DNA of 64,000 bases from an uncultured Bryobacteraceae bacterium (GTDB lineage: Bacteria; Acidobacteriota; Terriglobia; Bryobacterales; Bryobacteraceae): the NCBI GenBank assembly GCA_937920635.1, contig CAKZUE010000020.1, positions 1 to 64,000 of the forward strand, read 5' to 3'. Both the position numbers and the translations under genes were made by a program. Position 1 is the stretch's first letter, and the number at the start of each line of letters is the position of its first letter. This document shows positions 1 through 64,000 of this stretch, in pieces. The notes beneath the pieces were generated by a model that had not been told where the DNA came from, did no database searches, and saw only the letters and a list, made by a program, of their open reading frames with translations.

Positions 1-9
1 GCATTCCGA

Positions 10-85
10 TGGTGGCCAGGGACGGACTCGAACCGCCGACGCCGGCCTTTTCAGGGCCGCGCTCTACCATCTGAGCTACCTGGCC
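10..85 (-). tRNA. tRNA-Phe (anticodon GAA)
   Basis: On the minus strand the segment folds as a standard cloverleaf. The acceptor stem GGCCAGG pairs with CCTGGCC, a D-arm AGCTCAG and a T-loop GGTTCGAGTCC are present, and the anticodon loop reads CTGAAAA, giving anticodon GAA for phenylalanine. The 3' CCA is encoded in the DNA. It sits next to a second tRNA on the same strand. Confidence 0.96.
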
Positions 86-158
86 GCCCGCTTTCAGACA
101 CAGTGTAACAAATCACCCGCCACCCCGCATCTGAAAGGCTGGCTCGAAGCAAGCAGAG

Positions 159-243
159 TGGTGCGGACGGGGAGAGTCGAACTCCCATGGGTTGCCCCGC
201 TGGATCCTAAGTCCAGTGCGTCTGCCAGTTCCGCCACGTCCGC
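159..243 (-). tRNA. tRNA-Leu (anticodon TAG)
   Basis: The minus strand reads GCGGACG at the 5' end, pairing with CGTCCGC at the 3' end, then discriminator A and an encoded CCA. The anticodon loop CTTAGGA gives TAG. A long variable arm follows the anticodon stem, as expected of a class II tRNA such as leucine. Confidence 0.95.
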
Positions 244-288
244 AGCGGCGTTTCATCCCAAGCATATCAAGGCGGCGCGGCGGCAGTC

Positions 289-846
289 CTACCGGGCCAT
301 CGCCCGGACCGCCGCTCCCGCGCGGTACAGCGGCGCGGGGCTGCCGCACCGGCAAGGTTCCGCCGAACGGCCCAGAGGCAGGCTGGACGGATCCGCGCCC
401 GCCGCCAGGTGGAATCCGTCGCGCGCGGCGCACTCATAGGCGATCAATTCCCCGCCGCTGCCGCGGATCTGCTCATAGGTTGGCACCCGGAACCAGTCCC
501 ACAACAAGTCATGGCTCCGCCGCGGCAATGGTCCTGAATTAACGTGCGAAAACACAAGAATCGGGAATTGCAAATCCGGCAATTCCAGTCCGCCTTCCAT
601 CAATCTTCGCGCCACTTCTTCCAGATCGTTCCACCAACCGGCGAGCGCCTGCGGGCGCAGGTCCGCCAGCTTTTCCGGCGTCCAATCTACGAGGCAGTGA
701 ACGCCTGCCGGCCCTGCCAGCTCGAGTCCGAGCACGGCCACCCGCGGCGCCGGATAGAGCGGGTAATGCAATGCGTGTTTCGCCTCTCGGCGATGCCGCC
801 GCGCCAGATCCAGCGCCTTGCGAAGCTCCTCCAGGGCGTGTTCCAT
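289..846 (-). CDS. hypothetical protein
   Basis: Open frame of 185 residues from an ATG at 846. I do not recognise the family. The N-terminal part is charged and helical (MEHALEELRKALDLARRHRR), followed by a mixed alpha/beta stretch with several WxxP and WNDLEE-type segments. There is no signal peptide or membrane segment. It lies downstream of the amidohydrolase on the same strand with a gap of about 67 bp, so it may be the last gene of the response-regulator run. The frame stays open upstream of 846, but that extension has no plausible start and an atypical Cys-rich composition. Confidence 0.6.
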   Translation of the reverse strand: MEHALEELRKALDLARRHRREAKHALHYPLYPAPRVAVLGLELAGPAGVHCLVDWTPEKLADLRPQALAGWWNDLEEVARRLMEGGLELPDLQFPILVFSHVNSGPLPRRSHDLLWDWFRVPTYEQIRGSGGELIAYECAARDGFHLAAGADPSSLPLGRSAEPCRCGSPAPLYRAGAAVRAMAR

Positions 847-913
847 TACCGGTGCGTTCTCCCTGCGAGGGTAGTGGCAGCCACCGGCGCAGACTCTCAG
901 CGATTGCGGGGAG

Positions 914-1846
914 CTAGGGCATTTGCATGAGACGGAGTAGGTTGTTTCCGAACACCGCCCGTGCGTCCTCAACCGATACGCCAATCCGGGCCAGTGCCTG
1001 GCACTGCCTCTCAAACACGTTGCTCACCCATCCGCGGGGAAAGAACGAGGAGTCCGAGCCGAACAGCAGGCGCTGCGGCCCCATCACTTCCAGCGCGCGC
1101 TCGAAAACCTGCTCCAGCGTGGGCGGCGGCGCCACATACTTCGTCCACGTATTCGACGAAGAGGTGTCGAAGCACACGTTCGGGCACAGCGACGCGATCA
1201 TCAGCGCTTCGCGGAAGTAGCCCGCGCCAAAGTGCGGAATGACGAACCGCAGCTTCGGATGCCGCAAGGCGAGCGGGTGCAGATCCACGGGGTTCGAAAA
1301 GCGCATGTCGAACAGCGACGGCGCGCCCACGCGGGCGCGGATGCCGACGCTCAAAACGCCGCAGTGGACGGAGACGATGGCATGATGGCGCTCCGCCACC
1401 TGAAGGATCTCTTCGACGCGCGGATCCGAAAGCGGATAGCCGTGCATGGCGGGCAACAGGCACACGCCGCGCAACCCCTGTTGCAGCCAGTGTTCGGTTC
1501 GCGCCGCCGCATCCTGCATCAGAGGATTCAGAAAGAACCAGCCATGGAACCGCTCCGGATGCGACTGCACGGCCTGCGCCACGCTCTGCTCGTCGCCTGG
1601 GAGCGAGGCCAGCAGCACGGCGCGCGCAACGCAGTGGCGATCGAGCTCGCCAACCCATTTCGAGGCGAACTCGCGCGGGTCTTCCGGAGGCTCATCGACT
1701 CCGGCGCGCGCGCAGGCGGCAGCGGCGCTCTCGAGCCCCGCCTGCCCGGCCAGCAGGCCGAAAAAGCCGCGGGAAAAGAAGTGCAGGTGCGCATCCGCCA
1801 CTTGCAGCGGACCCCAGGGAGAGTCTTTGCGGATTTCTTGCGTCAT
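914..1846 (-). CDS. amidohydrolase family protein (Amidohydro_2)
   Basis: A 310-residue metal-dependent hydrolase of the amidohydrolase-2 (TIM-barrel) type. The N-terminal metal motif appears as DAHLHF (HxH). Later conserved histidines are in SVHCGV and VIPHFGAGY, and the terminal aspartate region is LLFGSDSSFF. The family includes decarboxylases and lactone or amide hydrolases acting on aromatic or sugar-derived acids; the substrate here cannot be read from sequence. The start ATG at 1846 overlaps the response regulator stop by four bases (ATGA), which indicates translational coupling. The enzyme may therefore be expressed together with the signalling pair, or simply lie downstream of it. 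Confidence 0.85.
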   Translation of the reverse strand: MTQEIRKDSPWGPLQVADAHLHFFSRGFFGLLAGQAGLESAAAACARAGVDEPPEDPREFASKWVGELDRHCVARAVLLASLPGDEQSVAQAVQSHPERFHGWFFLNPLMQDAAARTEHWLQQGLRGVCLLPAMHGYPLSDPRVEEILQVAERHHAIVSVHCGVLSVGIRARVGAPSLFDMRFSNPVDLHPLALRHPKLRFVIPHFGAGYFREALMIASLCPNVCFDTSSSNTWTKYVAPPPTLEQVFERALEVMGPQRLLFGSDSSFFPRGWVSNVFERQCQALARIGVSVEDARAVFGNNLLRLMQMP

Positions 1847-2511
1847 GCCGAGGCGCCCAACTCCGAGGACCGCGTCAGCCCCTCGGCCACAGCGATCTGG
1901 GTGAGCGTGGCTACATTGCTCACATTCAGTTTCCGCATCAGGCTCTTGCGGTAGCCGCGCACGGTTTCCAGGCTGAGGTCGAGGATGCCGGCGATTTCCT
2001 TGCTGGACCGGCCCTCGGCAATCAGCCGCATCACCTGAAGCTCGCGCGGCGTGAGCACGGACAGCACGGAAGAGTTGCGCCGCGTGAAGTCGCCCTTGCG
2101 GACGCATTCGAGGAACTTGTCGGAAACCTCCGGGCTCAGGTAGGTGCCGCCCCGCGCCACGGCATGCAGGGCCGCGATCAGATCCGCCTGGCTGGCCTTT
2201 TTCAGCACGAAGCCGCGGGCGCCGCTGCGCATGGCCTGCACCACCGAGGCCTCGTCGTCGTACATCGACAAAATCACCACCTTCGACCCGGGCGACTCGC
2301 GCAACAGCTCCACCGTGGCTTCGATGCCATTGATGCCGGGCAGGCTCAGATCCATCACCACCAGGTGCGGGCGCATGCGGGCTGCCAGCGCCACCGCCTG
2401 CCCGCCTGTTTCAGCCTCGCCCACCACGTGGAAGTCTCCCGAAGCCTCGAGCAGGGCGCGCAGCCCGTCCCGGATGATGCGGTGGTCGTCAACCAGGAGA
2501 ATCGTGTACAT
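1843..2511 (-). CDS. LuxR/NarL-family response regulator
   Basis: A 222-residue two-domain regulator. The receiver domain covers about residues 3-120, with the acidic pocket DD at 8-9, the predicted phospho-acceptor Asp54 in VVMDLSLPG and the later Lys in FVLKKAS. The C-terminal LuxR helix-turn-helix begins at LTPRELQVMRLIAEG and continues through SSKEIAGILDLSLETVRGY. Its ATG shares one base with the stop of the upstream histidine kinase-like gene (TGATG), and its own stop overlaps the amidohydrolase start. The partner kinase lacks recognisable ATP-binding motifs, so the phosphate source is uncertain. Confidence 0.93.
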   Translation of the reverse strand: MYTILLVDDHRIIRDGLRALLEASGDFHVVGEAETGGQAVALAARMRPHLVVMDLSLPGINGIEATVELLRESPGSKVVILSMYDDEASVVQAMRSGARGFVLKKASQADLIAALHAVARGGTYLSPEVSDKFLECVRKGDFTRRNSSVLSVLTPRELQVMRLIAEGRSSKEIAGILDLSLETVRGYRKSLMRKLNVSNVATLTQIAVAEGLTRSSELGASA

Positions 2512-3113
2512 CAGCCGTTCTCCTCCAGTTGCAATTCGATGACCGTGCCTTCCGCCGCGGTGCGCCGTCTGATCGTGATTCCGGTGGCGCGGGCGGCGCC
2601 GCGGAGCGCGCTTTCGATCCCCGGATCCATGGGACGCGCCGTTTCGATGCGGATCCTGTCAGCCAGCAAAGCGATTTCCGTTGGACGCCCGCCGCCCTCC
2701 GTGGCGAGGAGAACGTCGCGCACCAGTTCGCACAGAGCCTCAGCCTGGGAGGACGCCCACGGTGCTGGCTTCGAGGCGGCTTGCAGCTCCGCGCCATACG
2801 CCTCGGCCAGCAGGCGGAGCGCGCCCTCCACGCCGCGCCGCGCGGCCAGGCCGGGCGCGGCCTCCTGGCTCAGCAGACGCACCTGCCTGACGGCGGATTC
2901 CAGCGCGCCGGAGAGCTTTGCGAACAGCTCCTCCTGCTGCGGCGTGACAGCGTCCAGCGTGCCGCGCAGCAGCTCCGCCGTCAATCCGGCTGCGCACAGC
3001 AGCGGACCCGTCTCGTCGTGCAGCAGACGGCTCAGGCGCCTCCGCTCGGCATCGCGGAGCCGCTGCACGGCAGGGGTTTCGCTCGCACTCGAACGGGCGG
3101 CCGCAGCCATCAT
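2511..3113 (-). CDS. HisKA_3-type histidine kinase homologue lacking clear ATP-binding motifs
   Basis: A 200-residue cytoplasmic protein with no membrane segment or sensor domain. The dimerisation/phospho-acceptor helix is clear: RRRLSRLLHDETGPLL fits the NarX/DegS-type HisKA_3 motif, with His32 as acceptor. The C-terminal half aligns in length with an HATPase domain, but I see no N-box asparagine. The expected segment reads ELVRDVLLATEGGG, and no DxGxG box follows. It therefore looks like a degenerate kinase that may act as a phosphatase or phosphotransfer partner. It is translationally coupled to the LuxR-type regulator (shared base at 2511). The start is ATG 3113 or the next ATG at 3110. 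Confidence 0.75.
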   Translation of the reverse strand: MMAAAARSSASETPAVQRLRDAERRRLSRLLHDETGPLLCAAGLTAELLRGTLDAVTPQQEELFAKLSGALESAVRQVRLLSQEAAPGLAARRGVEGALRLLAEAYGAELQAASKPAPWASSQAEALCELVRDVLLATEGGGRPTEIALLADRIRIETARPMDPGIESALRGAARATGITIRRRTAAEGTVIELQLEENG

Positions 3114-3169
3114 GCCCTATGATAGGGCAGTTTTACAAATTCTCAAAGCCTGTTTCAAACAGGAACGCG

Positions 3170-3397
3170 CTATTCTGTTTCCGTTTGCCGGCCGGTCCTC
3201 CTGAGGCTCAACAGCGCGATCGCCGCCACGGCGGCGTTGGCGCCGATCACCGGCGCGGCGCCCAGCAGAACGCCGTACGCGATCCAGACCAGCGCCGCGC
3301 CCGCCTGCACCAGGCGCAGCCGCCGCGGGTCGCGCACCAGATAGGAGGCGGCGAACAGCCCCGTCGCCGCCCACCCGATGCCGTCGGCAAGGCTCAT
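3170..3397 (-). CDS. small multi-pass membrane protein
   Basis: A 75-residue hydrophobic protein with about three predicted membrane helices ([51 protein letters not shown]) and a charged tail ending [10 protein letters not shown]. It resembles short YgjV/SWEET-like inner membrane proteins in layout, but I cannot name a function. The ATG at 3397 overlaps the HAD phosphatase stop by four bases, so the two are probably cotranslated. Confidence 0.7.
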
Positions 3398-4224
3398 GAC
3401 TGCACCGCCCAGGGCTGCGCCGGCGCGGCAGAAGGACCGGCGAAGCTGAGCCGGTCCGTGCGCACTTTGGTCCATTCCCGGAGCGGGAAGCCGTGCGCTT
3501 CGAAAAACGCGCGCACCCGCGCCGAGTCCCAGCCCAGGATCTCTTCCATCACCGGCACCGCCACGCTCAGGGCGTCGTCGCTGAGCACCGTGCGCCGGGC
3601 GATCTGGGTGATGAACCGGTTCTCGCTCACCGCCACCGTGAGCCCGTCGTTGCGGTTCAGGTGCAGCATCACATGGATGTCCGAGCTGCCGTCGCCGACA
3701 TAGACGACCCGGTTGTAACTGATGCCCAGTTTCTGGCGGATTTCTTCGAGCACCGCCACTTTGCCGTAGCCGGCGCTGACGCGCTTGATGCCGAGAATCT
3801 CGCCTGTTTCAGCGTGATATTCGAATTGCGTCCCGTGGATATTGGCGGCGGGAATGACGCCTTCCAATGCCGCATGAATCACCTCCTCGGGCGCGGCGGA
3901 AATCACGTGAAAGGTGAAGTCGACGCCCTCCAGATTCTGGAGGATTTGCGCCAGCAGATGGATGTTCTTCTTCAACCGGATCCGCCGCCCCGCCTCCCGC
4001 AGATGGTGTGTCCTGACGGCGCGGAAATCCGTGTCGTGCAAAAGCAGATAGGCAAGCTCGCCGCCCTGTTGCACCAGGTGCAGCCGTTCCAGAGACCGGA
4101 CTCTTTCTTCGAATTCCTGCACGCCGATCAGTTCGCTCAGGACGAGCCCTGAGTCGTTGAAACTGAGCGTGTGGTCGAAGTCGCTTGCCAACAAATGGAG
4201 TTTTCGATTCGTGTTTACGGCCAT
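3394..4224 (-). CDS. HAD-superfamily phosphatase (phosphoserine phosphatase-like)
   Basis: A 276-residue HAD hydrolase. Motif I is DFDHT at residues 15-19. The motif III lysine is in the AGYGKVAVL region, and motif IV is [14 protein letters not shown]. The insert between motifs resembles phosphoserine phosphatase-like and eukaryotic LHPP/PHOSPHO-like proteins, but the substrate is not evident. The ATG at 4224 is chosen because a strong Shine-Dalgarno (GGAGGAGG) lies just upstream; the frame continues further upstream without another ribosome site. It heads the minus-strand run that continues through the small membrane protein and signalling genes. Confidence 0.85.
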
Positions 4225-4563
4225 GGGAGTTCCTCCTCCAGACGAGGCTTTCAATATCAGGTTTTCAGCCCGCTGTAAAACAGAAGTTGCGGCTGAATGA
4301 ATATCGCCTGACGGGGCGAGGCCGAAGGGGAAAGTGCGACAGGGGAGGCAAGGGGCCGACAAGGGCCTCTCATCTTGCAGTATGCCACAAAAAGCGCTGA
4401 ACAGGGGGCGGAGGAGCCCCCGTCCGTATCCAGTAGCGGCGAATGTTGAAGCTTGACGTCAATCCTGGCCAGCGCGCTCCGGCCGCCCCCCCGCCATTCC
4501 CCTGCCCGCCGCAAGGCCGGCCCGCTTCAGACGCGCAGGCCGGCAAACCGCTAGAATCGGAAC
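4225..4563. other. intergenic region between divergent HAD phosphatase and tpiA
   Basis: About 340 bp without a convincing gene. It must carry the promoters for both divergent genes. A strong hairpin (GGGGGC at 4404-4409, loop GGAGGA, GCCCCC at 4416-4421) is visible but has no T-tract after it, so it is not a clear terminator. No confident promoter hexamers were identified. Confidence 0.5.
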
Positions 4564-5316
<753 letters not shown>

Positions 5317-5320
5317 CCGG

Positions 5321-5350
5321 AAATGGGGACTGGAACCACTGTCCCCTTTT
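5321..5350. terminator. terminator-like hairpin after tpiA
   Basis: Imperfect palindrome with AAATGGGGAC on the left and GTCCCCTTTT on the right around a 10-nt loop, ending in a T-run. It starts only a few bases after the tpiA stop and resembles the hairpin after the monooxygenase gene near 29.62 kb, so it may belong to a dispersed family. Confidence 0.6.
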
Positions 5351-5531
5351 CAGGTTCCCGTCACAGCACTCACCCGCAAAGCGAATCTCGCCCCTGCGCA
5401 AGTCCGGGGCGGCCCGCAACCTCACGAGAGGCTGTCTCCGTGGGTGGATTTCTCTGCCCTTTCCGGTGCTCCTGCCGGCTCTGGCGCCATGTGCGGGCCA
5501 GAACAGCATTTCGATGCCCCATGCTGCCGCG

Positions 5532-5565
5532 AAAAAAGGGGAATTGTGTTCCTGTCCCCTTTTTT
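5532..5565. terminator. bidirectional rho-independent terminator
   Basis: A perfect 11-bp stem, AAAAAAGGGGA at 5532-5542 pairing with TCCCCTTTTTT at 5555-5565, with a 12-nt loop. An A-run on one side and a T-run on the other let it work for both convergent genes. It ends directly before the stop codon of the minus-strand gene at 5567. Confidence 0.75.
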
Positions 5566-5566
5566 G

Positions 5567-6406
5567 CTATTGCTCGATCACCTCAGTGATGCGGGAGTCG
5601 GTCTGGAATTTACGGTAGTCGCGCCATGAGACCTCGACTTCCATATCCAGCTTCTTGACCAGCGCCACGCGCGCGCCGAGCCGCATCCAGGCGCGCGACG
5701 GCAGCCAGACCTCGCCATGCACACGGCGCTGCTCAAACGTCATGCGCGCGCCGGGATCCAGCTTGGCCAGGATCCACCCGAAGCGCACCGGCGCGATCGT
5801 GTCCGCCTCGACTCGGACCCACTGGTAGTCCTGCTGATCGATCCATAGCCGCCCCCGGAACTTCGACAGCAGCTCCGCCCGTTTCGCTTTGCCCTTGTAT
5901 CCGGGCTTCGGTTCCGCTTCGATGATCCACACGGGGCGCCCTTCCAGCTCGTCCTGGCCCGCCAGGCGGAAGATGAATGCGTCCGGAATCTCGCGGGCGA
6001 ATTCGCGCCCCTCGCGGCGGCGCTTCTCCTGCTCGCTCAGACGGCGGGCGCGCTGGCCGGGATCCTGGGACCGGCGCCGGGAGAGCTCGCGGTCGAGCTT
6101 CTCGGCCTCCTTGCGGGCTTCGGCCTCGCTCAGCGGCTTGCCATTCTTCGCTATCAGCTTTTCGTAAGGCTCGCCGTCGATCACGAGAACGTCAAAGGTG
6201 CGGGACTCGGTCTTGACGATGCGCCCGTCACGCCCGTATTCCCGCTGCTCAGTGTGCTGCACATAGCTGTAGTCGTTGGCGCGTTCAAAGTTCAGCCGGT
6301 CCCGCTCGACGCTGCGGCGGATGATCTCCAGCGGATCCGGATCCTGGCCGAAGAGACCCGGCAGCGGCAGCAGCAGACAGGCGCACAGCACCGGCGGCAT
6401 TCTCAT
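5567..6406 (-). CDS. secreted protein of unknown function
   Basis: About 279 residues beginning with a signal peptide (MRMPPVLCACLLLPLPGLFG, then QDPDP). The mature part is rich in charged residues. It has a helical segment around EAEKLDRELSRRRSQDPGQR, then a beta-rich C-terminal half with RPVWIIEAEPKPGYKG and RLWIDQQDYQWVRVEADT. That arrangement recalls outer-membrane lipoprotein-sorting or LolA-like folds, but the family is not certain. The ATG at 6406 is chosen because it gives the tighter signal peptide; an ATG at 6427 would add seven residues. It lies 54 bp after the soluble histidine kinase gene on the same strand. Confidence 0.75.
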   Translation of the reverse strand: MRMPPVLCACLLLPLPGLFGQDPDPLEIIRRSVERDRLNFERANDYSYVQHTEQREYGRDGRIVKTESRTFDVLVIDGEPYEKLIAKNGKPLSEAEARKEAEKLDRELSRRRSQDPGQRARRLSEQEKRRREGREFAREIPDAFIFRLAGQDELEGRPVWIIEAEPKPGYKGKAKRAELLSKFRGRLWIDQQDYQWVRVEADTIAPVRFGWILAKLDPGARMTFEQRRVHGEVWLPSRAWMRLGARVALVKKLDMEVEVSWRDYRKFQTDSRITEVIEQ

Positions 6407-6460
6407 CACTTCAATAGGACGCGGCAAACGGGCGCAGGATTCCCGGATTTCAGTCGCAGC

Positions 6461-7114
6461 TCAGGTGACGGGCGCACGGATGGTAAAGACGGCGCCGGAG
6501 GCGGAGGCGCGGTTGGCCGCGGTCACGGACGCGCCATTGGCTTCCACCAGAGTGCGCACGATGTGAAGCCCGAGCCCGGCATGCCGGGAGCGCGTGGAAA
6601 AGCGGGCGGTGAAGATCTTGGGCAGGATCGCCTCGTCGATGCCGGGGCCATTGTCGATGACGTCAATGACCAGGCGGGCATCTTCGATGCGGGAATGGAT
6701 TTCGATGTCGCCGCTGTCGCGGTCTTTCATGGCCTGGGCGGCGTTCAGCAACAGATTCATGAATACCCGCTCCCAGTCGGCGGCGTTGCCCGGCAGCCGG
6801 TGGTCGCGGCCGATGCGGCGGTGGACGCGGATTTTGGCGCCGGCAAGGTGGCGGAGGAAGTCGCGCAGGAACGTCTCGGCGCGGTCGACCACTTCGCTCA
6901 GCTCCGCGCCGGCGCGCGTCTGATCGGCGTACACGCCGACAATGCGCCGGCCCCGGTCCACGCTGCGGAACAGCGTTTCGGCAAGCTCGCGCCAGCGCTC
7001 GTCCGAGACGAGAATCTCGGCGGCGTCGGAGATGGTTTCGAAGACATTGTTGAGGTCGTGCACCAGCCCCGGAAGCGTGAGATCCGCGCCGGCCCGTGCA
7101 TCCTGATCGCTCAC
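6461..7114 (-). CDS. soluble histidine kinase
   Basis: A 217-residue kinase core without sensor domain or membrane helices. The phospho-acceptor helix is LVHDLNNVFETI with His19. The ATPase domain has an N-box in FMNLLLNAAQAM, a G1 box DNGPGID and a G2 box GLGLHIVRTL. The GTG start overlaps the aroA stop by four bases (GTGA), so it is translated from the aroA message. No response regulator is adjacent. The closest in the window, at 1.8-2.5 kb, sits with a kinase homologue lacking these boxes, so crosstalk is conceivable but unproven. Confidence 0.87.
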   Translation of the reverse strand: MSDQDARAGADLTLPGLVHDLNNVFETISDAAEILVSDERWRELAETLFRSVDRGRRIVGVYADQTRAGAELSEVVDRAETFLRDFLRHLAGAKIRVHRRIGRDHRLPGNAADWERVFMNLLLNAAQAMKDRDSGDIEIHSRIEDARLVIDVIDNGPGIDEAILPKIFTARFSTRSRHAGLGLHIVRTLVEANGASVTAANRASASGAVFTIRAPVT

Positions 7115-8403
7115 GGCCCCTCCTCTGCGGCGACCTCTCGCAGTTTACTCCAGAATTCAGGAAAAGAAACGGAGGCGGCTTCGGCGCCTTCAATGGCGAC
7201 GGGCCCGTCGGCCGACAGGGCTGCGACGGCGAATGCCATCGCGATGCGGTGATCGCCGAAGCTCGACACCGACCCGGAGCGGAACTGCTGGCGGCCTTCC
7301 ACGCGGAGCCCGTCCGGAGCGGTTTCCACCCGGATGCCCAGGCGGCGCAGGTTCTCCGCAACGGTCTCGATGCGGTCTGTCTCCTTGACGCGGAGTTCGG
7401 CGGCGTCGCGCACGGTGAGGCCCTGCTCGCTGACGGCGCCCATCACGGCGAGCACGGGAATCTCGTCGATCAGCGCCGCGGACAGTCCCTTCTCGATGAC
7501 GCCGCCGGCAAGCCTGGCGCCGCGCACGCGAAGCACGCCGACGGGTTCGCCGTGGCGCATGCCGATGTCGAGCACCTGGATATTGGCGCCGGCGGAGACG
7601 AGGAAATCGACGAGCGCCGCCCGCGTGGGATTGAGGCCGATGTTTTCCAGGATCAGATCCGACCCTTCCAGCATCGCGGCGGCGGCGAGAAAGAAGGCGG
7701 CCGAGCTGAGATCGCCCGGCACGATCAACTCGCGTGGCTCGAGCCGCGCCGGGCCGCGCACGCGCGCCCAGCCAGACCCGAACTCCACCTCGGCCCCGAA
7801 CTCGCGCAGCGCCACCTCGGTGTGATCGCGCGTGCGCGCGGGTTCGCGAACGGCCGTCACTCCTTCGGCCATCAGACCGGCCAGCAGAACGCAGCTTTTC
7901 ACCTGCGCGCTGGCCACAGGCATCTCGTATTCGATCGGCTGAAGCGCCCCGCCGCGGATGACCAGCGGCGGGAACTTTCCATCGCGGGCTTCGACCTCCG
8001 CCCCCATGCGGCGCAGCGGTTCCATGATGCGCTGCATCGGGCGGCGCGAGAGGCTCTCGTCGCCGGTGAGGCGCGATTCAAACGGCTGTCCGGCCAGCAG
8101 CCCGGAGAGCATGCGGATGGTGGAGCCGGAGTTGCCGGCGTCCAGGTCGCCTTCCGGCGCCCGGTAGCCGTGCAGGCTTCGGCCGCGGATGCGGACTTCG
8201 GTCCCCTCCACCTCCACCTCGACTCCGAGCGAGCGGAGGCAGCGAAGCGTGGAGTGGCAATCGGCGCCGGTGGAGTAATTGCGGATCGTCGAGAGCCCCC
8301 CGGCGGCGGAGGCCAGCATCGCGTAGCGGTGAGAAATGGATTTGTCGCCCGGCAGCGTGAGGCTGCCATGGAGGCGGCGCGCCGGGTGGATCACTTCAAC
8401 CAT
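7111..8403 (-). CDS. aroA: 3-phosphoshikimate 1-carboxyvinyltransferase (EPSP synthase)
   Basis: A 430-residue enzyme of the shikimate pathway that transfers enolpyruvyl from PEP to shikimate 3-phosphate. Visible signatures are LPGDKSISHR near the N-terminus, GNSGSTIRML, the SSAAFFLAAAAML region, IDEIPVLAV, ELRVKETDRIE and FGDHRIAMAFAV. The ATG at 8403 has AAAGGA upstream at suitable spacing and is preferred over an ATG five codons earlier. The preceding FxLYD-type gene ends about 20 bp upstream, and the downstream histidine kinase overlaps the stop. Confidence 0.97.
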   Translation of the reverse strand: MVEVIHPARRLHGSLTLPGDKSISHRYAMLASAAGGLSTIRNYSTGADCHSTLRCLRSLGVEVEVEGTEVRIRGRSLHGYRAPEGDLDAGNSGSTIRMLSGLLAGQPFESRLTGDESLSRRPMQRIMEPLRRMGAEVEARDGKFPPLVIRGGALQPIEYEMPVASAQVKSCVLLAGLMAEGVTAVREPARTRDHTEVALREFGAEVEFGSGWARVRGPARLEPRELIVPGDLSSAAFFLAAAAMLEGSDLILENIGLNPTRAALVDFLVSAGANIQVLDIGMRHGEPVGVLRVRGARLAGGVIEKGLSAALIDEIPVLAVMGAVSEQGLTVRDAAELRVKETDRIETVAENLRRLGIRVETAPDGLRVEGRQQFRSGSVSSFGDHRIAMAFAVAALSADGPVAIEGAEAASVSFPEFWSKLREVAAEEGP

Positions 8404-8423
8404 CCGAAATCCTTTCACAAGTT

Positions 8424-8819
8424 CTATTCGATGGGATACGGGCCGCTTTTCAACAGCGGATAGTAACGCCTGCCACGGTCCTGCATTTCGAGCCGGATCG
8501 AGACGGCGCGCGCCGGCGGCAGCGCCTGGAGCATGAACACCGACTCTTCGCCCGGCGCGAGCTCTTCAGGTTCGAGGTCGGTGCGGCGTGTGGAAACGAC
8601 CTTTTCATCGGAACTGAGAAACTCTAACACCAGAACTGGAAAGCGGACCGCGGCGCTCCCGATGTTCCGGACGCGCCCGTCGATATGCAGACGCTCCTCC
8701 TGCCGCTGCGCCTGGAACTCGACGACCTCGAAGCGGGGCGGTTCCGGCTTGCGGCGGGATTGTCCGAAGGCCCAGAATGAGAGGATTGTCGCGGTCAGCG
8801 CGAGCAGCCGCGGGATCAT
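8424..8819 (-). CDS. secreted FxLYD-like domain protein
   Basis: 131 residues with an N-terminal signal sequence (MIPRLLALTATILSFWAFG). A single beta-sandwich-like domain follows, containing LHIDGRVRNIGSAAVRFPVLVLEF and EELAPGEESVFML. This pattern (N-x-G, then a later P-G-E with an aromatic) matches FxLYD-type domains found in exported proteins. It is the first gene of the aroA/kinase run, 20 bp upstream of aroA. Confidence 0.7.
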   Translation of the reverse strand: MIPRLLALTATILSFWAFGQSRRKPEPPRFEVVEFQAQRQEERLHIDGRVRNIGSAAVRFPVLVLEFLSSDEKVVSTRRTDLEPEELAPGEESVFMLQALPPARAVSIRLEMQDRGRRYYPLLKSGPYPIE

Positions 8820-8856
8820 CTAAATCAGTGTAGCGAAAGAAGAGGATCGGAGAGAA

Positions 8857-9963
8857 ATGCGGAGAAGAGACTGGCTGGCGATGAATGCGGCTCTGCCCCT
8901 GGCCGCGCAGGCGGCGCAGGCCGGGCCCACGGACCTTGTTGTTTCCAGCGCCAACGGACTGAAGGCGTGCGCCAAAGCGATGGAAGTGCTGAAGGCCGGA
9001 GGAGACACCCTGGAGGCGGCGGTCGCGGGCGTGACGCTGGTCGAAGACGATCCCAATGACACGAGCGTCGGCTACGGAGGCCTGCCGAACGAGGAAGGCG
9101 TGGTGGAACTGGACGCGAGCGTCATGCACGGGCCGACGCGCCGCGCCGGATCGGTGGCGGCCGTGCGCAATATCAAGAATGTGGCGCGGCTGGCGAAGCT
9201 GGTCATGGAGCAGACCGACCACATCATGCTGGCAGGCGAGGGCGCGCTGCGCTTCGCCCGCGCCTGGGGCATCGAGGAGGCCAATCTGCTCACCGAACGG
9301 GCGCGCATGGCGTGGATCGCCTGGAAGCAGTCGCTGCGGGACCGCGAGGGCAACAACAACTGGACCGACGGGCTGGATTCACCCCAGATGCTGAAGGCCG
9401 CCGAAAGGCTGCGGCAGCAGTTCCCGGACGCCAGCGAAGAGCTGATCGCCTGGGCGCTGGACGTGGCGGCCAACCCGCCCACCGGCACCATCAACCTGCT
9501 GGCGCTGAATGCGAAGGGCGAGATCAGCGGCGTGACCACGACGAGCGGCCTTGCCTGGAAGATCCCCGGCCGCGTGGGCGACTCGCCCATCATCGGCGCA
9601 GGGCTGTATGTGGATCAGGACGTCGGCGCGGCGGGCTCGACCGGGCGCGGCGAAGAGAACATCCGCATCGCCGGCGCCCACACCATCGTCGAAATGATGC
9701 GGCAGGGCATGATGCCGCGGGAGGCCTGTCTGGAGGCGCTGAAGCGCATCGCCCGCAACTTCCGCAACAACTCCGCCGTGCTCGACCGCTTCGACATCAA
9801 CTTTTACGCCCTGCGGAAGGACGGCGCCTACGGGGCGGCCTCGCTCTGGAACGGGCGCGTCCGGCGCGGCTATTGGTCCGACAACCAATTCGCGGTCAAT
9901 GACGGCTCAGGGCCGTCAAGACTGGAAACCTGCGCGCATCTGCTGGAGCGGAAAAGGCCCTAG
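8857..9963 (+). CDS. N4-(beta-N-acetylglucosaminyl)-L-asparaginase (glycosylasparaginase family)
   Basis: A 368-residue Ntn-hydrolase precursor with an N-terminal RRRDWL...AALPLAAQAAQAG export signal of twin-arginine style, so it probably acts in the periplasm. The family self-cleaves before a nucleophilic threonine. The matching site here is the TGTINLLAL segment, with Thr211 as nucleophile. The conserved DDPNDTSVGYGGLPN and ...GDSPIIGAG-type regions of glycosylasparaginases are present. It would release aspartate from GlcNAc-Asn, that is, from glycoprotein remnants. A GGAGAG ribosome site precedes the ATG. Confidence 0.93.
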   Translation: MRRRDWLAMNAALPLAAQAAQAGPTDLVVSSANGLKACAKAMEVLKAGGDTLEAAVAGVTLVEDDPNDTSVGYGGLPNEEGVVELDASVMHGPTRRAGSVAAVRNIKNVARLAKLVMEQTDHIMLAGEGALRFARAWGIEEANLLTERARMAWIAWKQSLRDREGNNNWTDGLDSPQMLKAAERLRQQFPDASEELIAWALDVAANPPTGTINLLALNAKGEISGVTTTSGLAWKIPGRVGDSPIIGAGLYVDQDVGAAGSTGRGEENIRIAGAHTIVEMMRQGMMPREACLEALKRIARNFRNNSAVLDRFDINFYALRKDGAYGAASLWNGRVRRGYWSDNQFAVNDGSGPSRLETCAHLLERKRP

Positions 9964-10027
9964 GCGGGGGGAAAAGAAGCTGGCGGACTGGGCCGGAAGG
10001 CATGGAATCGCCTTTTTCCCATCCGCC

Positions 10028-10044
10028 TGTCAACAGAATTGACA
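10028..10044 (+). promoter_or_regulatory. possible promoter/operator upstream of GT4 gene
   Basis: A perfect inverted repeat TGTCAA-CAGAA-TTGACA, whose right arm is itself a consensus -35 box. A weak AT-rich -10 candidate (TAACTA) follows after 18 bp. This could be a regulated promoter for the GT4/GH130 pair, or a short hairpin after the asparaginase gene. The rest of 9964-10253 shows nothing else. Confidence 0.3.
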
Positions 10045-10253
10045 AGCCTGGCATTCCAGTGCTAACTAATGAAATGAAGGCGCTTTATTCCAGCGGCAGG
10101 TCCGCCTTTCCCGAGTACTGAACCGGGGCAGCCAGAGCGGAAGCTGGAAAATGCGGCGCCTGCCGCCAGCTCAACCGCCGCATCCGGATCCCGGTCCGCA
10201 GCGGACACCGCCAGTTCCCGCGCCGTGCCTGAGCCCATCGTGCGGAGACCTCC

Positions 10254-12551
10254 ATGCCGATGCCAGCCGCCATTCAGACGGACACGCCCCTGCTGATTCC
10301 GCCCGCCAGCACCCCGCCCGCGCTGAAGAGGATCGCCGTTGTGGGCAACTACCTGCCGCGCCAATGCGGCATCGCGACGTTCACCACGCACCTGTGCGAA
10401 GCCCTCGCCGGCGCAGCCCCGGATCTGGGCGTCATCGCCATTCCGGTCAACGACCGCCCCGGGGGGTACGCGTATCCGCAGCGCGTGCGGTTCGAGCTCG
10501 AACAGAACGAGATCGCGTCCTACCGCAACGCGGCCGACTTCCTGAACATCAACAGTGTCGATCTGGTCTGCGTGCAGCACGAATACGGCATCTTCGGCGG
10601 CCCGGCCGGCAGCCACATACTGGCGATGCTGCGCGAGCTGCGGATGCCGTTGGTATCGACGCTGCACACGGTGCTGAAGGAGCCGGAAGAAAACCAGCGG
10701 CGGGTGCTGGACGAGATCGCCAGGCTCAGCGACCGCATCGTCGTCATGACGCGCAAAGGGGTGGAATTCGCGCGGGATATTTACGGAATTCCGGAGGAAA
10801 AAATTGACTTGATCCCGCACGGAATTCCCGATGTCCCGTTCGTCGATCCGAATTTTTACAAGGACCAGTTCGGACTTCAGGGCAGGACCGTGCTGCTCAC
10901 CTTCGGCCTGCTGTCGCCGAACAAAGGGATCGAGCATGTCATCACTGCGCTGCCGGAAGTGCTGGAACGGCACCCGAACGTGGTCTACGTCGTGCTGGGA
11001 GCGACGCACCCGCACGTGCGGATGCGCCATGGGGAGAGCTACCGCTACTCGCTGGAGCGGCTGGCGCGGCAACTGGACGTGGACCGCCACGTCGTGTTCC
11101 ACAACCGCTTCGTCAGCCAGGAGGAGTTGCTGGACTTCATCGGCGCAGCCGACATCTACATCACGCCGTACCTGAACCAGGCGCAGATCACGTCCGGCAC
11201 GCTCGCCTATTCCGTGGGCGCGGGCAAAGCCGTGATCTCGACGCCGTACTGGCACGCCGAGGAGCTGCTGGCGGACGGACGGGGCGTGCTGGTGCCGTTC
11301 GCGGACGCCCGTGGCATCGCCCGCGCGGTGATCGGACTGCTGGACAACGAGGCGGAGCGGCACGCAATGAGAAAGCGCGCGTATCTGGCGTGCCGGGACA
11401 TGGCTTGGCCCAACGTGGCGGCGCTCTACCTGCGCACCTTCCAACGGGCGCGCGAGGACCGCAGCCGGCGCCCGCGTCCGCTCTTCATGGCCGCGACTCT
11501 GCGGGAGCGCGCCGGCGAACTTCCCTCGCCAAACCACAGCCACCTCCAGACGCTGACGGGGCCGGCCGGGCTGTTCCAGCACGCCGTGCACACGGTTCCC
11601 AACTACTCGGAGGGCTACACGACGGACGACAACGCCCGCGCCCTCGCGCTGAGCGTCATGCTGGAGCGCCGCGGGATCGAATGGCCGCACGCGGAGCGGT
11701 ACATGGCGTTCCTCCATCACGCCTTCCGGCGCGATGCCGCCCGGTTCCGGAACTGGATGGCGTTCGATCAGCGGTGGCTGGATGAGACGGGCAGTGAAGA
11801 CTGCCACGGGCGTGCGGTGTGGGCGCTGGGAATGACGGTGGGGGAATCGAAACGCGAGGGGCTGCGCGGCGCGGCGGGATTGTTGCTGGAAGCGGCCCTG
11901 CCGGCGGTGGCAGGATTCACCAGCCCGCGGGCATGGGCCTACACGCTGCTCGGGCTGAATCATTATCTGCGCCGGTTTCCCGGCGACAGGGCGGCTCAGG
12001 CGCTGCGCGAGGATCTGGCGGAGAGGCTGAAGCGTTTGTACGAGCAGGTGAAAGGGCCGGACTGGCTCTGGTTCGAGGACATTTTGGCTTACTGCAACGC
12101 TCGGCTGAGCCAGGCGCTGATCGTTACCGGGCGAAGCCTGAACCGGGAGGACTGGCTCCGCGCGGGTCTCGAATCCCTGGACTGGCTGGCCCGGATTCAG
12201 ACGGCCGGCCGGGGCCACTTCGTGCCGATCGGGTCCAACGGCTTCTGGCGGCGCGGCCAGGAGCGGGCGCGGTTCGACCAGCAGCCGGTGGAGGCGCACA
12301 CGATGGTTTCGGCTTGCCTGGACGCCTGGCGTGCCACGGGCGGCGAACGCTGGCGCGCCGAGGCGCGGCGGGCCTTCGAGTGGTTCCTGGGACGCAACGA
12401 TCTTGGACTGCCGCTCTACGACGCCTCGACGGGCGGCTGCCGCGATGGACTGCACCCGGACCGCGTGAATCAGAACGAGGGGGCGGAGTCGACGCTGAGC
12501 TTCCACTTTGCGCTGGAGGAGATGCATCAGGCGGGCGACATTCTCGGATGA
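10254..12551 (+). CDS. family 4 glycosyltransferase with C-terminal alpha/alpha-barrel-like domain
   Basis: A 765-residue two-part protein. Residues about 25-410 form a GT-B glycosyltransferase of family GT4. It has an N-terminal IAVVGNYLPRQCGIATFT, the nucleotide-sugar half with TFGLLSPNKGIEHVI, and the donor-binding loop in SGTLAYSVGAGKAVISTPYWHAEELLADGRG. Residues about 430-765 are helix-rich with TTDDNARALAL, FDQRWLDETGSEDCHGRAVWALG and NEGAESTLSFHFALEEM, which resembles an (alpha/alpha)6 catalytic or carbohydrate-binding module. Its stop overlaps the GH130 start by four bases. The pair probably builds and/or phosphorolyses a mannose- or glucose-containing glycan; the exact product is inference. 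Confidence 0.88.
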   Translation: MPMPAAIQTDTPLLIPPASTPPALKRIAVVGNYLPRQCGIATFTTHLCEALAGAAPDLGVIAIPVNDRPGGYAYPQRVRFELEQNEIASYRNAADFLNINSVDLVCVQHEYGIFGGPAGSHILAMLRELRMPLVSTLHTVLKEPEENQRRVLDEIARLSDRIVVMTRKGVEFARDIYGIPEEKIDLIPHGIPDVPFVDPNFYKDQFGLQGRTVLLTFGLLSPNKGIEHVITALPEVLERHPNVVYVVLGATHPHVRMRHGESYRYSLERLARQLDVDRHVVFHNRFVSQEELLDFIGAADIYITPYLNQAQITSGTLAYSVGAGKAVISTPYWHAEELLADGRGVLVPFADARGIARAVIGLLDNEAERHAMRKRAYLACRDMAWPNVAALYLRTFQRAREDRSRRPRPLFMAATLRERAGELPSPNHSHLQTLTGPAGLFQHAVHTVPNYSEGYTTDDNARALALSVMLERRGIEWPHAERYMAFLHHAFRRDAARFRNWMAFDQRWLDETGSEDCHGRAVWALGMTVGESKREGLRGAAGLLLEAALPAVAGFTSPRAWAYTLLGLNHYLRRFPGDRAAQALREDLAERLKRLYEQVKGPDWLWFEDILAYCNARLSQALIVTGRSLNREDWLRAGLESLDWLARIQTAGRGHFVPIGSNGFWRRGQERARFDQQPVEAHTMVSACLDAWRATGGERWRAEARRAFEWFLGRNDLGLPLYDASTGGCRDGLHPDRVNQNEGAESTLSFHFALEEMHQAGDILG

Positions 12552-13552
12552 CGCAACAGGCAAAGCAGGCCATGACGAATCTGGTGAACAACAAGCACGA
12601 AGTACTCTTTCACCGCTACCGCCACAATCCGATTCTGAGAGCGGAAGACTGGCCCTACCCGGTGAACTCCGTTTTCAACGCAGGCGCGTGCCTGTTGCAG
12701 GACGGAACCACGCTGCTGCTGTGCCGCGTGGAGGACCGCAGCGGGATCTCGCACCTGTGCGCGGCGCGCTCGCGGGACGGCATCACGGGATGGGAGATCG
12801 ATCCGCAGCCGACGCTCATGCCCGATCCGGCGCGGCATCCGGAAGAGGTCTGGGGCATCGAGGATCCGCGGATCACGTTCGTGCCGGAGCTGGGCCGCTA
12901 CGCGGTGGCGTATACGTCGTATTCGAAGGGCGGGCCGGGCGTTTCGCTGGCGCTGACGGAGGACTTCCGGAGCTTCGAGCGCTTCGGCGTCATCATGCCG
13001 CCGGAGGACAAGGACGCGGCGTTGCTGCCGCGGCGCATCGGCGGCCACTGGGCGCTGATCCACCGGCCGGTGACCACCTGGCGCGGGGCTCATATGTGGA
13101 TCTCGTATTCGCCCGACTTGCGGCACTGGGGCAGCCACAAGCTGATCCTGCGGGCGCGGGAAGGGGCGTGGTGGGATGCGGGCAAGATCGGGCTGTCGCC
13201 GCCGCCGATCGAGACGGAGCGCGGTTGGCTGGTGATCTACCATGGCGTCCGGCACACGGCAAGCGGCGCGCTGTACCGGCTGGGGCTGGCGCTGTTCGAT
13301 CTCAACACGCCTGAACGCTGCCTGCTGCGCAGCGATAGCTGGATCTTCGGCCCCGAAGAGCCGTATGAGCGGCAGGGTGATGTGGCCAACGTCGTGTTTC
13401 CCTGCGGCTACACGATGAGGCCGGACGGGGACACGCTGTACATCTACTACGGCGGGGCGGACACGTGCGTCTGCCTGGCGACGGCCAGCGTGCGGGCGAT
13501 GCTGGAGTGGCTCGAGCAGCACGGCCGGCCGGATTCGGCCGAATTTGCATGA
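12548..13552 (+). CDS. GH130-family glycoside phosphorylase/hydrolase
   Basis: A 334-residue five-bladed propeller enzyme of family GH130, whose characterised members are mostly beta-mannoside phosphorylases. The signature stretch is EVWGIEDPRITFV, carrying the catalytic Asp. Blade motifs NPILRAEDWPYPVNSVFNAGA, GAWWDAGKIGLSPPPI, GWLVIYHGVRH and YYGGADTCVCLATA are typical. The ATG overlaps the upstream GT4 stop (ATGA), so synthesis is coupled. No signal peptide is visible, so it should act in the cytoplasm. Confidence 0.92.
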   Translation: MTQQAKQAMTNLVNNKHEVLFHRYRHNPILRAEDWPYPVNSVFNAGACLLQDGTTLLLCRVEDRSGISHLCAARSRDGITGWEIDPQPTLMPDPARHPEEVWGIEDPRITFVPELGRYAVAYTSYSKGGPGVSLALTEDFRSFERFGVIMPPEDKDAALLPRRIGGHWALIHRPVTTWRGAHMWISYSPDLRHWGSHKLILRAREGAWWDAGKIGLSPPPIETERGWLVIYHGVRHTASGALYRLGLALFDLNTPERCLLRSDSWIFGPEEPYERQGDVANVVFPCGYTMRPDGDTLYIYYGGADTCVCLATASVRAMLEWLEQHGRPDSAEFA

Positions 13553-13681
13553 ATCAGCCGGGGTGGCTGGAAAGCGCCGGTGCTAGAGTGGGAGCATGCG
13601 CCGCTCAGACGCCGGGCGGATACGATTGCACCCTCTGCGCCTGGAAATTCCCCGCGTCGACATTCATCCTGGAGGAAGCCC

Positions 13682-14146
13682 ATGCCGGAGCAGTTGACCT
13701 TTGGGGGCCCTTACCTGGCCTATGCGGTGATCTGCGACCGCGTGTTGACTGAGGCGGATGGAGCCATCAGCATCATTCGCGTCATCGATCGTTTCACGAT
13801 TCGAGGCCCATCGGAAAAGCTGACTCCTACTCCGTTATCCTTCTGGCTCGCGGTCATGTTCCGCCGCGGGTTTCAGCGGGGAGTCATGAATCTATCCCTT
13901 CAACCCATCTCGCCGAGCGAGCGAATCCTGCCTGCGATGGATGCCCCTCTGCACTTCGAAGGAGACGAGGAACGCGGGTGCAGCCTGGCCCTGCCGGTTC
14001 AATTCCTCGCTGAGGAGGACGGCCTGTATTGGTTCGATGTCAAGCTTGCGGGACAACTAGCCACGAGGATTCCGCTGCGCGTGGTGTACCTGCCCATGCT
14101 GACCATGCCTGGACCGGGACCTGAGCTACCGAAGCCCCGGTCATGA
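13682..14146 (+). CDS. conserved hypothetical protein (DUF6941-like)
   Basis: A 154-residue soluble protein starting at ATG 13682 with GGAGGA just upstream. The N-terminal YLAYAVICDRVLTEADGAISIIRVIDRFTI pattern resembles the DUF6941 family as I remember it, whose function is not known. The C-terminal part is beta-rich (YWFDVKLAGQLATRIPLRVVYL). Its 3' end overlaps the convergent minus-strand frame by about 100 bp. Confidence 0.72.
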   Translation: MPEQLTFGGPYLAYAVICDRVLTEADGAISIIRVIDRFTIRGPSEKLTPTPLSFWLAVMFRRGFQRGVMNLSLQPISPSERILPAMDAPLHFEGDEERGCSLALPVQFLAEEDGLYWFDVKLAGQLATRIPLRVVYLPMLTMPGPGPELPKPRS

Positions 14147-14417
14147 TGTCTCCTGCGGTATCAACGATCAGAGAACAGCGAGTGCGCAACTCCTCTTTGA
14201 GTTCCCGTTCGCTCAGATGGCCAGCCTCGAATTCAGAAAGCGCCAATTCCACTGAGCCCACCAGTTCCTTCTCAAGTTCCGCACCCCAGTCCGCCACCCC
14301 CCAGCTCAGCACAGAGACTCTCTCTCTCAGCCCGCTGACGGAGAGTTCTCCCCGCAGGTATCGGATCAGTTCTCTTGCCATTTGCTGAGGCAATCCCATG
14401 TCAGGCCCCATCCCCAT
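14040..14417 (-). CDS. hypothetical protein
   Basis: About 125 residues, mostly helical and acidic in the middle (ELIRYLRGELSVSGLRERVSVLSW, ELEKELVGSVELALSEFEAGHLSERELKEELRTRC), with codon use compatible with a real gene. The family is not recognised. The 3' end overlaps the convergent gene, and several ATGs near 14399-14417 are possible starts without a clear ribosome site. It may pair with the divergent small gene beginning near 14.4 kb. Confidence 0.5.
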   Translation of the reverse strand: MGMGPDMGLPQQMARELIRYLRGELSVSGLRERVSVLSWGVADWGAELEKELVGSVELALSEFEAGHLSERELKEELRTRCSLIVDTAGDIMTGASVAQVPVQAWSAWAGTPRAAESSWLVVPQA

Positions 14418-14448
14418 TGTACCGGCAACGTCAAGCGAGCTCCGGAAA

Positions 14449-14703
14449 ATGTTCAATCAAATGCTGGCGAACCGGCCGGAAGGGCTGCGGGAGGTGCTGC
14501 TCAAGGAGCGCCACCCTGCCCGTCCGCGGGCGAACGAGCCGTTCTGCACAAGAAGTCAGCTTGTTTCATACATGCTGAATGACCGCGAAATCGCCAGAGC
14601 GCACCGGTATCTCCGGCCGGATGGTAATCCGGGCGCAAGCGGAATGCCTGATCCCAAATCTTTTTTCGACGGCAGGACCCTGTTTGTTCTCCAGTCCGGG
14701 TGA
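14449..14703 (+). CDS. small conserved hypothetical protein
   Basis: 84 residues from ATG 14449, or 101 if the in-frame ATG at 14398 is used. The C-terminal part has the pattern EIARAHRYLRPDGNPGASG followed by PDPK and a strand ending the protein. I associate this with small proteins of unknown function in diverse bacteria. It is soluble with no signal peptide. It is divergent from the helical minus-strand gene, and the two start regions are close or overlapping. Confidence 0.6.
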   Translation: MFNQMLANRPEGLREVLLKERHPARPRANEPFCTRSQLVSYMLNDREIARAHRYLRPDGNPGASGMPDPKSFFDGRTLFVLQSG

Positions 14704-14736
14704 TCCCGCGCCAGGCGATCCAGGCGAATCCGGCTC

Positions 14737-15981
14737 TCACGCCGCCATCAGATCGCGGATGCTGAGGATCACCAGCGCCACCGTGAGCCCGATCAGGATG
14801 ACCACGCTCGACCAGCCGACGACGTTGTAGAAGCGCGTGTTCTTCCACTTCTTCATCAGCCGGTCTTTGTTGACCAGCAGGATCATGTAAATCAGCACCA
14901 GCGGCAGCAGCGCGCCGTTGATGACCTGGCTCAGCAGGATCATCTTGACCAGCGGAAAGCCCGGCAGCAGAATCACGCCGCCGCCGATGACGATGAGCAG
15001 CGTGAAGAGCCAGTAGAACACGGGCGCCTCGCGGAAGCCCTTGTTCACGCCGGATTCAAAGCCGAGCCCTTCGCAAACCGTATACGCGGTGGACAGCGGC
15101 AGGATGCAGGCGGCGAACAGCGACGCGTTGAACAGGCCGATGGCGAACAGCAGGAACGCGTACTGGCCGAAGGGGCGGAGGCCGAGCGCCGCGTCGGTGG
15201 CGTCCTGGATATCGCGCGGCGCGACGTCGTGGATGGCGCCGGCGCACGCAACGATGATGAAGAACGCGATCACCGTCATCGCAATGCAGCCGACGATCAC
15301 TTCCAGCCGGCTCTCCGCATACTCCTTCGCGGTGATCCCCTTTTCGACCACCGCCGCCTGAAGGTAGAACTGCATCCACGGGGCCACTGAAGTGCCCACC
15401 ATGCCGACGAGCATGGTGAGATATCCCGGCTCGAGCATGAGCACGGGACGGACGCTGTAGATGGCCGCCTGCGTCCAGTCCGGCTTCACCATCACGCCGG
15501 AGATGATGTAGCAGACGTATACCGAAGAGGCGATGAGAAAGACCTTCTCCACGCGCGCGTACGTGCCGCGCACAACCAGCAGCCACACGCCGGCGGCGGC
15601 GGCAGGAACGGTGAGATAGCGGCTGATGCCGAACAGCTCGAGCGAGCTGGCCACGCCGGCGAAGTTGGCCATGACGTTGGTCAGGTTGGTCAGCACCAGC
15701 AGCGCCATGATGAAGAACGTGGTCCGCAGGCCGAACTCTTCCCGGATCAGGTCCGACAGCCCCTTGCCCGTCACGGCGCCCATGCGGGCGCACATCTCCT
15801 GCGTCACCACCAGCAGCAGCGTGATGGGCGCCAGGGTCCACAGCGGCAGGTAGCCGTAGCGGGCGCCCGCCTGCGAGTAAGTAAAGATGCCGCCGGCGTC
15901 GTTGTCCACCATGGCGGTGATAAAGCCCGGGCCGATGACGGCGAAGAACACCGCGATGTGGTATCTCAGGCGCCTGAGCAT
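14737..15981 (-). CDS. Nramp-family metal transporter with atypical metal-binding motifs
   Basis: A 414-residue protein with about 11 membrane helices and clear Nramp architecture (GPGFITAMVDNDAGG in helix 1). The canonical helix-1 DPGN is replaced by DAGG. The helix-6 methionine motif (MPH) reads VAPWMQF, so the Asn and Met that select for Mn2+/Fe2+ are missing while the Asp is kept. This fits the Nramp-related transporters thought to move Mg2+ or other hard cations better than MntH. It directly abuts the upstream PRC-MgtE_N-CBS gene (TAG then ATG, no gap), strongly suggesting a shared job in Mg2+ homeostasis. That role is an inference. Confidence 0.88.
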   Translation of the reverse strand: MLRRLRYHIAVFFAVIGPGFITAMVDNDAGGIFTYSQAGARYGYLPLWTLAPITLLLVVTQEMCARMGAVTGKGLSDLIREEFGLRTTFFIMALLVLTNLTNVMANFAGVASSLELFGISRYLTVPAAAAGVWLLVVRGTYARVEKVFLIASSVYVCYIISGVMVKPDWTQAAIYSVRPVLMLEPGYLTMLVGMVGTSVAPWMQFYLQAAVVEKGITAKEYAESRLEVIVGCIAMTVIAFFIIVACAGAIHDVAPRDIQDATDAALGLRPFGQYAFLLFAIGLFNASLFAACILPLSTAYTVCEGLGFESGVNKGFREAPVFYWLFTLLIVIGGGVILLPGFPLVKMILLSQVINGALLPLVLIYMILLVNKDRLMKKWKNTRFYNVVGWSSVVILIGLTVALVILSIRDLMAA

Positions 15982-17235
15982 CTAGCGTTTCCTCAGCACG
16001 GAGATGATGTCGTCGGCGGTGATTACGCCGGCCAGGCGTTGTTCTTCGTCGATGACGGGCAGCGCGAGCAGATTGTACTTGTCGAACAGTTCAAGCACGC
16101 GCGCGGCGGAGGCGCTGGTATCGGTCTGGATGACTTCGTCCTCGGGGCGGACGAGTTCGCTGACGCGGGTTGACGGCTTGGCCAGCAGGAGCCGGGCCAC
16201 CGGAATGGCCGCGCGCAGGCGGTCGTCGGTGTCGGTGACGAAGATCGTGTTCACGGCATCCGCGAGGTCCTGCCGCAGGCGGAGCGCATCGATGGCGTCG
16301 GCGACGGTGGCTTCCTCATGCACGGCGATGAACTCGGTGTTCATCAGCCCGCCGGCCGTGTCTTCCTCGTATTCGAGCAGCTCCTCGACTTCCGCCTTGG
16401 GGGCGCTCTGCATCTCTTCGAGGATCTCCTCGCTGGTCTCTTCGCCGAGTTCGGCGAGCACGTCGGCGGCTTCGTCGGGCGCCATCTCCTCCAGAATGTC
16501 GGCCGCCTTGCCCGCATCGAGCGACTCGATGATCTGCGCCTGCGTTTCCGGCGCCATCTCCGACAGCGCTTCGGCGGCGACTTCCGTGTCGATGGCTTCG
16601 ATGATCGCTTCGCGGTCCTCCGGGCTCAGCTCCTCCACGATGTCGGCTAGGTCGGCCGGGTGCATCTGCTCGAGAGGCTCCATGGAGATGTTGAGCCGCA
16701 GGCGCCGCTGCGGATCCGGCTCGACGATGTTGCACAGCTCCCAACCAATGGAATTCGGGGGCACGCGGCGCTGGAGGCGGCGGATCCACCGCCGCGGTAT
16801 CCAGCCCTGAAGCAGCCGCCGCAGCACGGCGCGCATGCCGATGTCGACCTCGAGCACGTGCAGCACGTCCTGCTCCGCCTCGTGGCGGATTTCGAACGTG
16901 ATGTCGGTGACGCGAACCACCTTGCGGCCCCGGGCGTCGATGATCTGCTGATCCAGCACGTCGCGCACCAGCCGCAGCGCATATTCATCGGCGTGGTAAG
17001 GAACCAGCATCTCGTCCCGGAGGCTGATGCCGTCGAGCGTGATCTCGGCCACCTGGTCGTGGCGGACGTACAGCCACGTGTAACCCCCTCCGCCAGCCAC
17101 CAGGAACCGGTCCACGCGCACCGGGTGCAGCCGGGGCACCAGCACCGCGTCACGGACGCGGCCGAGCGGCCGCCGCCTCAGGTCGTACACTTTCAGCCCG
17201 AGCAGTTCCGTAAGATAGAGCAACTCTTCCGCCAT
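15982..17235 (-). CDS. soluble PRC-barrel / MgtE_N / CBS-pair protein
   Basis: A 417-residue protein without membrane helices. Residues about 1-165 look like two PRC-barrel-type segments (LGLKVYDLRRRPLGRVRDAVLV and QQIIDARGRKVVRVTDITFE). Residues about 190-290 are the acidic superhelical MgtE_N repeat (HPADLADIVEELSPEDR, then EAADVLAELGEE). Residues about 295-417 are a CBS pair (AGGLMNTEFIAVHEEATVAD; VIDEEQRLAGVITADDIISV). In MgtE these domains sense cytosolic Mg2+ and gate the channel. Here the channel part is absent and an Nramp-like transporter follows immediately, so it may gate that transporter. Confidence 0.9.
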   Translation of the reverse strand: MAEELLYLTELLGLKVYDLRRRPLGRVRDAVLVPRLHPVRVDRFLVAGGGGYTWLYVRHDQVAEITLDGISLRDEMLVPYHADEYALRLVRDVLDQQIIDARGRKVVRVTDITFEIRHEAEQDVLHVLEVDIGMRAVLRRLLQGWIPRRWIRRLQRRVPPNSIGWELCNIVEPDPQRRLRLNISMEPLEQMHPADLADIVEELSPEDREAIIEAIDTEVAAEALSEMAPETQAQIIESLDAGKAADILEEMAPDEAADVLAELGEETSEEILEEMQSAPKAEVEELLEYEEDTAGGLMNTEFIAVHEEATVADAIDALRLRQDLADAVNTIFVTDTDDRLRAAIPVARLLLAKPSTRVSELVRPEDEVIQTDTSASAARVLELFDKYNLLALPVIDEEQRLAGVITADDIISVLRKR

Positions 17236-17364
17236 GCTTCAGCGCTGCCTCCGGGCGTCTCTCACAGGATGTCTCACAGCGGCTGAAGCTGGCAAGCAAA
17301 ACCTGCCGGACCAGGCTGGACAACGGCCGCGGATTCGCGCAAATTGAAGGCAGGAGCCGCGGCC

Positions 17365-18336
17365 ATGGAACCCACGCGCAGGGACTTCGCCACCGGATTG
17401 GGAGCGGCGCTGGCCGCGCCGCAGCCCGCGCCCGAGCCTTCCTACCTGAAATTGGCCCGCACGGGCGAACTCGAGGCGCGCGCCCGCGCGCTGCGGGAGA
17501 TCTACCGCTCCTGCCGCCTGTGCCCGCGCCAGTGCGGCGTCAACCGCCTGGAGGGAGAAACCGGCGTCTGCCGCCTGCCGGCGCGGGCCAAGGTGTTTTC
17601 CGCGCACCCCCATTTCGGCGAGGAGCCGCCGATCACGGGGCGGAGCGGCTCCGGCACCGTGTTCTTCTCCCGCTGCAATCTGCTCTGCGTCTTCTGCCAG
17701 AACTGGGAGATCAACCACCGGGGCGACGGCTCGTATTACTCCGACGAAGAGCTGGGCAGGCTGTTCCTGTCGGTGCAGAACATGGGTTGCCACAACCTGA
17801 ACCTGGTGACGCCCACCCACCTGCTGCCGAACATCGTGGGCGCTCTCGTCCACGCCGTGCGGCGCGGTTTCCGGCTGCCGCTCGTCTACAATTGCGGCGG
17901 CTATGAAGCGCTGGAAGCCATAAAATTGCTGGATGGAATCGTCGATATCTACCTGCCGGATTTCAAGTATATGGACGGAAAAATCGCGGCGCGTTTCTCG
18001 TCCGGCGCAGCCGATTATCCGGAACGCGCCGCGGAGGCGGTCGCCGAAATGCACCGGCAGGCCGGCGTGCTGGAGCTGGACGGGCGCGGCGTGGCGCGGC
18101 GCGGACTCTTGATCCGTCACCTCGTGCTGCCCGAGAACCTGGCCGGCACGGACCGGTTTGTGAAGTGGGTGGCCGACCAGCTCTCCCGCGATACATGGGT
18201 CAACATCATGGGGCAGTACCGCCCGGAGCACAAAGCCCGGCAGTTTCCGCCCCTCGACCGGCGGATCACAAACGCCGAGCACCGCCGCGCGCTTGCATGG
18301 GCGCGCGAGGCGGGGCTCACGCACGTTCTCGCCTGA
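17365..18336 (+). CDS. radical SAM protein, PflA-like
   Basis: A 323-residue protein. The 4Fe-4S cluster motif is CNLLCVFC (CX3CX2C) in FFSRCNLLCVFCQNW. A Cys-rich N-terminal element CRLCPRQCGVNRLEGETGVC is typical of PflA-like activase homologues of unknown substrate. DIYLPDFKYMDGKIAARFS matches the family. ATG 17365 is preferred because CAGGAG lies eight bases upstream; a TTG seven codons earlier is possible. Unusually, the N-terminus reads TRRDFATGLGAALAAP, resembling a twin-arginine signal. It converges with efp, with no gap between the stops. Confidence 0.85.
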   Translation: MEPTRRDFATGLGAALAAPQPAPEPSYLKLARTGELEARARALREIYRSCRLCPRQCGVNRLEGETGVCRLPARAKVFSAHPHFGEEPPITGRSGSGTVFFSRCNLLCVFCQNWEINHRGDGSYYSDEELGRLFLSVQNMGCHNLNLVTPTHLLPNIVGALVHAVRRGFRLPLVYNCGGYEALEAIKLLDGIVDIYLPDFKYMDGKIAARFSSGAADYPERAAEAVAEMHRQAGVLELDGRGVARRGLLIRHLVLPENLAGTDRFVKWVADQLSRDTWVNIMGQYRPEHKARQFPPLDRRITNAEHRRALAWAREAGLTHVLA

Positions 18337-18906
18337 TCACCGGGCTGCCTTCGCCCGGTCCATGTATTTCAGCGTGCCGAGATCCAGCCGGATGCGGTCG
18401 CCCGTCTTGATGAACTGCGGCACCATGATTTCGACGCCGTTTTCCAGGCGCGCCGGCTTCCACGTGCTGTCGTTCTGCGCGTGCACCGGCGGGGCGGTGT
18501 CGGCGATCTCCACCTCGACAAAGTCCGGCATCTCCACGCCCACGGGTTGTTCGCCCAGGAACTCGACGGCGACGCGCATCTCAGGTAGCAGGAAGCGGGC
18601 GGCATCGCCGATGAGCTTTTCCGGCACTTCCGCCTGTTCGCCGGTGGCGGCGTCCATAAATGTACAAATCCCGGAGTCGCTGTAGAGAAAGTCCATCGCC
18701 TTCTTTTCGAGCGCCAGATCCTCCACTTTGAGATCTCCCCGGAGACTGGTTTCCCAGGTGGTCCCGGTGGAGAGGTTCTTCAGGCGCACGTGCGCAACGC
18801 CGCCCATCTTGCCCTGCCCCGGGTGGTAATCAGCGAGCAGGACTTTGTAAGTCTCGCCTTCGTGCCGGATGGCCATGCCGTTTCGCAGTTGTGAGGCCGC
18901 GATCAT
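18337..18906 (-). CDS. efp: elongation factor P
   Basis: A 189-residue three-domain translation factor that rescues ribosomes stalled at polyproline stretches. The N-terminus AASQLRNGMAIRHEGE and the later LPEMRVAVEFLGEQPVGVEMP and DRIRLDLGT regions are diagnostic. In domain I the modification loop reads HPGQGKMGG. The position usually held by the modified Lys/Arg is Gln31, and the loop is about two residues longer than in the classical PGKG form, with Lys33 two residues further on. ATG 18906 is selected because AAGGAG precedes it; an upstream in-frame ATG would add seven residues. Confidence 0.95.
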   Translation of the reverse strand: MIAASQLRNGMAIRHEGETYKVLLADYHPGQGKMGGVAHVRLKNLSTGTTWETSLRGDLKVEDLALEKKAMDFLYSDSGICTFMDAATGEQAEVPEKLIGDAARFLLPEMRVAVEFLGEQPVGVEMPDFVEVEIADTAPPVHAQNDSTWKPARLENGVEIMVPQFIKTGDRIRLDLGTLKYMDRAKAAR

Positions 18907-18977
18907 CGCTGACAGCTCCTTCTGCATGGAGATCTATCACATTGCGGCGCCGGGAGCCATCGTCATGTAATAGAGAC

Positions 18978-20348
18978 ATGCCTCTGGAAACCCTGCCTGC
19001 CTCAAAGCCCGTGCCGCGCGTCGAGACGCGCTTCCGCCGGATCGTCACGCCATTCCCCGTGCCCGAATCGCTGCCGGTGCTCGAGAAGCTCCACCGCGCC
19101 GAGATCCGCGCCATGCAGGGTCAGCCTCCAGTGGTCTGGGACCGCGCCGAGGGCTTCCAGGTCTTCGACCGCTGGGGCAACATGTGGCTCGACTGGTCCT
19201 CGGGCGTGCTCATCACCAACGCCGGACACGGGCGGCGGGAGATCATCGGCGCCATTACGAAGCAGGCGCAGCACGGGCTGCTGACCAACTACTGCTTTCC
19301 ATCGGAGATCCGCGCGGAACTGGCGGAGAAGCTCGTCTCCCTCTTGCCGGCGCCGCTCGACAAGGTCTTCATCCTGACCACGGGCAGCGAGACGGTGGAG
19401 TTCGCCATCAAGATCGCGCGCATGCATGGCCTGAAGGCGGGCGGGCGCGGCAAGAACGTGATCGTGTCGTTCGAGAAGGCTTTCCACGGGCGAACCCTGG
19501 GCTCGCAGCTTGCCGGCGGCATCCCGGCGCTGAAGGAGTGGATCGGCGACCCCGACCCGCGTTTTGTGCAGGTCCCGTTCCCGGACGGCTATTGGACGGA
19601 GGACACCAGCTTCGACCTTTTCGAAAAGACGCTGGCGGAAGCCGGCGTCGCGCCGAGCCAGGTGTGCGGCGTGCTGATGGAGACCTACCAGGGCGGCACG
19701 GCGGCGTTCGCTCCGGTGGAATACATCCGCACGTTGCGCGAATGGTGCACGGGGCAGAAGGCATTGCTGATTTTCGACGAAGTGCAGGCGGGCTTCGGGC
19801 GCACGGGGCGGTTCTGGGGCTATGAGCACTACGGCGTCGTGCCGGATCTGACCACCTGGGGCAAGGGCATCTCCAGCTCTCTGCCGGTCTCCGCCGTCGC
19901 CGGGCGCGCGGACCTGATGGACCTGCCGGCGCCAGGCTCGGCGTCGTCCACGCACACCGGCAATCCCGTCTGCTGCGCGGCGGCGCTGGCCAACATCGAA
20001 CTGATCCTCAAAGAGGACCTCGCCGGCCATGCGGCGCGCATGGAGCCGGTGCTGATGGAGGGTCTGCGCAAGATCCAGAGCGAATTTCCGCAGGCCGGAT
20101 TCCTGGCGGGCAAGGGGCTGGTGGCGGGGCTGGCGGTGGTCGACCCGAAGCACCGCACGCCGGACGGTGCGCTGGCGCATGACATCGTCTGGCGCTCGGT
20201 CGAGAAGGGTCTGCTCATGTTCAATCCGGTGGGCCCGCAGGGTTGCACCATCAAGATCTGCCCGCCGCTGGTGATCTCGGAAGAGGCGTTGCGCGAGGGC
20301 TGCGAGGTGCTGCGCGAGGCTTTCGCCGAAGCGCTGGCGGAGCGCTAA
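18978..20348 (+). CDS. class III PLP-dependent aminotransferase
   Basis: A 456-residue aminotransferase related to 4-aminobutyrate and ornithine transaminases. The N-terminal large-domain motif DWSSGVLITNAGH, the cofactor region TTGSETVEFAIKIAR, the Asp in LIFDEVQAGFGRTG and the PLP lysine in LTTWGKGISSSLPV are all visible. The substrate is not assignable. It is followed seven bases later by a Gfo/Idh/MocA oxidoreductase with a strong ribosome site, suggesting an operon for an amino-sugar or amino-polyol conversion (inference). Confidence 0.92.
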   Translation: MPLETLPASKPVPRVETRFRRIVTPFPVPESLPVLEKLHRAEIRAMQGQPPVVWDRAEGFQVFDRWGNMWLDWSSGVLITNAGHGRREIIGAITKQAQHGLLTNYCFPSEIRAELAEKLVSLLPAPLDKVFILTTGSETVEFAIKIARMHGLKAGGRGKNVIVSFEKAFHGRTLGSQLAGGIPALKEWIGDPDPRFVQVPFPDGYWTEDTSFDLFEKTLAEAGVAPSQVCGVLMETYQGGTAAFAPVEYIRTLREWCTGQKALLIFDEVQAGFGRTGRFWGYEHYGVVPDLTTWGKGISSSLPVSAVAGRADLMDLPAPGSASSTHTGNPVCCAAALANIELILKEDLAGHAARMEPVLMEGLRKIQSEFPQAGFLAGKGLVAGLAVVDPKHRTPDGALAHDIVWRSVEKGLLMFNPVGPQGCTIKICPPLVISEEALREGCEVLREAFAEALAER

Positions 20349-20355
20349 GGAGGAC

Positions 20356-21531
20356 ATGACGATGCGTGTGACGATGATCGGCGGCGGCATGATTGCCCAT
20401 GACCAGTTGCTGCCGTCCCTGTACCAGCTCCAGCGTCTTGGACGGATCGAAGAGATCCAGGTGTGCGACCGGAAGCGCGAGCCGCTGGAGGCTCTGGCCG
20501 AAGCGCCCGCCCTCCTGCGGGCGTTCCCGGACCGGAAGTTCACGCCGCGGCTGGAGCCTTACGAGGAAGTGATCGCCTCCCTGCCGCCGCGGCAGCTCGT
20601 GGTGACCGCCATCCCGGACCATCTCCACTACGAGGCGATTCTTTGCGCGCTCCGGCACGAGCAGCACGTGCTCACGGTGAAGCCGCTGGTGCTGAAGCTC
20701 GAGCACGCGCGCCAGATCGAGCGCGAGGCGCGCGAGCGCGGGCTGCTGGTGGGCGTCGAGTATCACAAGCGGTTCGACGACCGCTCGCTGCTGGCGCGGC
20801 GCCGTTATCAGGAGGGGCTGTTCGGCGAGTTCCGCCTCGGCACGGCGTGCCTGCTCGAGAAATGGTACTACCGCCACTCCAACTTCCAGAACTGGTTCTC
20901 CTGCGAAGCCACGGACGCGTTCACTTACATTGGCTGCCATTATGTGGACCTGGTGGCCTTCATCACCGGGCTGAAGCCGGTGGAGGTCTCCGTCTACGGA
21001 ATCCGCGACCGCTTCCCCAACGGCGTGGAGGGCTGGCTGTGGACGGATGCGCGCGTGATCTGGTCCAACGGAGCGTGCCTGAACGTGCAAAACGCGATCG
21101 GATTTCCCGACGCGGCGCCGGGCACCAACACGCAGGGTCTGACGATGTACTGCTCGACGGCGGAGCGCGGCGCGTGGATCCGCCACGACGACCAGTACCG
21201 GGGCATTCAGTACTGCTATGTGAGAAACCCGGGCGGACCGGGCTCGACGATGTACGCCGAGCCCTCCACGGATTACTTTCAGTACGTGGACCTGGGCGGA
21301 CCGGGGCTCGTGCCGGTCGGATACGGATACCGGTCGGTGGCCTACATCGTCGAGCGGGCGCTGGAGCTGGAAAGGCTCGGGCTGGAAGAGCGCCGCGCCC
21401 GGCTGGCGGAGTGGGACCGCAGCGGCGTGATGGCCACCCCTGCAAACTCGGCTTACAACGAAGCCGTGATCGAGGCGGCGCGCATCTCCATCTCGGAAGG
21501 CGGGCGCGCGGTGGCCGTCGAAGAGGCGTAA
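20356..21531 (+). CDS. Gfo/Idh/MocA family oxidoreductase
   Basis: A 391-residue NAD(P)-dependent oxidoreductase. The N-terminal Rossmann fold starts VTMIGGGMIAHDQ, and the family EKP-like position is HVLTVKPLVL. The second domain starts around RLGTACLLEKWYYRHSNF. No export signal is present, so it acts in the cytoplasm, unlike the second member of the family at 36.9-38.1 kb. AGGAGG lies before the ATG. It lies directly behind the class III aminotransferase and is likely cotranscribed. Confidence 0.9.
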   Translation: MTMRVTMIGGGMIAHDQLLPSLYQLQRLGRIEEIQVCDRKREPLEALAEAPALLRAFPDRKFTPRLEPYEEVIASLPPRQLVVTAIPDHLHYEAILCALRHEQHVLTVKPLVLKLEHARQIEREARERGLLVGVEYHKRFDDRSLLARRRYQEGLFGEFRLGTACLLEKWYYRHSNFQNWFSCEATDAFTYIGCHYVDLVAFITGLKPVEVSVYGIRDRFPNGVEGWLWTDARVIWSNGACLNVQNAIGFPDAAPGTNTQGLTMYCSTAERGAWIRHDDQYRGIQYCYVRNPGGPGSTMYAEPSTDYFQYVDLGGPGLVPVGYGYRSVAYIVERALELERLGLEERRARLAEWDRSGVMATPANSAYNEAVIEAARISISEGGRAVAVEEA

Positions 21532-21585
21532 TTCCCGCAACCCGCGCGGCCGGGGGCGTATCTAACGGGGCAGATCCCTGGGCTT

Positions 21586-22533
21586 ATGCGCACACTGCTC
21601 GTGTATTGTCTCTTCGCTGGCGCCATGACGGCGCAGTCCCTGCCGATGGCGGGCGTGCTGGTGGATCACGTGAGCCGCACCATCCGCCTCGTCGTGGCCA
21701 AGGAAGACAGGGTGAACGCGGGACTCCCGCGCGTGCGCGAGTTCGACTCGGCGTGGCTGGCGCCGGACGGGCGCACGGCGCTCTTGACGAAGTCCGGCGC
21801 GCTGTACCTGGTGCGGCGGCTCGACGGAGCGGTGCCGGTGTGGCGCGAGTTCCGGGAGGACGGCGCCGCAGTGGCCCGCGCCGCCTGGAGCTCCGGCGCC
21901 GCCGCCCTTGCGCTGCACCTGCCCGGCGAAGAGAAGCTCGAAATCTGGAAGAAGAGCCCGCAGGGCGAGCTGCGGCTGGCCTGGGAAGCGGACCTGGCAG
22001 GGATCGGCGAACGGATCGTCTCCATCGCAGTGGGCCCGGAGTCGAAAGAGGCGTTTCTCGCCACGCAGGGGCGCGAGTCGGGCACGCTCTGGATTCTCCA
22101 GCAGAACCAGCAGCCCCGCATGCTGATGCCTCTGGACAGAGCCGGCGAACTCCAACTGGTGGACGGTGCGCTTTACGTGGCCGACCGCGGGCGCAACGAG
22201 GTGCTGCGCTACACGGGCTGGGACGCCATGCCGCGCGTGGACACGCTGGTGACGGCAGGGCATGGACTGGCCGATCCCGTGGGATTCGCGCTGCTGGCGG
22301 AGGAGAAGAAGCTGGTGGTGGCCAGCGCCGGAAACAGCCAGTTGCTGGTGCTGGACCTGCGCTCCAGCCAGGTCGGCGAGCCTGTTCCGCTCGAGACCCC
22401 TCCGGCGAGACTGGAGCGGCTCGGGGCCGCCCCGCTGTTCCTGCTGGACGCCGCCTCATCCGCTCCGGCGCGGCTGTTCGACGCCGCCGGGCGGAAACTG
22501 CTGGCCATGACGGACGCGGCCGGAGGCGACTGA
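21586..22533 (+). CDS. secreted beta-propeller-like protein
   Basis: A 315-residue exported protein with a signal peptide (MRTLLVYCLFAGAMTAQS). The mature part has repeated short strands of the type AWLAPDGRTALLTKSGALYLV, VSIAVGPESKEAFLATQG and LVDGALYVADRGRNEVLRY, suggesting a WD/NHL-like propeller. It resembles in length and composition the minus-strand gene at 60220-61164, which sits in the giant surface-protein operon. Function unknown. Confidence 0.72.
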   Translation: MRTLLVYCLFAGAMTAQSLPMAGVLVDHVSRTIRLVVAKEDRVNAGLPRVREFDSAWLAPDGRTALLTKSGALYLVRRLDGAVPVWREFREDGAAVARAAWSSGAAALALHLPGEEKLEIWKKSPQGELRLAWEADLAGIGERIVSIAVGPESKEAFLATQGRESGTLWILQQNQQPRMLMPLDRAGELQLVDGALYVADRGRNEVLRYTGWDAMPRVDTLVTAGHGLADPVGFALLAEEKKLVVASAGNSQLLVLDLRSSQVGEPVPLETPPARLERLGAAPLFLLDAASSAPARLFDAAGRKLLAMTDAAGGD

Positions 22534-22585
22534 GCGCGCCAGAAACATTTTGACAGGCTTCTGTTTTTGGCGCGACAATCGGGGC

Positions 22586-22900
22586 ATGGCACTGTTCCGC
22601 GTCCACAAGATGAAGGAGCACGTCCGGCAGGGCTTCCGCTGGGCGCCGCATACGAGCGGGCTCGCCCTGCTCAAGCCGCGCGATTACGAGCCCGGCGGCG
22701 AAGTCGAGGCCGGCGGCTTCTATGACGCGTGGATGAAGCTGCGCGGCTCGGCGTCGCCGCTCGAGGTGGGCGACGTGCTCGAGTCGGAAGACGGCCAGCT
22801 CCGCATCTGCAAGTATGTGGGCTTCGAGGAGGCGCGCTGGCGCGAGCCGGAACCCGTCCAGCAGGATCTGCCTGTGGAAGCCTCCCCTGCATCGGCCTGA
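22586..22900 (+). CDS. conserved hypothetical protein
   Basis: 104 residues beginning MALFRVHKMKEHVRQGFRWAPH. A compact soluble protein with LLKPRDYEPGGEVEAGGFYDAWMKL in the middle and a short acidic tail. I do not recognise a characterised family. It lies alone between the propeller-like gene and the broken GH16 gene. The start at 22586 is preferred over an upstream frame extension. Confidence 0.7.
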   Translation: MALFRVHKMKEHVRQGFRWAPHTSGLALLKPRDYEPGGEVEAGGFYDAWMKLRGSASPLEVGDVLESEDGQLRICKYVGFEEARWREPEPVQQDLPVEASPASA

Positions 22901-22970
22901 CTGCCGCCCGGCTGAACCCGCACGTGACCGCCTCCGCACCGAAGGACTATGCTGGAGGGCGGGAGACTCG

Positions 22971-23786
22971 ATGATGAGACTTCTTGCTCCTGTTTTTCTG
23001 CTGGCCGCGGCAGCGCTGGCTCAGCCGCCCGGCTACCGGCTGGTCTGGTCGGACGAGTTCGATTCGCCCGGGCTGCCCGATCCGGTGCGCTGGAATTACG
23101 AGCGCGGCATGATCCGCAACAACGAGGCGCAGTTCTACACCGTGGAGCGCCCCGAGAACGCGCGCGTGGAAAACGGCGTCCTCGTCATCGAGGCGCGCCG
23201 CGAAAACTGGAGCCAGGACGGCAAGACGGCGCGGTACACGTCAGCCAGCGTCACCACCGAGTGCCGGCAGTATTGGCGCTACGGACGCATCGAGGTCCGG
23301 GCCTAGCTGCCCACCGGCCGGGGCACATGGCCCGCCATCTGGATGCTCGGCCAGAACATCGGCAAAGTGGGCTGGCCGAAGTGCGGCGAGATCGACATCA
23401 TGGAAAACGTCGGCTTCGACCCCGACGTGATCCACGCCAACATCCACACCGAGGCCTACAATCACGTCAAGGGCACCAACAAGGGCGACCGCATCACCGT
23501 GAAGGCGCCTTACGACGGCTTCCATGTTTACGCCCTGGACTGGTCGCCGAAGCAGATCGTCATGTCGCTGGATGGCAAGCCCTACTTCACCTATCAGAAC
23601 GAGGGCACGGGCGAGGCCGTGTGGCCGTTTGATCAGCCCTTCTACCTGATCCTCAACCTCGCCATTGGCGGCAGTTGGGGCGGACAAAAGGGGATCGACG
23701 ACGCCATCTTCCCGCAGCGGTTCGAAATCGACTACGTGAGGGTGTATCAGCTCGATTCGGCCCCCCGCAGGGCGCGGGAGCGCTGA
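22971..23786 (+). pseudogene. GH16 endo-beta-glucanase interrupted by an in-frame TAG
   Basis: A signal peptide (MMRLLAPVFLLAAAALAQPP) is followed by a GH16 domain typical of laminarinase/lichenase-like enzymes: YRLVWSDEFDSPG, the catalytic GEIDIMENVG (E-x-D-x-x-E), LDWSPKQIVMSLDGKP and FYLILNLAIGGSWGG. Codon 112 (23304-23306) is TAG in the stretch GRIEVRA-stop-LPTGRGTWP. Both halves are in the same frame and otherwise complete. The usual residue here is Lys or a similar residue, so one A-to-T change in AAG would explain it. As read, only a 111-residue fragment would be made unless the stop is suppressed or is a sequence error. Confidence 0.88.
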
Positions 23787-23890
23787 GCGGAATCAGGGAT
23801 CGAGCCAGGCGGGCGGCGCGTCTGAACAGAGGAGGGTGTCGCCCGCGCCTGCCGCCACAGAGGGGAGCGCGCGGGCTACAATCGAAATCT

Positions 23891-24472
23891 ATGGATTCGT
23901 CATGCGACGGCCATCCAGCGGGGCCGCAGCACGCGGGCTTTTACGCTGCGGTGGCCTATCTCCCCAGCCTGCTGGGAAGCTATCTGAGTGCATTGAGGAC
24001 GGAACTGGCGCCCGGCTGCACGCTCCGGTCCCACCTGACCCTCCTGCCGCCGCGGCATCTGGCCGCGCCCCGGGAGACATTGGAGCGCGAACTGGGACGG
24101 CTGGCGCGGGAGATCCCTTCGTTTGAAGTGACACTGGGGGAGATCGAGGTTTTCCCCTCCACCGGCGTCGTCTATGTGTCGCTCGCCGCCGGCGGGCAGG
24201 AGGCCGAGCGGGCCCATCACGCCCTCAACCACGGCATCTTCTTCGCCGAAGACAGCTTCCCGTTCCATCCCCATGTGACGGTGGCGCACAATGTTTCCCG
24301 GCTGCCCTTCGAACAGGTTCTTTCCGAAGCGCGCCGCCGCTGGCAGGAGTGCCACCTGCCCCGGCAATTCCTGGTCGAAGACGTGACGCTGGTCAGAAGC
24401 GTCTCACCCGGTGTCTGGGAAGACCTCGCCACCCACCGCCTGGCGCCGGTCAGTCTTCTCCGAACAGCCTGA
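23891..24472 (+). CDS. 2'-5' RNA ligase / 2H phosphoesterase family protein
   Basis: A 193-residue 2H phosphoesterase-like protein with two HxT-type motifs: SHLTLLP at about residue 46 and HPHVTVAH at about residue 120. The spacing is normal for the family, whose members act on cyclic phosphate or 2'-5' linkages in RNA. No export signal. It converges with the neighbouring DUF-like gene, and the 3' ends overlap by 23 bp. Confidence 0.83.
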   Translation: MDSSCDGHPAGPQHAGFYAAVAYLPSLLGSYLSALRTELAPGCTLRSHLTLLPPRHLAAPRETLERELGRLAREIPSFEVTLGEIEVFPSTGVVYVSLAAGGQEAERAHHALNHGIFFAEDSFPFHPHVTVAHNVSRLPFEQVLSEARRRWQECHLPRQFLVEDVTLVRSVSPGVWEDLATHRLAPVSLLRTA

Positions 24473-24938
24473 TCTGCCCCGCCGCTTCCGCCGGTTTGCG
24501 CGGGCGGCGCCGCGCCGCGCCCACCACCCCCAGCACCGCGGCTGCCGCCAGGCTCTGCCTGGGCGCAAACACACGCTGGGTGTTGCCCGCCGGATCCGGC
24601 GGCGTCAGCATCACCCCGGCGCCTTCCAGCACCAGCAGGTCGTTGGGAATGACCCCCTCCAGGCGGCTGCCGTCCCGGAAGCGCAATTCGACCCAGAGCC
24701 CGGGCGCCTTCGGGCGCGCCAGGAACTCGCACCGTTCCTTCCAGATGGAAGGTCCATCGAACTCCCGCACGAAGGACACCGTCTTCACCTGGCCCGCGGG
24801 AAGGCGCAGGACGGCGCCTTCGGCGCTCAACAATTCGATTTCGGCGCCCTGGTTCAGGGTCTGCGCCTGCACGAAGCCTCTCACCTGGGACCGGTCATAC
24901 CGGTCGACGAGCACCTTTTTTGCGGTGGATCCGCTCAA
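24450..24938 (-). CDS. conserved hypothetical protein
   Basis: 162 residues of a soluble protein starting MSGSTAKKVLVDRYDRSQVRGF. It has a repeated small-barrel-like pattern (IELLSAEGAVLRLPAGQVKTVSFVREFDG, then WVELRFRDGSRLEGVIPNDLLVL), as seen in uncharacterised acidobacterial proteins. The C-terminal tail is Arg-rich (AARRRPRKPAEAA). Divergent from xerD. Confidence 0.7.
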   Translation of the reverse strand: MSGSTAKKVLVDRYDRSQVRGFVQAQTLNQGAEIELLSAEGAVLRLPAGQVKTVSFVREFDGPSIWKERCEFLARPKAPGLWVELRFRDGSRLEGVIPNDLLVLEGAGVMLTPPDPAGNTQRVFAPRQSLAAAAVLGVVGAARRRPRKPAEAAGQIRLFGED

Positions 24939-24988
24939 GCAGAATTCCGCTCCTTGGGCGCCGGGGTCCGGGCGCCGATCCGTGAGCC

Positions 24989-25018
24989 TTTACTTTCAAA
25001 TAATTACGCTGGTATTGT
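24989..25018 (+). promoter_or_regulatory. probable promoter of the recombinase gene
   Basis: An AT-rich island in GC-rich DNA: TTTACT at 24989-24994, an 18-bp spacer and TATTGT at 25013-25018. The start codon at 25031 is only about 13 bp from the -10 box and has no Shine-Dalgarno, so the message may be nearly leaderless. Confidence 0.5.
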
Positions 25019-25030
25019 ATCATTACACAA

Positions 25031-25927
25031 ATGGCTGCCGAGGAAGGGCTGGCAAGCGCGATCGAGGCGTTTCTGTCCTCCGCCCGTGTGGAGAAGGGGC
25101 TCTCGGCCCACACGATTGCCGCGTACTCCTTCGATCTGAAGGACTTCTGCGATTTCTGCGCACGCCGGCGGCACGCCTGGCCGGTCACCGCGGAGCACCT
25201 GCGCGACTATCTCGACTCCATGCAGGAGGCCAAACTCAGCCCGCGCACTTCAGCCCGGCGGCTTTCGACGCTCCGGCAGTTTTTCCGGTTCCTTCTGCTG
25301 GAAGGAAGAATTGGCGAAGACCCCACCGCACTGCTCACCGCTCCCAAGACCTGGCGCAACCTGCCCAGGTATCTCACGGGCGAACAGGTGGAGGCGCTGC
25401 TGGCGGCGCCGGATGAATCGCCGCGGGGCAGGCGCGACCGGGCGATGCTCGAGACTCTGTATGCCACGGGCTTGCGTGTGAGCGAGCTGGTCTCGCTGCG
25501 CATGGCCGACGTGAATCTCGATCTCGGATTTGTGCGCGTTACCGGCAAGGGCGGCAAGCAGCGCATGGTCCCGCTGGGATCCAAGGCGCAGGAAGCCGTG
25601 AGAGACTACCTGAGCCAGGCGCGCCAGCAACTGCTGAAAGGGCGGGCGAGTCCGCATCTGTTCGTGACGGGGCGGGGATCGGCCATGACGCGGCAGGCGT
25701 TCTGGATGCTGCTGCGGCGGTACGGTCTCCAGGCGGGGATCCGGCAGAAACTCTCGCCGCACGTGTTGCGGCACAGCTTTGCCACGCATCTGCTGGAGGG
25801 CGGCGCCGGGCTGCGCAGCGTCCAGGCGATGCTGGGGCACGCCGACATTTCCACGACCGAAATCTACACCCATGTCTTGCGCACGCGTCTCAAGAGCACC
25901 GTGGACCAGTATCATCCACGCAACTGA
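25031..25927 (+). CDS. xerD: tyrosine recombinase XerD-like
   Basis: A 298-residue site-specific recombinase with the SAM-like DNA-binding N-terminus (FLSSARVEKGLSAHTIAAYSFDLKDF). The C-terminal catalytic domain has the conserved Arg in ATGLRVSELVSL, HVLRHSFATHLL (H-x-x-R), the His in MLGHADISTTEIYTHV and the nucleophilic Tyr. Length and motifs fit chromosome dimer resolution by XerC/D rather than a phage integrase. XerC versus XerD is not decided by sequence alone. It is followed by the CCA-adding enzyme gene 33 bp later. Confidence 0.9.
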   Translation: MAAEEGLASAIEAFLSSARVEKGLSAHTIAAYSFDLKDFCDFCARRRHAWPVTAEHLRDYLDSMQEAKLSPRTSARRLSTLRQFFRFLLLEGRIGEDPTALLTAPKTWRNLPRYLTGEQVEALLAAPDESPRGRRDRAMLETLYATGLRVSELVSLRMADVNLDLGFVRVTGKGGKQRMVPLGSKAQEAVRDYLSQARQQLLKGRASPHLFVTGRGSAMTRQAFWMLLRRYGLQAGIRQKLSPHVLRHSFATHLLEGGAGLRSVQAMLGHADISTTEIYTHVLRTRLKSTVDQYHPRN

Positions 25928-25960
25928 ACCCGCCGTGCGCGCTGAAACGAGGCTGGCACG

Positions 25961-27286
25961 ATGAGCGATTACATGTTCATTCTGGAAAACCACCTGAGCG
26001 TCGAGCAGCGCGCGGTGCTCGAGTTGGTGCAACAGGCTGCCGCGGCAGCCAACGTAAGCCTGTTTCTCACCGGCGGGGCGCTGCGCGACATGCTCGGCGG
26101 GTTCCCCATTCGCGATCTCGATTTCACCATCGAAGGACCGGCGCTGAAATTCGCCCGCGATCTGGCCAGGCAGCACAAGGCCGAGATCGTCGCCACCGAC
26201 GACGTGCGCAAATCAGCCGAACTGCGCTTCCCCTCCGGCGCCCGGTGCGCCATCACCATGGCGCACACGGAGCGGTTCGCCAAGCCCGGCTCGAAGCCGC
26301 AGGTGGCGCCAGCCACCATCCATGAAGACCTCCGCCGCCGCGACTTCACGATCAATTCCATCGCGCTGTCTCTGAACCGGGCTTCGCGCGGGCTGCTCAT
26401 CGATCCCACCAACGGCGCCGGCGACATCGAGCACAGGGAGCTGCGCGCGGTGAGCCCGTACGCGCTGTTCGACGATCCGATCCGGCTGCTGCGGCTGGTG
26501 CGGTTCAAGACGAGGTTCGGCTTCACGGTCGAAGAGAAGACGTGGCAGCAGTTCGTCAACGCGCGCGAAGCAGGGGTGCAGAAGCTGATCGCGCCCCGGG
26601 CTCTCTTCCAGGAGCTGTACGAGATCACGCAGGAGCCCAACCCCGGAGACGTTTTCGCGGCGCTGGATCAGGAGGGGCTGCTCACGCTGTTCTCTCCGGG
26701 ACTGAAAGGCGACAAAGTCAACCTGGCGGCGTTCCAGAAGCTGGCGAAGCTGAAGGCGATGATTCCTTTCGGCGCCCCGTTCCATGTCGACTGGTATGCC
26801 ATCGTCCTGTACTGTCTGACGGAAAAGCTGACGCCGAAGGAGCGCGCGGCGCTGATTGCCGCCACCCAGATGACGAAGAAGGAAGCGGAGCCGTGGCAGA
26901 AGCTCGAGACTTCGGCGAAAAAGCTGGCTGCCGCGATCAAGAGCGCCAGGCTGAAACGGGCGTCGCAGACCTTCGCCGTGCTCTCGAAAGCGCCGGGCGA
27001 GCAGGTGCTGCTGCTGGGGCTCACGAGCGAACACCGGGTGGTGCAGGACCGCGTGAAGAATTTCCTCAGCCGGTGCCTGGCTGTGGCGATGGAGGTCACA
27101 GACGCGGAGGTGAAGGAGGTTTCCGGGCTGGAGCCGGGTTCGCCGAAATTCCAGAAGGCGAAGGAGGAGCGCATCGCGGCGCACCTGGACGGGCGCGTGC
27201 GCAAGCCGGCGCCGCCGCCGGAGCCCGAGCCGCCTCCGGCGCAGCCGCAGCGTTCGCCCATCCTGCGCGGGGGGAGGTTCCGGTAG
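25961..27286 (+). CDS. CCA tRNA nucleotidyltransferase / poly(A) polymerase family
   Basis: A 441-residue class II nucleotidyltransferase. The head domain carries LFLTGGALRDMLGG and the metal-binding DLDFTIEG; DLRRRDFTINSIAL and YALFDDPIRLLRLVRF are family signatures. The C-terminal part is helical with a Pro-rich tail (PAPPPEPEPPPAQP). It would add or repair the tRNA 3' CCA. Both tRNAs in the window already encode CCA, so a repair or polyadenylation role is possible. Confidence 0.88.
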   Translation: MSDYMFILENHLSVEQRAVLELVQQAAAAANVSLFLTGGALRDMLGGFPIRDLDFTIEGPALKFARDLARQHKAEIVATDDVRKSAELRFPSGARCAITMAHTERFAKPGSKPQVAPATIHEDLRRRDFTINSIALSLNRASRGLLIDPTNGAGDIEHRELRAVSPYALFDDPIRLLRLVRFKTRFGFTVEEKTWQQFVNAREAGVQKLIAPRALFQELYEITQEPNPGDVFAALDQEGLLTLFSPGLKGDKVNLAAFQKLAKLKAMIPFGAPFHVDWYAIVLYCLTEKLTPKERAALIAATQMTKKEAEPWQKLETSAKKLAAAIKSARLKRASQTFAVLSKAPGEQVLLLGLTSEHRVVQDRVKNFLSRCLAVAMEVTDAEVKEVSGLEPGSPKFQKAKEERIAAHLDGRVRKPAPPPEPEPPPAQPQRSPILRGGRFR

Positions 27287-27368
27287 CGCAGGCGCGGAAG
27301 GGCGCCGGGCGCGTTGTGATAATCTGAGGTTGACTCCGCTACGCCCGTAGGCGGGCATGTTTCCACCG

Positions 27369-27393
27369 GCCCTCCCGCTTCCGGCGGGAGGGC
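27369..27393 (+). terminator. strong GC hairpin after the nucleotidyltransferase gene
   Basis: A perfect 10-bp stem GCCCTCCCGC / GCGGGAGGGC with a 5-nt loop, followed by GTTTCC. It is about 80 bp after the stop. It has only a short T-run, so it is a probable but imperfect terminator. Confidence 0.5.
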
Positions 27394-27524
27394 GTTTCCA
27401 TCTCAGGCGCGGCGAATTCCGCCGGAGTGGAGAACGCGGGCGGCCGTTTTCCAGGCGGGCGGCGCGGAGCGTCATCCGGGCGGCGGTGAAAATGGACCTC
27501 AATTCTGCTCGAAACGGGTTTTGA

Positions 27525-28238
27525 ATGCGAGCCGGAAAATTGACAGCGATTTATTTCCTGGCGGGTTGCGCCGTTTTTTCCGCCGGGCAAAGCGGCAGCC
27601 CGGCGGGTGATTTTCTGCGGGATTTCGCCGGCGATCAGAAGCGGATCTGGACGGCGCCTTTCCGGATGTCCCCGCGGCAGGCATGGACGCTCGCGCTGCC
27701 GCTGGCAGCGGGGACGGCGGCGCTGAAATCCGCCGACCGCGCCCTGGTGGATGCGCTTCCCGGCACACCCGCGCAGCACGACTGGAGCCGGCGGGTTTCC
27801 CTCGTTGGATCCATGGCCGGTCTGACCCTCGCCACCGCGGCAACGGCAGGCTACGGGCATTCTGCTGGCAAGCCAGCCTGGTCGCACATCGGAAGGGACG
27901 CGGCGCTGGCGCTGGCCTCCGGGCTGGCGGTGACCTATGCGCTGAAAGGCGTCACCTGGCGGGAGCGGCCCGACGTGCCGGGTTCGCGCGGTTCTTTTTA
28001 TTCGGGTGGCGATTCCTTTCCTTCGGGCCATGCGCTGACGTCGTTCGCCGTGGCCACGGCCGTGGCGGCGCATCCCGGCGCGCCAAAATGGCTGAAAATC
28101 ACCCTGATTTCCACGGCCGCCGCCATCAGCGTCAGCCGCGTCACCGGCTACCGGCACTGGCCGTCGGACGCCTATTTCGGGGCGTTTTCCGGCATCCTGA
28201 TCGGCCGCGGCATCGCCCGCGCGCCGCATCTGCGCTGA
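27525..28238 (+). CDS. PAP2-family phosphatase
   Basis: A 237-residue membrane-associated acid phosphatase with an N-terminal signal or anchor (TAIYFLAGCAVFSAGQ) and several membrane helices. All three active-site motifs are readable: KGVTWRERP (KX6RP), FPSGHAL (PSGH) and SRVTGYRHWPSDAYFG (SRX5HX3D). Members dephosphorylate lipid phosphates such as undecaprenyl pyrophosphate or phosphatidate. The substrate here is unassigned. Confidence 0.9.
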   Translation: MRAGKLTAIYFLAGCAVFSAGQSGSPAGDFLRDFAGDQKRIWTAPFRMSPRQAWTLALPLAAGTAALKSADRALVDALPGTPAQHDWSRRVSLVGSMAGLTLATAATAGYGHSAGKPAWSHIGRDAALALASGLAVTYALKGVTWRERPDVPGSRGSFYSGGDSFPSGHALTSFAVATAVAAHPGAPKWLKITLISTAAAISVSRVTGYRHWPSDAYFGAFSGILIGRGIARAPHLR

Positions 28239-28322
28239 CCGGCTGGCGCCGGCTGCGCCTTGTCTCGCCGTCACCGGCCGTTGTATTCTGCATCTGCCCG
28301 TACTTATACGAGGAGTGCTGCC

Positions 28323-29618
28323 ATGTTTGATGAATTGAGACCCGAGGTTCTGGTTGTTGGAGCAGGGCCCGTCGGGCTGTTTACGGCGCTCGCGCTGGCG
28401 CGGCGGAACGTGAACGTGCGCGTCATCGACACCGGCGTCTGGGCCTGCACGCACAGCTATGCGCTGGCCGTGCACCCGCAGGCGCTGGACCTGTTCGCGC
28501 AGCTAGGACTGAAAGAGCGGATCCTGGCGGATTCCTACCCCGTGCGGCGGATCGCGTTTTGTGACAAAGACGGCACGCGCGTGGCGCTGGATGCCGGCGA
28601 TGCGCAACACCCGCTGGCCGTGGTGCGGCAGGACGCGCTCGAGAACCTGCTGGAGGACGAACTCGAGAAGCTGGGCGTGCGCGTGGGCTGGCGGCACGAG
28701 GCGGCGGCGGTCTCTCAGTCGGCCGATCACGCGCGCGTCACGGTGCAGAAATTCGAAAAAGAATCGCGCGGCTATATCGTGGCGCATACCGAGTGGGTGG
28801 TGGCGAAGACGTGGGAGCTGGAGCCGAAATTCGTTGTGGGCGCCGACGGATATAATTCGCGCGTGCGGCGCACGCTGGACGCCGAGTTTCCGGAAGTTGG
28901 TCCGGCGCAGTATTTCGCCGTGTTCGAATTCAAGACGGACGCCGACTTGCAGCACACTGTGAGGGTGGCGCTCGACGGCGGCACGATGAACGTGCTGTGG
29001 CCGCTGCCCGGAGGCGCGGCGCGGTGGAGTTTCGAGCTGCCGGACTACTCGCCTGCCGCGGCCGACCCGGTGGAGGCGCTGCGCAAAGCGGGCTTCGGCG
29101 ATTTCCCCTCGGAGCGTCAGAAGGACCGCGTGCTGCTCTCGCACGGGCTGGATCTGCCGGTGCTCGACGAAGAACACTTGCGGCAGTATCTGCGCGAGCG
29201 CGCCCCGTGGTTCACGGGTTCGATCGAGAAGCTCACCTGGCGCATCGTGGTACGGTTCGAACACCGCCTGGCGAAGCGTTTTGGCGCGGGGCGGCTTTGG
29301 CTGGCGGGCGACGCGGCGCACCTGACGGGCCCTGCGGGCGTGCATTCGATGAACCTCGGATTCTGGGAGGGCGGCGATCTGGCCGCACGGCTGGAATCGG
29401 TGCTGCGCGGCGGCGCCGGCGCGGACACGCTGGCGTCGTACGACGGGCGCTGGCAGGAGGTCTGGAAGCAGTTGCACGGACTGGAGCGCGCCCCTGTCCC
29501 CGGCCCGCAGACGGACGGCTGGGTGGCTCAACATGCATCACAGATCCTGGCAAGCCTGCCCGCCTGGGGCGCTGCCTATGAAGACATGGCCTCGCGTCTT
29601 GGCATGACCCCCGCCTGA
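28323..29618 (+). CDS. FAD-dependent aromatic monooxygenase
   Basis: A 431-residue flavoprotein of the p-hydroxybenzoate hydroxylase/UbiH type. The FAD-binding EVLVVGAGPVGLFTALALARR is at the N-terminus, the DG motif is VGADGYNSRVRR, and the GD motif is RLWLAGDAAHLTGPAGVHSMNLG. Such enzymes hydroxylate phenolic or polyketide substrates using NAD(P)H and O2. GAGGAG precedes ATG 28323. The stop merges with a terminator-like hairpin. The neighbours give no pathway clue. Confidence 0.9.
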   Translation: MFDELRPEVLVVGAGPVGLFTALALARRNVNVRVIDTGVWACTHSYALAVHPQALDLFAQLGLKERILADSYPVRRIAFCDKDGTRVALDAGDAQHPLAVVRQDALENLLEDELEKLGVRVGWRHEAAAVSQSADHARVTVQKFEKESRGYIVAHTEWVVAKTWELEPKFVVGADGYNSRVRRTLDAEFPEVGPAQYFAVFEFKTDADLQHTVRVALDGGTMNVLWPLPGGAARWSFELPDYSPAAADPVEALRKAGFGDFPSERQKDRVLLSHGLDLPVLDEEHLRQYLRERAPWFTGSIEKLTWRIVVRFEHRLAKRFGAGRLWLAGDAAHLTGPAGVHSMNLGFWEGGDLAARLESVLRGGAGADTLASYDGRWQEVWKQLHGLERAPVPGPQTDGWVAQHASQILASLPAWGAAYEDMASRLGMTPA

Positions 29619-29648
29619 AAAGGGGACAGGAACCATTGGCCCCTTTTT
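29618..29648 (+). terminator. rho-independent terminator-like hairpin
   Basis: AAAAGGGG at 29618-29625 pairs with CCCCTTTT at 29640-29647, followed by a further T. The loop contains ACAGGAACC, resembling the hairpin after tpiA. Its first base is the last base of the monooxygenase stop codon. Confidence 0.7.
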
Positions 29649-29668
29649 CGTGCGCCTGAGCCGCCAAG

Positions 29669-29779
29669 AGTGCCGCGACTGAAGGCGGCGCCAGCCGCCG
29701 GAAGAAGCGGCCCCGTGCAGTGGACCGCCCCACTGGGCCGCTCGTTCCCGCGGCCTTCGGCCGCTTCACTCGCGGCACT
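29669..29779 (+). repeat. inverted-end repeat, copy A
   Basis: A 111-bp element starting AGTGCCGCGACTGAA and ending TTCACTCGCGGCACT, whose ends are inverted copies of each other with one mismatch. Internal GGGCCGCTCGTTCCCGC is shared with copies B and C. Non-coding; MITE-like or hairpin-forming. Confidence 0.75.
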
Positions 29780-30298
29780 ATCCGCGCTGACGTGTTGCCG
29801 CCGGGAAATGCACAGCGCGAAAACCGCCTGAGTCCGGAACGCCCGTCACAAACAATGTTTCCACTGGAATCAATCACTTAACCCCTCCGTGCTTGCACCC
29901 GCGTGCGATACTCTTCGCTGCAGGGACAAGAATCTCTGGCCAGAGTCCCCCTGCTTCGGACCGGACAGCCGAGTAGGGCGGCCGCTTCGGCGGCTCCTCC
30001 AGATCCAGGCAGCCTCGCCGCTTCGGCGGCAGGACAGCGGATGTCCCAAGGTAAGACCTGATGAGCCTGAACAAATACGGCCCATTCGGTGCCGCGCCTC
30101 TTCGGAGGGCGGTCACGCGGCCGGGCTGCGCCATCAGAGCGCGTTCCGGTTGACACGCGCGCGGCCAACGGCGCCGGACTCCTCGAATGGATCCGGCGCC
30201 GCGCCCGCCACAACAGCGTCGTTCGCTTTGCTTCTTCGATCGCATTCGTTCTGCACCCGTAGTGTATCCGCAAGCGTGCTGTGTACAGCGCCGCGTCG

Positions 30299-30455
30299 AG
30301 TGCCGCGACTGAAGGCGGCGCCAGCAGCCGGAAGAAGCGGCCCACGGCACTGCGGCCCAGCACAGATTCCCCCTCGCTCCAGCTTGGCAGCCGTGCAGCA
30401 TCCGCCCCACTGGGCCGCTCGTTCCCGCGTCCTTCGGCCGCTTCGCTCGCGGCAC
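30299..30455 (+). repeat. inverted-end repeat, copy B
   Basis: A 157-bp copy in the same orientation as copy A, with the same AGTGCCGCGACTGAAGGCGG start and a GCTTCGCTCGCGGCAC end. It carries about 45 bp of extra internal sequence relative to copy A. It lies about 85 bp downstream of the cassette formed by the three minus-strand genes at 30.5-32.3 kb. Confidence 0.75.
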
Positions 30456-30539
30456 CCTTGTCCATGCGGAAAAGTGACCGGAACGGCGGGCGCCTTTGCA
30501 GCGGCGCCCGCGCAGTTGCTCTGACCGGCCACCTGCGAG

Positions 30540-31109
30540 TCATCCTGTGGGATGAGCAGGACGATCCAGCCGCCTCGTGGAATACCAGAAAGCGAGGCAC
30601 AGTAATGCTGCCGCTGTGGCTCCCCATAGCAGCCCCGTCACCTGGCACACCCAGGGCGCATACCGGCTGCAAATGCCATTCAGCGGGGCAGCCAGCAGCG
30701 TGCTTGCCAGAAAAGCGGCCAAACCAAGAACAAGACTGCCCGCAACGGTGAGCAGCACCCCAGGTTTCACGCCGATCTTTAGCGATGTTGCGGCTGTTGC
30801 CACGACGGAAAACAACGCGATCAGAACCATCGCTGCATCCGAATGAAGCAACACGGCCGCGGAATTCACCAGCGCCACCGGGGCGGAGATCCAGACCAAA
30901 GGGCTGCGCCAACCGCGCGCAAGCAAGAAATAAACCGCCGCTAGAAAAGAAAGGAGCGCGAGCCAGCCCACAACCATCCCCGTTCTTGTCATCGGATGAC
31001 TGGGCGTGGCTTGCAGGGAGAGGTAGCCAAGCCCGAGATGCAGGACCGCGGCCATGGCCAGCCAGCGAAGCACAATCAGGGCGCTTTGTCTCGATAATAG
31101 ATGAGCCAT
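30540..31109 (-). CDS. multi-pass membrane protein of unknown function
   Basis: 189 residues with about five or six hydrophobic helices, for example VLRWLAMAAVLHLGLGYLSL, GMVVGWLALLSFLAAVYFLLA, LLTVAGSLVLGLAAFLAS and GLLWGATAAALLCLAFWY. No family recognised. ATG 31109 follows GAGG at suitable spacing. It is the last gene of a three-gene minus-strand set with a secreted protein and a Cys-rich peptide, and lies between repeat copies B and C. A role in export, maturation or immunity for the peptide is a guess only. Confidence 0.7.
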   Translation of the reverse strand: MAHLLSRQSALIVLRWLAMAAVLHLGLGYLSLQATPSHPMTRTGMVVGWLALLSFLAAVYFLLARGWRSPLVWISAPVALVNSAAVLLHSDAAMVLIALFSVVATAATSLKIGVKPGVLLTVAGSLVLGLAAFLASTLLAAPLNGICSRYAPWVCQVTGLLWGATAAALLCLAFWYSTRRLDRPAHPTG

Positions 31110-31190
31110 GCCTCGACGCTCCAATCAGATTGATACTACGTCAAAAGAAGGTTTTCCGCAATATGGGCATAACAGGATCTTCCGCCTCGC

Positions 31191-31964
31191 CTAGCGCATT
31201 TGATAGCAGGAGCGGTCGACCTCTTCCAGCTTGCTTGAATTCGGACATTCAGGACAGTCATTCCATTTCTTGCCGGAAGATTCGGCCAGCTTGCCGAATA
31301 TTCCCGAAGGCGCCACCTCGTCGGAGCCGGCGCCCGGGTCGAACCACATTGCAGCCGGATCGCCTGGAGTCAGCATCTTGAGTTCCTTGAACGCCAATAA
31401 CTGCCACCCGCCGTCCCTCATTTCCTCCACCCTTGTTTGCAGCTCGCAGCACTGCAATGAGGGCGCTCTCCAGCTCGTAAAACGGTGGCGCTCATCACTC
31501 CGAATGACAATAATCGCATGCTGGCCCGGGAGGCGTTCTTCTCCAGCAAAGGAATCGCCTGGAGCAATGCAGTTTACGGCGGGACTTGCCAGCCCGGCTT
31601 TCCAGGCGGCGAGGCGGCTTTCGGGGAGCCTGCCGCTCGATTTCAACTGCAGGGTGTCGGCGAGCATGAAAACTCTGCCATCCGCCAGGTCGGCCCGGGG
31701 CAGTGCACTGTGACCGGTCGGCGAGACATACAAAAATTGCGTCCCCGTCGAGCCGTCACGCTGCCTTGCAACGGTCCGGCGCTCCACGACCTCACCGGCA
31801 GGCGCATTTTGGTAACTCTTTGTCTCCTGAACAAGAGTAAACGGAGAGACCTGAATGTCAGAAGATGCCCGGACATGTACTGCCACTTTACGAGCCGTCA
31901 TGAGGACGGCAACGAAAATAGCAGCTGCCACGAACAGAGTGAAAGCTCGCGTCAATGTGCGCAT
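31191..31964 (-). CDS. exported protein of unknown function
   Basis: 257 residues with an N-terminal hydrophobic signal or anchor (TRAFTLFVAAAIFVAVLMTA). The mature part is mixed alpha/beta with Cys in NCIAPGDSF, LQCCELQTR, NDCPECPNSS and RSCYQMR at the C-terminus, suggesting disulfides outside the cytoplasm. The ATG at 31964 is preferred because GGAGG lies eight bases upstream; a GTG two codons earlier is too close. It starts 27 bp after the Cys-rich peptide gene, so both are probably on one transcript. Confidence 0.72.
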   Translation of the reverse strand: MRTLTRAFTLFVAAAIFVAVLMTARKVAVHVRASSDIQVSPFTLVQETKSYQNAPAGEVVERRTVARQRDGSTGTQFLYVSPTGHSALPRADLADGRVFMLADTLQLKSSGRLPESRLAAWKAGLASPAVNCIAPGDSFAGEERLPGQHAIIVIRSDERHRFTSWRAPSLQCCELQTRVEEMRDGGWQLLAFKELKMLTPGDPAAMWFDPGAGSDEVAPSGIFGKLAESSGKKWNDCPECPNSSKLEEVDRSCYQMR

Positions 31965-31991
31965 TGTCACAACCTCCGCGCCTTTCCGCTG

Positions 31992-32291
31992 TCAGCAACC
32001 AGAGCAATTGCCGGTGAACGGGTTCGCACACCCGCCGAAGTTACACCCCATGTAGTAGCCCGGAGGGAAGCATCCACGAGCTATCTGCTCTCCATTCACT
32101 TTGCAGTTCACAACGATGCACCAGGTATACCAGCCGCACTCGCCGACAGCCGTGCAGGTGCTGTTGTCCCCTCTAGTGTTATGACTCGGGCCGCAATAAC
32201 CCTGAAATCCCCAGACACCCCCCGCAAGTGCACCGAGGCAGATGGCGATCGTCGCGATGCGGGCCACTGATTGATCAAATGTTTTCAGCAT
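31992..32291 (-). CDS. small cysteine-rich secreted protein
   Basis: 99 residues: a signal peptide of about 29 residues (ARIATIAICLGALAGGVWG) and a mature part of about 70 residues with ten cysteines, many Gly and aromatic residues, ending NPFTGNCSGC. The even Cys count suggests five disulfides or a modified peptide. I cannot place it in a named family. It is the first gene behind a strong consensus-like promoter at 32.34-32.37 kb, followed by an exported and a membrane protein. Possible roles are a secreted toxin or bacteriocin-like peptide, a surface structural protein, or a metal-binding peptide; sequence alone does not decide. Confidence 0.75.
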   Translation of the reverse strand: MLKTFDQSVARIATIAICLGALAGGVWGFQGYCGPSHNTRGDNSTCTAVGECGWYTWCIVVNCKVNGEQIARGCFPPGYYMGCNFGGCANPFTGNCSGC

Positions 32292-32340
32292 GTGGCATCA
32301 GCCTCCCAGATTGGCCTGACTGATTGTCAGACCTACGCGG

Positions 32341-32368
32341 ATTATGCCCCCCCCGAGAGTTTTGTCAA
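32341..32368 (-). promoter_or_regulatory. promoter of the Cys-rich peptide cassette with a G8 tract in the spacer
   Basis: On the minus strand a perfect -35 TTGACA (32368-32363) is followed by a 16-bp spacer and CATAAT (32346-32341), one base from the consensus -10. The spacer contains eight consecutive G. The transcript would start roughly 40 nt before the ATG at 32291, with GGAGG in between. Confidence 0.7.
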
Positions 32369-32502
32369 GAGTGAGCCAGCATTTTTGTGCTGGTTAGCTC
32401 TTGCTTGATTGCGCGCCAGGATAATGACGGCACATGTTTTCCACCTTTTCGGCGGCTGGATTATGGAGCGCTGCGAAAAGTACCGCGGCAAGCGCCGTCA
32501 AG

Positions 32503-32658
32503 AGTGCTGCGACTAAAAGGCGCGAAGCGCCCGGAAGGAGCGGCCCACGGCAGCGCGGCCCCGTGCAGTTTCCCGCGCGCCCCAGCCTGCCAACGGTGTC
32601 GGGCCGCCCCACGGGCCGCTCGTTCCCGCTGCCTCCGGCCGCTTTCACTCGCGGCACT
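32503..32658 (+). repeat. inverted-end repeat, copy C
   Basis: A 156-bp copy starting AGTGCTGCGACTAAA and ending TTTCACTCGCGGCACT, in the same orientation as copies A and B. It shares the internal GGGCCGCTCGTTCCCGC-like block, with GGAGCGGCCCACGGCA also in copy B. It sits upstream of the cassette promoter and just before the EamA transporter gene. Confidence 0.72.
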
Positions 32659-32696
32659 TTTCTCCGGGCCGCCGCGGATTTCGTAGGCTGAGAGAG

Positions 32697-33581
32697 ATGC
32701 ATTCCCGGTGGCTGGTGCTGGCCGCGGCGCTGCTGTTCTCCACCGGCGGCGCGGCGATCAAGTCCACAACCCTGACAGCGTGGCAGACGGCCGGGCTGCG
32801 CAGCGCCGTGGCGGCAATTGCGCTCTACCTGCTGCTGCCCCAGGCGCGGCGGCTGCGGGACGGCCGCGCGTGGCTGGTGGGGATCGCTTACGCGCTGACG
32901 CTGGTCTTCTTCGTCCAGGCCAACAAACTCACCACTTCGGCCAACGCGATCTTCCTGCAATCCACCGCGCCCGCCTATCTGCTCGTTCTGGGGCCGCTGT
33001 TGCTGCACGAAAAGCCGCGCCGGCGGGACCTGATTGTGGCGGCGGCGCTGGCTTGCGGGATGGCCCTGTTCCTGACCGGCAGCGAGCTGTCGGCGGCGAC
33101 GGCGCCCGATCCGCGCGCGGGCAATCTCTGGGCGGCGGCGTCCGGGCTCACCTACGCCTTCGCGCTCACCGGTCTGCGCTGGCAGGCGCATTATTCGGGC
33201 CGCGCAGACGCCGCGCTCTCCACCATCACAGCCGGCAACGTGCTGGCAGCGCTGCTGTGCCTGCCGCGGGCGCTGCCCATCGCGCACGCGCAGGCCATCG
33301 ATTGGGCGGTGGTGGGCTATCTCGGGATTTTTCAGATCGGCGTGGCCTACTGGTGCCTGACGCGCGGCATGCGCGATGTGCCCGCCTTTGAAGCCTCGAT
33401 CCTCCTGCTGGCCGAACCCGTGCTGAACCCCGTGTGGACATGGCTGTGGCTGGGCGAGCGCCCCGGCGCGCAGGCGCTGGCCGGAGGCGCGGTGATCCTG
33501 GCGGCGACGTTCTGGAAAGCCTGGAGCGAGCGGGGAGGCACAGCAGCAGCAGACCGCCCGAATCCGCCAGAGTCAGCTTGA
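32697..33581 (+). CDS. EamA/DMT-family transporter
   Basis: 294 residues with about ten membrane helices in two EamA halves. Typical features are the N-terminal [46 protein letters not shown] at the end of the first half, and [22 protein letters not shown] in the second. The family exports amino acids or other metabolites; the substrate is unknown. The fucosidase gene starts 19 bp later, so the two may be cotranscribed. Confidence 0.9.
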
Positions 33582-33600
33582 GAGAAACGGAAGGCATCGC

Positions 33601-35997
33601 ATGAAAACCGATCGACGAATGTGGCTGGCGCAATGGATGGCATGGGCCGCCGCCTCGGCCCAGTGGGGCAAGCCCTCCCTGTTCCGGTGGAAGGCACGGC
33701 TCAGCGGAGAGGCTGCGCCCCCGGAAGCCCCGCTGAAGCTCTGGTACCGGCAGCCCGCGGCGCAGTGGGACGAAGCCCTGCCGGTGGGCAATGGGCGGCT
33801 CGGCGCGATGGTGTTCGGCGGCATCGAACTCGAGCGCCTGCAACTGAACGAGGAGACCCTCTGGGCGGGCGGGCCGCGCGACCCTAACAATCCGCTGGCG
33901 CTGAAAGCTCTGCCCGAGGTGCGGCGGCTGCTGTTTGAAGGGAAAGAAATCGAGGCGACGAAGCTGGCCGAAAAAACGATGCTGGGCGTGCCGTCCCGCA
34001 TCGAGTCCTACCAGCCGCTGGGCGATCTGTGGATCGAGATGGCGGATATCGAGGAAGTCTCCGATTACCGCCGCTGGCTGGACCTGGCGGCGGCCGCGGT
34101 GGTGACGGAGTTCCGCTGCAAAGGCGCACTGGTGCGGCGTGAAGTGTTCTCCTCTGCGGCCGATCAGGTGCTGGTGGTGCGCATCGCAAGCGGCGGGGAA
34201 TTCGGCGCGCGCGTGCGGCTGACGCGGAGCGAACACGCGATGACCGCGCCCGACCCCGTGCGCGCGGACACGCTCGTGTTGCGCGGGCGTGTCAACGGCG
34301 AGGGAATGCAGTTTGAAGCGCGCGTCGAGGCCGAAGCGCCCGGCGCCGCCGTGGAGGCGCAGGGTTCGGAAATTGTCATCCGGGGCGCGAAGGAAGCCGT
34401 GCTGCGGCTGGCGGCGGCCACTGATTACCGCGGGCGCGCGCCGGCGGCGCAGGTGGCGCAGACGCTGAAGGCGGCGCGGCGGCCGTTCGCGGATCTGAAG
34501 AAACGGCATGAGGGCGATCACCGTGTTTACTTTGGCCGCGTGCGGCTGGAGCTGCCGGCGGATGCGGCGCTGGAGGCGCTGCCCACGGATGAGCGGCTGG
34601 CGCGCGTGAAAAGCGGCGGCGCCGACGAAGCTCTGGCGGCGCTGTATTTCCAGTACGGGCGCTACCTGCTGCTGGGGAGTTCACGCCCGGGCTGCCTGCC
34701 TGCGAATTTGCAGGGCATCTGGAACGAGCACATGAAAGCGCCGTGGAATTCCGACTTCCACACGAACATCAATTTGCAGATGAACTACTGGCCGGCGTGC
34801 GTGACCCACCTGGCCGAATGCGAGCAACCGCTGTTCGATTTCATGCAGAGGCTCGCCGAACCGGGCGCGAAGACGGCGCGGGCGATGTATGGGGCGCGGG
34901 GTTGGGTGGTGCATCATCTGACCGATCCGTTCGGCTACACGGCGCCGGCCGATGGCATCTGGGGCGTATGGCCGATGGGCGCGGCGTGGCTGGCGCGCCA
35001 TGTGTGGGAGCACTACCTGTTCACCGGGGACCGCGGGTTCCTCGAGCGGCAGGGATACGCGCTGATGAAGGGCGCGGCGGAGTTCGTGCTGGATTTTCTG
35101 GTGGAAGCGCCGGCGGGCACGGCGGCCGCCGGCAAACTGGTGACGGCGCCCTCGCACTCGCCGGAGAACAAGTTCCGCAAAGCGGACGGCACGGAGGCGA
35201 TGTTCACTTACGCCGCCACGATGGACATCGCCATCTGCCGGGATCTCTTGACGAACACGGCGCGCGCGGCGGAGGCGCTGGGGCGCGACAGTGAATTCCG
35301 CAGGCAGTGTCTGGAGGCGGCGTCGCGGCTGCCGGAGCTTCGCATCAGCCCGCGCACCGGCCGCCTGATGGAGTGGATCGAAGACTACGACGAGCCGGAG
35401 CCGCAGCACCGGCATGTCTCGCACCTGTATTCGCTGCACCCGGCGGAGCTGATCGACCTGCACGAAACACCGGAACTGGCAGCCGCGGCGCGCAAGACGC
35501 TGGAGGCGCGCGGGGACCGCTCCACCGGCTGGTCGACGGCATGGAAGATGATCTTCTGGGCGCGGCTCGGCGATGGAGAGCGCGCCTACCGGCTGTGGCG
35601 GATTCTGCTCGAGACCTGCACGCTGAAGAACCTTTTCGACACGCACCCGCCGTTTCAGATCGACGGCAACTTCGGGGCGACGGCGGGCATCGCCGAGATG
35701 CTGTTGCAAAGCCACCGGGGAGAGCTGCGCCTGCTGCCGGCTCTGCCGCGCGCCTGGCACACGGGGCGCGTGGAGGGGCTGCGCGCCCGGGGCGCGTTCG
35801 AGATCGCGATGGAGTGGCAGGACGGGCGGCTGGCGGTGGCGCGGATCCGCTCGATCCGCGGCAACCCCGTGCGGCTGCGGTCCGCAGAGGCGGTGCGAGT
35901 GACTCGGAACGGGAAGCCGGTTGCCGTGCGCCAGGAGGGTCCGCTGACGGTGTTCGACACCGCTGTGAATGCCGTGTACGAAGTGCGCCCGGCTTGA
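33601..35997 (+). CDS. GH95 family glycoside hydrolase (alpha-L-fucosidase/galactosidase)
   Basis: A 798-residue enzyme. The N-terminal beta-domain begins [28 protein letters not shown], the classical GH95 start. The (alpha/alpha)6 catalytic domain shows [18 protein letters not shown] (substrate-binding Asn residues), [11 protein letters not shown] (acid region) and [19 protein letters not shown] (Asp region). Members remove terminal alpha-1,2-linked L-fucose or L-galactose. The first ~25 residues ([21 protein letters not shown]) may be an export signal. GGAAGG precedes the ATG. Confidence 0.95.
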
Positions 35998-36007
35998 GGC
36001 GCGCCGG

Positions 36008-36277
36008 TCAGCCGTGGCAGACGATCAGCGCGGCGAGGGCGTCGCCGCGGTACAGGAGCCGCCCCGTGCGGTCCCGCGTTTCGTTCTGGCGCGGATGGTA
36101 GGCGCCGAGCAGGCGTCCCAGGCGGTCACGGGCTTCGCGGACGCCATCTGGACGCGAAGAGGTCCAGCCAAGCAGGGCGCCGGCGCGGTCGCGCAGTTCG
36201 ACCCGTGGCTCGGCTGAAGCGTTTGGGAAGAGGAGCGCGGGGAGAAGGGTGGCGGTGCGGCGGGTGAGGGCGGGCAT
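36008..36277 (-). CDS. small exported 5-fold beta-flower-like protein
   Basis: 89 residues with a signal peptide (ALTRRTATLLPALLFPNASA) and four or five short repeats of the form RDRAGALLGW, RDRLGRLLGAY, RDRTGRLLYRG. This pattern matches proteins annotated as 5-fold beta-flower. A strong GGAGG precedes the ATG. Function unknown. The gene converges with the fucosidase gene ten bases away. Confidence 0.7.
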   Translation of the reverse strand: MPALTRRTATLLPALLFPNASAEPRVELRDRAGALLGWTSSRPDGVREARDRLGRLLGAYHPRQNETRDRTGRLLYRGDALAALIVCHG

Positions 36278-36348
36278 GAAGAACCTCCAGGGTGCCAGAC
36301 GCGCACTTGAAGGCCGCAGTTGCGTGCCGGAACGCTCCCGGATGGAGG

Positions 36349-36441
36349 GAAGGCCCTGTGGCGGGGAGCCGCAGGGCCTTCGTTAGAGGGGCTTCACGAG
36401 GTGCTGGGTCACCTCGAGGGATGTTTGAGTCGATGACGACT
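36349..36441 (+). ncRNA. candidate structured RNA, copy 1
   Basis: Three consecutive hairpins: a 14-bp stem with one U-G wobble (36349-36381), a 7-bp stem CGAGGTG/CACCTCG with loop CTGGGT (36397-36416), and AGTCG-ATGA-CGACT (36428-36441). AGAGGGGCTT lies between hairpins 1 and 2, and GGGATG between 2 and 3. Copy 2 has the same layout with paired changes. The conserved U-G wobble favours the plus strand as the RNA strand. No known family recognised. Confidence 0.6.
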
Positions 36442-36627
36442 GCTTGTTGCCTATATGGTTGCAAGCGGGATGCCAAACCTGCGCACACGGATTTGCAAGG
36501 GCTTGCGCGGAGCCGCAGGGGTTTTCCCACCGCGGGCTGGGTGACATTACGCCCCTGCCGGTCAAGCTTGGGTCACAATCCGCACCTGGCGATGGGAGCC
36601 TGAGGGAGAGGCGGCTGAAAAAGAGAT

Positions 36628-36723
36628 GAGGCCGTGTGGCTGGGCACCGCACGGCCTCCTGTCAGAGGGGCTTGCGAGGAGCTGGGCCTCCTCGCGGGGA
36701 TGCAATTAAGTCGATGACGACTT
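36628..36723 (+). ncRNA. candidate structured RNA, copy 2
   Basis: The same three-hairpin layout as copy 1: stem GAGGCCGTG/CACGGCCTC extended by a U-G wobble and GG/CC (36628-36658), then AGAGGGGCTT, GCGAGGAG-CTGGGC-CTCCTCGC (36674-36695), GGGGATG and AAGTCG-ATGA-CGACTT (36708-36723). Relative to copy 1 the stems differ by compensated base changes, while loops and linkers are conserved. Confidence 0.6.
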
Positions 36724-36918
36724 ATGTTTGATCCTATTATTGCATTTCAGACCCCTAACTCGTCAATAGGAAAGTTGGGGCGTGGAGAGACTTTAATCAA
36801 CCCTGCCCCGAATTCATACTTTTCCGTCTGTTTTCGGCGAAGCCGGGAGACGCGGGCGGGCAGGAGACCCGCTTGGCACCACCAGCGTTGCCCCACCGTC
36901 CGGCGGCGGCGCGGGCGT

Positions 36919-38145
36919 TCACGCGGGCAGATCCCACTCGGGGCGCCACTCGACGCGGGAGCGGGTGAGCCAGGCGCGGTTCATCATGAAGCAGGCGACG
37001 GTGGACCAGTAGGCCGCTTCCTCGTTGGCGACGGTCTTCCGGCGCGTGCGGATGCAATCGATCCAGTTCTCGAGCATGGGCAGGGCGATGGGGCCGACCC
37101 CGTCGAAGCGGGCCGGAGGCGCCTGGCTGAAGCGGGAATTCGGCTCGTAAATCAGGGAGTCTTTTGTAAGATACCGGTGCGCGGCCAGAACGCCGCCCGT
37201 ACCGCGCAGTTCGACACCGGCGGCGGTTTTTACTCCTGGAGCGGAGAGGCATTCCGCTTCAAATGTCACCGTAATTTTCTCCGGATATTCGATCGCTCCG
37301 GTGATCACATCCGGCGTATCGCGGCCATCGTTGTAGTAATAAATTCCGCCCGTGGCGGTGGCGGCGAGCGGGCGTGAAAGTCCGAGCAGGAAGTGCGCGG
37401 TGTCGACCACGTGGATGCCGATGCCCATGATCATGCCGCCGTCGTAGTGGAGCCACTTGTACGGGCTGAAATAGACGCCGGGGTTCCAGGGAATTTTCGG
37501 CGCAGGGCCCAGCCAGCGGTCCCAGTCGAGGCCGTCCGGCTTGCGTTCCATGCCGGGCGGCGGTTGCTGAATGTAGCCGGCGTTGGAGGTGTACCAGGTG
37601 CGGGCGAGGCCGACCTTGCCGAGGATGCCGGGCTCGACATATTCCCTGCGCGCCTGCACGTTCTGCTTCATGCCCCGGCCCTGCGTGCCCACCTGGAGAA
37701 TGCGGCGGTGCCCGCGCACGGCGCGCACCACGGCCTGGCCGTCGGCGGGGTTGTGAACCAGCGGCTTTTCGCAGTAGACGTCCTTGCCGGCGCGGCAGGC
37801 GTCGATGGTGATGGAGGCGTGCCAGTGGTCGGGCGTGGCGACGATGACGGCGTCGATGTCGCTGTGATCGAGGACGCGGCGGTGGTCGGCATACTCCGCC
37901 ACAGGCGAGGGAGCGAGCTGCGCGGCCTGGCGGCGGCGGACGTCGTAGACATCACAGACGGCGGCGATGGTGGCGAGATCCGCCTTCAGGGCTTCGCGCA
38001 TGAGGTACTGGCCGCGCGGACCCGAGCCGATGACGCCGAGGCGGACGCGCTCATTCGCGCCCAGGATGCGGCGGTAAGAAGCCGCGGTGGCGAGCGCGGG
38101 GGAGGAAGCCACGAGAGAGCGGCGGGTGACCGTTTCAGCAGGCAT
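36919..38145 (-). CDS. Gfo/Idh/MocA oxidoreductase with Tat signal
   Basis: 408 residues. The N-terminus TVTRRSLVASSPALATAASY resembles a twin-arginine signal, common in acidobacterial and Bacteroidetes members of this family. The Rossmann domain begins RLGVIGSGPRGQYLMREAL, with VIVATPDHWHASITIDACRAGKDVYCEKP as the diagnostic EKP region. The C-terminal domain has WDRWLGPAPKIPWNPGVYF and WLHYDGGMIMGIGIHVVDTAHFLLG. Such enzymes act on sugars or glycosides, often in the periplasm. It is 44 bp downstream of cdsA and may be the last gene of that run. Confidence 0.92.
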   Translation of the reverse strand: MPAETVTRRSLVASSPALATAASYRRILGANERVRLGVIGSGPRGQYLMREALKADLATIAAVCDVYDVRRRQAAQLAPSPVAEYADHRRVLDHSDIDAVIVATPDHWHASITIDACRAGKDVYCEKPLVHNPADGQAVVRAVRGHRRILQVGTQGRGMKQNVQARREYVEPGILGKVGLARTWYTSNAGYIQQPPPGMERKPDGLDWDRWLGPAPKIPWNPGVYFSPYKWLHYDGGMIMGIGIHVVDTAHFLLGLSRPLAATATGGIYYYNDGRDTPDVITGAIEYPEKITVTFEAECLSAPGVKTAAGVELRGTGGVLAAHRYLTKDSLIYEPNSRFSQAPPARFDGVGPIALPMLENWIDCIRTRRKTVANEEAAYWSTVACFMMNRAWLTRSRVEWRPEWDLPA

Positions 38146-38189
38146 GCGCCGATCCTATGCCGCTCGAGCGGCGAGGTCAACGCCTGCGC

Positions 38190-38981
38190 TCAGGGCTGGA
38201 TCCAGCCGGAATGCAGGAGCCAGTAAACGACGGGGATGGAGAAGAGGCTGGAGTCGACGCGGTCGAGCCAGCCGCCGTGGCCGGGCAGCGAGTTGCCGCT
38301 GTCCTTGACGCCCGCGCCGCGCTTGATGGCGGACTCGCAGAGATCGCCCGCCTGCCCGCTCAGATTGGCGGCGAGACAGAGCACGGCGCCTTGCAGGAGC
38401 GTGACCTGAGGGAATTTCCAGTGGAGGAACCAGAGGCCGAGGACCAGCGTGCCGGCCAGGGACGCAATGGCGCCCGCCCAGGTCTTGCCGGGACTGAGGA
38501 CGGGGGCGAGCTTGCGCCGCCCGAAGTTCCTGCCGCCGTAGTACGCGAAGGTGTCGCCGGTCCAGTTGATGGCGGTGGCGAACAGCATCCACCAGGGATT
38601 CAGCAGCCGCAGCGAAAGGCCGCACTTCCAGGCCCCGAAGACGTACACGATCCCGAACGTCGCCATGGCGGCGAAAGGCAGAATATGGGCGAGATTTTTC
38701 GCGCGAAGGGCGAAAATCCACATGAGAAAAGCGAACAGTACGATGGTCAGAATCTCGCTGCCTGGCAGCAATAGAAGCAGAATACCGGCCACGTATCCGG
38801 CCGGATTCCGGCGCGGTTTATATTCAAAATCTGGCAGATGGCAGGCGGCAATTCCGAGAAATTCGTAATAGCAGACAAGGCCCACCGCCGCCAGCGTGGC
38901 GAGAAACAGGGGATCAGGAGCGAAAACGACGATGTAGAAGAAAAACGGCGTCAGGACGAGGCCGGTGAGAAAACGCTTCAT
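38190..38981 (-). CDS. cdsA: phosphatidate cytidylyltransferase
   Basis: A 263-residue integral membrane enzyme making CDP-diacylglycerol from phosphatidate and CTP. It has about seven hydrophobic helices. The family C-terminal signature is recognisable as NLSGQAGDLCESAIKRGAGVKDSG followed by LPGHGGWLDRVDSSLFSIPV. The ATG at 38981 overlaps the uppS stop by four bases, the common uppS-cdsA arrangement. Confidence 0.95.
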   Translation of the reverse strand: MKRFLTGLVLTPFFFYIVVFAPDPLFLATLAAVGLVCYYEFLGIAACHLPDFEYKPRRNPAGYVAGILLLLLPGSEILTIVLFAFLMWIFALRAKNLAHILPFAAMATFGIVYVFGAWKCGLSLRLLNPWWMLFATAINWTGDTFAYYGGRNFGRRKLAPVLSPGKTWAGAIASLAGTLVLGLWFLHWKFPQVTLLQGAVLCLAANLSGQAGDLCESAIKRGAGVKDSGNSLPGHGGWLDRVDSSLFSIPVVYWLLHSGWIQP

Positions 38982-39814
38982 TGGGCGGGGAGCCCGCGGG
39001 CGGCGATCAGGGAGGACCGCTCGACGGGAGCGTTGCGCACGGGGTGGATGCCGCCAAAGCGGCGGTCGCGCTTCTGGAAGGCGGAGATGGCCTCGAGCAG
39101 AGCGAGACGGTTGAAATCGGGCCACAGCGTGGGTGTCACATAGAGTTCGGCGTAGGCGATCTGCCAGAGCAGGAAGTTGGAGATGCGCATCTCGCCCGAG
39201 GTGCGGATGAGCAGGTCCACGTCCGGCTGGCCCGCGGTGGCGAGGCGGCTGGCGATCTGCTCTTCGTCGATGACGAGGCTCGCCAGGGCGCCGTTGCGGC
39301 GGGCTTCCTCGATCAATGCATTGACGGCGTCGACGATTTCGGCGCGCCCGCTGTAATTGATGGCGAGATTGAGGACGAGCCCGGTGTTGCCGGAGGTGGC
39401 GCGGACGGCGTCCTCCAACGGACGGCGCACTTCGGCGGGCAGCGCGTGGGTGCGGCCGATGGCGCGCAGGCGGATGTTGTTTTCCATCAGGTGGGCGACT
39501 TCGCGCCCGAGGTAGTAGTGCAGCAGGCGCCAGAGCGTCTCCACTTCGGTTCGCGGGCGCTTCCAGTTTTCGGCGGAGAAGGCGTAGAGCGTCAGCGCGG
39601 GGATGCCCAGGCGGGCGCAGGTCTCCACCGCCATGCGGACCGGCTCGACTCCGGCCCTATGGCCGGCCACGCGGGGCAGGCTGCGGCGCCGCGCCCAGCG
39701 TCCGTTGCCGTCCATGATGATGCCGACGTGAGCGGGCAGGCGCTCCGGATCCAGGGCGCACGCCAGTTCATACTCGCGGCTGCCGGGCGGCAGAATGTCG
39801 AGGAGTTCCCGCAT
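38978..39814 (-). CDS. uppS: isoprenyl transferase (undecaprenyl diphosphate synthase)
   Basis: A 278-residue cis-prenyltransferase producing the lipid carrier for cell-wall and O-antigen synthesis. Motifs: HVGIIMDGNGRWARRR with the catalytic Asp, YAFSAENWKRP, LAINYSGRAEI, and DLLIRTSGEMRISNFLLWQ. It is coupled to cdsA by an ATGA overlap. Confidence 0.96.
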   Translation of the reverse strand: MRELLDILPPGSREYELACALDPERLPAHVGIIMDGNGRWARRRSLPRVAGHRAGVEPVRMAVETCARLGIPALTLYAFSAENWKRPRTEVETLWRLLHYYLGREVAHLMENNIRLRAIGRTHALPAEVRRPLEDAVRATSGNTGLVLNLAINYSGRAEIVDAVNALIEEARRNGALASLVIDEEQIASRLATAGQPDVDLLIRTSGEMRISNFLLWQIAYAELYVTPTLWPDFNRLALLEAISAFQKRDRRFGGIHPVRNAPVERSSLIAARGLPAQ

Positions 39815-39882
39815 CAGGTGCCGAATTTTATCTTAGCGCAGGGCCGCAGCCGGAGCCGCGCGCCGCGCCATGAACACCCCTC

Positions 39883-40689
39883 TCAGAGACGAGTGGCGGC
39901 GGCGAGGATCGCGCCGACCCCGAGAAACGAGCCGAAAGGAAGCTCGTAAGAGCCCGCGTCCGCGCCGCGGGCCTTGATCCAGATGAGGCCCAGAACGGTG
40001 CCGAGCAGCGAGCCTGCCATCAGCGCCAGCAGCCCCGTCTCCAGCCCAAGGAAAGCGCCGAGAAAGGCGGTCATCTTGACGTCGCCAAGGCCGAGCCCTT
40101 CCCTGCCCCGCACTCTTTGATAGGCGAAGCCCATCAGCCACAGCCCGCCGGCCAGCAAGGCGGCGGCGGCGCACGAGTGAATGAAAGATTCCAGCGCGGG
40201 AGAGGACTGCGGCGCCTGCAGCCGCCAGATCCAGGCGATGAGGCCCTCCGGAACGGGGACCACGGCGGCGAGCGCCAGCCCCGCGAAAATGCCGCCCAGC
40301 GTGAACTCGTCCGGCAGGATGCGGGATTCGGCGTCGGAAAAAATCAGTTCGACGACGATGGCGGCGAACAGGCACCATTTGACGCCTGCCCAGCCGCCGC
40401 CCGTGCGCTGCCACGCCCAGAAAAACAGCAGTCCGGTGGAGAACTCCACCAGCGGGTAACGCAGCGAGATGGGCGCGCGGCAGGCGCGGCAGCGGCCGAG
40501 CAGGAGCAGGAAGCTGAGCAGAGGAATGTTGTCATACCAGGCGATGGTGGCGCCGCAGCGCGGACAGTGCGAGCGCGGCGTGACGACCGAGTAGTCCTGC
40601 GGCAGGCGGCTGATGCAGACGTTGAGGAAGCTGCCGATGATGAGCCCGAAGGCGCCGGCCAGCACTGATGCAAGAAGCAGGTCGTTCAT
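39883..40689 (-). CDS. prepilin peptidase / N-methyltransferase
   Basis: A 268-residue polytopic membrane aspartic protease of the PilD/GspO type. The zinc-binding cytoplasmic loop has HCPRCGATIAWYDNIPLLS and CRACRAPIS. The catalytic Asp motifs are FSDAESRILPDEFT and GLGLGDVKMTAFLGAF. It processes type IV pilin or type II secretion pseudopilins and N-methylates the new terminus. The ATG overlaps the upstream glycosyltransferase stop (ATGA). No pilin gene is in the window. Confidence 0.95.
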   Translation of the reverse strand: MNDLLLASVLAGAFGLIIGSFLNVCISRLPQDYSVVTPRSHCPRCGATIAWYDNIPLLSFLLLLGRCRACRAPISLRYPLVEFSTGLLFFWAWQRTGGGWAGVKWCLFAAIVVELIFSDAESRILPDEFTLGGIFAGLALAAVVPVPEGLIAWIWRLQAPQSSPALESFIHSCAAAALLAGGLWLMGFAYQRVRGREGLGLGDVKMTAFLGAFLGLETGLLALMAGSLLGTVLGLIWIKARGADAGSYELPFGSFLGVGAILAAATRL

Positions 40690-41570
40690 GAGAGCACCCG
40701 GCGGTAGGCTTCGAGGGTCTTCTCCGCCATTCGTTCGATTGTAAACCGCTCCTCGACCATGCGCCGGCCGGCGGCGCCGAGGCGGGCGGCCAGTGCGCGG
40801 TCTTCGGCGAGGCGCGCGGCGGCTTCGGCGATGGCCGCGGGATGGTTGTCGACGAGCATGCCCGTGACGCCGTCGAGGACGATCTCCGGAAGCCCGCCCA
40901 CGCGGCTGGCAATGACGGGCACGCCGTGGGCCATGGCGAGCAGGGCGGCGGAGCCGAGCCCCTCGCTCTGGCTGATGTAGACGAGAGCGCGGGCGGCGGG
41001 CAGATCCCGCAAGAGGTTGTCCGAGAAGCGCACCCGGGCGGCGGCGCGGCGGACAAGCGCGGCGCCTTTCCGCGGATCGCCGGAAGCGGGAGCGATGATG
41101 TCGCCGTCCAGCGTGCTGCACTGCGCCGGCAGCGCGACGCCATCGGGAACGACGGCGATTTTCGCCTGAGGCACGCCCGCGGCCTCGAGCCGGCGCTTCA
41201 CCGCCTCGCTGACGGCGAGGAAGAGCGCGGCGCGGCGGTATTTCCAGCGGGCCAGCCAGTGCGTGTTGACGGGGAAATCGACCCGCCGGCTGACGGCGAA
41301 CGGCACGGGCGCGAGCAGCGCGGCCAGGGTGTGGGAGCGCGCGTCGTGGCAATGGATCAGATCGAAGCCGCGCGCGGCGCGGCGCACGGCGGCGGGCGAC
41401 AACACTTCCGCCCGCAGCCCGGCGGCGCGCGCCTGCCCGAGCAGCGGCGCGCCATCAGGCGCGAGCAGCGCGCCTTCGACGCCGCGCGCGGACAGGGCCT
41501 GCATCAGAAGAAGCGCCTGGTGCTGGCCGCCGCGCATCGTGCGGCCGGTGTCGAGGTGGAGCGTGCGCAT
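40686..41570 (-). CDS. short family 4 glycosyltransferase
   Basis: A 294-residue GT-B enzyme. The N-terminal [22 protein letters not shown] is the GT4 acceptor-side start. The C-terminal donor half shows [34 protein letters not shown]. It is shorter than usual GT4 proteins: the strand-helix units between the two halves are reduced ([20 protein letters not shown]). The substrate is likely a lipid-linked or cell-surface glycan given the adjacent GT2, prepilin peptidase and uppS genes (inference). Confidence 0.85.
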
Positions 41571-41574
41571 CGGC

Positions 41575-42321
41575 TTACCGGGCGGAGGTCATGAAGCGCG
41601 CCTTGGCGTACTTCAGAAACGTGTACAGGGCGGCCATATAGGCGATGGCCAGCCCTTCCACGCCGTCGAGGAAGCCGCGCCTCAAAACATAAGTGCGGAA
41701 AAATGTCCAGGCGGGCTCCAGCAGCAGGTGCCGGTAGAGGACGGGCGTGCGCCGCGCGGCGAGCTCCTCGGCGGCCAGCGTGGTGTAACGGTCCATCGTT
41801 TTTAGGTGCTCGCTGAGGGAGCCGCAGGTGAAGTGAAGGAGATTGCCCTTCAGGTGCCCGATGCGGCCCTGGCAGAAGACCGATTCGTGGACGTAGTCGC
41901 CCACCCAGCGCGCCCTGCGGCGGTCGAAGAGGCGGATCTTGCGGTCGGGATACCAGCCGGAATAGAGGATCCACCGGCCCAGGTACTGGGCGAGCCGGGG
42001 CACGGTGTAGGCGTCGCACTGCGGGCCGTTTTTCTTCAGTTGCCAGATCTCGGCCTCGAGATCCTCGCTCAAGGCTTCGTCGGCGTCGATGGAGAGAATC
42101 CAGTCGTGGGCGGCCTGTTCGGAGGCGTAGTTCTTCTGGCCGGCGAAGCCGCGCCAGCCGGCTTCGATGACGCGGGCGCCGAACTTGCGGGCGATTTCGA
42201 CGGTGCGGTCGGTCGAGCCGGAATCGACAACGAGGATCTCATCGCAGCAGCGGAGGCTCTCAATGGCGCGGGGCACGTTGCGTTCTTCGTTGCAGGTGAT
42301 GATCGTCGCCGAGATCTTCAT
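41575..42321 (-). CDS. family 2 glycosyltransferase (WaaE/KdtX-like)
   Basis: 248 residues from ATG 42321. GT2 hallmarks: ISATIITCNEERNVPRAIESL, DEILVVDSGSTDRTVEIA, and the DxD in WILSIDADEAL. The C-terminal GWYPDRKIRLFDRRRARWVGDYVHE and a hydrophobic helix near YMAALYTFLKYAKARF are typical of lipopolysaccharide-core glucosyltransferases of the WaaE type. It acts at the inner membrane. It precedes the GT4 gene by four bases. Confidence 0.9.
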   Translation of the reverse strand: MKISATIITCNEERNVPRAIESLRCCDEILVVDSGSTDRTVEIARKFGARVIEAGWRGFAGQKNYASEQAAHDWILSIDADEALSEDLEAEIWQLKKNGPQCDAYTVPRLAQYLGRWILYSGWYPDRKIRLFDRRRARWVGDYVHESVFCQGRIGHLKGNLLHFTCGSLSEHLKTMDRYTTLAAEELAARRTPVLYRHLLLEPAWTFFRTYVLRRGFLDGVEGLAIAYMAALYTFLKYAKARFMTSAR

Positions 42322-42329
42322 GCCGCGCG

Positions 42330-43316
42330 TCAGGGCAGCCAACCCTGCCCGTTATTGTACAGAACGGGTGCGGGGATGAAGCTCAGGGCGAAGATGAGGA
42401 TCGCAAGGCGGAAGGCGCGCCGGCGCGCGGGGCCGAGGGGCTCGACATCGTAGACGTGGAAATGCTTTCTTCCGATGAAGAACAGCAGCGCCGCCCAGAC
42501 CCACCACGGCCAGTACAGGAACCCGAGCAGAGCCATGGCCGCAATGGCGGCGGTGGAGACGGCGCGGTGGCGCTCGCCGAAGCAGGCGTAGACGATGTGG
42601 CCGCCGTCGAGCTGCCCGATGGGCAGGAGGTTGAGAGACGTGGCCAGCAGGCCGACCCAGGCGGCGCGCGCCACCGGATGGAGATAGATGTCCTCGGCGG
42701 GCACTCCCGGGAAGAGCCACATCTCGATGGCGCGCATCAGCAGCGGCGCGCCGAACTGGATCTCGCTCTGCTGGCCGATGCCCGGCACGACGCGCGACAG
42801 CGCCATGCCGATGCCGAGCACGGGGATCACGAAGAGAAAACCGGCCAGAGGCCCGGCGATGCCGACGTCGAACAGCTCGCGGCGGCTTTTGACGGCGGAG
42901 CGGAAGCGGATGAAGGCGCCGAATGTTCCGATGAACGTGGGCGCGGGCAGGAAGTAGGGAAGGCTTGCATCGATGTTGTGGTAGAAGCAGGCGAGCCAGT
43001 GGCCGGCTTCATGGGCCAGCAGAACGAGCAGCAGCGCGAGCGCGTAGGGCAGGCCGTCGAGCAACAGGCGCGGCTCGCGCAGGGCGTCGGCGAAGGCGGT
43101 GAGGTCGTGTTCGAGATCGAAGGGTGGAAGCTGGTGGTGGAAGTTGTACTGGAGGCGCGCGCCGAGAGCGGTGGTGGTGAACAGCGTCGCCAGGAAGAGC
43201 AGGATGTGAAGCCAGAGCCTGGGCTGGGCGAGCAGCGTGCGCCCTAACGTGGGCTGCGCCCAGAAAGGCTCGTGGAGCGGGCGTCCGTCATCGGGGTACG
43301 GATTCACGGCAGGCAA
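42330..43316 (-). CDS. site-2 protease family (M50) membrane metalloprotease
   Basis: A 328-residue protein with about six to eight membrane helices. The zinc motif is LLAHEAGHWLACF (HEAGH), and the third ligand is in SLNLLPIGQLDGGHIVYA. FIGTFGAFIRFRSAVKSRRELFDVGIAGPLAG matches plant EGY-like and bacterial S2P relatives. Substrates are often anti-sigma factors or membrane regulators; none is evident here. The start is uncertain: TTG 43316 or GTG 43307, neither with a clear ribosome site. It follows the HU gene by nine bases. Confidence 0.88.
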   Translation of the reverse strand: MPAVNPYPDDGRPLHEPFWAQPTLGRTLLAQPRLWLHILLFLATLFTTTALGARLQYNFHHQLPPFDLEHDLTAFADALREPRLLLDGLPYALALLLVLLAHEAGHWLACFYHNIDASLPYFLPAPTFIGTFGAFIRFRSAVKSRRELFDVGIAGPLAGFLFVIPVLGIGMALSRVVPGIGQQSEIQFGAPLLMRAIEMWLFPGVPAEDIYLHPVARAAWVGLLATSLNLLPIGQLDGGHIVYACFGERHRAVSTAAIAAMALLGFLYWPWWVWAALLFFIGRKHFHVYDVEPLGPARRRAFRLAILIFALSFIPAPVLYNNGQGWLP

Positions 43317-43325
43317 GCCCGCGCG

Positions 43326-43595
43326 TCAGTCGAGCGACTGGAGCTCCTTGCCTGGCTTGAAGCGGACCGCCTTGCCCGGCGGGATGGCCACCTCGGCGCC
43401 GGTGCGCGGGTTGCGGCCGATGCCGGTCTTGCGCGGGCGCACGGTGAAGATGCCGAAACCGCGCAGTTCGATGCGCTCTCCCTGGGCCAGGGCGCGCTTC
43501 ATGGACTCGAAGACGGTTTCCACGGCCATCTCGGCCTTGGTCTTGGTGATGCCGGTACGATTGACAACCTCGTTGACGATGTCGAGCTTGATCAA
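43326..43595 (-). CDS. HU/IHF-family DNA-binding protein
   Basis: An 89-residue nucleoid protein with the TTG start at 43595, chosen because AGGAGG lies six bases upstream and this gives the canonical MIKLDIVNEV start. The HU signatures GERIELRGFGIFTVRPRKTGIGRNPRTGAEVAIPP and the C-terminal AVRFKPGKELQ are present. The sequence is IHF-alpha-like in length. A strong promoter lies 70-100 bp upstream, so it probably leads the membrane/glycosyltransferase operon. Confidence 0.95.
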   Translation of the reverse strand: MIKLDIVNEVVNRTGITKTKAEMAVETVFESMKRALAQGERIELRGFGIFTVRPRKTGIGRNPRTGAEVAIPPGKAVRFKPGKELQSLD

Positions 43596-43664
43596 GTGCG
43601 CCTCCTGAGTGGGAGAGAATCGCCAGCTTCTGGCGAACAAGCGGCGGTTCGCCTTGCAAACCTC

Positions 43665-43694
43665 ATGATAGGATTAGGTTTATCACCGTGTCAA
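43665..43694 (-). promoter_or_regulatory. promoter of the HU gene
   Basis: Minus strand: TTGACA (43694-43689), an 18-bp spacer, then TATCAT (43670-43665), one mismatch from the -10 consensus. It is about 70 bp upstream of the HU TTG and overlaps the start region of the divergent flavin reductase gene. Confidence 0.7.
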
Positions 43695-44206
43695 GGATGC
43701 CGGACAAAAGCGGAAAGGCGGAAGGGCAGGGCGTGGCGCCCGCGCTGTTCCGGCGCGTGTGCGGGGCGTTCGCCACAGGAGTGGCGGTAGCGGCGGTGAC
43801 AGGGCGTGACGGGAAGCCGCACGGATTGACGGTGAATTCGTTCACGTCGGTCTCCCTGCATCCGCCGCTGGTGCTGGTCTGCATCGGGCACGGGGCGGCG
43901 ACACACGGACCATTTGCGGCCGCGGCCCATTTCACCGTGAATTTTCTCGATGAATCGCAGCAGGAATTGTCGGAGCGTTTCGCTTCCTCTCATCCGCGGC
44001 GCTTCGAGGGCGTGCGGTGGCATGCGGGAGAGTGCGGCGCGCCCGTGCTCGACGACGCGCTCGGCGTGCTGGAATGCGAGACGTGGAGGAAAATGGACGC
44101 GGGCGACCACACGGTTTTCATCGGGCTCGTGAAAAGCGCGCGTACACGGGAGGGCCGCCCGCTGATTTATTTCTGCGGCAAATACCGCCGGCTGGAAGAG
44201 AGCTGA
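43688..44206 (+). CDS. flavin reductase family protein
   Basis: A 172-residue FMN-binding split-barrel protein of the flavin reductase (HpaC-like) type. Motifs: LFRRVCGAFATGVAVAAVTGRDG, GLTVNSFTSVSLHPPLVLVCI and FTVNFLDESQQELSERFA. Such proteins supply reduced FMN/FAD to monooxygenases. The start is GTG 43688 or ATG 43697; the GTG overlaps the divergent HU promoter. It converges with tpx with no gap. Confidence 0.88.
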   Translation: MSRMPDKSGKAEGQGVAPALFRRVCGAFATGVAVAAVTGRDGKPHGLTVNSFTSVSLHPPLVLVCIGHGAATHGPFAAAAHFTVNFLDESQQELSERFASSHPRRFEGVRWHAGECGAPVLDDALGVLECETWRKMDAGDHTVFIGLVKSARTREGRPLIYFCGKYRRLEES

Positions 44207-44713
44207 TCAGCCGGCCAATTCCTTCAGTTTGGCGATCACTTTGTCGTAGTCCGGGTGCTGGGCCACTTCGGGCACGTACTCCACGTATTGCAGCACGTTG
44301 TTCTGGTCGACGACGAAAATCGCCCGGCTTTCGATGCGCCAATCCTTGATCAGCGTGCCGTAATTTTCTCCGAAACTGGCGTATTTGTGGTCGCTGATCA
44401 TCTTGATGTGGTCCACGCCGAAGCTGGCGCACCACCGGTTCTGGGCGAACGGCAGGTCCATGCTGACGGTATAGAAGCCGACCTGCGGGAACCTGGCGGC
44501 CTCGTCGTTGAACTTCTTGGTCTGCATGTCGCACACGGGCGTGTCCAGCGAGGGGACCACGCTGAAGACCCGGATGCCCTGCCCGGTGGAGGCCAGCGTC
44601 ACGGGCTGGAGAGATTTGTCGACGGCCTGAAAATCCGGCGCGGCATCGCCTGCTTTCAATTCGGGACCGGCCAGCTCAAGCGGCATGCCTTTGAAGGTGG
44701 TGGTACGTGCCAT
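44207..44713 (-). CDS. tpx: thiol peroxidase (Tpx-type peroxiredoxin)
   Basis: A 168-residue atypical two-Cys peroxiredoxin reducing hydroperoxides with thioredoxin. The peroxidatic Cys is in VPSLDTPVCDMQT and the resolving Cys in QNRWCASFG, with the standard Tpx spacing. GDAAPDFQAVD at the N-terminus and ALFVV-like IFVVDQNNVLQYVEYVPEV at the C-terminus are characteristic. It lies just downstream of a thioredoxin-domain protein gene on the same strand. Confidence 0.96.
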   Translation of the reverse strand: MARTTTFKGMPLELAGPELKAGDAAPDFQAVDKSLQPVTLASTGQGIRVFSVVPSLDTPVCDMQTKKFNDEAARFPQVGFYTVSMDLPFAQNRWCASFGVDHIKMISDHKYASFGENYGTLIKDWRIESRAIFVVDQNNVLQYVEYVPEVAQHPDYDKVIAKLKELAG

Positions 44714-44750
44714 GATTCCTCCTCAGATGGAAATCGGGGACAGCTCACGC

Positions 44751-46742
44751 TCAGTGTAACAGGGGGCGGAGCTCTTCCACACTCCCCGCCGGCGGATGAC
44801 AGACGAGTCCGGCGCAGACTTCGGCCGAGGGCGCGCCGGAACGGTCCTCCCAATGGAGAGTGGTGAAGGGCAGGAACCGGCGCCAGACCTCCTGCACGAG
44901 GTCCTGAGCGGCGCCTCGGAAGCGGATCCGTTCTTCGGGCGACTGGTGCAGCATCCAGGCGCAGAGCATGCGGGGCAGGGCCGTGGGCTGGCTTTCGAGC
45001 CTTCCGGCGAAGGCTTCCAGGGTGCGGCGCGCCGGCTCGAGCAACGGCGCCTCGCCGGTGAGCCGCGCCGTGCGCACCAGGGCTTCCACCGCCAGCGAAT
45101 TGCCGGACGGCTCGGCGCCGTCATAATCCTCTTTCATCCGGAACAGCAGGTCGCCTGCGGCGGCAGAGGCCGTGAAGAAGCCGCCTGCGGCGTCGCCGAA
45201 CAGATCCACCATCTTGCGGACCAGCCTTTCCGCGGCCACGGCATAACCGGGATCGAAGCTGGACTGATGCAGGTCCAGCGCAGCCAGCGCAGTGGCGGCG
45301 TAGTCGTCCAGCAGCCCTTCGATGGCGGCTTCGCCGTCGCGCCACCGCCGCAGCAAACGCCCGTCCGGCGTCATCAGCGACCGCTCGATAAAGCGGAACG
45401 CCCGGCGGGCGGCCTCGATGTAGCGCGGCTCGCCCAGCGCCGCGCCTGCGCGCGCGAGGGCACTGATCATGAGACCGTTCCAGGAAGCCAGGATCTTGTC
45501 GTCGAGGTGGGGGCGCGGGCGGCGGGCGCGCGCTTCAAAGAGCTGCCGGCGGGCGGCGGCGATGGCCGGATCCGCGGCCAGGGCGGGCTGTTGGAGCCAG
45601 AGAATGTTCCTGCCCTCGAATTCGCCGTGCGGGTCTTCGTGCACGTTGCCGCCCGGCAGGCAGCCGTAGGCCTCGGCGAACCGCTGCGCCGCGTCCCGGC
45701 CCAGCACGTCTTCCAGTTCCTGCCAGGCCCAGACGTAAAACGCGCCCTCTCCTTTGCGCCCGGGGCGCGCCGGATCCTCGCTGTCGGCGTCCTCGGCTGA
45801 ATAAAACCCGCCCTCGGGATGCGTCATGTCCCGGAGAACATACTCGACAATTTCCCGCGCTGTCACGGCATAAGCAGAATCTCCAGCCGCCTGGAAGGCC
45901 TCGACATATGCTGATACAAGCTGGGCCTGGTCGTACAGCATTTTCTCGAAATGCGGCACGAACCAGCGCTCGTCCACGGAATAACGGTGAAAGCCGCCGC
46001 CGAGATGGTCGTACATGCCGCCGGCGCGCATGGCCTGGAGCGTTTCTCCGGTCATGCGCAGGGCTTCGGCGTTTCCGGACTGCCGGTGAAAGCGGAGCAG
46101 GAACTGAAGGACGGAGGGACGGGGAAACTTCGGCGCGCCGCCGAAACCGCCGAAGCGCGGATCGAAGATCCGCCGGAATTGCTGGAACCCCGCCTCGATC
46201 ATGTCATTCGATGCGGAAATTCCGCTGGCATTTATATCAATATGATGCTGGATTTCTTCCTGGATTCGCAAGCTGGATTCGACGATCTGCTCGCGCTTGT
46301 TCCGCCATGCTGCGGCAATTTGTTCCAGAATTTCACGGAATCCGGGCCGGCCCCAACGGCGCTCCGGCGGGAAATAGGTGCCGCCGAAGAACGGGCGCAG
46401 ATCCGGAGTCAGCCAGACGCTGAGCGGCCAGCCCCCGCTGCCCGTGGTCGCCTGCACGAAGGTCATGTAGACGCGGTCGACATCGGGGCGCTCTTCGCGG
46501 TCGAGCTTCACAGGCACGAAGTGCTCGTTGAGAAAGCGGGCAATCTCCTCGTTCTCGAAAGACTCGCGTTCCATCACGTGGCACCAGTGGCACGTCGAGT
46601 AGCCGATGGAGAGAAAGACCGGCTTGTTCTCCGAGCGCGCTTTGGCGAAAGCAGCATCGCCCCAGGGGAGCCAGTCCACCGGGTTGTGGGCGTGCTGCAA
46701 GAGGTATGGGCTCTTTTCGTGGATCAGTGCGTTGGTGTGCAT
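44751..46742 (-). CDS. thioredoxin domain-containing protein (DUF255/YyaL family)
   Basis: A 663-residue protein starting [21 protein letters not shown]. The N-terminal thioredoxin-like domain carries [17 protein letters not shown] (CxxC) and [15 protein letters not shown]. It is followed by a long (alpha/alpha)6 cellobiose-epimerase-like domain with [35 protein letters not shown] and [16 protein letters not shown]. Members (spermatogenesis-associated protein 20-like) are widespread and poorly characterised. The frame extends about 110 codons upstream but lacks family similarity there, so ATG 46742 is used. Confidence 0.93.
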
Positions 46743-46848
46743 CGGAATCTGGGAACGGCTATTCTGGCAGGCGTAAGCAGACGCCGCCGGGCGCGGCGCC
46801 CCGGGATTCATTCGGAACGCGGCTGAGCGCCGGCAGGAGGTTGGATTC

Positions 46849-48210
46849 ATGACGGATTTTGAAAGCTTCAAGAAACAGGCCCTGGATGAGCTATTGGAAT
46901 GGTTGAGGATTCCCAGCATCAGCACGCTTCCGGAACACAAGGGCGACATGGAGCGCGCCGCGGCATATGTCCGGAGCGCGCTCGAGCGGGCGGGGATCGG
47001 GCGGACGGAGCTGATCCACCGCGCCGAGCACCCGATGGTGTACGGCGAATGGCTGGGCGCGCCGGGCAAGCCCACGCTGCTGCTTTACGGGCACTACGAC
47101 GTGCAGCCGCCGGATCCGCTGGAGGAATGGGTGTCGCCGCCATTCGAGCCGCAGATCCGGAATGACAACATTTACGCGCGGGGAGCGACGGACGACAAGG
47201 GGCAGACGTGGATCCTGGTGAAAGCCGTCGAGTGGCTGATGCGGCGGGACGGGCGGCTGCCGGTGAACGTGCGGTTCCTGATCGAAGGCGAAGAGGAGTG
47301 CGGCGGAGAGGCGGTGGCGCGCTACGTCAGCGAGAAGCCGGCGCAACTGGCTGCCGATGCCGCCGTGATCTGTGACAGTGAAATGTTCGCGCCCGGTCTG
47401 CCTTCGATCTGCACGGGACTGCGCGGCATCGTTTACGGCGAATTGCACGTGGAAGGCGCGCGGCAGGACCTGCATTCGGGAGTTTACGGCGGCGTGGCGC
47501 CGAATCCGCTGATGGCGATCGCCGAGATCCTGACGGCGCTGAAAGACCGGGACGGGCACATTCTGATTCCGGGGTTCTACGACCGCGTGGTGGAGCCGGC
47601 GCCGGCGGAGAAGGAAGCGTGGGCGCGGCTGCCGTTCGACGAGAAGGAGTACCTGGAGAAAGAAATCGGGGCAAAAGAATTGACGGGCGAGCCAGGGCTG
47701 ACGGTGTTCGAGCGCACCTGGGCGCGCCCGACGCTGGAGGTGCATGGCATCCGCGGCGGCTTCACGGGCGAGGGCGCCAAGACTGTGATTCCCGCGCGGG
47801 CTGTGGCCAAGATCTCCATGCGGCTGGTGCCCGAACAACAGCCGGACGAGGCGGTGGAGCAGCTCCGGGCGGCGGTCAAAAGAGCCACGCCGCGCGGCGT
47901 GAAGACGGAGTTCCGGCTGCTTCATGGCGCGCCGGCGAGCCTGGTGGATCCGGAGAACCCATTTGTGAAACAGGCTGCGGCGGCGATGGAAGAGGTGTTC
48001 GGCAAAAAGACGGTGTTCATTCGCAGCGGCGGGTCGATTCCTATCGTGGGGCTGTTCAACGAGCATCTGCGCATTCCCAGCGTGCTGATGGGCTTCGGGC
48101 TGCCGGACGACAACCTGCACGCACCGAACGAGAAGTTCCACGTGCCGAATTTCTACGCAGGCATCGAATCCGTGACGCGTTATCTGGAGCGCCTGGGAAT
48201 GCAGGCCTGA
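46849..48210 (+). CDS. M20 family metallopeptidase (dipeptidase)
   Basis: A 453-residue cytosolic di-zinc peptidase. Metal-binding motifs are [27 protein letters not shown] and [18 protein letters not shown]. The C-terminal ligand region is [23 protein letters not shown]. The dimerisation domain contains [19 protein letters not shown]. It matches the CNDP-like dipeptidase subgroup. Its start is about 105 bp from the divergent thioredoxin-domain gene. Confidence 0.94.
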
Positions 48211-48401
48211 TCCGGGCGCGCGGGAAGAAACGCGCCTGCGTTCCGCCCTGCAGGCGGCGCGCGTGAAGCGGGCGCCAACCGGCGCCGGCATTTTCAGCGT
48301 GGTGGCGGGCGCCAGAACCAGACGCCTCTCCGCTGACAGTCATCTTTCGCGCCTCTCCAGGCCACTCGAGAGGGAAGGCGCGGCCGGGCTGCACAGGGGT
48401 C

Positions 48402-48431
48402 TTGACAGCCAACAGTCTATGACTGTACACT
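48402..48431 (+). promoter_or_regulatory. promoter of the ArsR operon
   Basis: A perfect -35 TTGACA at 48402-48407 and TACACT at 48426-48431 with an 18-bp spacer. The predicted transcript starts only a few bases before ATG 48441, and there is no Shine-Dalgarno, so translation may be nearly leaderless. Confidence 0.65.
48412..48426 (+). promoter_or_regulatory. putative ArsR operator
   Basis: A perfect palindrome ACAGTC-TAT-GACTGT lying in the spacer between the -35 and -10 boxes, just upstream of the ArsR-family gene. This is the expected position for an autorepressor site. Confidence 0.6.
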
Positions 48432-48440
48432 CATAAAGTA

Positions 48441-48902
48441 ATGACGAACCGGGAGCGCCTCGAGACGTACTTCAAAGCGCTTGCGGACGCCAACCGCCTC
48501 CGCATCCTGAACCTGCTGACCGTGGGCGAACTGTGCGGCTGTGACATCCAGATCGTGCTGGAGCTGACGCAGTCGAATGTCTCGCGCCACCTCTCCTACC
48601 TCAAGCACGCCGGGCTGGTGGCGGACCGGCGCGAAGGATACCGGATTTTTTATACCCTGGCTGATTGCACCAGGGGCGAATTGAAGCCCCTTTTTGATTT
48701 TCTCCATACTACTTTCAGTCACGATCAGGAGTTTCAGGACGATGTAGTGCGTCTGAAGCTGGCAGTGAAAGAGGGCGCATGCCAGATGCGGCCGCTTGTG
48801 CAAATCAAGGCGCCGGCGGGCTCCCGCGCCGCGGCGGGGAACAGCCGGCGGGGCACGCGGCGGAGCGCCGCGCCCGGGGCGGCTGCTGTGCGCAGGGGAT
48901 GA
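48441..48902 (+). CDS. ArsR/SmtB-family metal(loid)-responsive repressor
   Basis: A 153-residue winged-helix regulator. The core covers residues about 5-95 (FKALADANRLRILNLL; SNVSRHLSYLKHAGLVADRREGYRIFYTL). Cys32 and Cys34 in GELCGCDIQ form the CxC site in the DNA-binding helix used by arsenite/antimonite- or Cd/Pb-sensing members. The last ~45 residues form a Lys/Arg/Ala-rich tail absent from typical ArsR proteins and possibly disordered. It heads an operon with a Met-rich protein, an AhpD-like protein, a permease and a thioredoxin-like protein. Confidence 0.9.
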   Translation: MTNRERLETYFKALADANRLRILNLLTVGELCGCDIQIVLELTQSNVSRHLSYLKHAGLVADRREGYRIFYTLADCTRGELKPLFDFLHTTFSHDQEFQDDVVRLKLAVKEGACQMRPLVQIKAPAGSRAAAGNSRRGTRRSAAPGAAAVRRG

Positions 48903-49012
48903 GATTCATGGGATGAGCAAGGCGCGGAGACGCCAGGGCATCATTCAGGGGCTGCGCGCTGGGTGGCCGGGCTCAGCCCGATCCCGCTGATTTCGAGGAA
49001 GGAGCAAACACC

Positions 49013-49252
49013 GTGACCGTCGAAGAAATCCTCAGACAAATCCGGAGCCTGAGTCCGGAGGACAAGGCGCATTTGATGAAGGAACTGGGTTCGGAAATGT
49101 GCAGTTTTCTGATGACTTCGCCGCATATGATGGCGGAGATGATGCCGCGTTGCCGGGAATGGATGCAGGATCCCGCAGTCCAGCGGACGATGTCTGCCAT
49201 GATGCGGCAAATGATGCAGACGATGATGACTGGAGAAGAGCGAAATGGCTGA
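49013..49252 (+). CDS. small methionine-rich protein
   Basis: 79 residues from GTG 49013, with AAGGAG upstream. About 16 methionines, mostly clustered as MM pairs in the C-terminal half (SPHMMAEMMPRCREWM, MSAMMRQMMQTMM), plus two cysteines. The composition suggests soft-metal binding or a Met-rich amphipathic helix. Family not recognised. Its stop overlaps the start of the AhpD-like gene by eight bases, so it belongs to the metal-resistance operon. Confidence 0.75.
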   Translation: MTVEEILRQIRSLSPEDKAHLMKELGSEMCSFLMTSPHMMAEMMPRCREWMQDPAVQRTMSAMMRQMMQTMMTGEERNG

Positions 49253-49493
49253 AGCTTTGGATCCAAAGACCAAGGAACTTGTTGGCATCGCCGCAGCGGT
49301 GGCGGGCCATTGCCAGCCCTGTTTTGTGTATCACCACAAGACCGCGCTGCAATTCGGCGCCACAGCGGAGGAGATCCGCGAGGCGGTGGAACTGGCCCGT
49401 GCCGTACGCGGCGCCGGCGACCGGCACATGGACGAGTTTGTGGTGCGCCGCCTGTCGGGGGATGCGTCCGCCAATTCGGCTGCCAACGAATGA
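49245..49493 (+). CDS. short AhpD/carboxymuconolactone decarboxylase-like protein
   Basis: 82 residues with the AhpD-type active site GHCQPCFVYHHKTALQFG (CxxC followed by His) in a single all-helical CMD unit. AhpD-like proteins use this dithiol as a thiol-disulfide reductase. In this setting it may reduce a metalloid or maintain the permease and thioredoxin-like partner, which is inference. It overlaps the Met-rich gene and is followed by the permease 20 bp later. Confidence 0.85.
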   Translation: MAEALDPKTKELVGIAAAVAGHCQPCFVYHHKTALQFGATAEEIREAVELARAVRGAGDRHMDEFVVRRLSGDASANSAANE

Positions 49494-49513
49494 CGCTGGG
49501 AGGTCACACGCAT

Positions 49514-50878
49514 ATGGCCAAGCAGGAAACAGCCGTTGAAACGCCGGTGGAAACCGGCTCGCGCCCCGGCTTCAAACCCACGCCGCGGATGTGGATCTAT
49601 CTGGGGATGGTCGCCGTAATGTACGCGAGCGGTCTGATCTACGCCGCCATGAACGGCTTGTCGATCCGATCGCTGTACCTGTACGGGCTGTTGCAACCGC
49701 CGGGGCTGAGCGGCGAGGAGGCGCGGCTGGCGGAGATCCCGACGCCGCTGTCCTGGAACATCCCTGAGGTGGTCTGGTTTATCTATATCAAGGCATGCGC
49801 GGTGCTGGTGGAACTGTTCCAGTACTGGGCCATTGGCATGCTTATCGCCGCGGCGCTGGTCGTGTTCGTCTCCTGGGAGAAGGTGAAGGCGAAGATGGGC
49901 TACGGGGGCCTGAAAGCGAACTTTCTCGCCGCAGGCGCCGGCGCGGTGATTCCCATCTGCTCCTGCGGTATCGTTCCCGTGCTCGCGGGAATGGTGGAAG
50001 CCGGCATTCCGCTCGGCCCGACCATGGCGTTTCTGATCGCCGCTCCCATGCTGAACGTGCCCACGGTATTCATGACCGCCGGCATTCTGGGCTGGTCCAT
50101 GGCCGTGGCACGCATCCTGGCCACGTTCGCCATCGCTCTGGCGGTGGGACAGGTGCTCACGATGTGGCAGAGAAAGCACCGCAATCCGCGGCGGTTTTTG
50201 AAAATCCACGTTCCGCCCAAGCTCTCGGCCGATTTGCAGCAGTTCGCGTTCCGCTGCGGCATGCTGGCGGTGCAACACCCGGAGGGCATCCCTGCGGAGC
50301 AGCTGGGTGAAGGCAGCGAAGCGAAACTGGAACGGCTCGAAGAAGCCGGCTTGATGGAGAAGACTCCTGCCGGACTGTGGAAGCTGATCGACAGTGGATC
50401 TGCGGAAATCAAGAGTGTCGGGGCGTGCGCCGTGCTTCCTGTGGGCGACACATCCTACGCCAGTTGGCAGGAGAGAGCGGCTGAGATGTTCCGCATGGGA
50501 TACCGCCTGTTCATTCAGTTGAACGGCTACCTGGTGCTGGCGGTCCTGATCGCGGGGGCCATCAAGGTGCTCCTGCCGACCAGTCTCATCACGGAGTGGG
50601 TTGGAGGAACTGCGCTGAACAGCGTCCTGGTGGCTTCGGCGGTGGCGGTGCTGGCCTACGTTTGCACCTATGTGGAGGTGCCGACAGCGCTGGCGCTGAT
50701 GAGCAAAGGCATGGGGCCGGGCGCCACGCTGGCCTATCTGCTCGGCGGTCCCGGACTTTCCCTGCCGTCCATCGCCATGCTGTCGGGCGTGTTTCGAGCC
50801 AAAGTATTGGTACTCTATGTCGGCGTATCCTTCGTCGGCTGTGTGTTGGCAGGGTATGTGTACAATTTGTTCGTCTAA
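49514..50878 (+). CDS. permease of the ArsP/SO_0444 type (DUF318)
   Basis: A 454-residue protein with about ten membrane helices in two blocks. The first block contains VIPICSCGIVPVLAGMVEAGIPLG, with a CSC motif (Cys149, Cys151), and the repeated PMLNVPTVFM. The second block contains YVEVPTALALMSKGMGPGATLAYLLGGP. Residues about 225-330 form a soluble insert that looks like a small winged-helix segment (GIPAEQLGEGSEAKLERLEEAGLMEKTP). Relatives export organoarsenicals or Cu/Zn. Within an ArsR operon a metal(loid) efflux role is likely; the substrate is not settled. Confidence 0.88.
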   Translation: MAKQETAVETPVETGSRPGFKPTPRMWIYLGMVAVMYASGLIYAAMNGLSIRSLYLYGLLQPPGLSGEEARLAEIPTPLSWNIPEVVWFIYIKACAVLVELFQYWAIGMLIAAALVVFVSWEKVKAKMGYGGLKANFLAAGAGAVIPICSCGIVPVLAGMVEAGIPLGPTMAFLIAAPMLNVPTVFMTAGILGWSMAVARILATFAIALAVGQVLTMWQRKHRNPRRFLKIHVPPKLSADLQQFAFRCGMLAVQHPEGIPAEQLGEGSEAKLERLEEAGLMEKTPAGLWKLIDSGSAEIKSVGACAVLPVGDTSYASWQERAAEMFRMGYRLFIQLNGYLVLAVLIAGAIKVLLPTSLITEWVGGTALNSVLVASAVAVLAYVCTYVEVPTALALMSKGMGPGATLAYLLGGPGLSLPSIAMLSGVFRAKVLVLYVGVSFVGCVLAGYVYNLFV

Positions 50879-50895
50879 AGGAGACAAAATCTACC

Positions 50896-51273
50896 ATGAG
50901 CGAGAACCGACCGGCCATCCGCCTGTACTATCTGCCGCAGTCGTTCCCGTGCGGGCCGCAATCCTCGTGCTGCGGTCCGGTAGGACAGAGCGAGGAGGAA
51001 CTGCGGGAGTACATCATCCAGCTGGAATCCGGCTTGCCCGGGGTGCAGGTTCAAACCGTGGACGTTTCCAAAAAGCTGAGTCTGGAGCGCGATCGGCCTG
51101 CCGTCAAGCTGCTGAATACTTTTGGCCTGGCTGCGTGCCCCGTGATCACGCTCAACGGAGAGGTGGTCTCGATGGGGCCGCCTTCGATCCCCGAACTGAT
51201 CTCAGCGCTTCAGGGCAAGCTGGCGGGCCATCTTTCCAATGCCGCTCAGGCGAACCCCGGCGCCGCCGGATAG
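50896..51273 (+). CDS. thioredoxin-fold protein with N-terminal Cys cluster
   Basis: A 125-residue protein starting MSENRPAIRLYYLPQSFPCG. Cysteines at 19, 25 and 26 (CGPQSSCCGP) sit where a thioredoxin-like active site would be. A later LAACPVITLNGEVVSMG resembles the cis-Pro loop. ArsD-like in logic (a Cys-rich chaperone delivering metalloid to a pump) but not clearly homologous. It is the last gene of the ArsR operon, 17 bp after the permease. Confidence 0.82.
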   Translation: MSENRPAIRLYYLPQSFPCGPQSSCCGPVGQSEEELREYIIQLESGLPGVQVQTVDVSKKLSLERDRPAVKLLNTFGLAACPVITLNGEVVSMGPPSIPELISALQGKLAGHLSNAAQANPGAAG

Positions 51274-51497
51274 GGACGCTGTATGGCCCCACAGGGAGAG
51301 GGCTCGCGCGGGGCATGGTCCCGCGGACGGATGCTTCAGGAACGGCGCCGGGCCATGCGGCCCGGATCCGGGCGGCAGGGGGATGTCGGGAGAGGCGGCA
51401 TTTGAGGGCCCCGGTGGTTCCGATCAGGTGTGGGGGGCGCCGTGCGGGCGCGGGGCTGCTGACCGCTCCTTTCGCGCCTTCGGCGCTTGAGTCGGAG

Positions 51498-51584
51498 AAA
51501 GTGGTGCCAGGCGGGCCTGTCCCCAGTTTTCGTCCCCAGTTTTCGCGGGAAAAAGTGGTGCCAGGCGGGCCTGTCCCCAGTTTT
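51498..51584 (+). repeat. two 33-bp direct repeats related to GTCCCC hairpins
   Basis: AAAGTGGTGCCAGGCGGGCC...CCCAGTTTT occurs at 51498-51530 and 51552-51584, separated by 21 bp that itself contains GTCCCCAGTTTT. The second copy runs into the stop codon of the minus-strand beta-barrel gene and could serve as its terminator region. The rest of 51274-51497 shows no gene. Confidence 0.7.
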
Positions 51585-53044
51585 TACCAGGTGCCGGTGC
51601 GGAGGACGACGGCCATGGTCAGGGCCATGCCGTTGTTGTAGCTGCGCCCGTTGACCGGAGGCAGCCAGGAGCGGCGGTATTCGAGGTTGGCGATGCGCAG
51701 GGCCACCACGGGGTTCAGCCGCAGGTCCATGCCCGTGCCGGCGGCCATTGAGAAGCCGTTGGCGGTCCAGCGCCGCGCGTAGCGGGCATGATCTTCATAC
51801 GCGTTGCGGCCCTCCTGGCGCGCGGTTCGCGTCAGCTCGTCGCGCAGCACCGGATCGACCTTCTCGTGGGTCACCTTGAGGCCGCCGACCAGGAAATGCG
51901 CATACGGGTTGAACCGTCCGCCGGGACGCGCCGACCACCTCGGGCCGAACAGGTAGTTGAACGTGTCGCCGCTCTGGTTCGGACCGAGGCCGTTCAGCAT
52001 GCAACCGGAGACATCGGCCACAAGCTGCCATGTCGAGGACAGGCGGAACGCGCCTTCGCCGCCCCCGCCCAGGCAAGCGCCATTGGCGCGGCCGTAGAAA
52101 ACGGGCCGCGCCGTGGCCGACAGTTCAAAACTGGAGATGCCGAAAGGGCCGACCAGCTCAGGACGGGGGCTCTCGCGGCGGGCGATCGCGCCCGAGCGCT
52201 TGTCGGCCACATAGGAACTCAGCAGCGGAGAGAACACTCCGGGCCGGTCGTCCCGCGCCCAGGGCACTTTGAATCGCATGGCATTGGCGAATGACCGCGA
52301 AGGATTCAGCGTTCCGCGCACGATCAGCCGCAGGTACGGGTTCTCGAATTTTTCTTCGAAACGCTGAATGACGTACTTGTCGAGCGCGTCTTCGCCGATC
52401 ATCCAGCCGAGGCCGATCACTGGCGTCACCACATGATCGACGAAGCCCTGTTGCGGGTAGCGGCTCTGGATCTTGCCGATGGACGCCTCGCTGAACGGGC
52501 CGATTTCAAACATCGTGCTGTAGGCCCACGAGTACGCCGTGGCCCGCAGCCTGCTTTTCCAGTAAAAGGAATTCTTCCCGATTTCGGCGCCGATGTAATC
52601 GCGGTCGTTGTGCGTCCAGATGTAGCCGCTCACGGCGCCCTGCATCGGATGGCCGATGTAATTCACATAGAACGGATCGCCGTCGGACCAGCCATGGAGG
52701 CTCTTGACGGAATCCATCCAGCCGCGGAAGAACGGGCCGCGCATGCCTTCGCGCGTGCCGGGCTCGGTGGCCAGCCGGAAGGCGTGCTGCACGCCGAGGA
52801 AGAGACTGGATTGTCTGCCCAATCCGTCCCAGTCGATGCCCGTGCCGCGGTCAGGCCGCACCCAGATCTCGGCGCGGGCGGCAGGACGGACGGTGCGCGC
52901 GGCAGCCGCGGCTCCATCCGTGCCGTCCGGATCCGTAGCGCTCTCAACAGCCTCGCTGGTCTCCGCCAGAGACTGCGCCTTTGCACAGAACCACCCGAAC
53001 AGGAAGCAAAGCAGCCAGCAACTACACTTCCACCGCAACCGCAT
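51584..53044 (-). CDS. probable outer-membrane beta-barrel protein
   Basis: A 486-residue exported protein with a signal (RWKCSCWLLCFLFGWFCAKAQ). The mature part is rich in alternating aromatic and polar strands (DPFYVNYIGHPMQGAVSGYIW, SFYWKSRLRATAYSWAYSTMFEIG, FNPYAHFLVGGLKVTHE, PVVALRIANLEYRRSWLPP), ending with a C-terminal strand in Trp (AVVLRTGTW), as expected of an outer-membrane barrel. Family not identified. ATG 53044 is preferred because the upstream extension lacks a signal-peptide layout. Confidence 0.75.
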   Translation of the reverse strand: MRLRWKCSCWLLCFLFGWFCAKAQSLAETSEAVESATDPDGTDGAAAAARTVRPAARAEIWVRPDRGTGIDWDGLGRQSSLFLGVQHAFRLATEPGTREGMRGPFFRGWMDSVKSLHGWSDGDPFYVNYIGHPMQGAVSGYIWTHNDRDYIGAEIGKNSFYWKSRLRATAYSWAYSTMFEIGPFSEASIGKIQSRYPQQGFVDHVVTPVIGLGWMIGEDALDKYVIQRFEEKFENPYLRLIVRGTLNPSRSFANAMRFKVPWARDDRPGVFSPLLSSYVADKRSGAIARRESPRPELVGPFGISSFELSATARPVFYGRANGACLGGGGEGAFRLSSTWQLVADVSGCMLNGLGPNQSGDTFNYLFGPRWSARPGGRFNPYAHFLVGGLKVTHEKVDPVLRDELTRTARQEGRNAYEDHARYARRWTANGFSMAAGTGMDLRLNPVVALRIANLEYRRSWLPPVNGRSYNNGMALTMAVVLRTGTW

Positions 53045-53250
53045 TTTTTGCAGTCCCTTTCCTCCGCATAATGGATGTGGCCCGCGCCGGCGCCGTTTCA
53101 CCGGATGTTCATCCCGGCCGCGAAGTGCGCGCCCGCTGTCTCCGGCCGGGGGCAGAACCTATGTGCTTATTCTGTCTCGAGCAAGCCCTGGCCGGTCCGC
53201 GCAGGGGCGTCCGCCCGGCTTCGCGTCAGGCCTGTGCGGAGGCAATCACG

Positions 53251-56200
53251 TCATGGGACGCGCACGATCGGAACGGAAGTGAAGCTGAGCGTCGGCTGGA
53301 ACCGCAACCCCAGCCCCATGATGCCCGCCGGGCGGTCCGCGCGGAACTCGAGGAAGCCGCGCCTTCCCGCCGCCGCCGGGAACAGATCAGTGACGGAAAA
53401 CGCCGTGTGGCCGTTGGGAGGCAGATTGATGGCGCCGCGGACGAACTCGACGCCGCCCTCATCATACAGAATGGCTGTCACGCTGGCCGGCTCATCGGGC
53501 GCGAGATTGACCAGCGCGATGCCGGTGGAAAATCCGCTGAGATTGTCCATTGGCTGGAGGTAACTCTGAAGCGCGGCGCTCTCCAGGGGCGCCGTACCCT
53601 CGGAGTCCACGCCGCTGCCGTGCTTCTGGCGGAAGATGGCGAACCCAGCCACCGGCGACGCCGAACGCACCTCCGCCCAGCCGACCAGAATGGCGGAGCC
53701 GGCGGCTTCGGACTCGACGATCAGCGTCCCGCGCGGCGGGATGGTCCGCTGCACGCTGGAAGCGGCTGTCGTGGCGGTGCCGGTTCCTTCGATCACGGTC
53801 AGCGGCAGGGTCAGCGTGCCGCCGTTGTCGGCGAAGAAATTGATCCGCACCGCGGCAGGCTCCGCTCCGGGGTTCAGCACGGTGATTGCGGTCTTCCAGC
53901 TCCCGCCGGAAGCGACCTGGGAGATGACGCCCACCCTGGGCGGCTGCGATCCCGCGCCGACCACCAGGGTGAACGCCGCCTGGGTGGCCGCCTGCGCCGC
54001 ATCGGTCACCTTCAGGGTGAACTGGAACGTTCCTGGCGTGGCGGGCGTGCCTGAAAGAATGCCAGTGGGCGAGAGCGTCAGTCCGGGCGGAACCGCCCCC
54101 GCCAGAACGGTCCACGCATAAGGCGCCTGGCCGCCGGTAAGGCCGAACACCAGCGAATAGGCCGAGCCCGCGCTCGCCTCCGGCAGCGTGCCGCCCGTGG
54201 TTATCGTCAGCGGCGATGATACGGTCCAGGAGAATTCCCCGGTCAACCTGCCTCCGGAGGCATCCGACAACTCGACGGTGAAGCGGAACACGCCGCCCAG
54301 GCGCGGCGTGCCGGAGAGCACGCCTGTCGGAGTCATCGAGACCCCCTCAGGCAGCAAGCCGGAGGCGACCCGCCACTGATACGGCGCACTGCCGCCTCTG
54401 CCCTCGAACGTGAACGTGTAGAACACGTTGAAGTTCCCATTGGGCAGCGGCGAAGCGCTGGCGATGGCGAGAACGTCCTGCACGGCGAGCGTGTAAGCCC
54501 TCTCCGCCACGGCGCCTGCGGAGTCCGTCACCCGGACCGTGAACGTGAAGACGCCGATCAGGGCGGGCGTGCCGGAGAGCACCCCTTGCTGGTTCAGCGT
54601 CATTGCCGGCGGCAACGCGCCCGCAGTCAGCGTCCATGTATAAGGCGGCACGCCTCCGGAGACAGCCAGCGTCTGCGAGTAGGCGGCTCCGAGGGTGGCA
54701 GCCGGAAGGACGTCTGGCGAGATGGCCAGCCCCGCCGCCACCAGCAGCGTGAAGCTGTCCGTGCGGCTCGTACCAGCGCTGTCGGTGACGCGCACGGTGA
54801 ACAGATACGCGCCGGCTGCCAGCGGCGTCCCGCTCAGAACGCCGGTCTGCGCGGCCAGTTGCATGCCGGAGGGCAGGGCGCCTCCGGTTACGGCCCAGGA
54901 ATAAGGCGCCGTGCCTCCTCCGGCCAGGAACGTGAACGAGTAAGGCTGAGCCGTGTACGCCGGCGGAAGAGTGCGCGGGCTCAGCAGCGTGAGGTCATTG
55001 CTGACGAGGATCGAAAACTGCCCAACCCCGCTGGCGCCCGTGGAATCGGTCACCGTGATCTGGAAAGTGTAATTGCCCGCGGCCGAAGGAGTGCCGCTGA
55101 GAACACCGCCGGACGCCAGACTCAATCCCGGCGGCAAGGCGCCGCCCGTCACCGCCCACCGGTAGGGCGGCGTCCCGCCGGCGGCTGTCAATGTCTGCGA
55201 GTAGGGCTGGTTCGGCACCGCCGACGGCAATTGCGTATTGGAGGTGATCACCAAGCCGGCGCTCACGATCAGCCCAAACGCTTTCGCCGCTGTGGCGCCC
55301 GCCTGGTCGGTGACCTGAACCTGGAAGCTGTATGTGCCCGAGGCGGACGGAATGCCGGAGACCAGCCCTTGCGGAGACAATGTCAACCCAGGCGGCAGCG
55401 CGCCACCCGTGACGGTCCACTGATACGGCGCCGAGCCTCCGCTGGCGGCCAGGCTCTGCGCGTATTGCACGCCGACCGAGGCCGGCGGCAGATCCGAGGC
55501 GGTGTCGATGGATAATGTCTGCCCGACGTTGATGGTGAAAGCGCGGAACGTGGAAGCGCCGCTCGAATCGGTCACCCGGAGGATGAAAGCAGAGGCGCCG
55601 CTGCCGGAAGGAGTGCCGCTGATGACACCGGTGGAAGAGAGATTCAAGCCCGCCGGAAGCGTCCCAGCAGCCAGGATCCAGATGTAGTTGCCCGCACCGC
55701 CGGTGGCCGTCAGAGAAGCATTGTAGGGCTGGCCCGCGTTGGCTTGCGGCAGTGATGAAGTCGTGATCGCCACCGCAGGCAGAACCGTCAGATTGTAAGC
55801 CGCCAGGTCGCTGCCGCCCGCCGTGTCGTTGGCCTGCACGAAGAAGGAATAGGTGCCCGGAACCGCCGGCGTGCCTGAAAACAGGCCGGTGCTGGAAATG
55901 GAAGTGCCCGCCGGAGCGGACACCAGGCTCCAGGAGTATGGCGGGCTTCCGCCGGAAGCGGCAAACTGATGCGAGTAGGGCGCGCCAGCGATGGCCTGGG
56001 GCAGGGGCTGCTGACTGGGATTGCCAATGGCCACGCCGATTTTCGTCAACCAGGTGAACAGTTGCGTGGCCGTGTTGCCTGCGGCGTCCCTGGCCTGCGC
56101 CGTGAAGTTGACGTTGCTGGCGGAGGCGGAGGTTCCGGAAATCACGCCAGCCGGATCCAGCAAGATGCCTGCGGGCAGCGTGCCAGAGATCAGCGACCAC

Positions 56201-57198
56201 TGGTACGGTCCCAGACCACCCGCCGCCTCGAGCGGAATGCTGACGGCGGCGCCCACGGGGGCCTTGGGCAAAGCGGAGGGCGTCAGGATCGTAGGCCCGG
56301 CGCTCACGATCAATTCCATCGGCAGCGTAGCCGAAACTCCGCCCGCAGCGGTCACCTTCACTGTGAAGGAGAATGCCCCTGCCGCAGCGGGGACGCCGCT
56401 CAGCAGTCCGCTGGCGGCGAGAGCGATGCCAGAAGGCAGGCTGCCGCTCTCCACTGTCCAACTGAACGGCGCGGCGCCGCCCGCCGCCTGGAGAGCCACT
56501 CCGTACGGGACGCCCACGACGCCCGCAGGAAGGCTGGAAGTGGCGACAGCCAGCCCCTGGCCGATCCGCAACGCGTAGCGGCGCAGCGAGTATGCACCGG
56601 TGGAGTCGGTCACCCGAACCGCGATGGAGCCCTGAAAAGCCTGCGACGGCGTGCCGCTCAAAAGGCCGGCGGGTGATAGAGAAAGACCCGCCGGCAGAGC
56701 AAATCCTGCTTCCAGCGTGAAAGTGTAGGGAGGCGCTCCGCCCGCAGCCGACAGGCTCGCCGAATAGGGCGCTGCGGTGGCGCCGCCGGGCAACGTCAGG
56801 GGACCGCTGACGCCGGGAAAGCCGCTGCGGGTGACCGTCAGCGTGCCGCCCGTTCCCGCCCCCTGCTGGCTCAGGGTCTCGTAGACGCCGGGTTGGGCGA
56901 GGGCGCCGGCGGGGAAGAAGAACCGCTGAAACGTCACGCCCCCGCTGGGCGGCTGCTGTTCGATGACAACCTGATCCAGTCCCGCCGGAGATCCCGGAAA
57001 GAGTCCCGCTGCCGTGCAATGCGGGGCGCAGCGCATCTGAAACGCCCGCAACACCGCGGGTGCAGTAACCGCTTCCGGCACAGTGGCCGTCAGCCGCACC
57101 GCGCGTCCATCGCCGCCCAGCCCCGAAAGCTCGATGGAGAGCTGGGCATCCGCAGGCAGCGCGAGAACAGAGGCGGCAAGACAAAGAACCAGGCGCAT
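53251..57198 (-). CDS. giant secreted protein with about 11 He_PIG (putative Ig) repeats
   Basis: 1315 residues: a signal peptide (MRLVLCLAASVLALPADAQ), an N-terminal region of about 130 residues, then about 11 tandem units of ~88 residues. Each unit follows the He_PIG pattern: LPxAxxGxPY, then GGxxPYxWxxxxGxLPxGLxLxxxGxxxGTPxxxGxYxFxVxVTDxxG. A distinct beta-rich C-terminal domain of about 220 residues follows (VGVISQVASGGSWKTAITVLNP ... GFLEFRADRPAGIMGLGLRF). No cell-wall or T9SS sorting signal is obvious. Probably an extended adhesin or matrix protein. GGAG precedes ATG 57198. It follows the second He_PIG gene after 130 bp. Confidence 0.88.
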   Translation of the reverse strand: MRLVLCLAASVLALPADAQLSIELSGLGGDGRAVRLTATVPEAVTAPAVLRAFQMRCAPHCTAAGLFPGSPAGLDQVVIEQQPPSGGVTFQRFFFPAGALAQPGVYETLSQQGAGTGGTLTVTRSGFPGVSGPLTLPGGATAAPYSASLSAAGGAPPYTFTLEAGFALPAGLSLSPAGLLSGTPSQAFQGSIAVRVTDSTGAYSLRRYALRIGQGLAVATSSLPAGVVGVPYGVALQAAGGAAPFSWTVESGSLPSGIALAASGLLSGVPAAAGAFSFTVKVTAAGGVSATLPMELIVSAGPTILTPSALPKAPVGAAVSIPLEAAGGLGPYQWSLISGTLPAGILLDPAGVISGTSASASNVNFTAQARDAAGNTATQLFTWLTKIGVAIGNPSQQPLPQAIAGAPYSHQFAASGGSPPYSWSLVSAPAGTSISSTGLFSGTPAVPGTYSFFVQANDTAGGSDLAAYNLTVLPAVAITTSSLPQANAGQPYNASLTATGGAGNYIWILAAGTLPAGLNLSSTGVISGTPSGSGASAFILRVTDSSGASTFRAFTINVGQTLSIDTASDLPPASVGVQYAQSLAASGGSAPYQWTVTGGALPPGLTLSPQGLVSGIPSASGTYSFQVQVTDQAGATAAKAFGLIVSAGLVITSNTQLPSAVPNQPYSQTLTAAGGTPPYRWAVTGGALPPGLSLASGGVLSGTPSAAGNYTFQITVTDSTGASGVGQFSILVSNDLTLLSPRTLPPAYTAQPYSFTFLAGGGTAPYSWAVTGGALPSGMQLAAQTGVLSGTPLAAGAYLFTVRVTDSAGTSRTDSFTLLVAAGLAISPDVLPAATLGAAYSQTLAVSGGVPPYTWTLTAGALPPAMTLNQQGVLSGTPALIGVFTFTVRVTDSAGAVAERAYTLAVQDVLAIASASPLPNGNFNVFYTFTFEGRGGSAPYQWRVASGLLPEGVSMTPTGVLSGTPRLGGVFRFTVELSDASGGRLTGEFSWTVSSPLTITTGGTLPEASAGSAYSLVFGLTGGQAPYAWTVLAGAVPPGLTLSPTGILSGTPATPGTFQFTLKVTDAAQAATQAAFTLVVGAGSQPPRVGVISQVASGGSWKTAITVLNPGAEPAAVRINFFADNGGTLTLPLTVIEGTGTATTAASSVQRTIPPRGTLIVESEAAGSAILVGWAEVRSASPVAGFAIFRQKHGSGVDSEGTAPLESAALQSYLQPMDNLSGFSTGIALVNLAPDEPASVTAILYDEGGVEFVRGAINLPPNGHTAFSVTDLFPAAAGRRGFLEFRADRPAGIMGLGLRFQPTLSFTSVPIVRVP

Positions 57199-57328
57199 GG
57201 CTTCACTCCACAGCGGCCATGCGGCCTTCACACACCGGCGGCCACATGGCTCCGCCCCAGTATATTCTTCCGCTCTGTCAGGCGGGTGAATCCTGTGTTA
57301 CAGCCGTCCTGCCGGTGGGCGGAATTCT

Positions 57329-60220
57329 CTAAAAGTTGGCCGATGCCGTCCCAGAGCCGGCGCTGTTGGCGAGCGTCACCTGCACCGAAGCCAGCGCGCC
57401 GGCGGTTCCTTGGAGCGTGAAGGGGACCACCAGCAGGAACTGTCCGCCGTGCTGGCGCGACTCGGCGCTGGCGAACCACGTCTGGAACACGGTAGCCACA
57501 GGCACGTTGATTTCCGCCGTGCCGAGTGAAGCGCCCGGCGCCGGCGTGAACCGGAACGTTGCGCCGGTGATCTGGCGGGTGTTGGAATAGCCCGTGATCT
57601 GGATCTCGAATCCGGCCGGGTTTCTGACAATGACCAGCTTCGTGATCTGCGGACCCGAGGCGGGGATGCGCACGGTCTTGACGGCGAACGGATCGGGAGC
57701 GAGCACGGCGTTGCCGAGCCGCAGCGTCACGCGGATCGTAATGACACCCGCCGTAGTGCCCGTTTGCAGGGCGAACAGCGAGGCGGAAGCGGGAACCGCG
57801 GCGGTCTGGCCGGCGGGGATCGTGAAATTCACGGTGTTGCCGCCACTGGCGAAGCGCACCGCGGGATCGGGCGGCAAGGCGCCCTCGGGGGTGAACTCCA
57901 GTTGCGCCGTGCCGGTGAGTTCAACCGGGAAGCCCTGTCCCAGTTGCAGTCCGAAGGACGGCTGGCTGGCAGGCGGCAGGGTCTCCTGAATCTGCGTGAC
58001 CGTCAGAGGCGGCAGAGGTGGCAGGGCGATGACGAGGGTGAACGCGCGGCTGGCGGTAAGCGGCGGCTGGTTGCCGTCAGTCACCGTTACCTGGATGGGG
58101 AACGAACCGTGCTGCAGGGGCGTGCCCGTAATCGCGCCGGTCTGGGCATTGAGCGCGAGCCCCTGCGGCAGCGAGCCGGAAGCCAGGCTCCACAGGAATG
58201 GCCCGCGTCCGGCGGCTTCCAGCGTGGCGTTGTAGCTGTCGCCGACTCTTCCCTCAGGCAGAGCGGTGGTGACGATGGATGGCCGGAGGAACACGGTGAG
58301 CGTGAGCACACGGCTGGCGGTGAGCCCTTCGCCGTCGAGCACCTGGGCGGTGAATGAGAACTGGCCGGATTCGCCCGGCGTGCCGGAGAGCGTGCCATCG
58401 GCGGCCAGAGCCACGCCCGAAGGAAGGCTGCCGCCGGCAAGCGAGAACGCATAGGGCGGGAAGCCGCCTGTGGCGGCGAGGAGCGTCTGGTACGGCTGCC
58501 CCTCGGCGCCTTCAGGCAGCGACGTGGTCGTGATCACCAGCGGATCGGCAAAGCGCACGGTGTAAGTGCGCGCCGCCGTTGTCGAGGCCGCATCCTGCAC
58601 CTGAACTGTAAAGGTGAACGAGCCCGCGGCCGACGGCGCGCCCGACAGCGCGCCCGTCCCGGAATCCAGGACGAGACCGGGGGGGAAGCTGCCCGAAAGA
58701 ACGATCCATGAGTATGGAGTGACGCCTCCCGCCGCCTGGAGTTGCGCGGAGTACGCCACACCGGGCGATCCCGCCGGCAGCGACAGCGTGGTGATGGAGA
58801 GGGGCGCGGCAAAGCGCACGGTGTAGGTGCGCGCCGCCGTTGTCGAGGCCGCGTCCTGCACCTGAACTGTAAAGGTGAACGAGCCCGCAGCCGACGGCGC
58901 GCCCGACAGCGCTCCCGTCCCGGAATCCAGGACGAGGCCGGGGGGGAAGTTGCCCGACAGAACGCTCCATGAGTACGGAGTGACGCCTCCCGCAGCCTGG
59001 AGTTGCGCGGAGTACGCCACACCGGGCGCTCCCGCCGGCAGCGACAGCGTCGTGATGGACAGAGGCGAGGGAAGCACGTTCAATGTCAGCCAGCCGAACG
59101 CGTTGCCTTGCGCCGAGTCGGTGACGGTAACCTGGAAGGTGAACTGCCCCGGCTGGGTGGGAACGCCCTGCAAGGCGCCGGTGGACAGTAGCGTGATGCC
59201 TGGAGGCAGAGTCCCGGCAGAGTGGGTGAAGGTGTACGGCGCCGTGCCGCCTGAAGCCGTCACCGTGCCGGCGTAGGCGACTCCCACCGTCCCATCCGCG
59301 AGCGGAACCTGGTTCAGCGTGAGCGGCGGGGGCTGCACCGCGATCCGCAGTTGCGACTCGGAAAATGCAGTATTCGAGTCGGTGATCCGCGCGACGAAGT
59401 TGAAGACGCCCAGCGCCGTGGGGGTTCCCGTGATCGCGCCGGTCGCCGGATTCAGGCTCAGCCCTGGCGGCAGTGCGCCGCTGATGATCGAGAAAGAGAA
59501 GGGCGCGGTGCCGCCCCGGGGCGACAGCGTGCCGGTGTAGCTCAGTCCCCGGTAGCCCGTGGGCAGCGTTGCGCTGATGGTGGGCGTGGGGTTGACCGTG
59601 ATCGTGTAAGTCCGCTGGGTGGACTGCTCCAGTATGTTCAAATAGCCGGCGTATGCGACGAAGGTATACGTCGCCGGAGTCTGGAGCGGCGGAAACACGC
59701 CAGTGAGCTGAAGGGTGGGTCCCACTTCAGGAGGGAATATGAAATTCACACCGTTGGGCAAATTGCTCGCGCCGACATCCCAGGAGACTGGGACGTTGGC
59801 GACGATGGATCGCGTCATCGGCACGCCGGCTGTGGCAGCCGGCAGAGGGGTCGCGGTCAACAGCTGCAGCCGGGTGTCGGTGAGGAACTGGTAGGACTCG
59901 CCAACAGTGACGACCGGGGCGGCTGCAGGCGTGTATGTCCGTGACACGAAGAAATAGTAATAGCCGGAGCTGGTGATCGTTCCCGACAGCAGGCCAGTCA
60001 CCGGGTTGAGGGTGAGTCCGGGAGGCGGCTGCCCGCCGAGAACAAAGGGACCCGGCGTCCCAGTCGGCGGATTCAGGACGGAAAACTGGATGCTCACGGC
60101 ATCGCCTACGAAGCCCTGGAAGGTCTGCGACGGCGGCTGCATGGAAGGAGGCGGCGCCTGCGCGGCCAGCGGTCCCGCGCAAAGCAGCATCACGAGAAAG
60201 GCAATATAGAGGCCGCGCAT
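57329..60220 (-). CDS. secreted protein with about eight He_PIG (putative Ig) repeats
   Basis: 963 residues with a signal peptide (MRGLYIAFLVMLLCAGPLAAQ), about eight He_PIG-type units and a C-terminal domain of about 200 residues (LPPASQPSFGLQLGQGFPVELTG...). Two adjacent units, ITTLSLPAGAPGVAYSAQL and ITTLSLPAGSPGVAYSAQL, are nearly identical, reflecting a recent 261-bp DNA duplication. The ATG shares one base with the stop of the upstream propeller-like gene (TAATG), so it is cotranslated. A surface or matrix role is likely. Confidence 0.88.
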   Translation of the reverse strand: MRGLYIAFLVMLLCAGPLAAQAPPPSMQPPSQTFQGFVGDAVSIQFSVLNPPTGTPGPFVLGGQPPPGLTLNPVTGLLSGTITSSGYYYFFVSRTYTPAAAPVVTVGESYQFLTDTRLQLLTATPLPAATAGVPMTRSIVANVPVSWDVGASNLPNGVNFIFPPEVGPTLQLTGVFPPLQTPATYTFVAYAGYLNILEQSTQRTYTITVNPTPTISATLPTGYRGLSYTGTLSPRGGTAPFSFSIISGALPPGLSLNPATGAITGTPTALGVFNFVARITDSNTAFSESQLRIAVQPPPLTLNQVPLADGTVGVAYAGTVTASGGTAPYTFTHSAGTLPPGITLLSTGALQGVPTQPGQFTFQVTVTDSAQGNAFGWLTLNVLPSPLSITTLSLPAGAPGVAYSAQLQAAGGVTPYSWSVLSGNFPPGLVLDSGTGALSGAPSAAGSFTFTVQVQDAASTTAARTYTVRFAAPLSITTLSLPAGSPGVAYSAQLQAAGGVTPYSWIVLSGSFPPGLVLDSGTGALSGAPSAAGSFTFTVQVQDAASTTAARTYTVRFADPLVITTTSLPEGAEGQPYQTLLAATGGFPPYAFSLAGGSLPSGVALAADGTLSGTPGESGQFSFTAQVLDGEGLTASRVLTLTVFLRPSIVTTALPEGRVGDSYNATLEAAGRGPFLWSLASGSLPQGLALNAQTGAITGTPLQHGSFPIQVTVTDGNQPPLTASRAFTLVIALPPLPPLTVTQIQETLPPASQPSFGLQLGQGFPVELTGTAQLEFTPEGALPPDPAVRFASGGNTVNFTIPAGQTAAVPASASLFALQTGTTAGVITIRVTLRLGNAVLAPDPFAVKTVRIPASGPQITKLVIVRNPAGFEIQITGYSNTRQITGATFRFTPAPGASLGTAEINVPVATVFQTWFASAESRQHGGQFLLVVPFTLQGTAGALASVQVTLANSAGSGTASANF
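58548..59069 (-). repeat. tandem 261-bp coding duplication
   Basis: Two consecutive 261-bp units (87 codons, one He_PIG domain each) beginning at 58548 and 58809 are almost identical at the base level. Only scattered differences occur, for example one in GCACGGTGTA[A/G]GTGCG. The duplication keeps the reading frame. Confidence 0.85.
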
Positions 60221-61164
60221 TACTGTTCACCTCCCTGCCGTTGCGGCTCTTCCGAACGGGGCACGAAGAACACCGACGGCTGCACCGCTCCCAGATCGGC
60301 CATCCACGCCGGCCCCTCTCCACGAGTGGCCAGATGGAACACTCCCGCCGAACCGGTGGGCCTGACTGCTTCCACCGCGGCGGGGCACAGCCACTCGCCT
60401 TGCACGCGGCCTTCCGCGTCCCACAGCCTCACCCGCGTCTCAGTTTCGCCGGCTTCCACCAGCAGGAGCTTGGCGCGACCGGCGCTGGCCAGCATGAGGC
60501 GGACATCTTCCTGCGGGCTGCCCAGCTCGATCGGCTCCGGTTCCGCTGCGCCTCCGCCAAAGCGCAGCAGCTCGCCTTCGATCCAGGCGAACCGGTCGCT
60601 GCCGGCGAGAAACGTGAACGCGCCGGCCGCCTGCCGGCTCACTTCCACCATCGCGCCCTCTTCGCCACTCAGGTACAGCACGCCGCCGATCCGCGCCAGG
60701 ATGCGGCCGCCGCCGTCGCTCACCGCCGCGCGCTCAGCCGCCAGCGGAATCTCGCGCACCAGCTCTGCCTGCGAGTCTTCCACCTTCCACACCTGGACCA
60801 GTTCGCGCTCCTGCGAGGCCAGCAGGAGGACGTCTCCGGAAGGGCTCCAGGCGGCCACGCCGGGGGCCTCCACAGCGCCAGGCAGACGGTGCAGCGCCGG
60901 CTCCTGACTTGCGGCATCCAGCCGCGCCAGCGCCACCGCGCCGTCCTCCAGCATGACCGCGGCCATGGCGCTGCCGGGCCGCATGGCCAGCACGCCTGCG
61001 GCGGCGACCTCGGCCTGTTGCCCGATCTGCGCGGCGCCCGCAACGCCTGCAACCCGCTGGTAGCGGGCCGGCTCCTCTCCACGAATCCATCCCAGCTCCG
61101 GGATGCCGGGGCTCTGCCCCAGGCACGCGGCGCCGGCGAGAATCGACAGAAGAAATGATTTCAT
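60220..61164 (-). CDS. secreted beta-propeller-like protein
   Basis: 314 residues with a signal peptide (MKSFLLSILAGAACLGQ). Repeated blade-like strands follow, such as AAVMLEDGAVALARLDAAS, AAWSPSGDVLLLASQERELVQVWKV and GGRILARIGGVLYLSGEEGAMVEV. Similar in style to the plus-strand gene at 21.6-22.5 kb. It lies between the Ig-like protein gene (32 bp upstream) and the eight-unit He_PIG gene (one-base overlap), so it belongs to the surface-protein operon. Confidence 0.78.
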   Translation of the reverse strand: MKSFLLSILAGAACLGQSPGIPELGWIRGEEPARYQRVAGVAGAAQIGQQAEVAAAGVLAMRPGSAMAAVMLEDGAVALARLDAASQEPALHRLPGAVEAPGVAAWSPSGDVLLLASQERELVQVWKVEDSQAELVREIPLAAERAAVSDGGGRILARIGGVLYLSGEEGAMVEVSRQAAGAFTFLAGSDRFAWIEGELLRFGGGAAEPEPIELGSPQEDVRLMLASAGRAKLLLVEAGETETRVRLWDAEGRVQGEWLCPAAVEAVRPTGSAGVFHLATRGEGPAWMADLGAVQPSVFFVPRSEEPQRQGGEQ

Positions 61165-61196
61165 GGTGTTCCTCCTGATCCGCGCAACGCTCCGAG

Positions 61197-61814
61197 TCAG
61201 CGGGGCGGCCCGACCGTGGGCGTGCCGGGCGTGACCGTTGTCACCGGGGGCGCCCCGGGTCCTGCCGCGCCGCCGCCGTTTCCTCCCCGGGTTGCGGCCA
61301 CGGTTCCTGCCGCGGCGCCCGCGCCGGCGATGAGCAAAAACGTGAGGACCTTGGCAGAAATGCCGCCGGCGGCGACTGCGGCGGCGACGTTGGTCATCTG
61401 GATCTGCGCCGTGCCGCGCAGGCCTTGCTTCACGGCGGTCACGCGGATCGCATATTTCCCTGGAGCGGAATTCGGACGGATGCCGCGGACCACCACGCGG
61501 CCGGTGTCATCGGTGGTCAAGGTGATGTTGTTGAGGCCGTTGCTGAACACGGCGCTGGCGCCGTCACGGGGCGCCGTGAGAGTCACCAGCGCGCCTGCCA
61601 CCGGCTTGCGGTTCTCATCCTCCACCTGGATGATCGCCTCGCGGCTGACGCGCTGCCGCACGTTGAGGATTGCCTCGTCGCCGTCGACGATGGTGATTCG
61701 CAGGCCGCCCTGCGCTTCCTGAGCCGCCGCTGCCGGCGCGCAGAGCGGGGAATAAATTAGGACCGCGGACAGCACGGCCGCGAGCCCGGAACGGGATCGA
61801 TATGCCCCAGCCAT
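61197..61814 (-). CDS. secreted Ig-like domain protein with C-terminal Gly-rich membrane segment
   Basis: 205 residues with a signal peptide (GLAAVLSAVLIYSPLCAPAAA). One bacterial Ig-like/carboxypeptidase-regulatory-type domain covers about residues 50-135 (VEDENRKPVAGALVTLTAPRDG, TTDDTGRVVVRGIRPNSAPGKYAIRVTA). A hydrophobic segment (VLTFLLIAGAGAAAGTVAA) and a Gly/Pro/Thr tail follow. The second of two ATGs (61814) is used because GGAGG then sits six bases upstream. First gene of the surface-protein operon, divergent from the ubiquitin-like operon with about 60 bp between. Confidence 0.8.
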   Translation of the reverse strand: MAGAYRSRSGLAAVLSAVLIYSPLCAPAAAAQEAQGGLRITIVDGDEAILNVRQRVSREAIIQVEDENRKPVAGALVTLTAPRDGASAVFSNGLNNITLTTDDTGRVVVRGIRPNSAPGKYAIRVTAVKQGLRGTAQIQMTNVAAAVAAGGISAKVLTFLLIAGAGAAAGTVAATRGGNGGGAAGPGAPPVTTVTPGTPTVGPPR

Positions 61815-61874
61815 CATGCTCCTCCATACCGCTTTCGCGCGCCTGAGAGCGAAAGCGCGACTCGAACTCTCGTT

Positions 61875-63026
61875 ATGATACACGAGAACGGGCTGCAAAA
61901 TGAATCCAAAAATGGCTCGCCTTCCCCGCTGCCGCAGACTGGCGGTCCCGTGCATCTCGACGCGGAGAGCGCCGGCGGCATGAGCGGCGCAGCCTCCCTC
62001 TGCCGCCGGGCTGCCATCGCCGGCGCCGGCGCGCTGGGCAACGAGCTGTTCCGCCAGCTTGGGCTGCTGGGCGCGGGCGAGGTGCTGCTGATCGATCCCG
62101 ACCTCGTCGAGGCGTCGAATCTGGCCAAATGCGCTTTTTTTCGCTCGCCGGGCGCGGCGGGCAGACCGAAAGTGGAAGTGCTGGCCGAACAGGGGGCGGC
62201 CTTGTTCCCGGAGACCCGCTGGATCCCCATCGCGCGGGAGATCGCGGACGTGGGATGGGGACGGCTGCGTGGGTGCGATTTGCTGTTCGGAGGGGTGGAC
62301 CGCGACTCGGCGCGGCTGGAAATGGCGCGGATCTCGACGCGGCTCGGCCTGCCCGTCTGCGATGGAGGCATGATCACCTCCGGCGCGGCGGCGGGCCGCG
62401 TGTCGTGGTTTCCCGGGCGCGAGGGGGCCTGCTTCTGCTGCCGGCTGACGGCGCGCAGGCGGCGCGAATACCTCGAAACGTGGTCCAGCGCCGCGCACCC
62501 GTGCCATGTCCCGCAGGAGCGCGGCGGCTGGAGCGCGACGCCGGCTGTGGCCGCCGTCACGGCGGCGTTGCAGGTGCATTTCGCGTTCGAGTGGCTGCGC
62601 CGGGGCGAGCGCGAAGCGCGCAGCATCGAGTTCCGCCTGGATGGGGCGTTGCGGCTGGAGGAGATACGGATCCCGCTCGACGAATCGTGCCCCTTCCACA
62701 CGGCGCCGTTGGCGCTGGTGCCGGTCGAAGGACCGTTTTCGGCGCTCATGCGGCACGGGCAGGAAATCGCCTGGGAGTGGCCGCTCTGCCTGCGGGCGCG
62801 GTGCCTGGATTGCGGCCTGGAATTCGAGCCGCGCCTGCGGGTGACGCGCTTCCGCCGCGAGGGCGCATGCCCGCGTTGCGGCGGGCGGCGCCTTTTGGAA
62901 CTCGACAACCGGAACCGCATCGCGTCCGGCGATCCGCTGAGCCGAAGGACGCCGGAGGAGGTGGGCTTGCCCGCCGAACACCTGTATAGTATTCGTAAGG
63001 GATTCCTGGTGGAGGAGATGGAATGA
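61875..63026 (+). CDS. E1-like ThiF-family activating enzyme with C-terminal zinc ribbon
   Basis: 383 residues. The E1/ThiF Rossmann core has IAGAGALGNELFRQLGLLGAG (GxGxxG at 50-55) and LLIDPDLVEASNLAK (Asp74/76, Asn82). It also has the Arg in CAFFRS, Lys99 in GRPKVEVL, and FGGVDRDSARLEM. A Cys-rich loop CFCCR (186-189) and Cys210 in AAHPCHVPQ may bind zinc or carry the thioester. The C-terminal part has a zinc ribbon CLDCG...CPRCGG. Such enzymes adenylate the C-terminus of a ubiquitin-like protein. The stop overlaps the start of the RING-like membrane protein (ATGA). ATG 61875 is used; ATG 61980 is an alternative. Confidence 0.9.
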   Translation: MIHENGLQNESKNGSPSPLPQTGGPVHLDAESAGGMSGAASLCRRAAIAGAGALGNELFRQLGLLGAGEVLLIDPDLVEASNLAKCAFFRSPGAAGRPKVEVLAEQGAALFPETRWIPIAREIADVGWGRLRGCDLLFGGVDRDSARLEMARISTRLGLPVCDGGMITSGAAAGRVSWFPGREGACFCCRLTARRRREYLETWSSAAHPCHVPQERGGWSATPAVAAVTAALQVHFAFEWLRRGEREARSIEFRLDGALRLEEIRIPLDESCPFHTAPLALVPVEGPFSALMRHGQEIAWEWPLCLRARCLDCGLEFEPRLRVTRFRREGACPRCGGRRLLELDNRNRIASGDPLSRRTPEEVGLPAEHLYSIRKGFLVEEME

Positions 63027-63721
63027 ACGCTCGCAGCATCGCGGTCCTGGCGGCCACGGCTTTTTTGCTCACCCTGGTGCAGTTCTTCGCCGCCATGGGC
63101 GGGCCGGGCATCGCTGTGGCCGTCAGCCTGCTGCTGGCGGTGCTGTCGCTTTTCCTGCTGAAGATGTTCGAGGCGGAGCTGCCGAATCCCTGGCTGGCGG
63201 TGGCGCCTCCATTCCTGGCGGGATTGCTGGGCGTGCTGCTGTGGAGCCTGGCGCAACCCCGGATCGACCGTCTTTACTGGATGGCGCCGGCTCTGGCGGG
63301 GGCGCTGGCGGCGGCCATCGTCTGGTGGCAGAACCGCGACGCCCGGCGCTGCGGGCTGTGCAATTGCCGCCTGGCCGGGAAAATCTCGTTCGTCTGTCCG
63401 CGCTGCAATCTGGAAGTTTGCGAGACAAAATGCTGGGATTTCGAGAAAATCCGCTGCCGCCTCTGCGTGCAGAATTCCGTTCCCCTGTTTCCGCCGAACC
63501 GCCAGTGGTGGGACCGTCATGTCGGCCCCCCTGCTCTCCAGGGCCGCTGCCAGGTGTGCGGAGTAGGGCCGGAAGAAGCCGACTTGCGGAGCTGTCCGAA
63601 GTGCGGCCGGCCGCAGTGCGTCGAATGCTGGGACGATTCCAACGGCTTGTGCGCCCGCTGCGGCTGGCGCGTCCAGGCCCTGCCGGAATCCCTGAAATCA
63701 TTTCTGACCGATCCGTCTTAG
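63023..63721 (+). CDS. membrane protein with two tandem RING-like zinc modules
   Basis: 232 residues. The first ~103 contain four hydrophobic helices (IAVLAATAFLLTLVQFFAAM, IAVAVSLLLAVLSLFLL, WLAVAPPFLAGLLGVLLWSL, YWMAPALAGALAAAIVWW). The cytosolic-side remainder holds two eight-Cys modules. Module 1: C110, C113, C125, C128, C133, C137, C145, C148. Module 2: C176, C179, C191, C194, C199, C202, C210, C213. Both follow CX2C-X11-CX2C-X4-C-X2/3-CW-X6-CX2C, a binuclear treble-clef/RING-like layout, and share the CWD signature. Between an E1 and a ubiquitin-like gene, it is a candidate membrane-anchored E3 or adaptor. Confidence 0.88.
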   Translation: MNARSIAVLAATAFLLTLVQFFAAMGGPGIAVAVSLLLAVLSLFLLKMFEAELPNPWLAVAPPFLAGLLGVLLWSLAQPRIDRLYWMAPALAGALAAAIVWWQNRDARRCGLCNCRLAGKISFVCPRCNLEVCETKCWDFEKIRCRLCVQNSVPLFPPNRQWWDRHVGPPALQGRCQVCGVGPEEADLRSCPKCGRPQCVECWDDSNGLCARCGWRVQALPESLKSFLTDPS

Positions 63722-63734
63722 GGGGTGCAGATTT

Positions 63735-63995
63735 ATGGCGAAATATCAGATGTATTTCGACACCGTCCAGGGAGAAACCAAATATAACGTCGACATCGAC
63801 GAGGCGGAGGTCCTGGACGACGTCCTGCACGAAATCCTGTACGACCTGAGAGAGCGCGGCGACGTGCTCCAGGGCGAAGGGGAGCCGCAGGTCGTGTGGA
63901 ACGGCGTGGCGCTCGATTTCCGCCGTCCGCTGCCGGAGCAGGGCGTGCGTCCCAACGACGTGCTGCGCGTCTCCACCGTCGCCACCAACGGCTGA
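63735..63995 (+). CDS. ubiquitin-like beta-grasp protein
   Basis: 86 residues. The strand-helix-strand order fits a beta-grasp fold: MYFDTVQGETKYNVDI, the helix VLDDVLHEILYDLRERGD, then PQVVWNGVALDF, RRPLPEQGV and NDVLRVSTVA. The WNGVALDFRRPLPEQGVRPN block mirrors the ubiquitin/YukD pattern of a hydrophobic strand, turn, Leu-x-x-x-Gly and asp-x-leu end. The protein ends in a single Gly (ATNG), so no further processing would be needed to expose it. AGGGGGTG lies before the ATG. It is third in the operon after the E1-like and RING-like genes. Confidence 0.87.
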   Translation: MAKYQMYFDTVQGETKYNVDIDEAEVLDDVLHEILYDLRERGDVLQGEGEPQVVWNGVALDFRRPLPEQGVRPNDVLRVSTVATNG

Positions 63996-64000
63996 TGCCC
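63995..64000 (+). CDS. start of a further operon gene, truncated by the window end
   Basis: The Ubl stop TGA (63993-63995) shares its last base with an ATG (63995-63997) followed by CCC: a TGATG coupling like others in this window. Only two codons are visible, so the product cannot be identified. An E2-like or JAB-type protein would be expected if the system is a full conjugation operon. Confidence 0.35.

Follow-up and report, generated by a model that had tools for sequence, protein, structure and literature searches.

Gene arrangement at the locus

The window analysed here is the first 64,000 nucleotides (C20:1-64000) of a contig, C20, that extends to 145 kb in a genome of 4.15 Mb. At the 3′ edge of the window lie, on the + strand, the genes of an E1-like enzyme, a membrane protein with four transmembrane (TM) helices and a ubiquitin-like protein (Ubl), which form one tight operon at positions 61875-63995. 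The first-pass annotation had described such an operon, and its reading frames and junctions were found to be as it described them: the E1 and four-TM genes overlap by ATGA, 13 bp separate the four-TM gene from the Ubl gene, and the Ubl stop and the start of the next frame form TGATG. This next frame encodes an E2, so that the operon is cut by the window edge, and the contig continues with the remainder of the E2 gene and then further genes, including those of a type VI secretion system (T6SS). The features are collected in Table 1.

Table 1. Features of the Ubl cassette at the 3′ edge of the window.
Feature	Position	Strand	Basis
E1-like ThiF-family activating enzyme, 383 aa	61875..63026	+	Pfam ThiF 3e-19
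E1 Cys210, candidate thioester Cys (putative role)	62502..62504	+	Invariant Cys in E1 alignment
E1 C-terminal zinc ribbon, C310/C313/C332/C335	62802..62879	+	Pfam Zn_ribbon_8 4e-4, sub-threshold; four Cys invariant
Membrane protein, four TM helices and two 8-Cys RING/FYVE-class modules, candidate E3 or membrane E2 receptor	63023..63721	+	AlphaFold, 25-homologue alignment, Prok-RING matches
Zinc module 1, residues 106-153	63338..63481	+	Structural match to FYVE domains and RIM zinc finger
Zinc module 2, residues 172-219	63536..63679	+	E3 RING profile matches; Pfam Prok-RING_2 0.002, sub-threshold
YukD-like beta-grasp Ubl, 86 aa, ends ATNG	63735..63995	+	AlphaFold pLDDT 93.1; Foldseek, VIA-align
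C-terminal Gly86 codon, presumed conjugation terminus	63990..63992	+	Invariant in 27 sequences
E2 (UBC) gene, first codons in window; continues to C20:64507	63995..64000	+	Pfam UQ_con 1e-4

E1, Ubl and E2

When an E1 profile was compared with PDB sequences, UBA7, MoeB, UBA3, ThiF and BubCD were matched at 5e-22 to 6e-18. The GxGALG ATP motif and residues D76, N82, K99 and D142 are conserved in 20 homologues, and Cys210 is the sole invariant Cys of the family in these homologues outside the CxxC/CPxH metal pairs. The elements of an E1 system found here are thus a ThiF-fold E1, an ATP-binding motif and a conserved extra Cys. The E1 start is uncertain, being either 61875 or an internal Met36 at 61980, and conserved homology begins at about residues 36-45. 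The zinc ribbon that had been ascribed to this E1 is present at its C terminus, with four invariant Cys and a sub-threshold Pfam match, and a second conserved metal site has the form CxxC...CPxH. In MoeB-type E1s an Arg next to an Asn has a functional role; the Arg after this Asn is not conserved in the alignment of the present family, which counts against a conjugation reading.

The 86-residue protein had been annotated as a beta-grasp protein ending in Gly, and both points were borne out by a high-confidence AlphaFold model and by the invariance of Gly86. The best Foldseek matches were the Ubl (YukD-like) domain of EccD5 (3.9e-4) and ubiquitin (4.4e-4), and the top VIA-align match was SUMO (Z 10.9, rmsd 2.0 over 75 residues), with Caldiarchaeum ubiquitin (6fnn_C) among the structural matches at Z 10.2. 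VIA-align placed residues 1..86 on residues 0..76 of ubiquitin in 6nyo_E, with Gly86 at the Gly76 position. A profile of the Ubl gave nothing significant against PDB sequences (best 0.08), and the window Ubl has no Pfam YukD match, so that the relation is visible by the predicted fold alone; on this basis the protein is confidently predicted to adopt a ubiquitin/SUMO/YukD fold. Identity to the window Ubl is 66-95% in 25 homologues and 52% in a fused one, and the C terminus is NG in every member except the fused one. The NG terminus, in place of GG, counts against a conjugation reading.

An E2 had been expected beyond position 64000, and directly 3′ of the Ubl gene we found a UBC-family E2 of 170 aa with the motif HPN(x8)C, which supplies the catalytic Cys. 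Pfam UQ_con matched its homologues at up to 1.4e-8, and an E2 profile matched 156 PDB sequences with E values of 1 or less; of the 60 matches listed, nearly all are named E2s. Across 26 sequences, Asn87 (of HPN), Cys96 and His129 do not vary. A JAB peptidase had been expected as well; none was found by Pfam among the operon genes scanned, and the only Prok-JAB protein of the genome is unlinked, on contig C3. The absence of a JAMM from the operon weighs against a conjugation reading. A JAMM peptidase does occur in the distant member G262, in which the Ubl and E2 are fused in a single reading frame and meet at EGGG; the JAMM protein, which has a C-terminal hydrophobic segment, is encoded next to this fusion. 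The EGGG junction together with the JAMM peptidase implies cleavage of the Ubl after Gly.

The four-TM protein and its zinc modules

The AlphaFold model of the four-TM protein (pLDDT 90.4) has TM helices at residues 3-25, 28-48, 56-77 and 83-105, followed by two eight-Cys modules. The annotation of two such modules with nearly identical spacing was confirmed from the sequence: both follow C-x2-C-x11/12-C-x2-C-x4-C-x2/3-C-x7-C-x2-C, and each of the 16 Cys shows conservation of 90% or more across 25 homologues. Foldseek gave no significant match for the model, probably because the TM helices dominate, and this result weighs against the proposed tagging pathway. The structural matches obtained by VIA-align cover module 1 only, which matched FYVE domains and the RIM zinc finger at Z 4.6-5.9 (rmsd mostly 2.1-2.4, 46-47 residues); for FYVE, RIM and PHD fingers overall the Z values are modest (4.3-5.9). 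For module 2, the E3 RINGs Arkadia, RLIM and AMFR ranked first in a profile search, at weak E values of 0.006-0.011. Prok-RING_1 and Prok-RING_2, the commonest Pfam matches among the members, each match 11 of the 25 (best 2e-4 and 5e-5), and the window protein itself falls below the curated cut-off.

Both modules look like putative cross-brace binuclear zinc domains, and the earlier proposal of a tandem-RING E3 is partly supported, with the protein a candidate for such activity; the RING identity itself is less clear, as the fold of module 1 is FYVE-like and the RING match of module 2 is weak. We use the term RING/FYVE-class because module 1 resembles FYVE, module 2 has the E3-RING profile matches and Prok-RING families are matched most frequently.

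Downstream genes and the T6SS

The E2 gene is followed in the same direction by genes for a protein with kinase and FGE-sulfatase domains, two DUF4384 proteins and a caspase (C14) protein with TPRs (Pfam). Next come a TM protein with a weak FHA match, here called FHATM, and a VWA membrane protein (Pfam), and then TssB (VipA, 5e-6) and TssC (4e-27) by Pfam. Two Hcp-like proteins after TssC were assigned by reading and position, without a model match. There follow a baseplate protein in the TssF position (NCBIfam 1.7e-5), TssG (1e-12), which carries an N-terminal PASTA domain, VgrG (2e-20) and TssK (NCBIfam 9e-13), and a ClpB/ClpV ATPase closes the series. With the sheath proteins TssB and TssC, the baseplate proteins TssG and TssK, VgrG and ClpV all present, the Ubl cassette heads a type VI secretion operon. 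The first-pass annotation had suggested defence or envelope modification as roles; the genes beyond the window place the cassette in a T6SS operon, which speaks against free-standing defence or generic envelope modification.

No TssM (IcmF_C) was detected in 8 genomes and no TssL (DotU) in 7, several of these genomes being on one contig; the E. coli control was positive. The T6SS is therefore most likely non-canonical, lacking TssL and TssM.

Conservation and linkage of the cassette

The closest named homologues are in Bryobacteraceae and Acidobacteriaceae. All five congeners examined have the order E1, four-TM protein, Ubl, E2, kinase, DUF4384, DUF4384, caspase, FHATM, VWA, TssB, TssC. Of 297 phylum genomes searched with a Ubl profile, 7 have the Ubl, and all 7 hold the same four cassette genes; a scan of 84,980 species genomes yielded 21 loci, all acidobacterial by content. 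After removal of duplicates, and with the locus described here included, there are 28 distinct loci; the order E1, four-TM protein, Ubl, E2 is unchanged in all of those with a complete contig. The gene trio is thus kept as a unit, and a chance arrangement is excluded, since 28 loci preserve the unit in full. Identification of the locus as a Ubl-conjugation operon is strongly supported by the adjoining E2, by the predicted ubiquitin fold of the Ubl and by this conservation of the set.

The linkage to the T6SS spans two families, Bryobacteraceae and Acidobacteriaceae, and several genera, and TssB was found near FHATM and VWA in every one of the 24 loci with a contig long enough to show it. In Bryobacteraceae all genes from the cassette through TssBC are co-directional, whereas in Acidobacteriaceae the cassette and FHATM-VWA-TssBC are transcribed divergently; therefore, the linkage survived rearrangement. 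TssC of this type (at least 70% identity) occurs in 6 of the 297 phylum genomes, all of them Ubl-positive, although these genomes are related. In G262 (locus L025) the cassette, FHATM and VWA are present and no TssC was detected in a fragmented assembly that is 90% complete, so that the cassette may be tied to the membrane module of FHA and VWA proteins and not to the T6SS itself. Weak matches to FHATM in three other genomes (G192, G343 and G351) were set aside as FHA/kinase or VWA loci without E1 or E2. No plasmid match to the cassette was found, and a mobile plasmid origin was rejected.

The divergence of the cassette proteins follows that of TssC. Mantel r was 0.86 for Ubl/TssC, 0.84 for E2/TssC and 0.87 for four-TM protein/TssC, and it ranged from 0.72 to 0.87 when Ubl, E2, E1 and the four-TM protein were each compared with TssC; in all of these comparisons 0 of 2000 permutations gave so high a value. 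This co-divergence could reflect shared vertical descent, at least in part. Mean identities were 76% for Ubl, 74% for TssC, 38% for E1, 40% for E2 and 41% for the four-TM protein. Because the Ubl changes as slowly as the sheath protein TssC while the enzymes drift, the data suggest that the Ubl touches a conserved structural partner.

Sister systems and comparison with known systems

Sister systems were identified by an E2 scan of 396 phylum genomes. Locus L073 encodes a CpaF-like ATPase (assigned by reading, the scanned frame having no Pfam match), E1, a YukD Ubl, E2, JAB, a VWA protein with Prok-RING_1 and an FHA protein, and loci L100-L102 encode Ubl, E1, JAB, an FHA-type TM protein and E2. 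At L099/L107 (G199) roughly 1.5 kb separates the series E1, YukD-like Ubl, E2, JAB from a canonical T6SS that is complete, in which TssK, TssL and TssM were assigned by Pfam and TssA, TssB and TssC by reading; this is a second Ubl/T6SS neighbourhood, with a different T6SS, in one sampled genome, and it counts in favour of the explanation proposed below. The sister loci that have no T6SS indicate that a predicted prokaryotic ubiquitin module of a known kind was recruited to a T6SS in one large family.

Burroughs, Iyer and Aravind reportedly predicted prokaryotic systems with E1, E2, RING and YukD-like Ubl proteins in Mol BioSyst in 2011, and this is said to be the origin of the Pfam Prok-RING families. 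The present cassette shares with those systems the combination of E1, E2, YukD-like Ubl and binuclear treble-clef RINGs, as does L073 in the same phylum; it differs in that the modules are duplicated on a separate four-TM protein, the operon lacks a JAMM and the cassette stands at the head of a T6SS operon. Bil and Bub have in common with it an E2, a Ubl and a ThiF-type E1 related to BubCD (5.7e-18), but here there is no JAB in the operon, a membrane protein carries tandem zinc modules and the context is a T6SS. PADLOC and NCBIfam models of Bil/Bub gave no match for the Ubl or E2, and the E1 matched BilD at 0.008 only. The E1 domain is also similar to that of CBASS Cap2, an E1-E2 fusion (1e-12 to 5e-12 in the PDB), whereas here E1 and E2 are separate, there is a dedicated Ubl and there is no cyclase.

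A Ubl fold tied to a secretion machine is shared with YukD and EccD of ESX/T7SS; to our knowledge, ESX has no E1 or E2, and we know of no tie of the Caldiarchaeum subterraneum cascade to a secretion system. A pathway of T6SS threonine phosphorylation (PpkA/Fha) is known; like it, the present operon combines a T6SS with proteins of the kinase, FHA and VWA types, but it differs in the added Ubl pathway and in a T6SS without TssL and TssM. The cascade of C. subterraneum comprises E1, E2, a small RING protein and ubiquitin (PMC5654768), and thus it too has separate E1, E2 and RING-type proteins and a Ubl; it is not known to be anchored at the membrane by tandem modules, and the Ubl found here is YukD-like and not ubiquitin proper.

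Proposed mechanism and alternative explanations

We consider it likely that the locus is a complete Ubl-conjugation cassette heading a T6SS operon, and that membrane-localised Ubl tagging acts on this non-canonical T6SS. The E1 would adenylate Gly86 of the Ubl and take it as a thioester, probably on Cys210, and the Ubl would then pass to Cys96 of the E2. The four-TM protein may hold the charged E2 at the cytoplasmic face of the inner membrane via its two zinc modules, and would steer the Ubl onto lysine residues in membrane or baseplate parts of the adjacent T6SS. Such tagging could act as a switch for assembly or firing that works in parallel with the Ser/Thr kinase and the FHA proteins of the operon, and because the T6SS lacks the canonical TssL/TssM anchor, membrane tagging may help to dock or license it. 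More tentatively, and with somewhat greater doubt than confidence, we propose that inner-membrane Ubl modification with a four-TM tandem RING/FYVE-like ligase assembles, anchors or licenses the T6SS lacking TssL and TssM. It would be the first case in which a contractile injection system is under ubiquitin-type control inside the cell that makes it.

The principal alternative is that the Ubl is not conjugated and acts structurally, in the manner of YukD; it would then be a non-covalent assembly part of the secretion platform, as are YukD/EccD in ESX, and E1 and E2 would be relics or adaptors. The best Foldseek match to ESX-5 EccD5, a Ubl as conserved as the sheath (as expected of a structural part) and the report that YukD is not conjugated to proteins (PMC1779556) agree with such a role. 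However, the catalytic residues of E1 and E2 and the C-terminal Gly are invariant in divergent members, whereas relics would lose them, and the cleavage after Gly implied by the G262 fusion and its JAMM also argues against it, so that we regard this explanation as unlikely. That the cassette tags effectors of the T6SS or proteins of the recipient cell, so that the T6SS would deliver cargo already tagged, seems quite unlikely: VgrG and other tip genes are in the same operon, but the candidate E3 is embedded in the membrane and its zinc modules are predicted to be cytosolic, and the conserved neighbours are FHATM, VWA and sheath genes and not particular effectors. 

An anti-phage system of the Bil/Bub/CBASS kind, present in a T6SS locus by chance, is highly improbable. 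Known bacterial E1/E2/Ubl systems include defence systems (PMC10097602), and a caspase-like peptidase and a kinase are nearby; however, no PADLOC model matches the Ubl, E2 or four-TM protein, the linkage across families and genera is unlike the patchy neighbourhoods expected of defence islands, and the absence of a plasmid match also argues against it. A free-standing defence island was rejected in view of the PADLOC result and the linkage data. A different question concerns one part of the proposed tagging pathway and is otherwise compatible with it, namely whether the modules of the four-TM protein, instead of being E3 RINGs, bind lipids or proteins as FYVE/PHD-like fingers, so that anchoring of the cascade would be the protein's only role. 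This is a distinct possibility, if not the one we favour: the structural match of module 1 to FYVE and RIM fingers agrees with it, as does the C-x2-C...C-x4-C-x2-C spacing, which we take to be closer to FYVE than to C3HC4, whereas the module 2 ranking of E3 RINGs, the frequency of Prok-RING matches and the Prok-RING_1 match on the VWA protein of L073 point to RINGs.

Implications

In a literature search, the scope of which did not extend to bioRxiv preprints or the 2011 Burroughs work, so that prior mention is possible, there was no paper linking a T6SS to E1, E2 or a Ubl. The parts are already known in prediction; neither their coupling to a T6SS without TssL and TssM nor the four-TM tandem-module protein was found in the literature searched. 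The roles of bacterial Ubl systems are known mostly from anti-phage defence, and a conserved T6SS-linked cassette would give a Ubl system a concrete machine and clear candidate targets. It would also bring real conjugation enzymes to bear on the YukD/ESX puzzle of a ubiquitin fold in a secretion system, and would offer a way to anchor or switch a T6SS without TssL and TssM. The cultured members Granulicella mallensis and Edaphobacter modestus make the cassette testable.

Clade-Specific Content of the Cassette Loci

The DUF4384 pair and the caspase/TPR protein were found to be limited to the Bryobacteraceae version of the locus, and in the Edaphobacter clade a calcineurin-like phosphoesterase follows the E2 in place of these genes. 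The N-terminal PASTA domain of TssG at locus L008 is unusual in a T6SS baseplate protein. In the distant cassette-bearing genome G262, the Ubl/E2 junction of the fusion protein reads EGGG, and the fusion is adjoined by a PP2C phosphatase as well as by the JAMM peptidase, which has a hydrophobic segment at its C terminus.

The region upstream of the cassette in the window encodes the pair of proteins with putative Ig-like repeats. The content of locus L040 (DYJN01000050.1), a record titled Arcobacter sp., matches that of the congener contig G003:C38; this title looks wrong, the sequence being acidobacterial.

Genomic features of the cassette loci and other Ub-type loci
Feature	Location	Strand
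Two long proteins (1326 and 963 aa), repeated Ig-like putative domains	window, 53251-60220	minus
DUF4384 pair plus caspase/TPR protein, flanked by the kinase and the FHA protein	L002:10330-14178	
TssG with N-terminal PASTA domain (1.3e-6)	L008:8302-9207	
Ubl and E2 fused in a single frame; JAMM peptidase alongside	L025:5337-6194 and 4316-5212 (G262)	
CpaF-like ATPase, E1, YukD Ubl, E2, JAB, VWA + Prok-RING_1, FHA	L073:11132-18857 (G239)	
E1, TIR-like protein, Ubl-E2 fusion, JAB, consecutive	L096:5701-10704 (G045)	
E1-YukD-like Ubl-E2-JAB operon	L099:7265-9728, also L107 (G199)	

Other Ub-Type Loci and a Shared Tail Motif

Locus L073, the E2 of which carries zinc ribbons, is a sister Ub system without a T6SS. 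The gene row of L096, close to which WD40 and MoxR-like ATPase genes are located, looks like a different class of system. One genome, G199, contains a second Ubl/T6SS neighbourhood separate from the window's cassette, with a complete canonical T6SS, including TssL and TssM, 1.5 kb downstream of the Ubl operon.

Most E2s (alignment A5) terminate in RR-x-R-L-S, and many VWA proteins from the same loci terminate in T-R-L-S. This tail motif common to the E2 and VWA proteins could possibly serve for docking or be phosphorylated.
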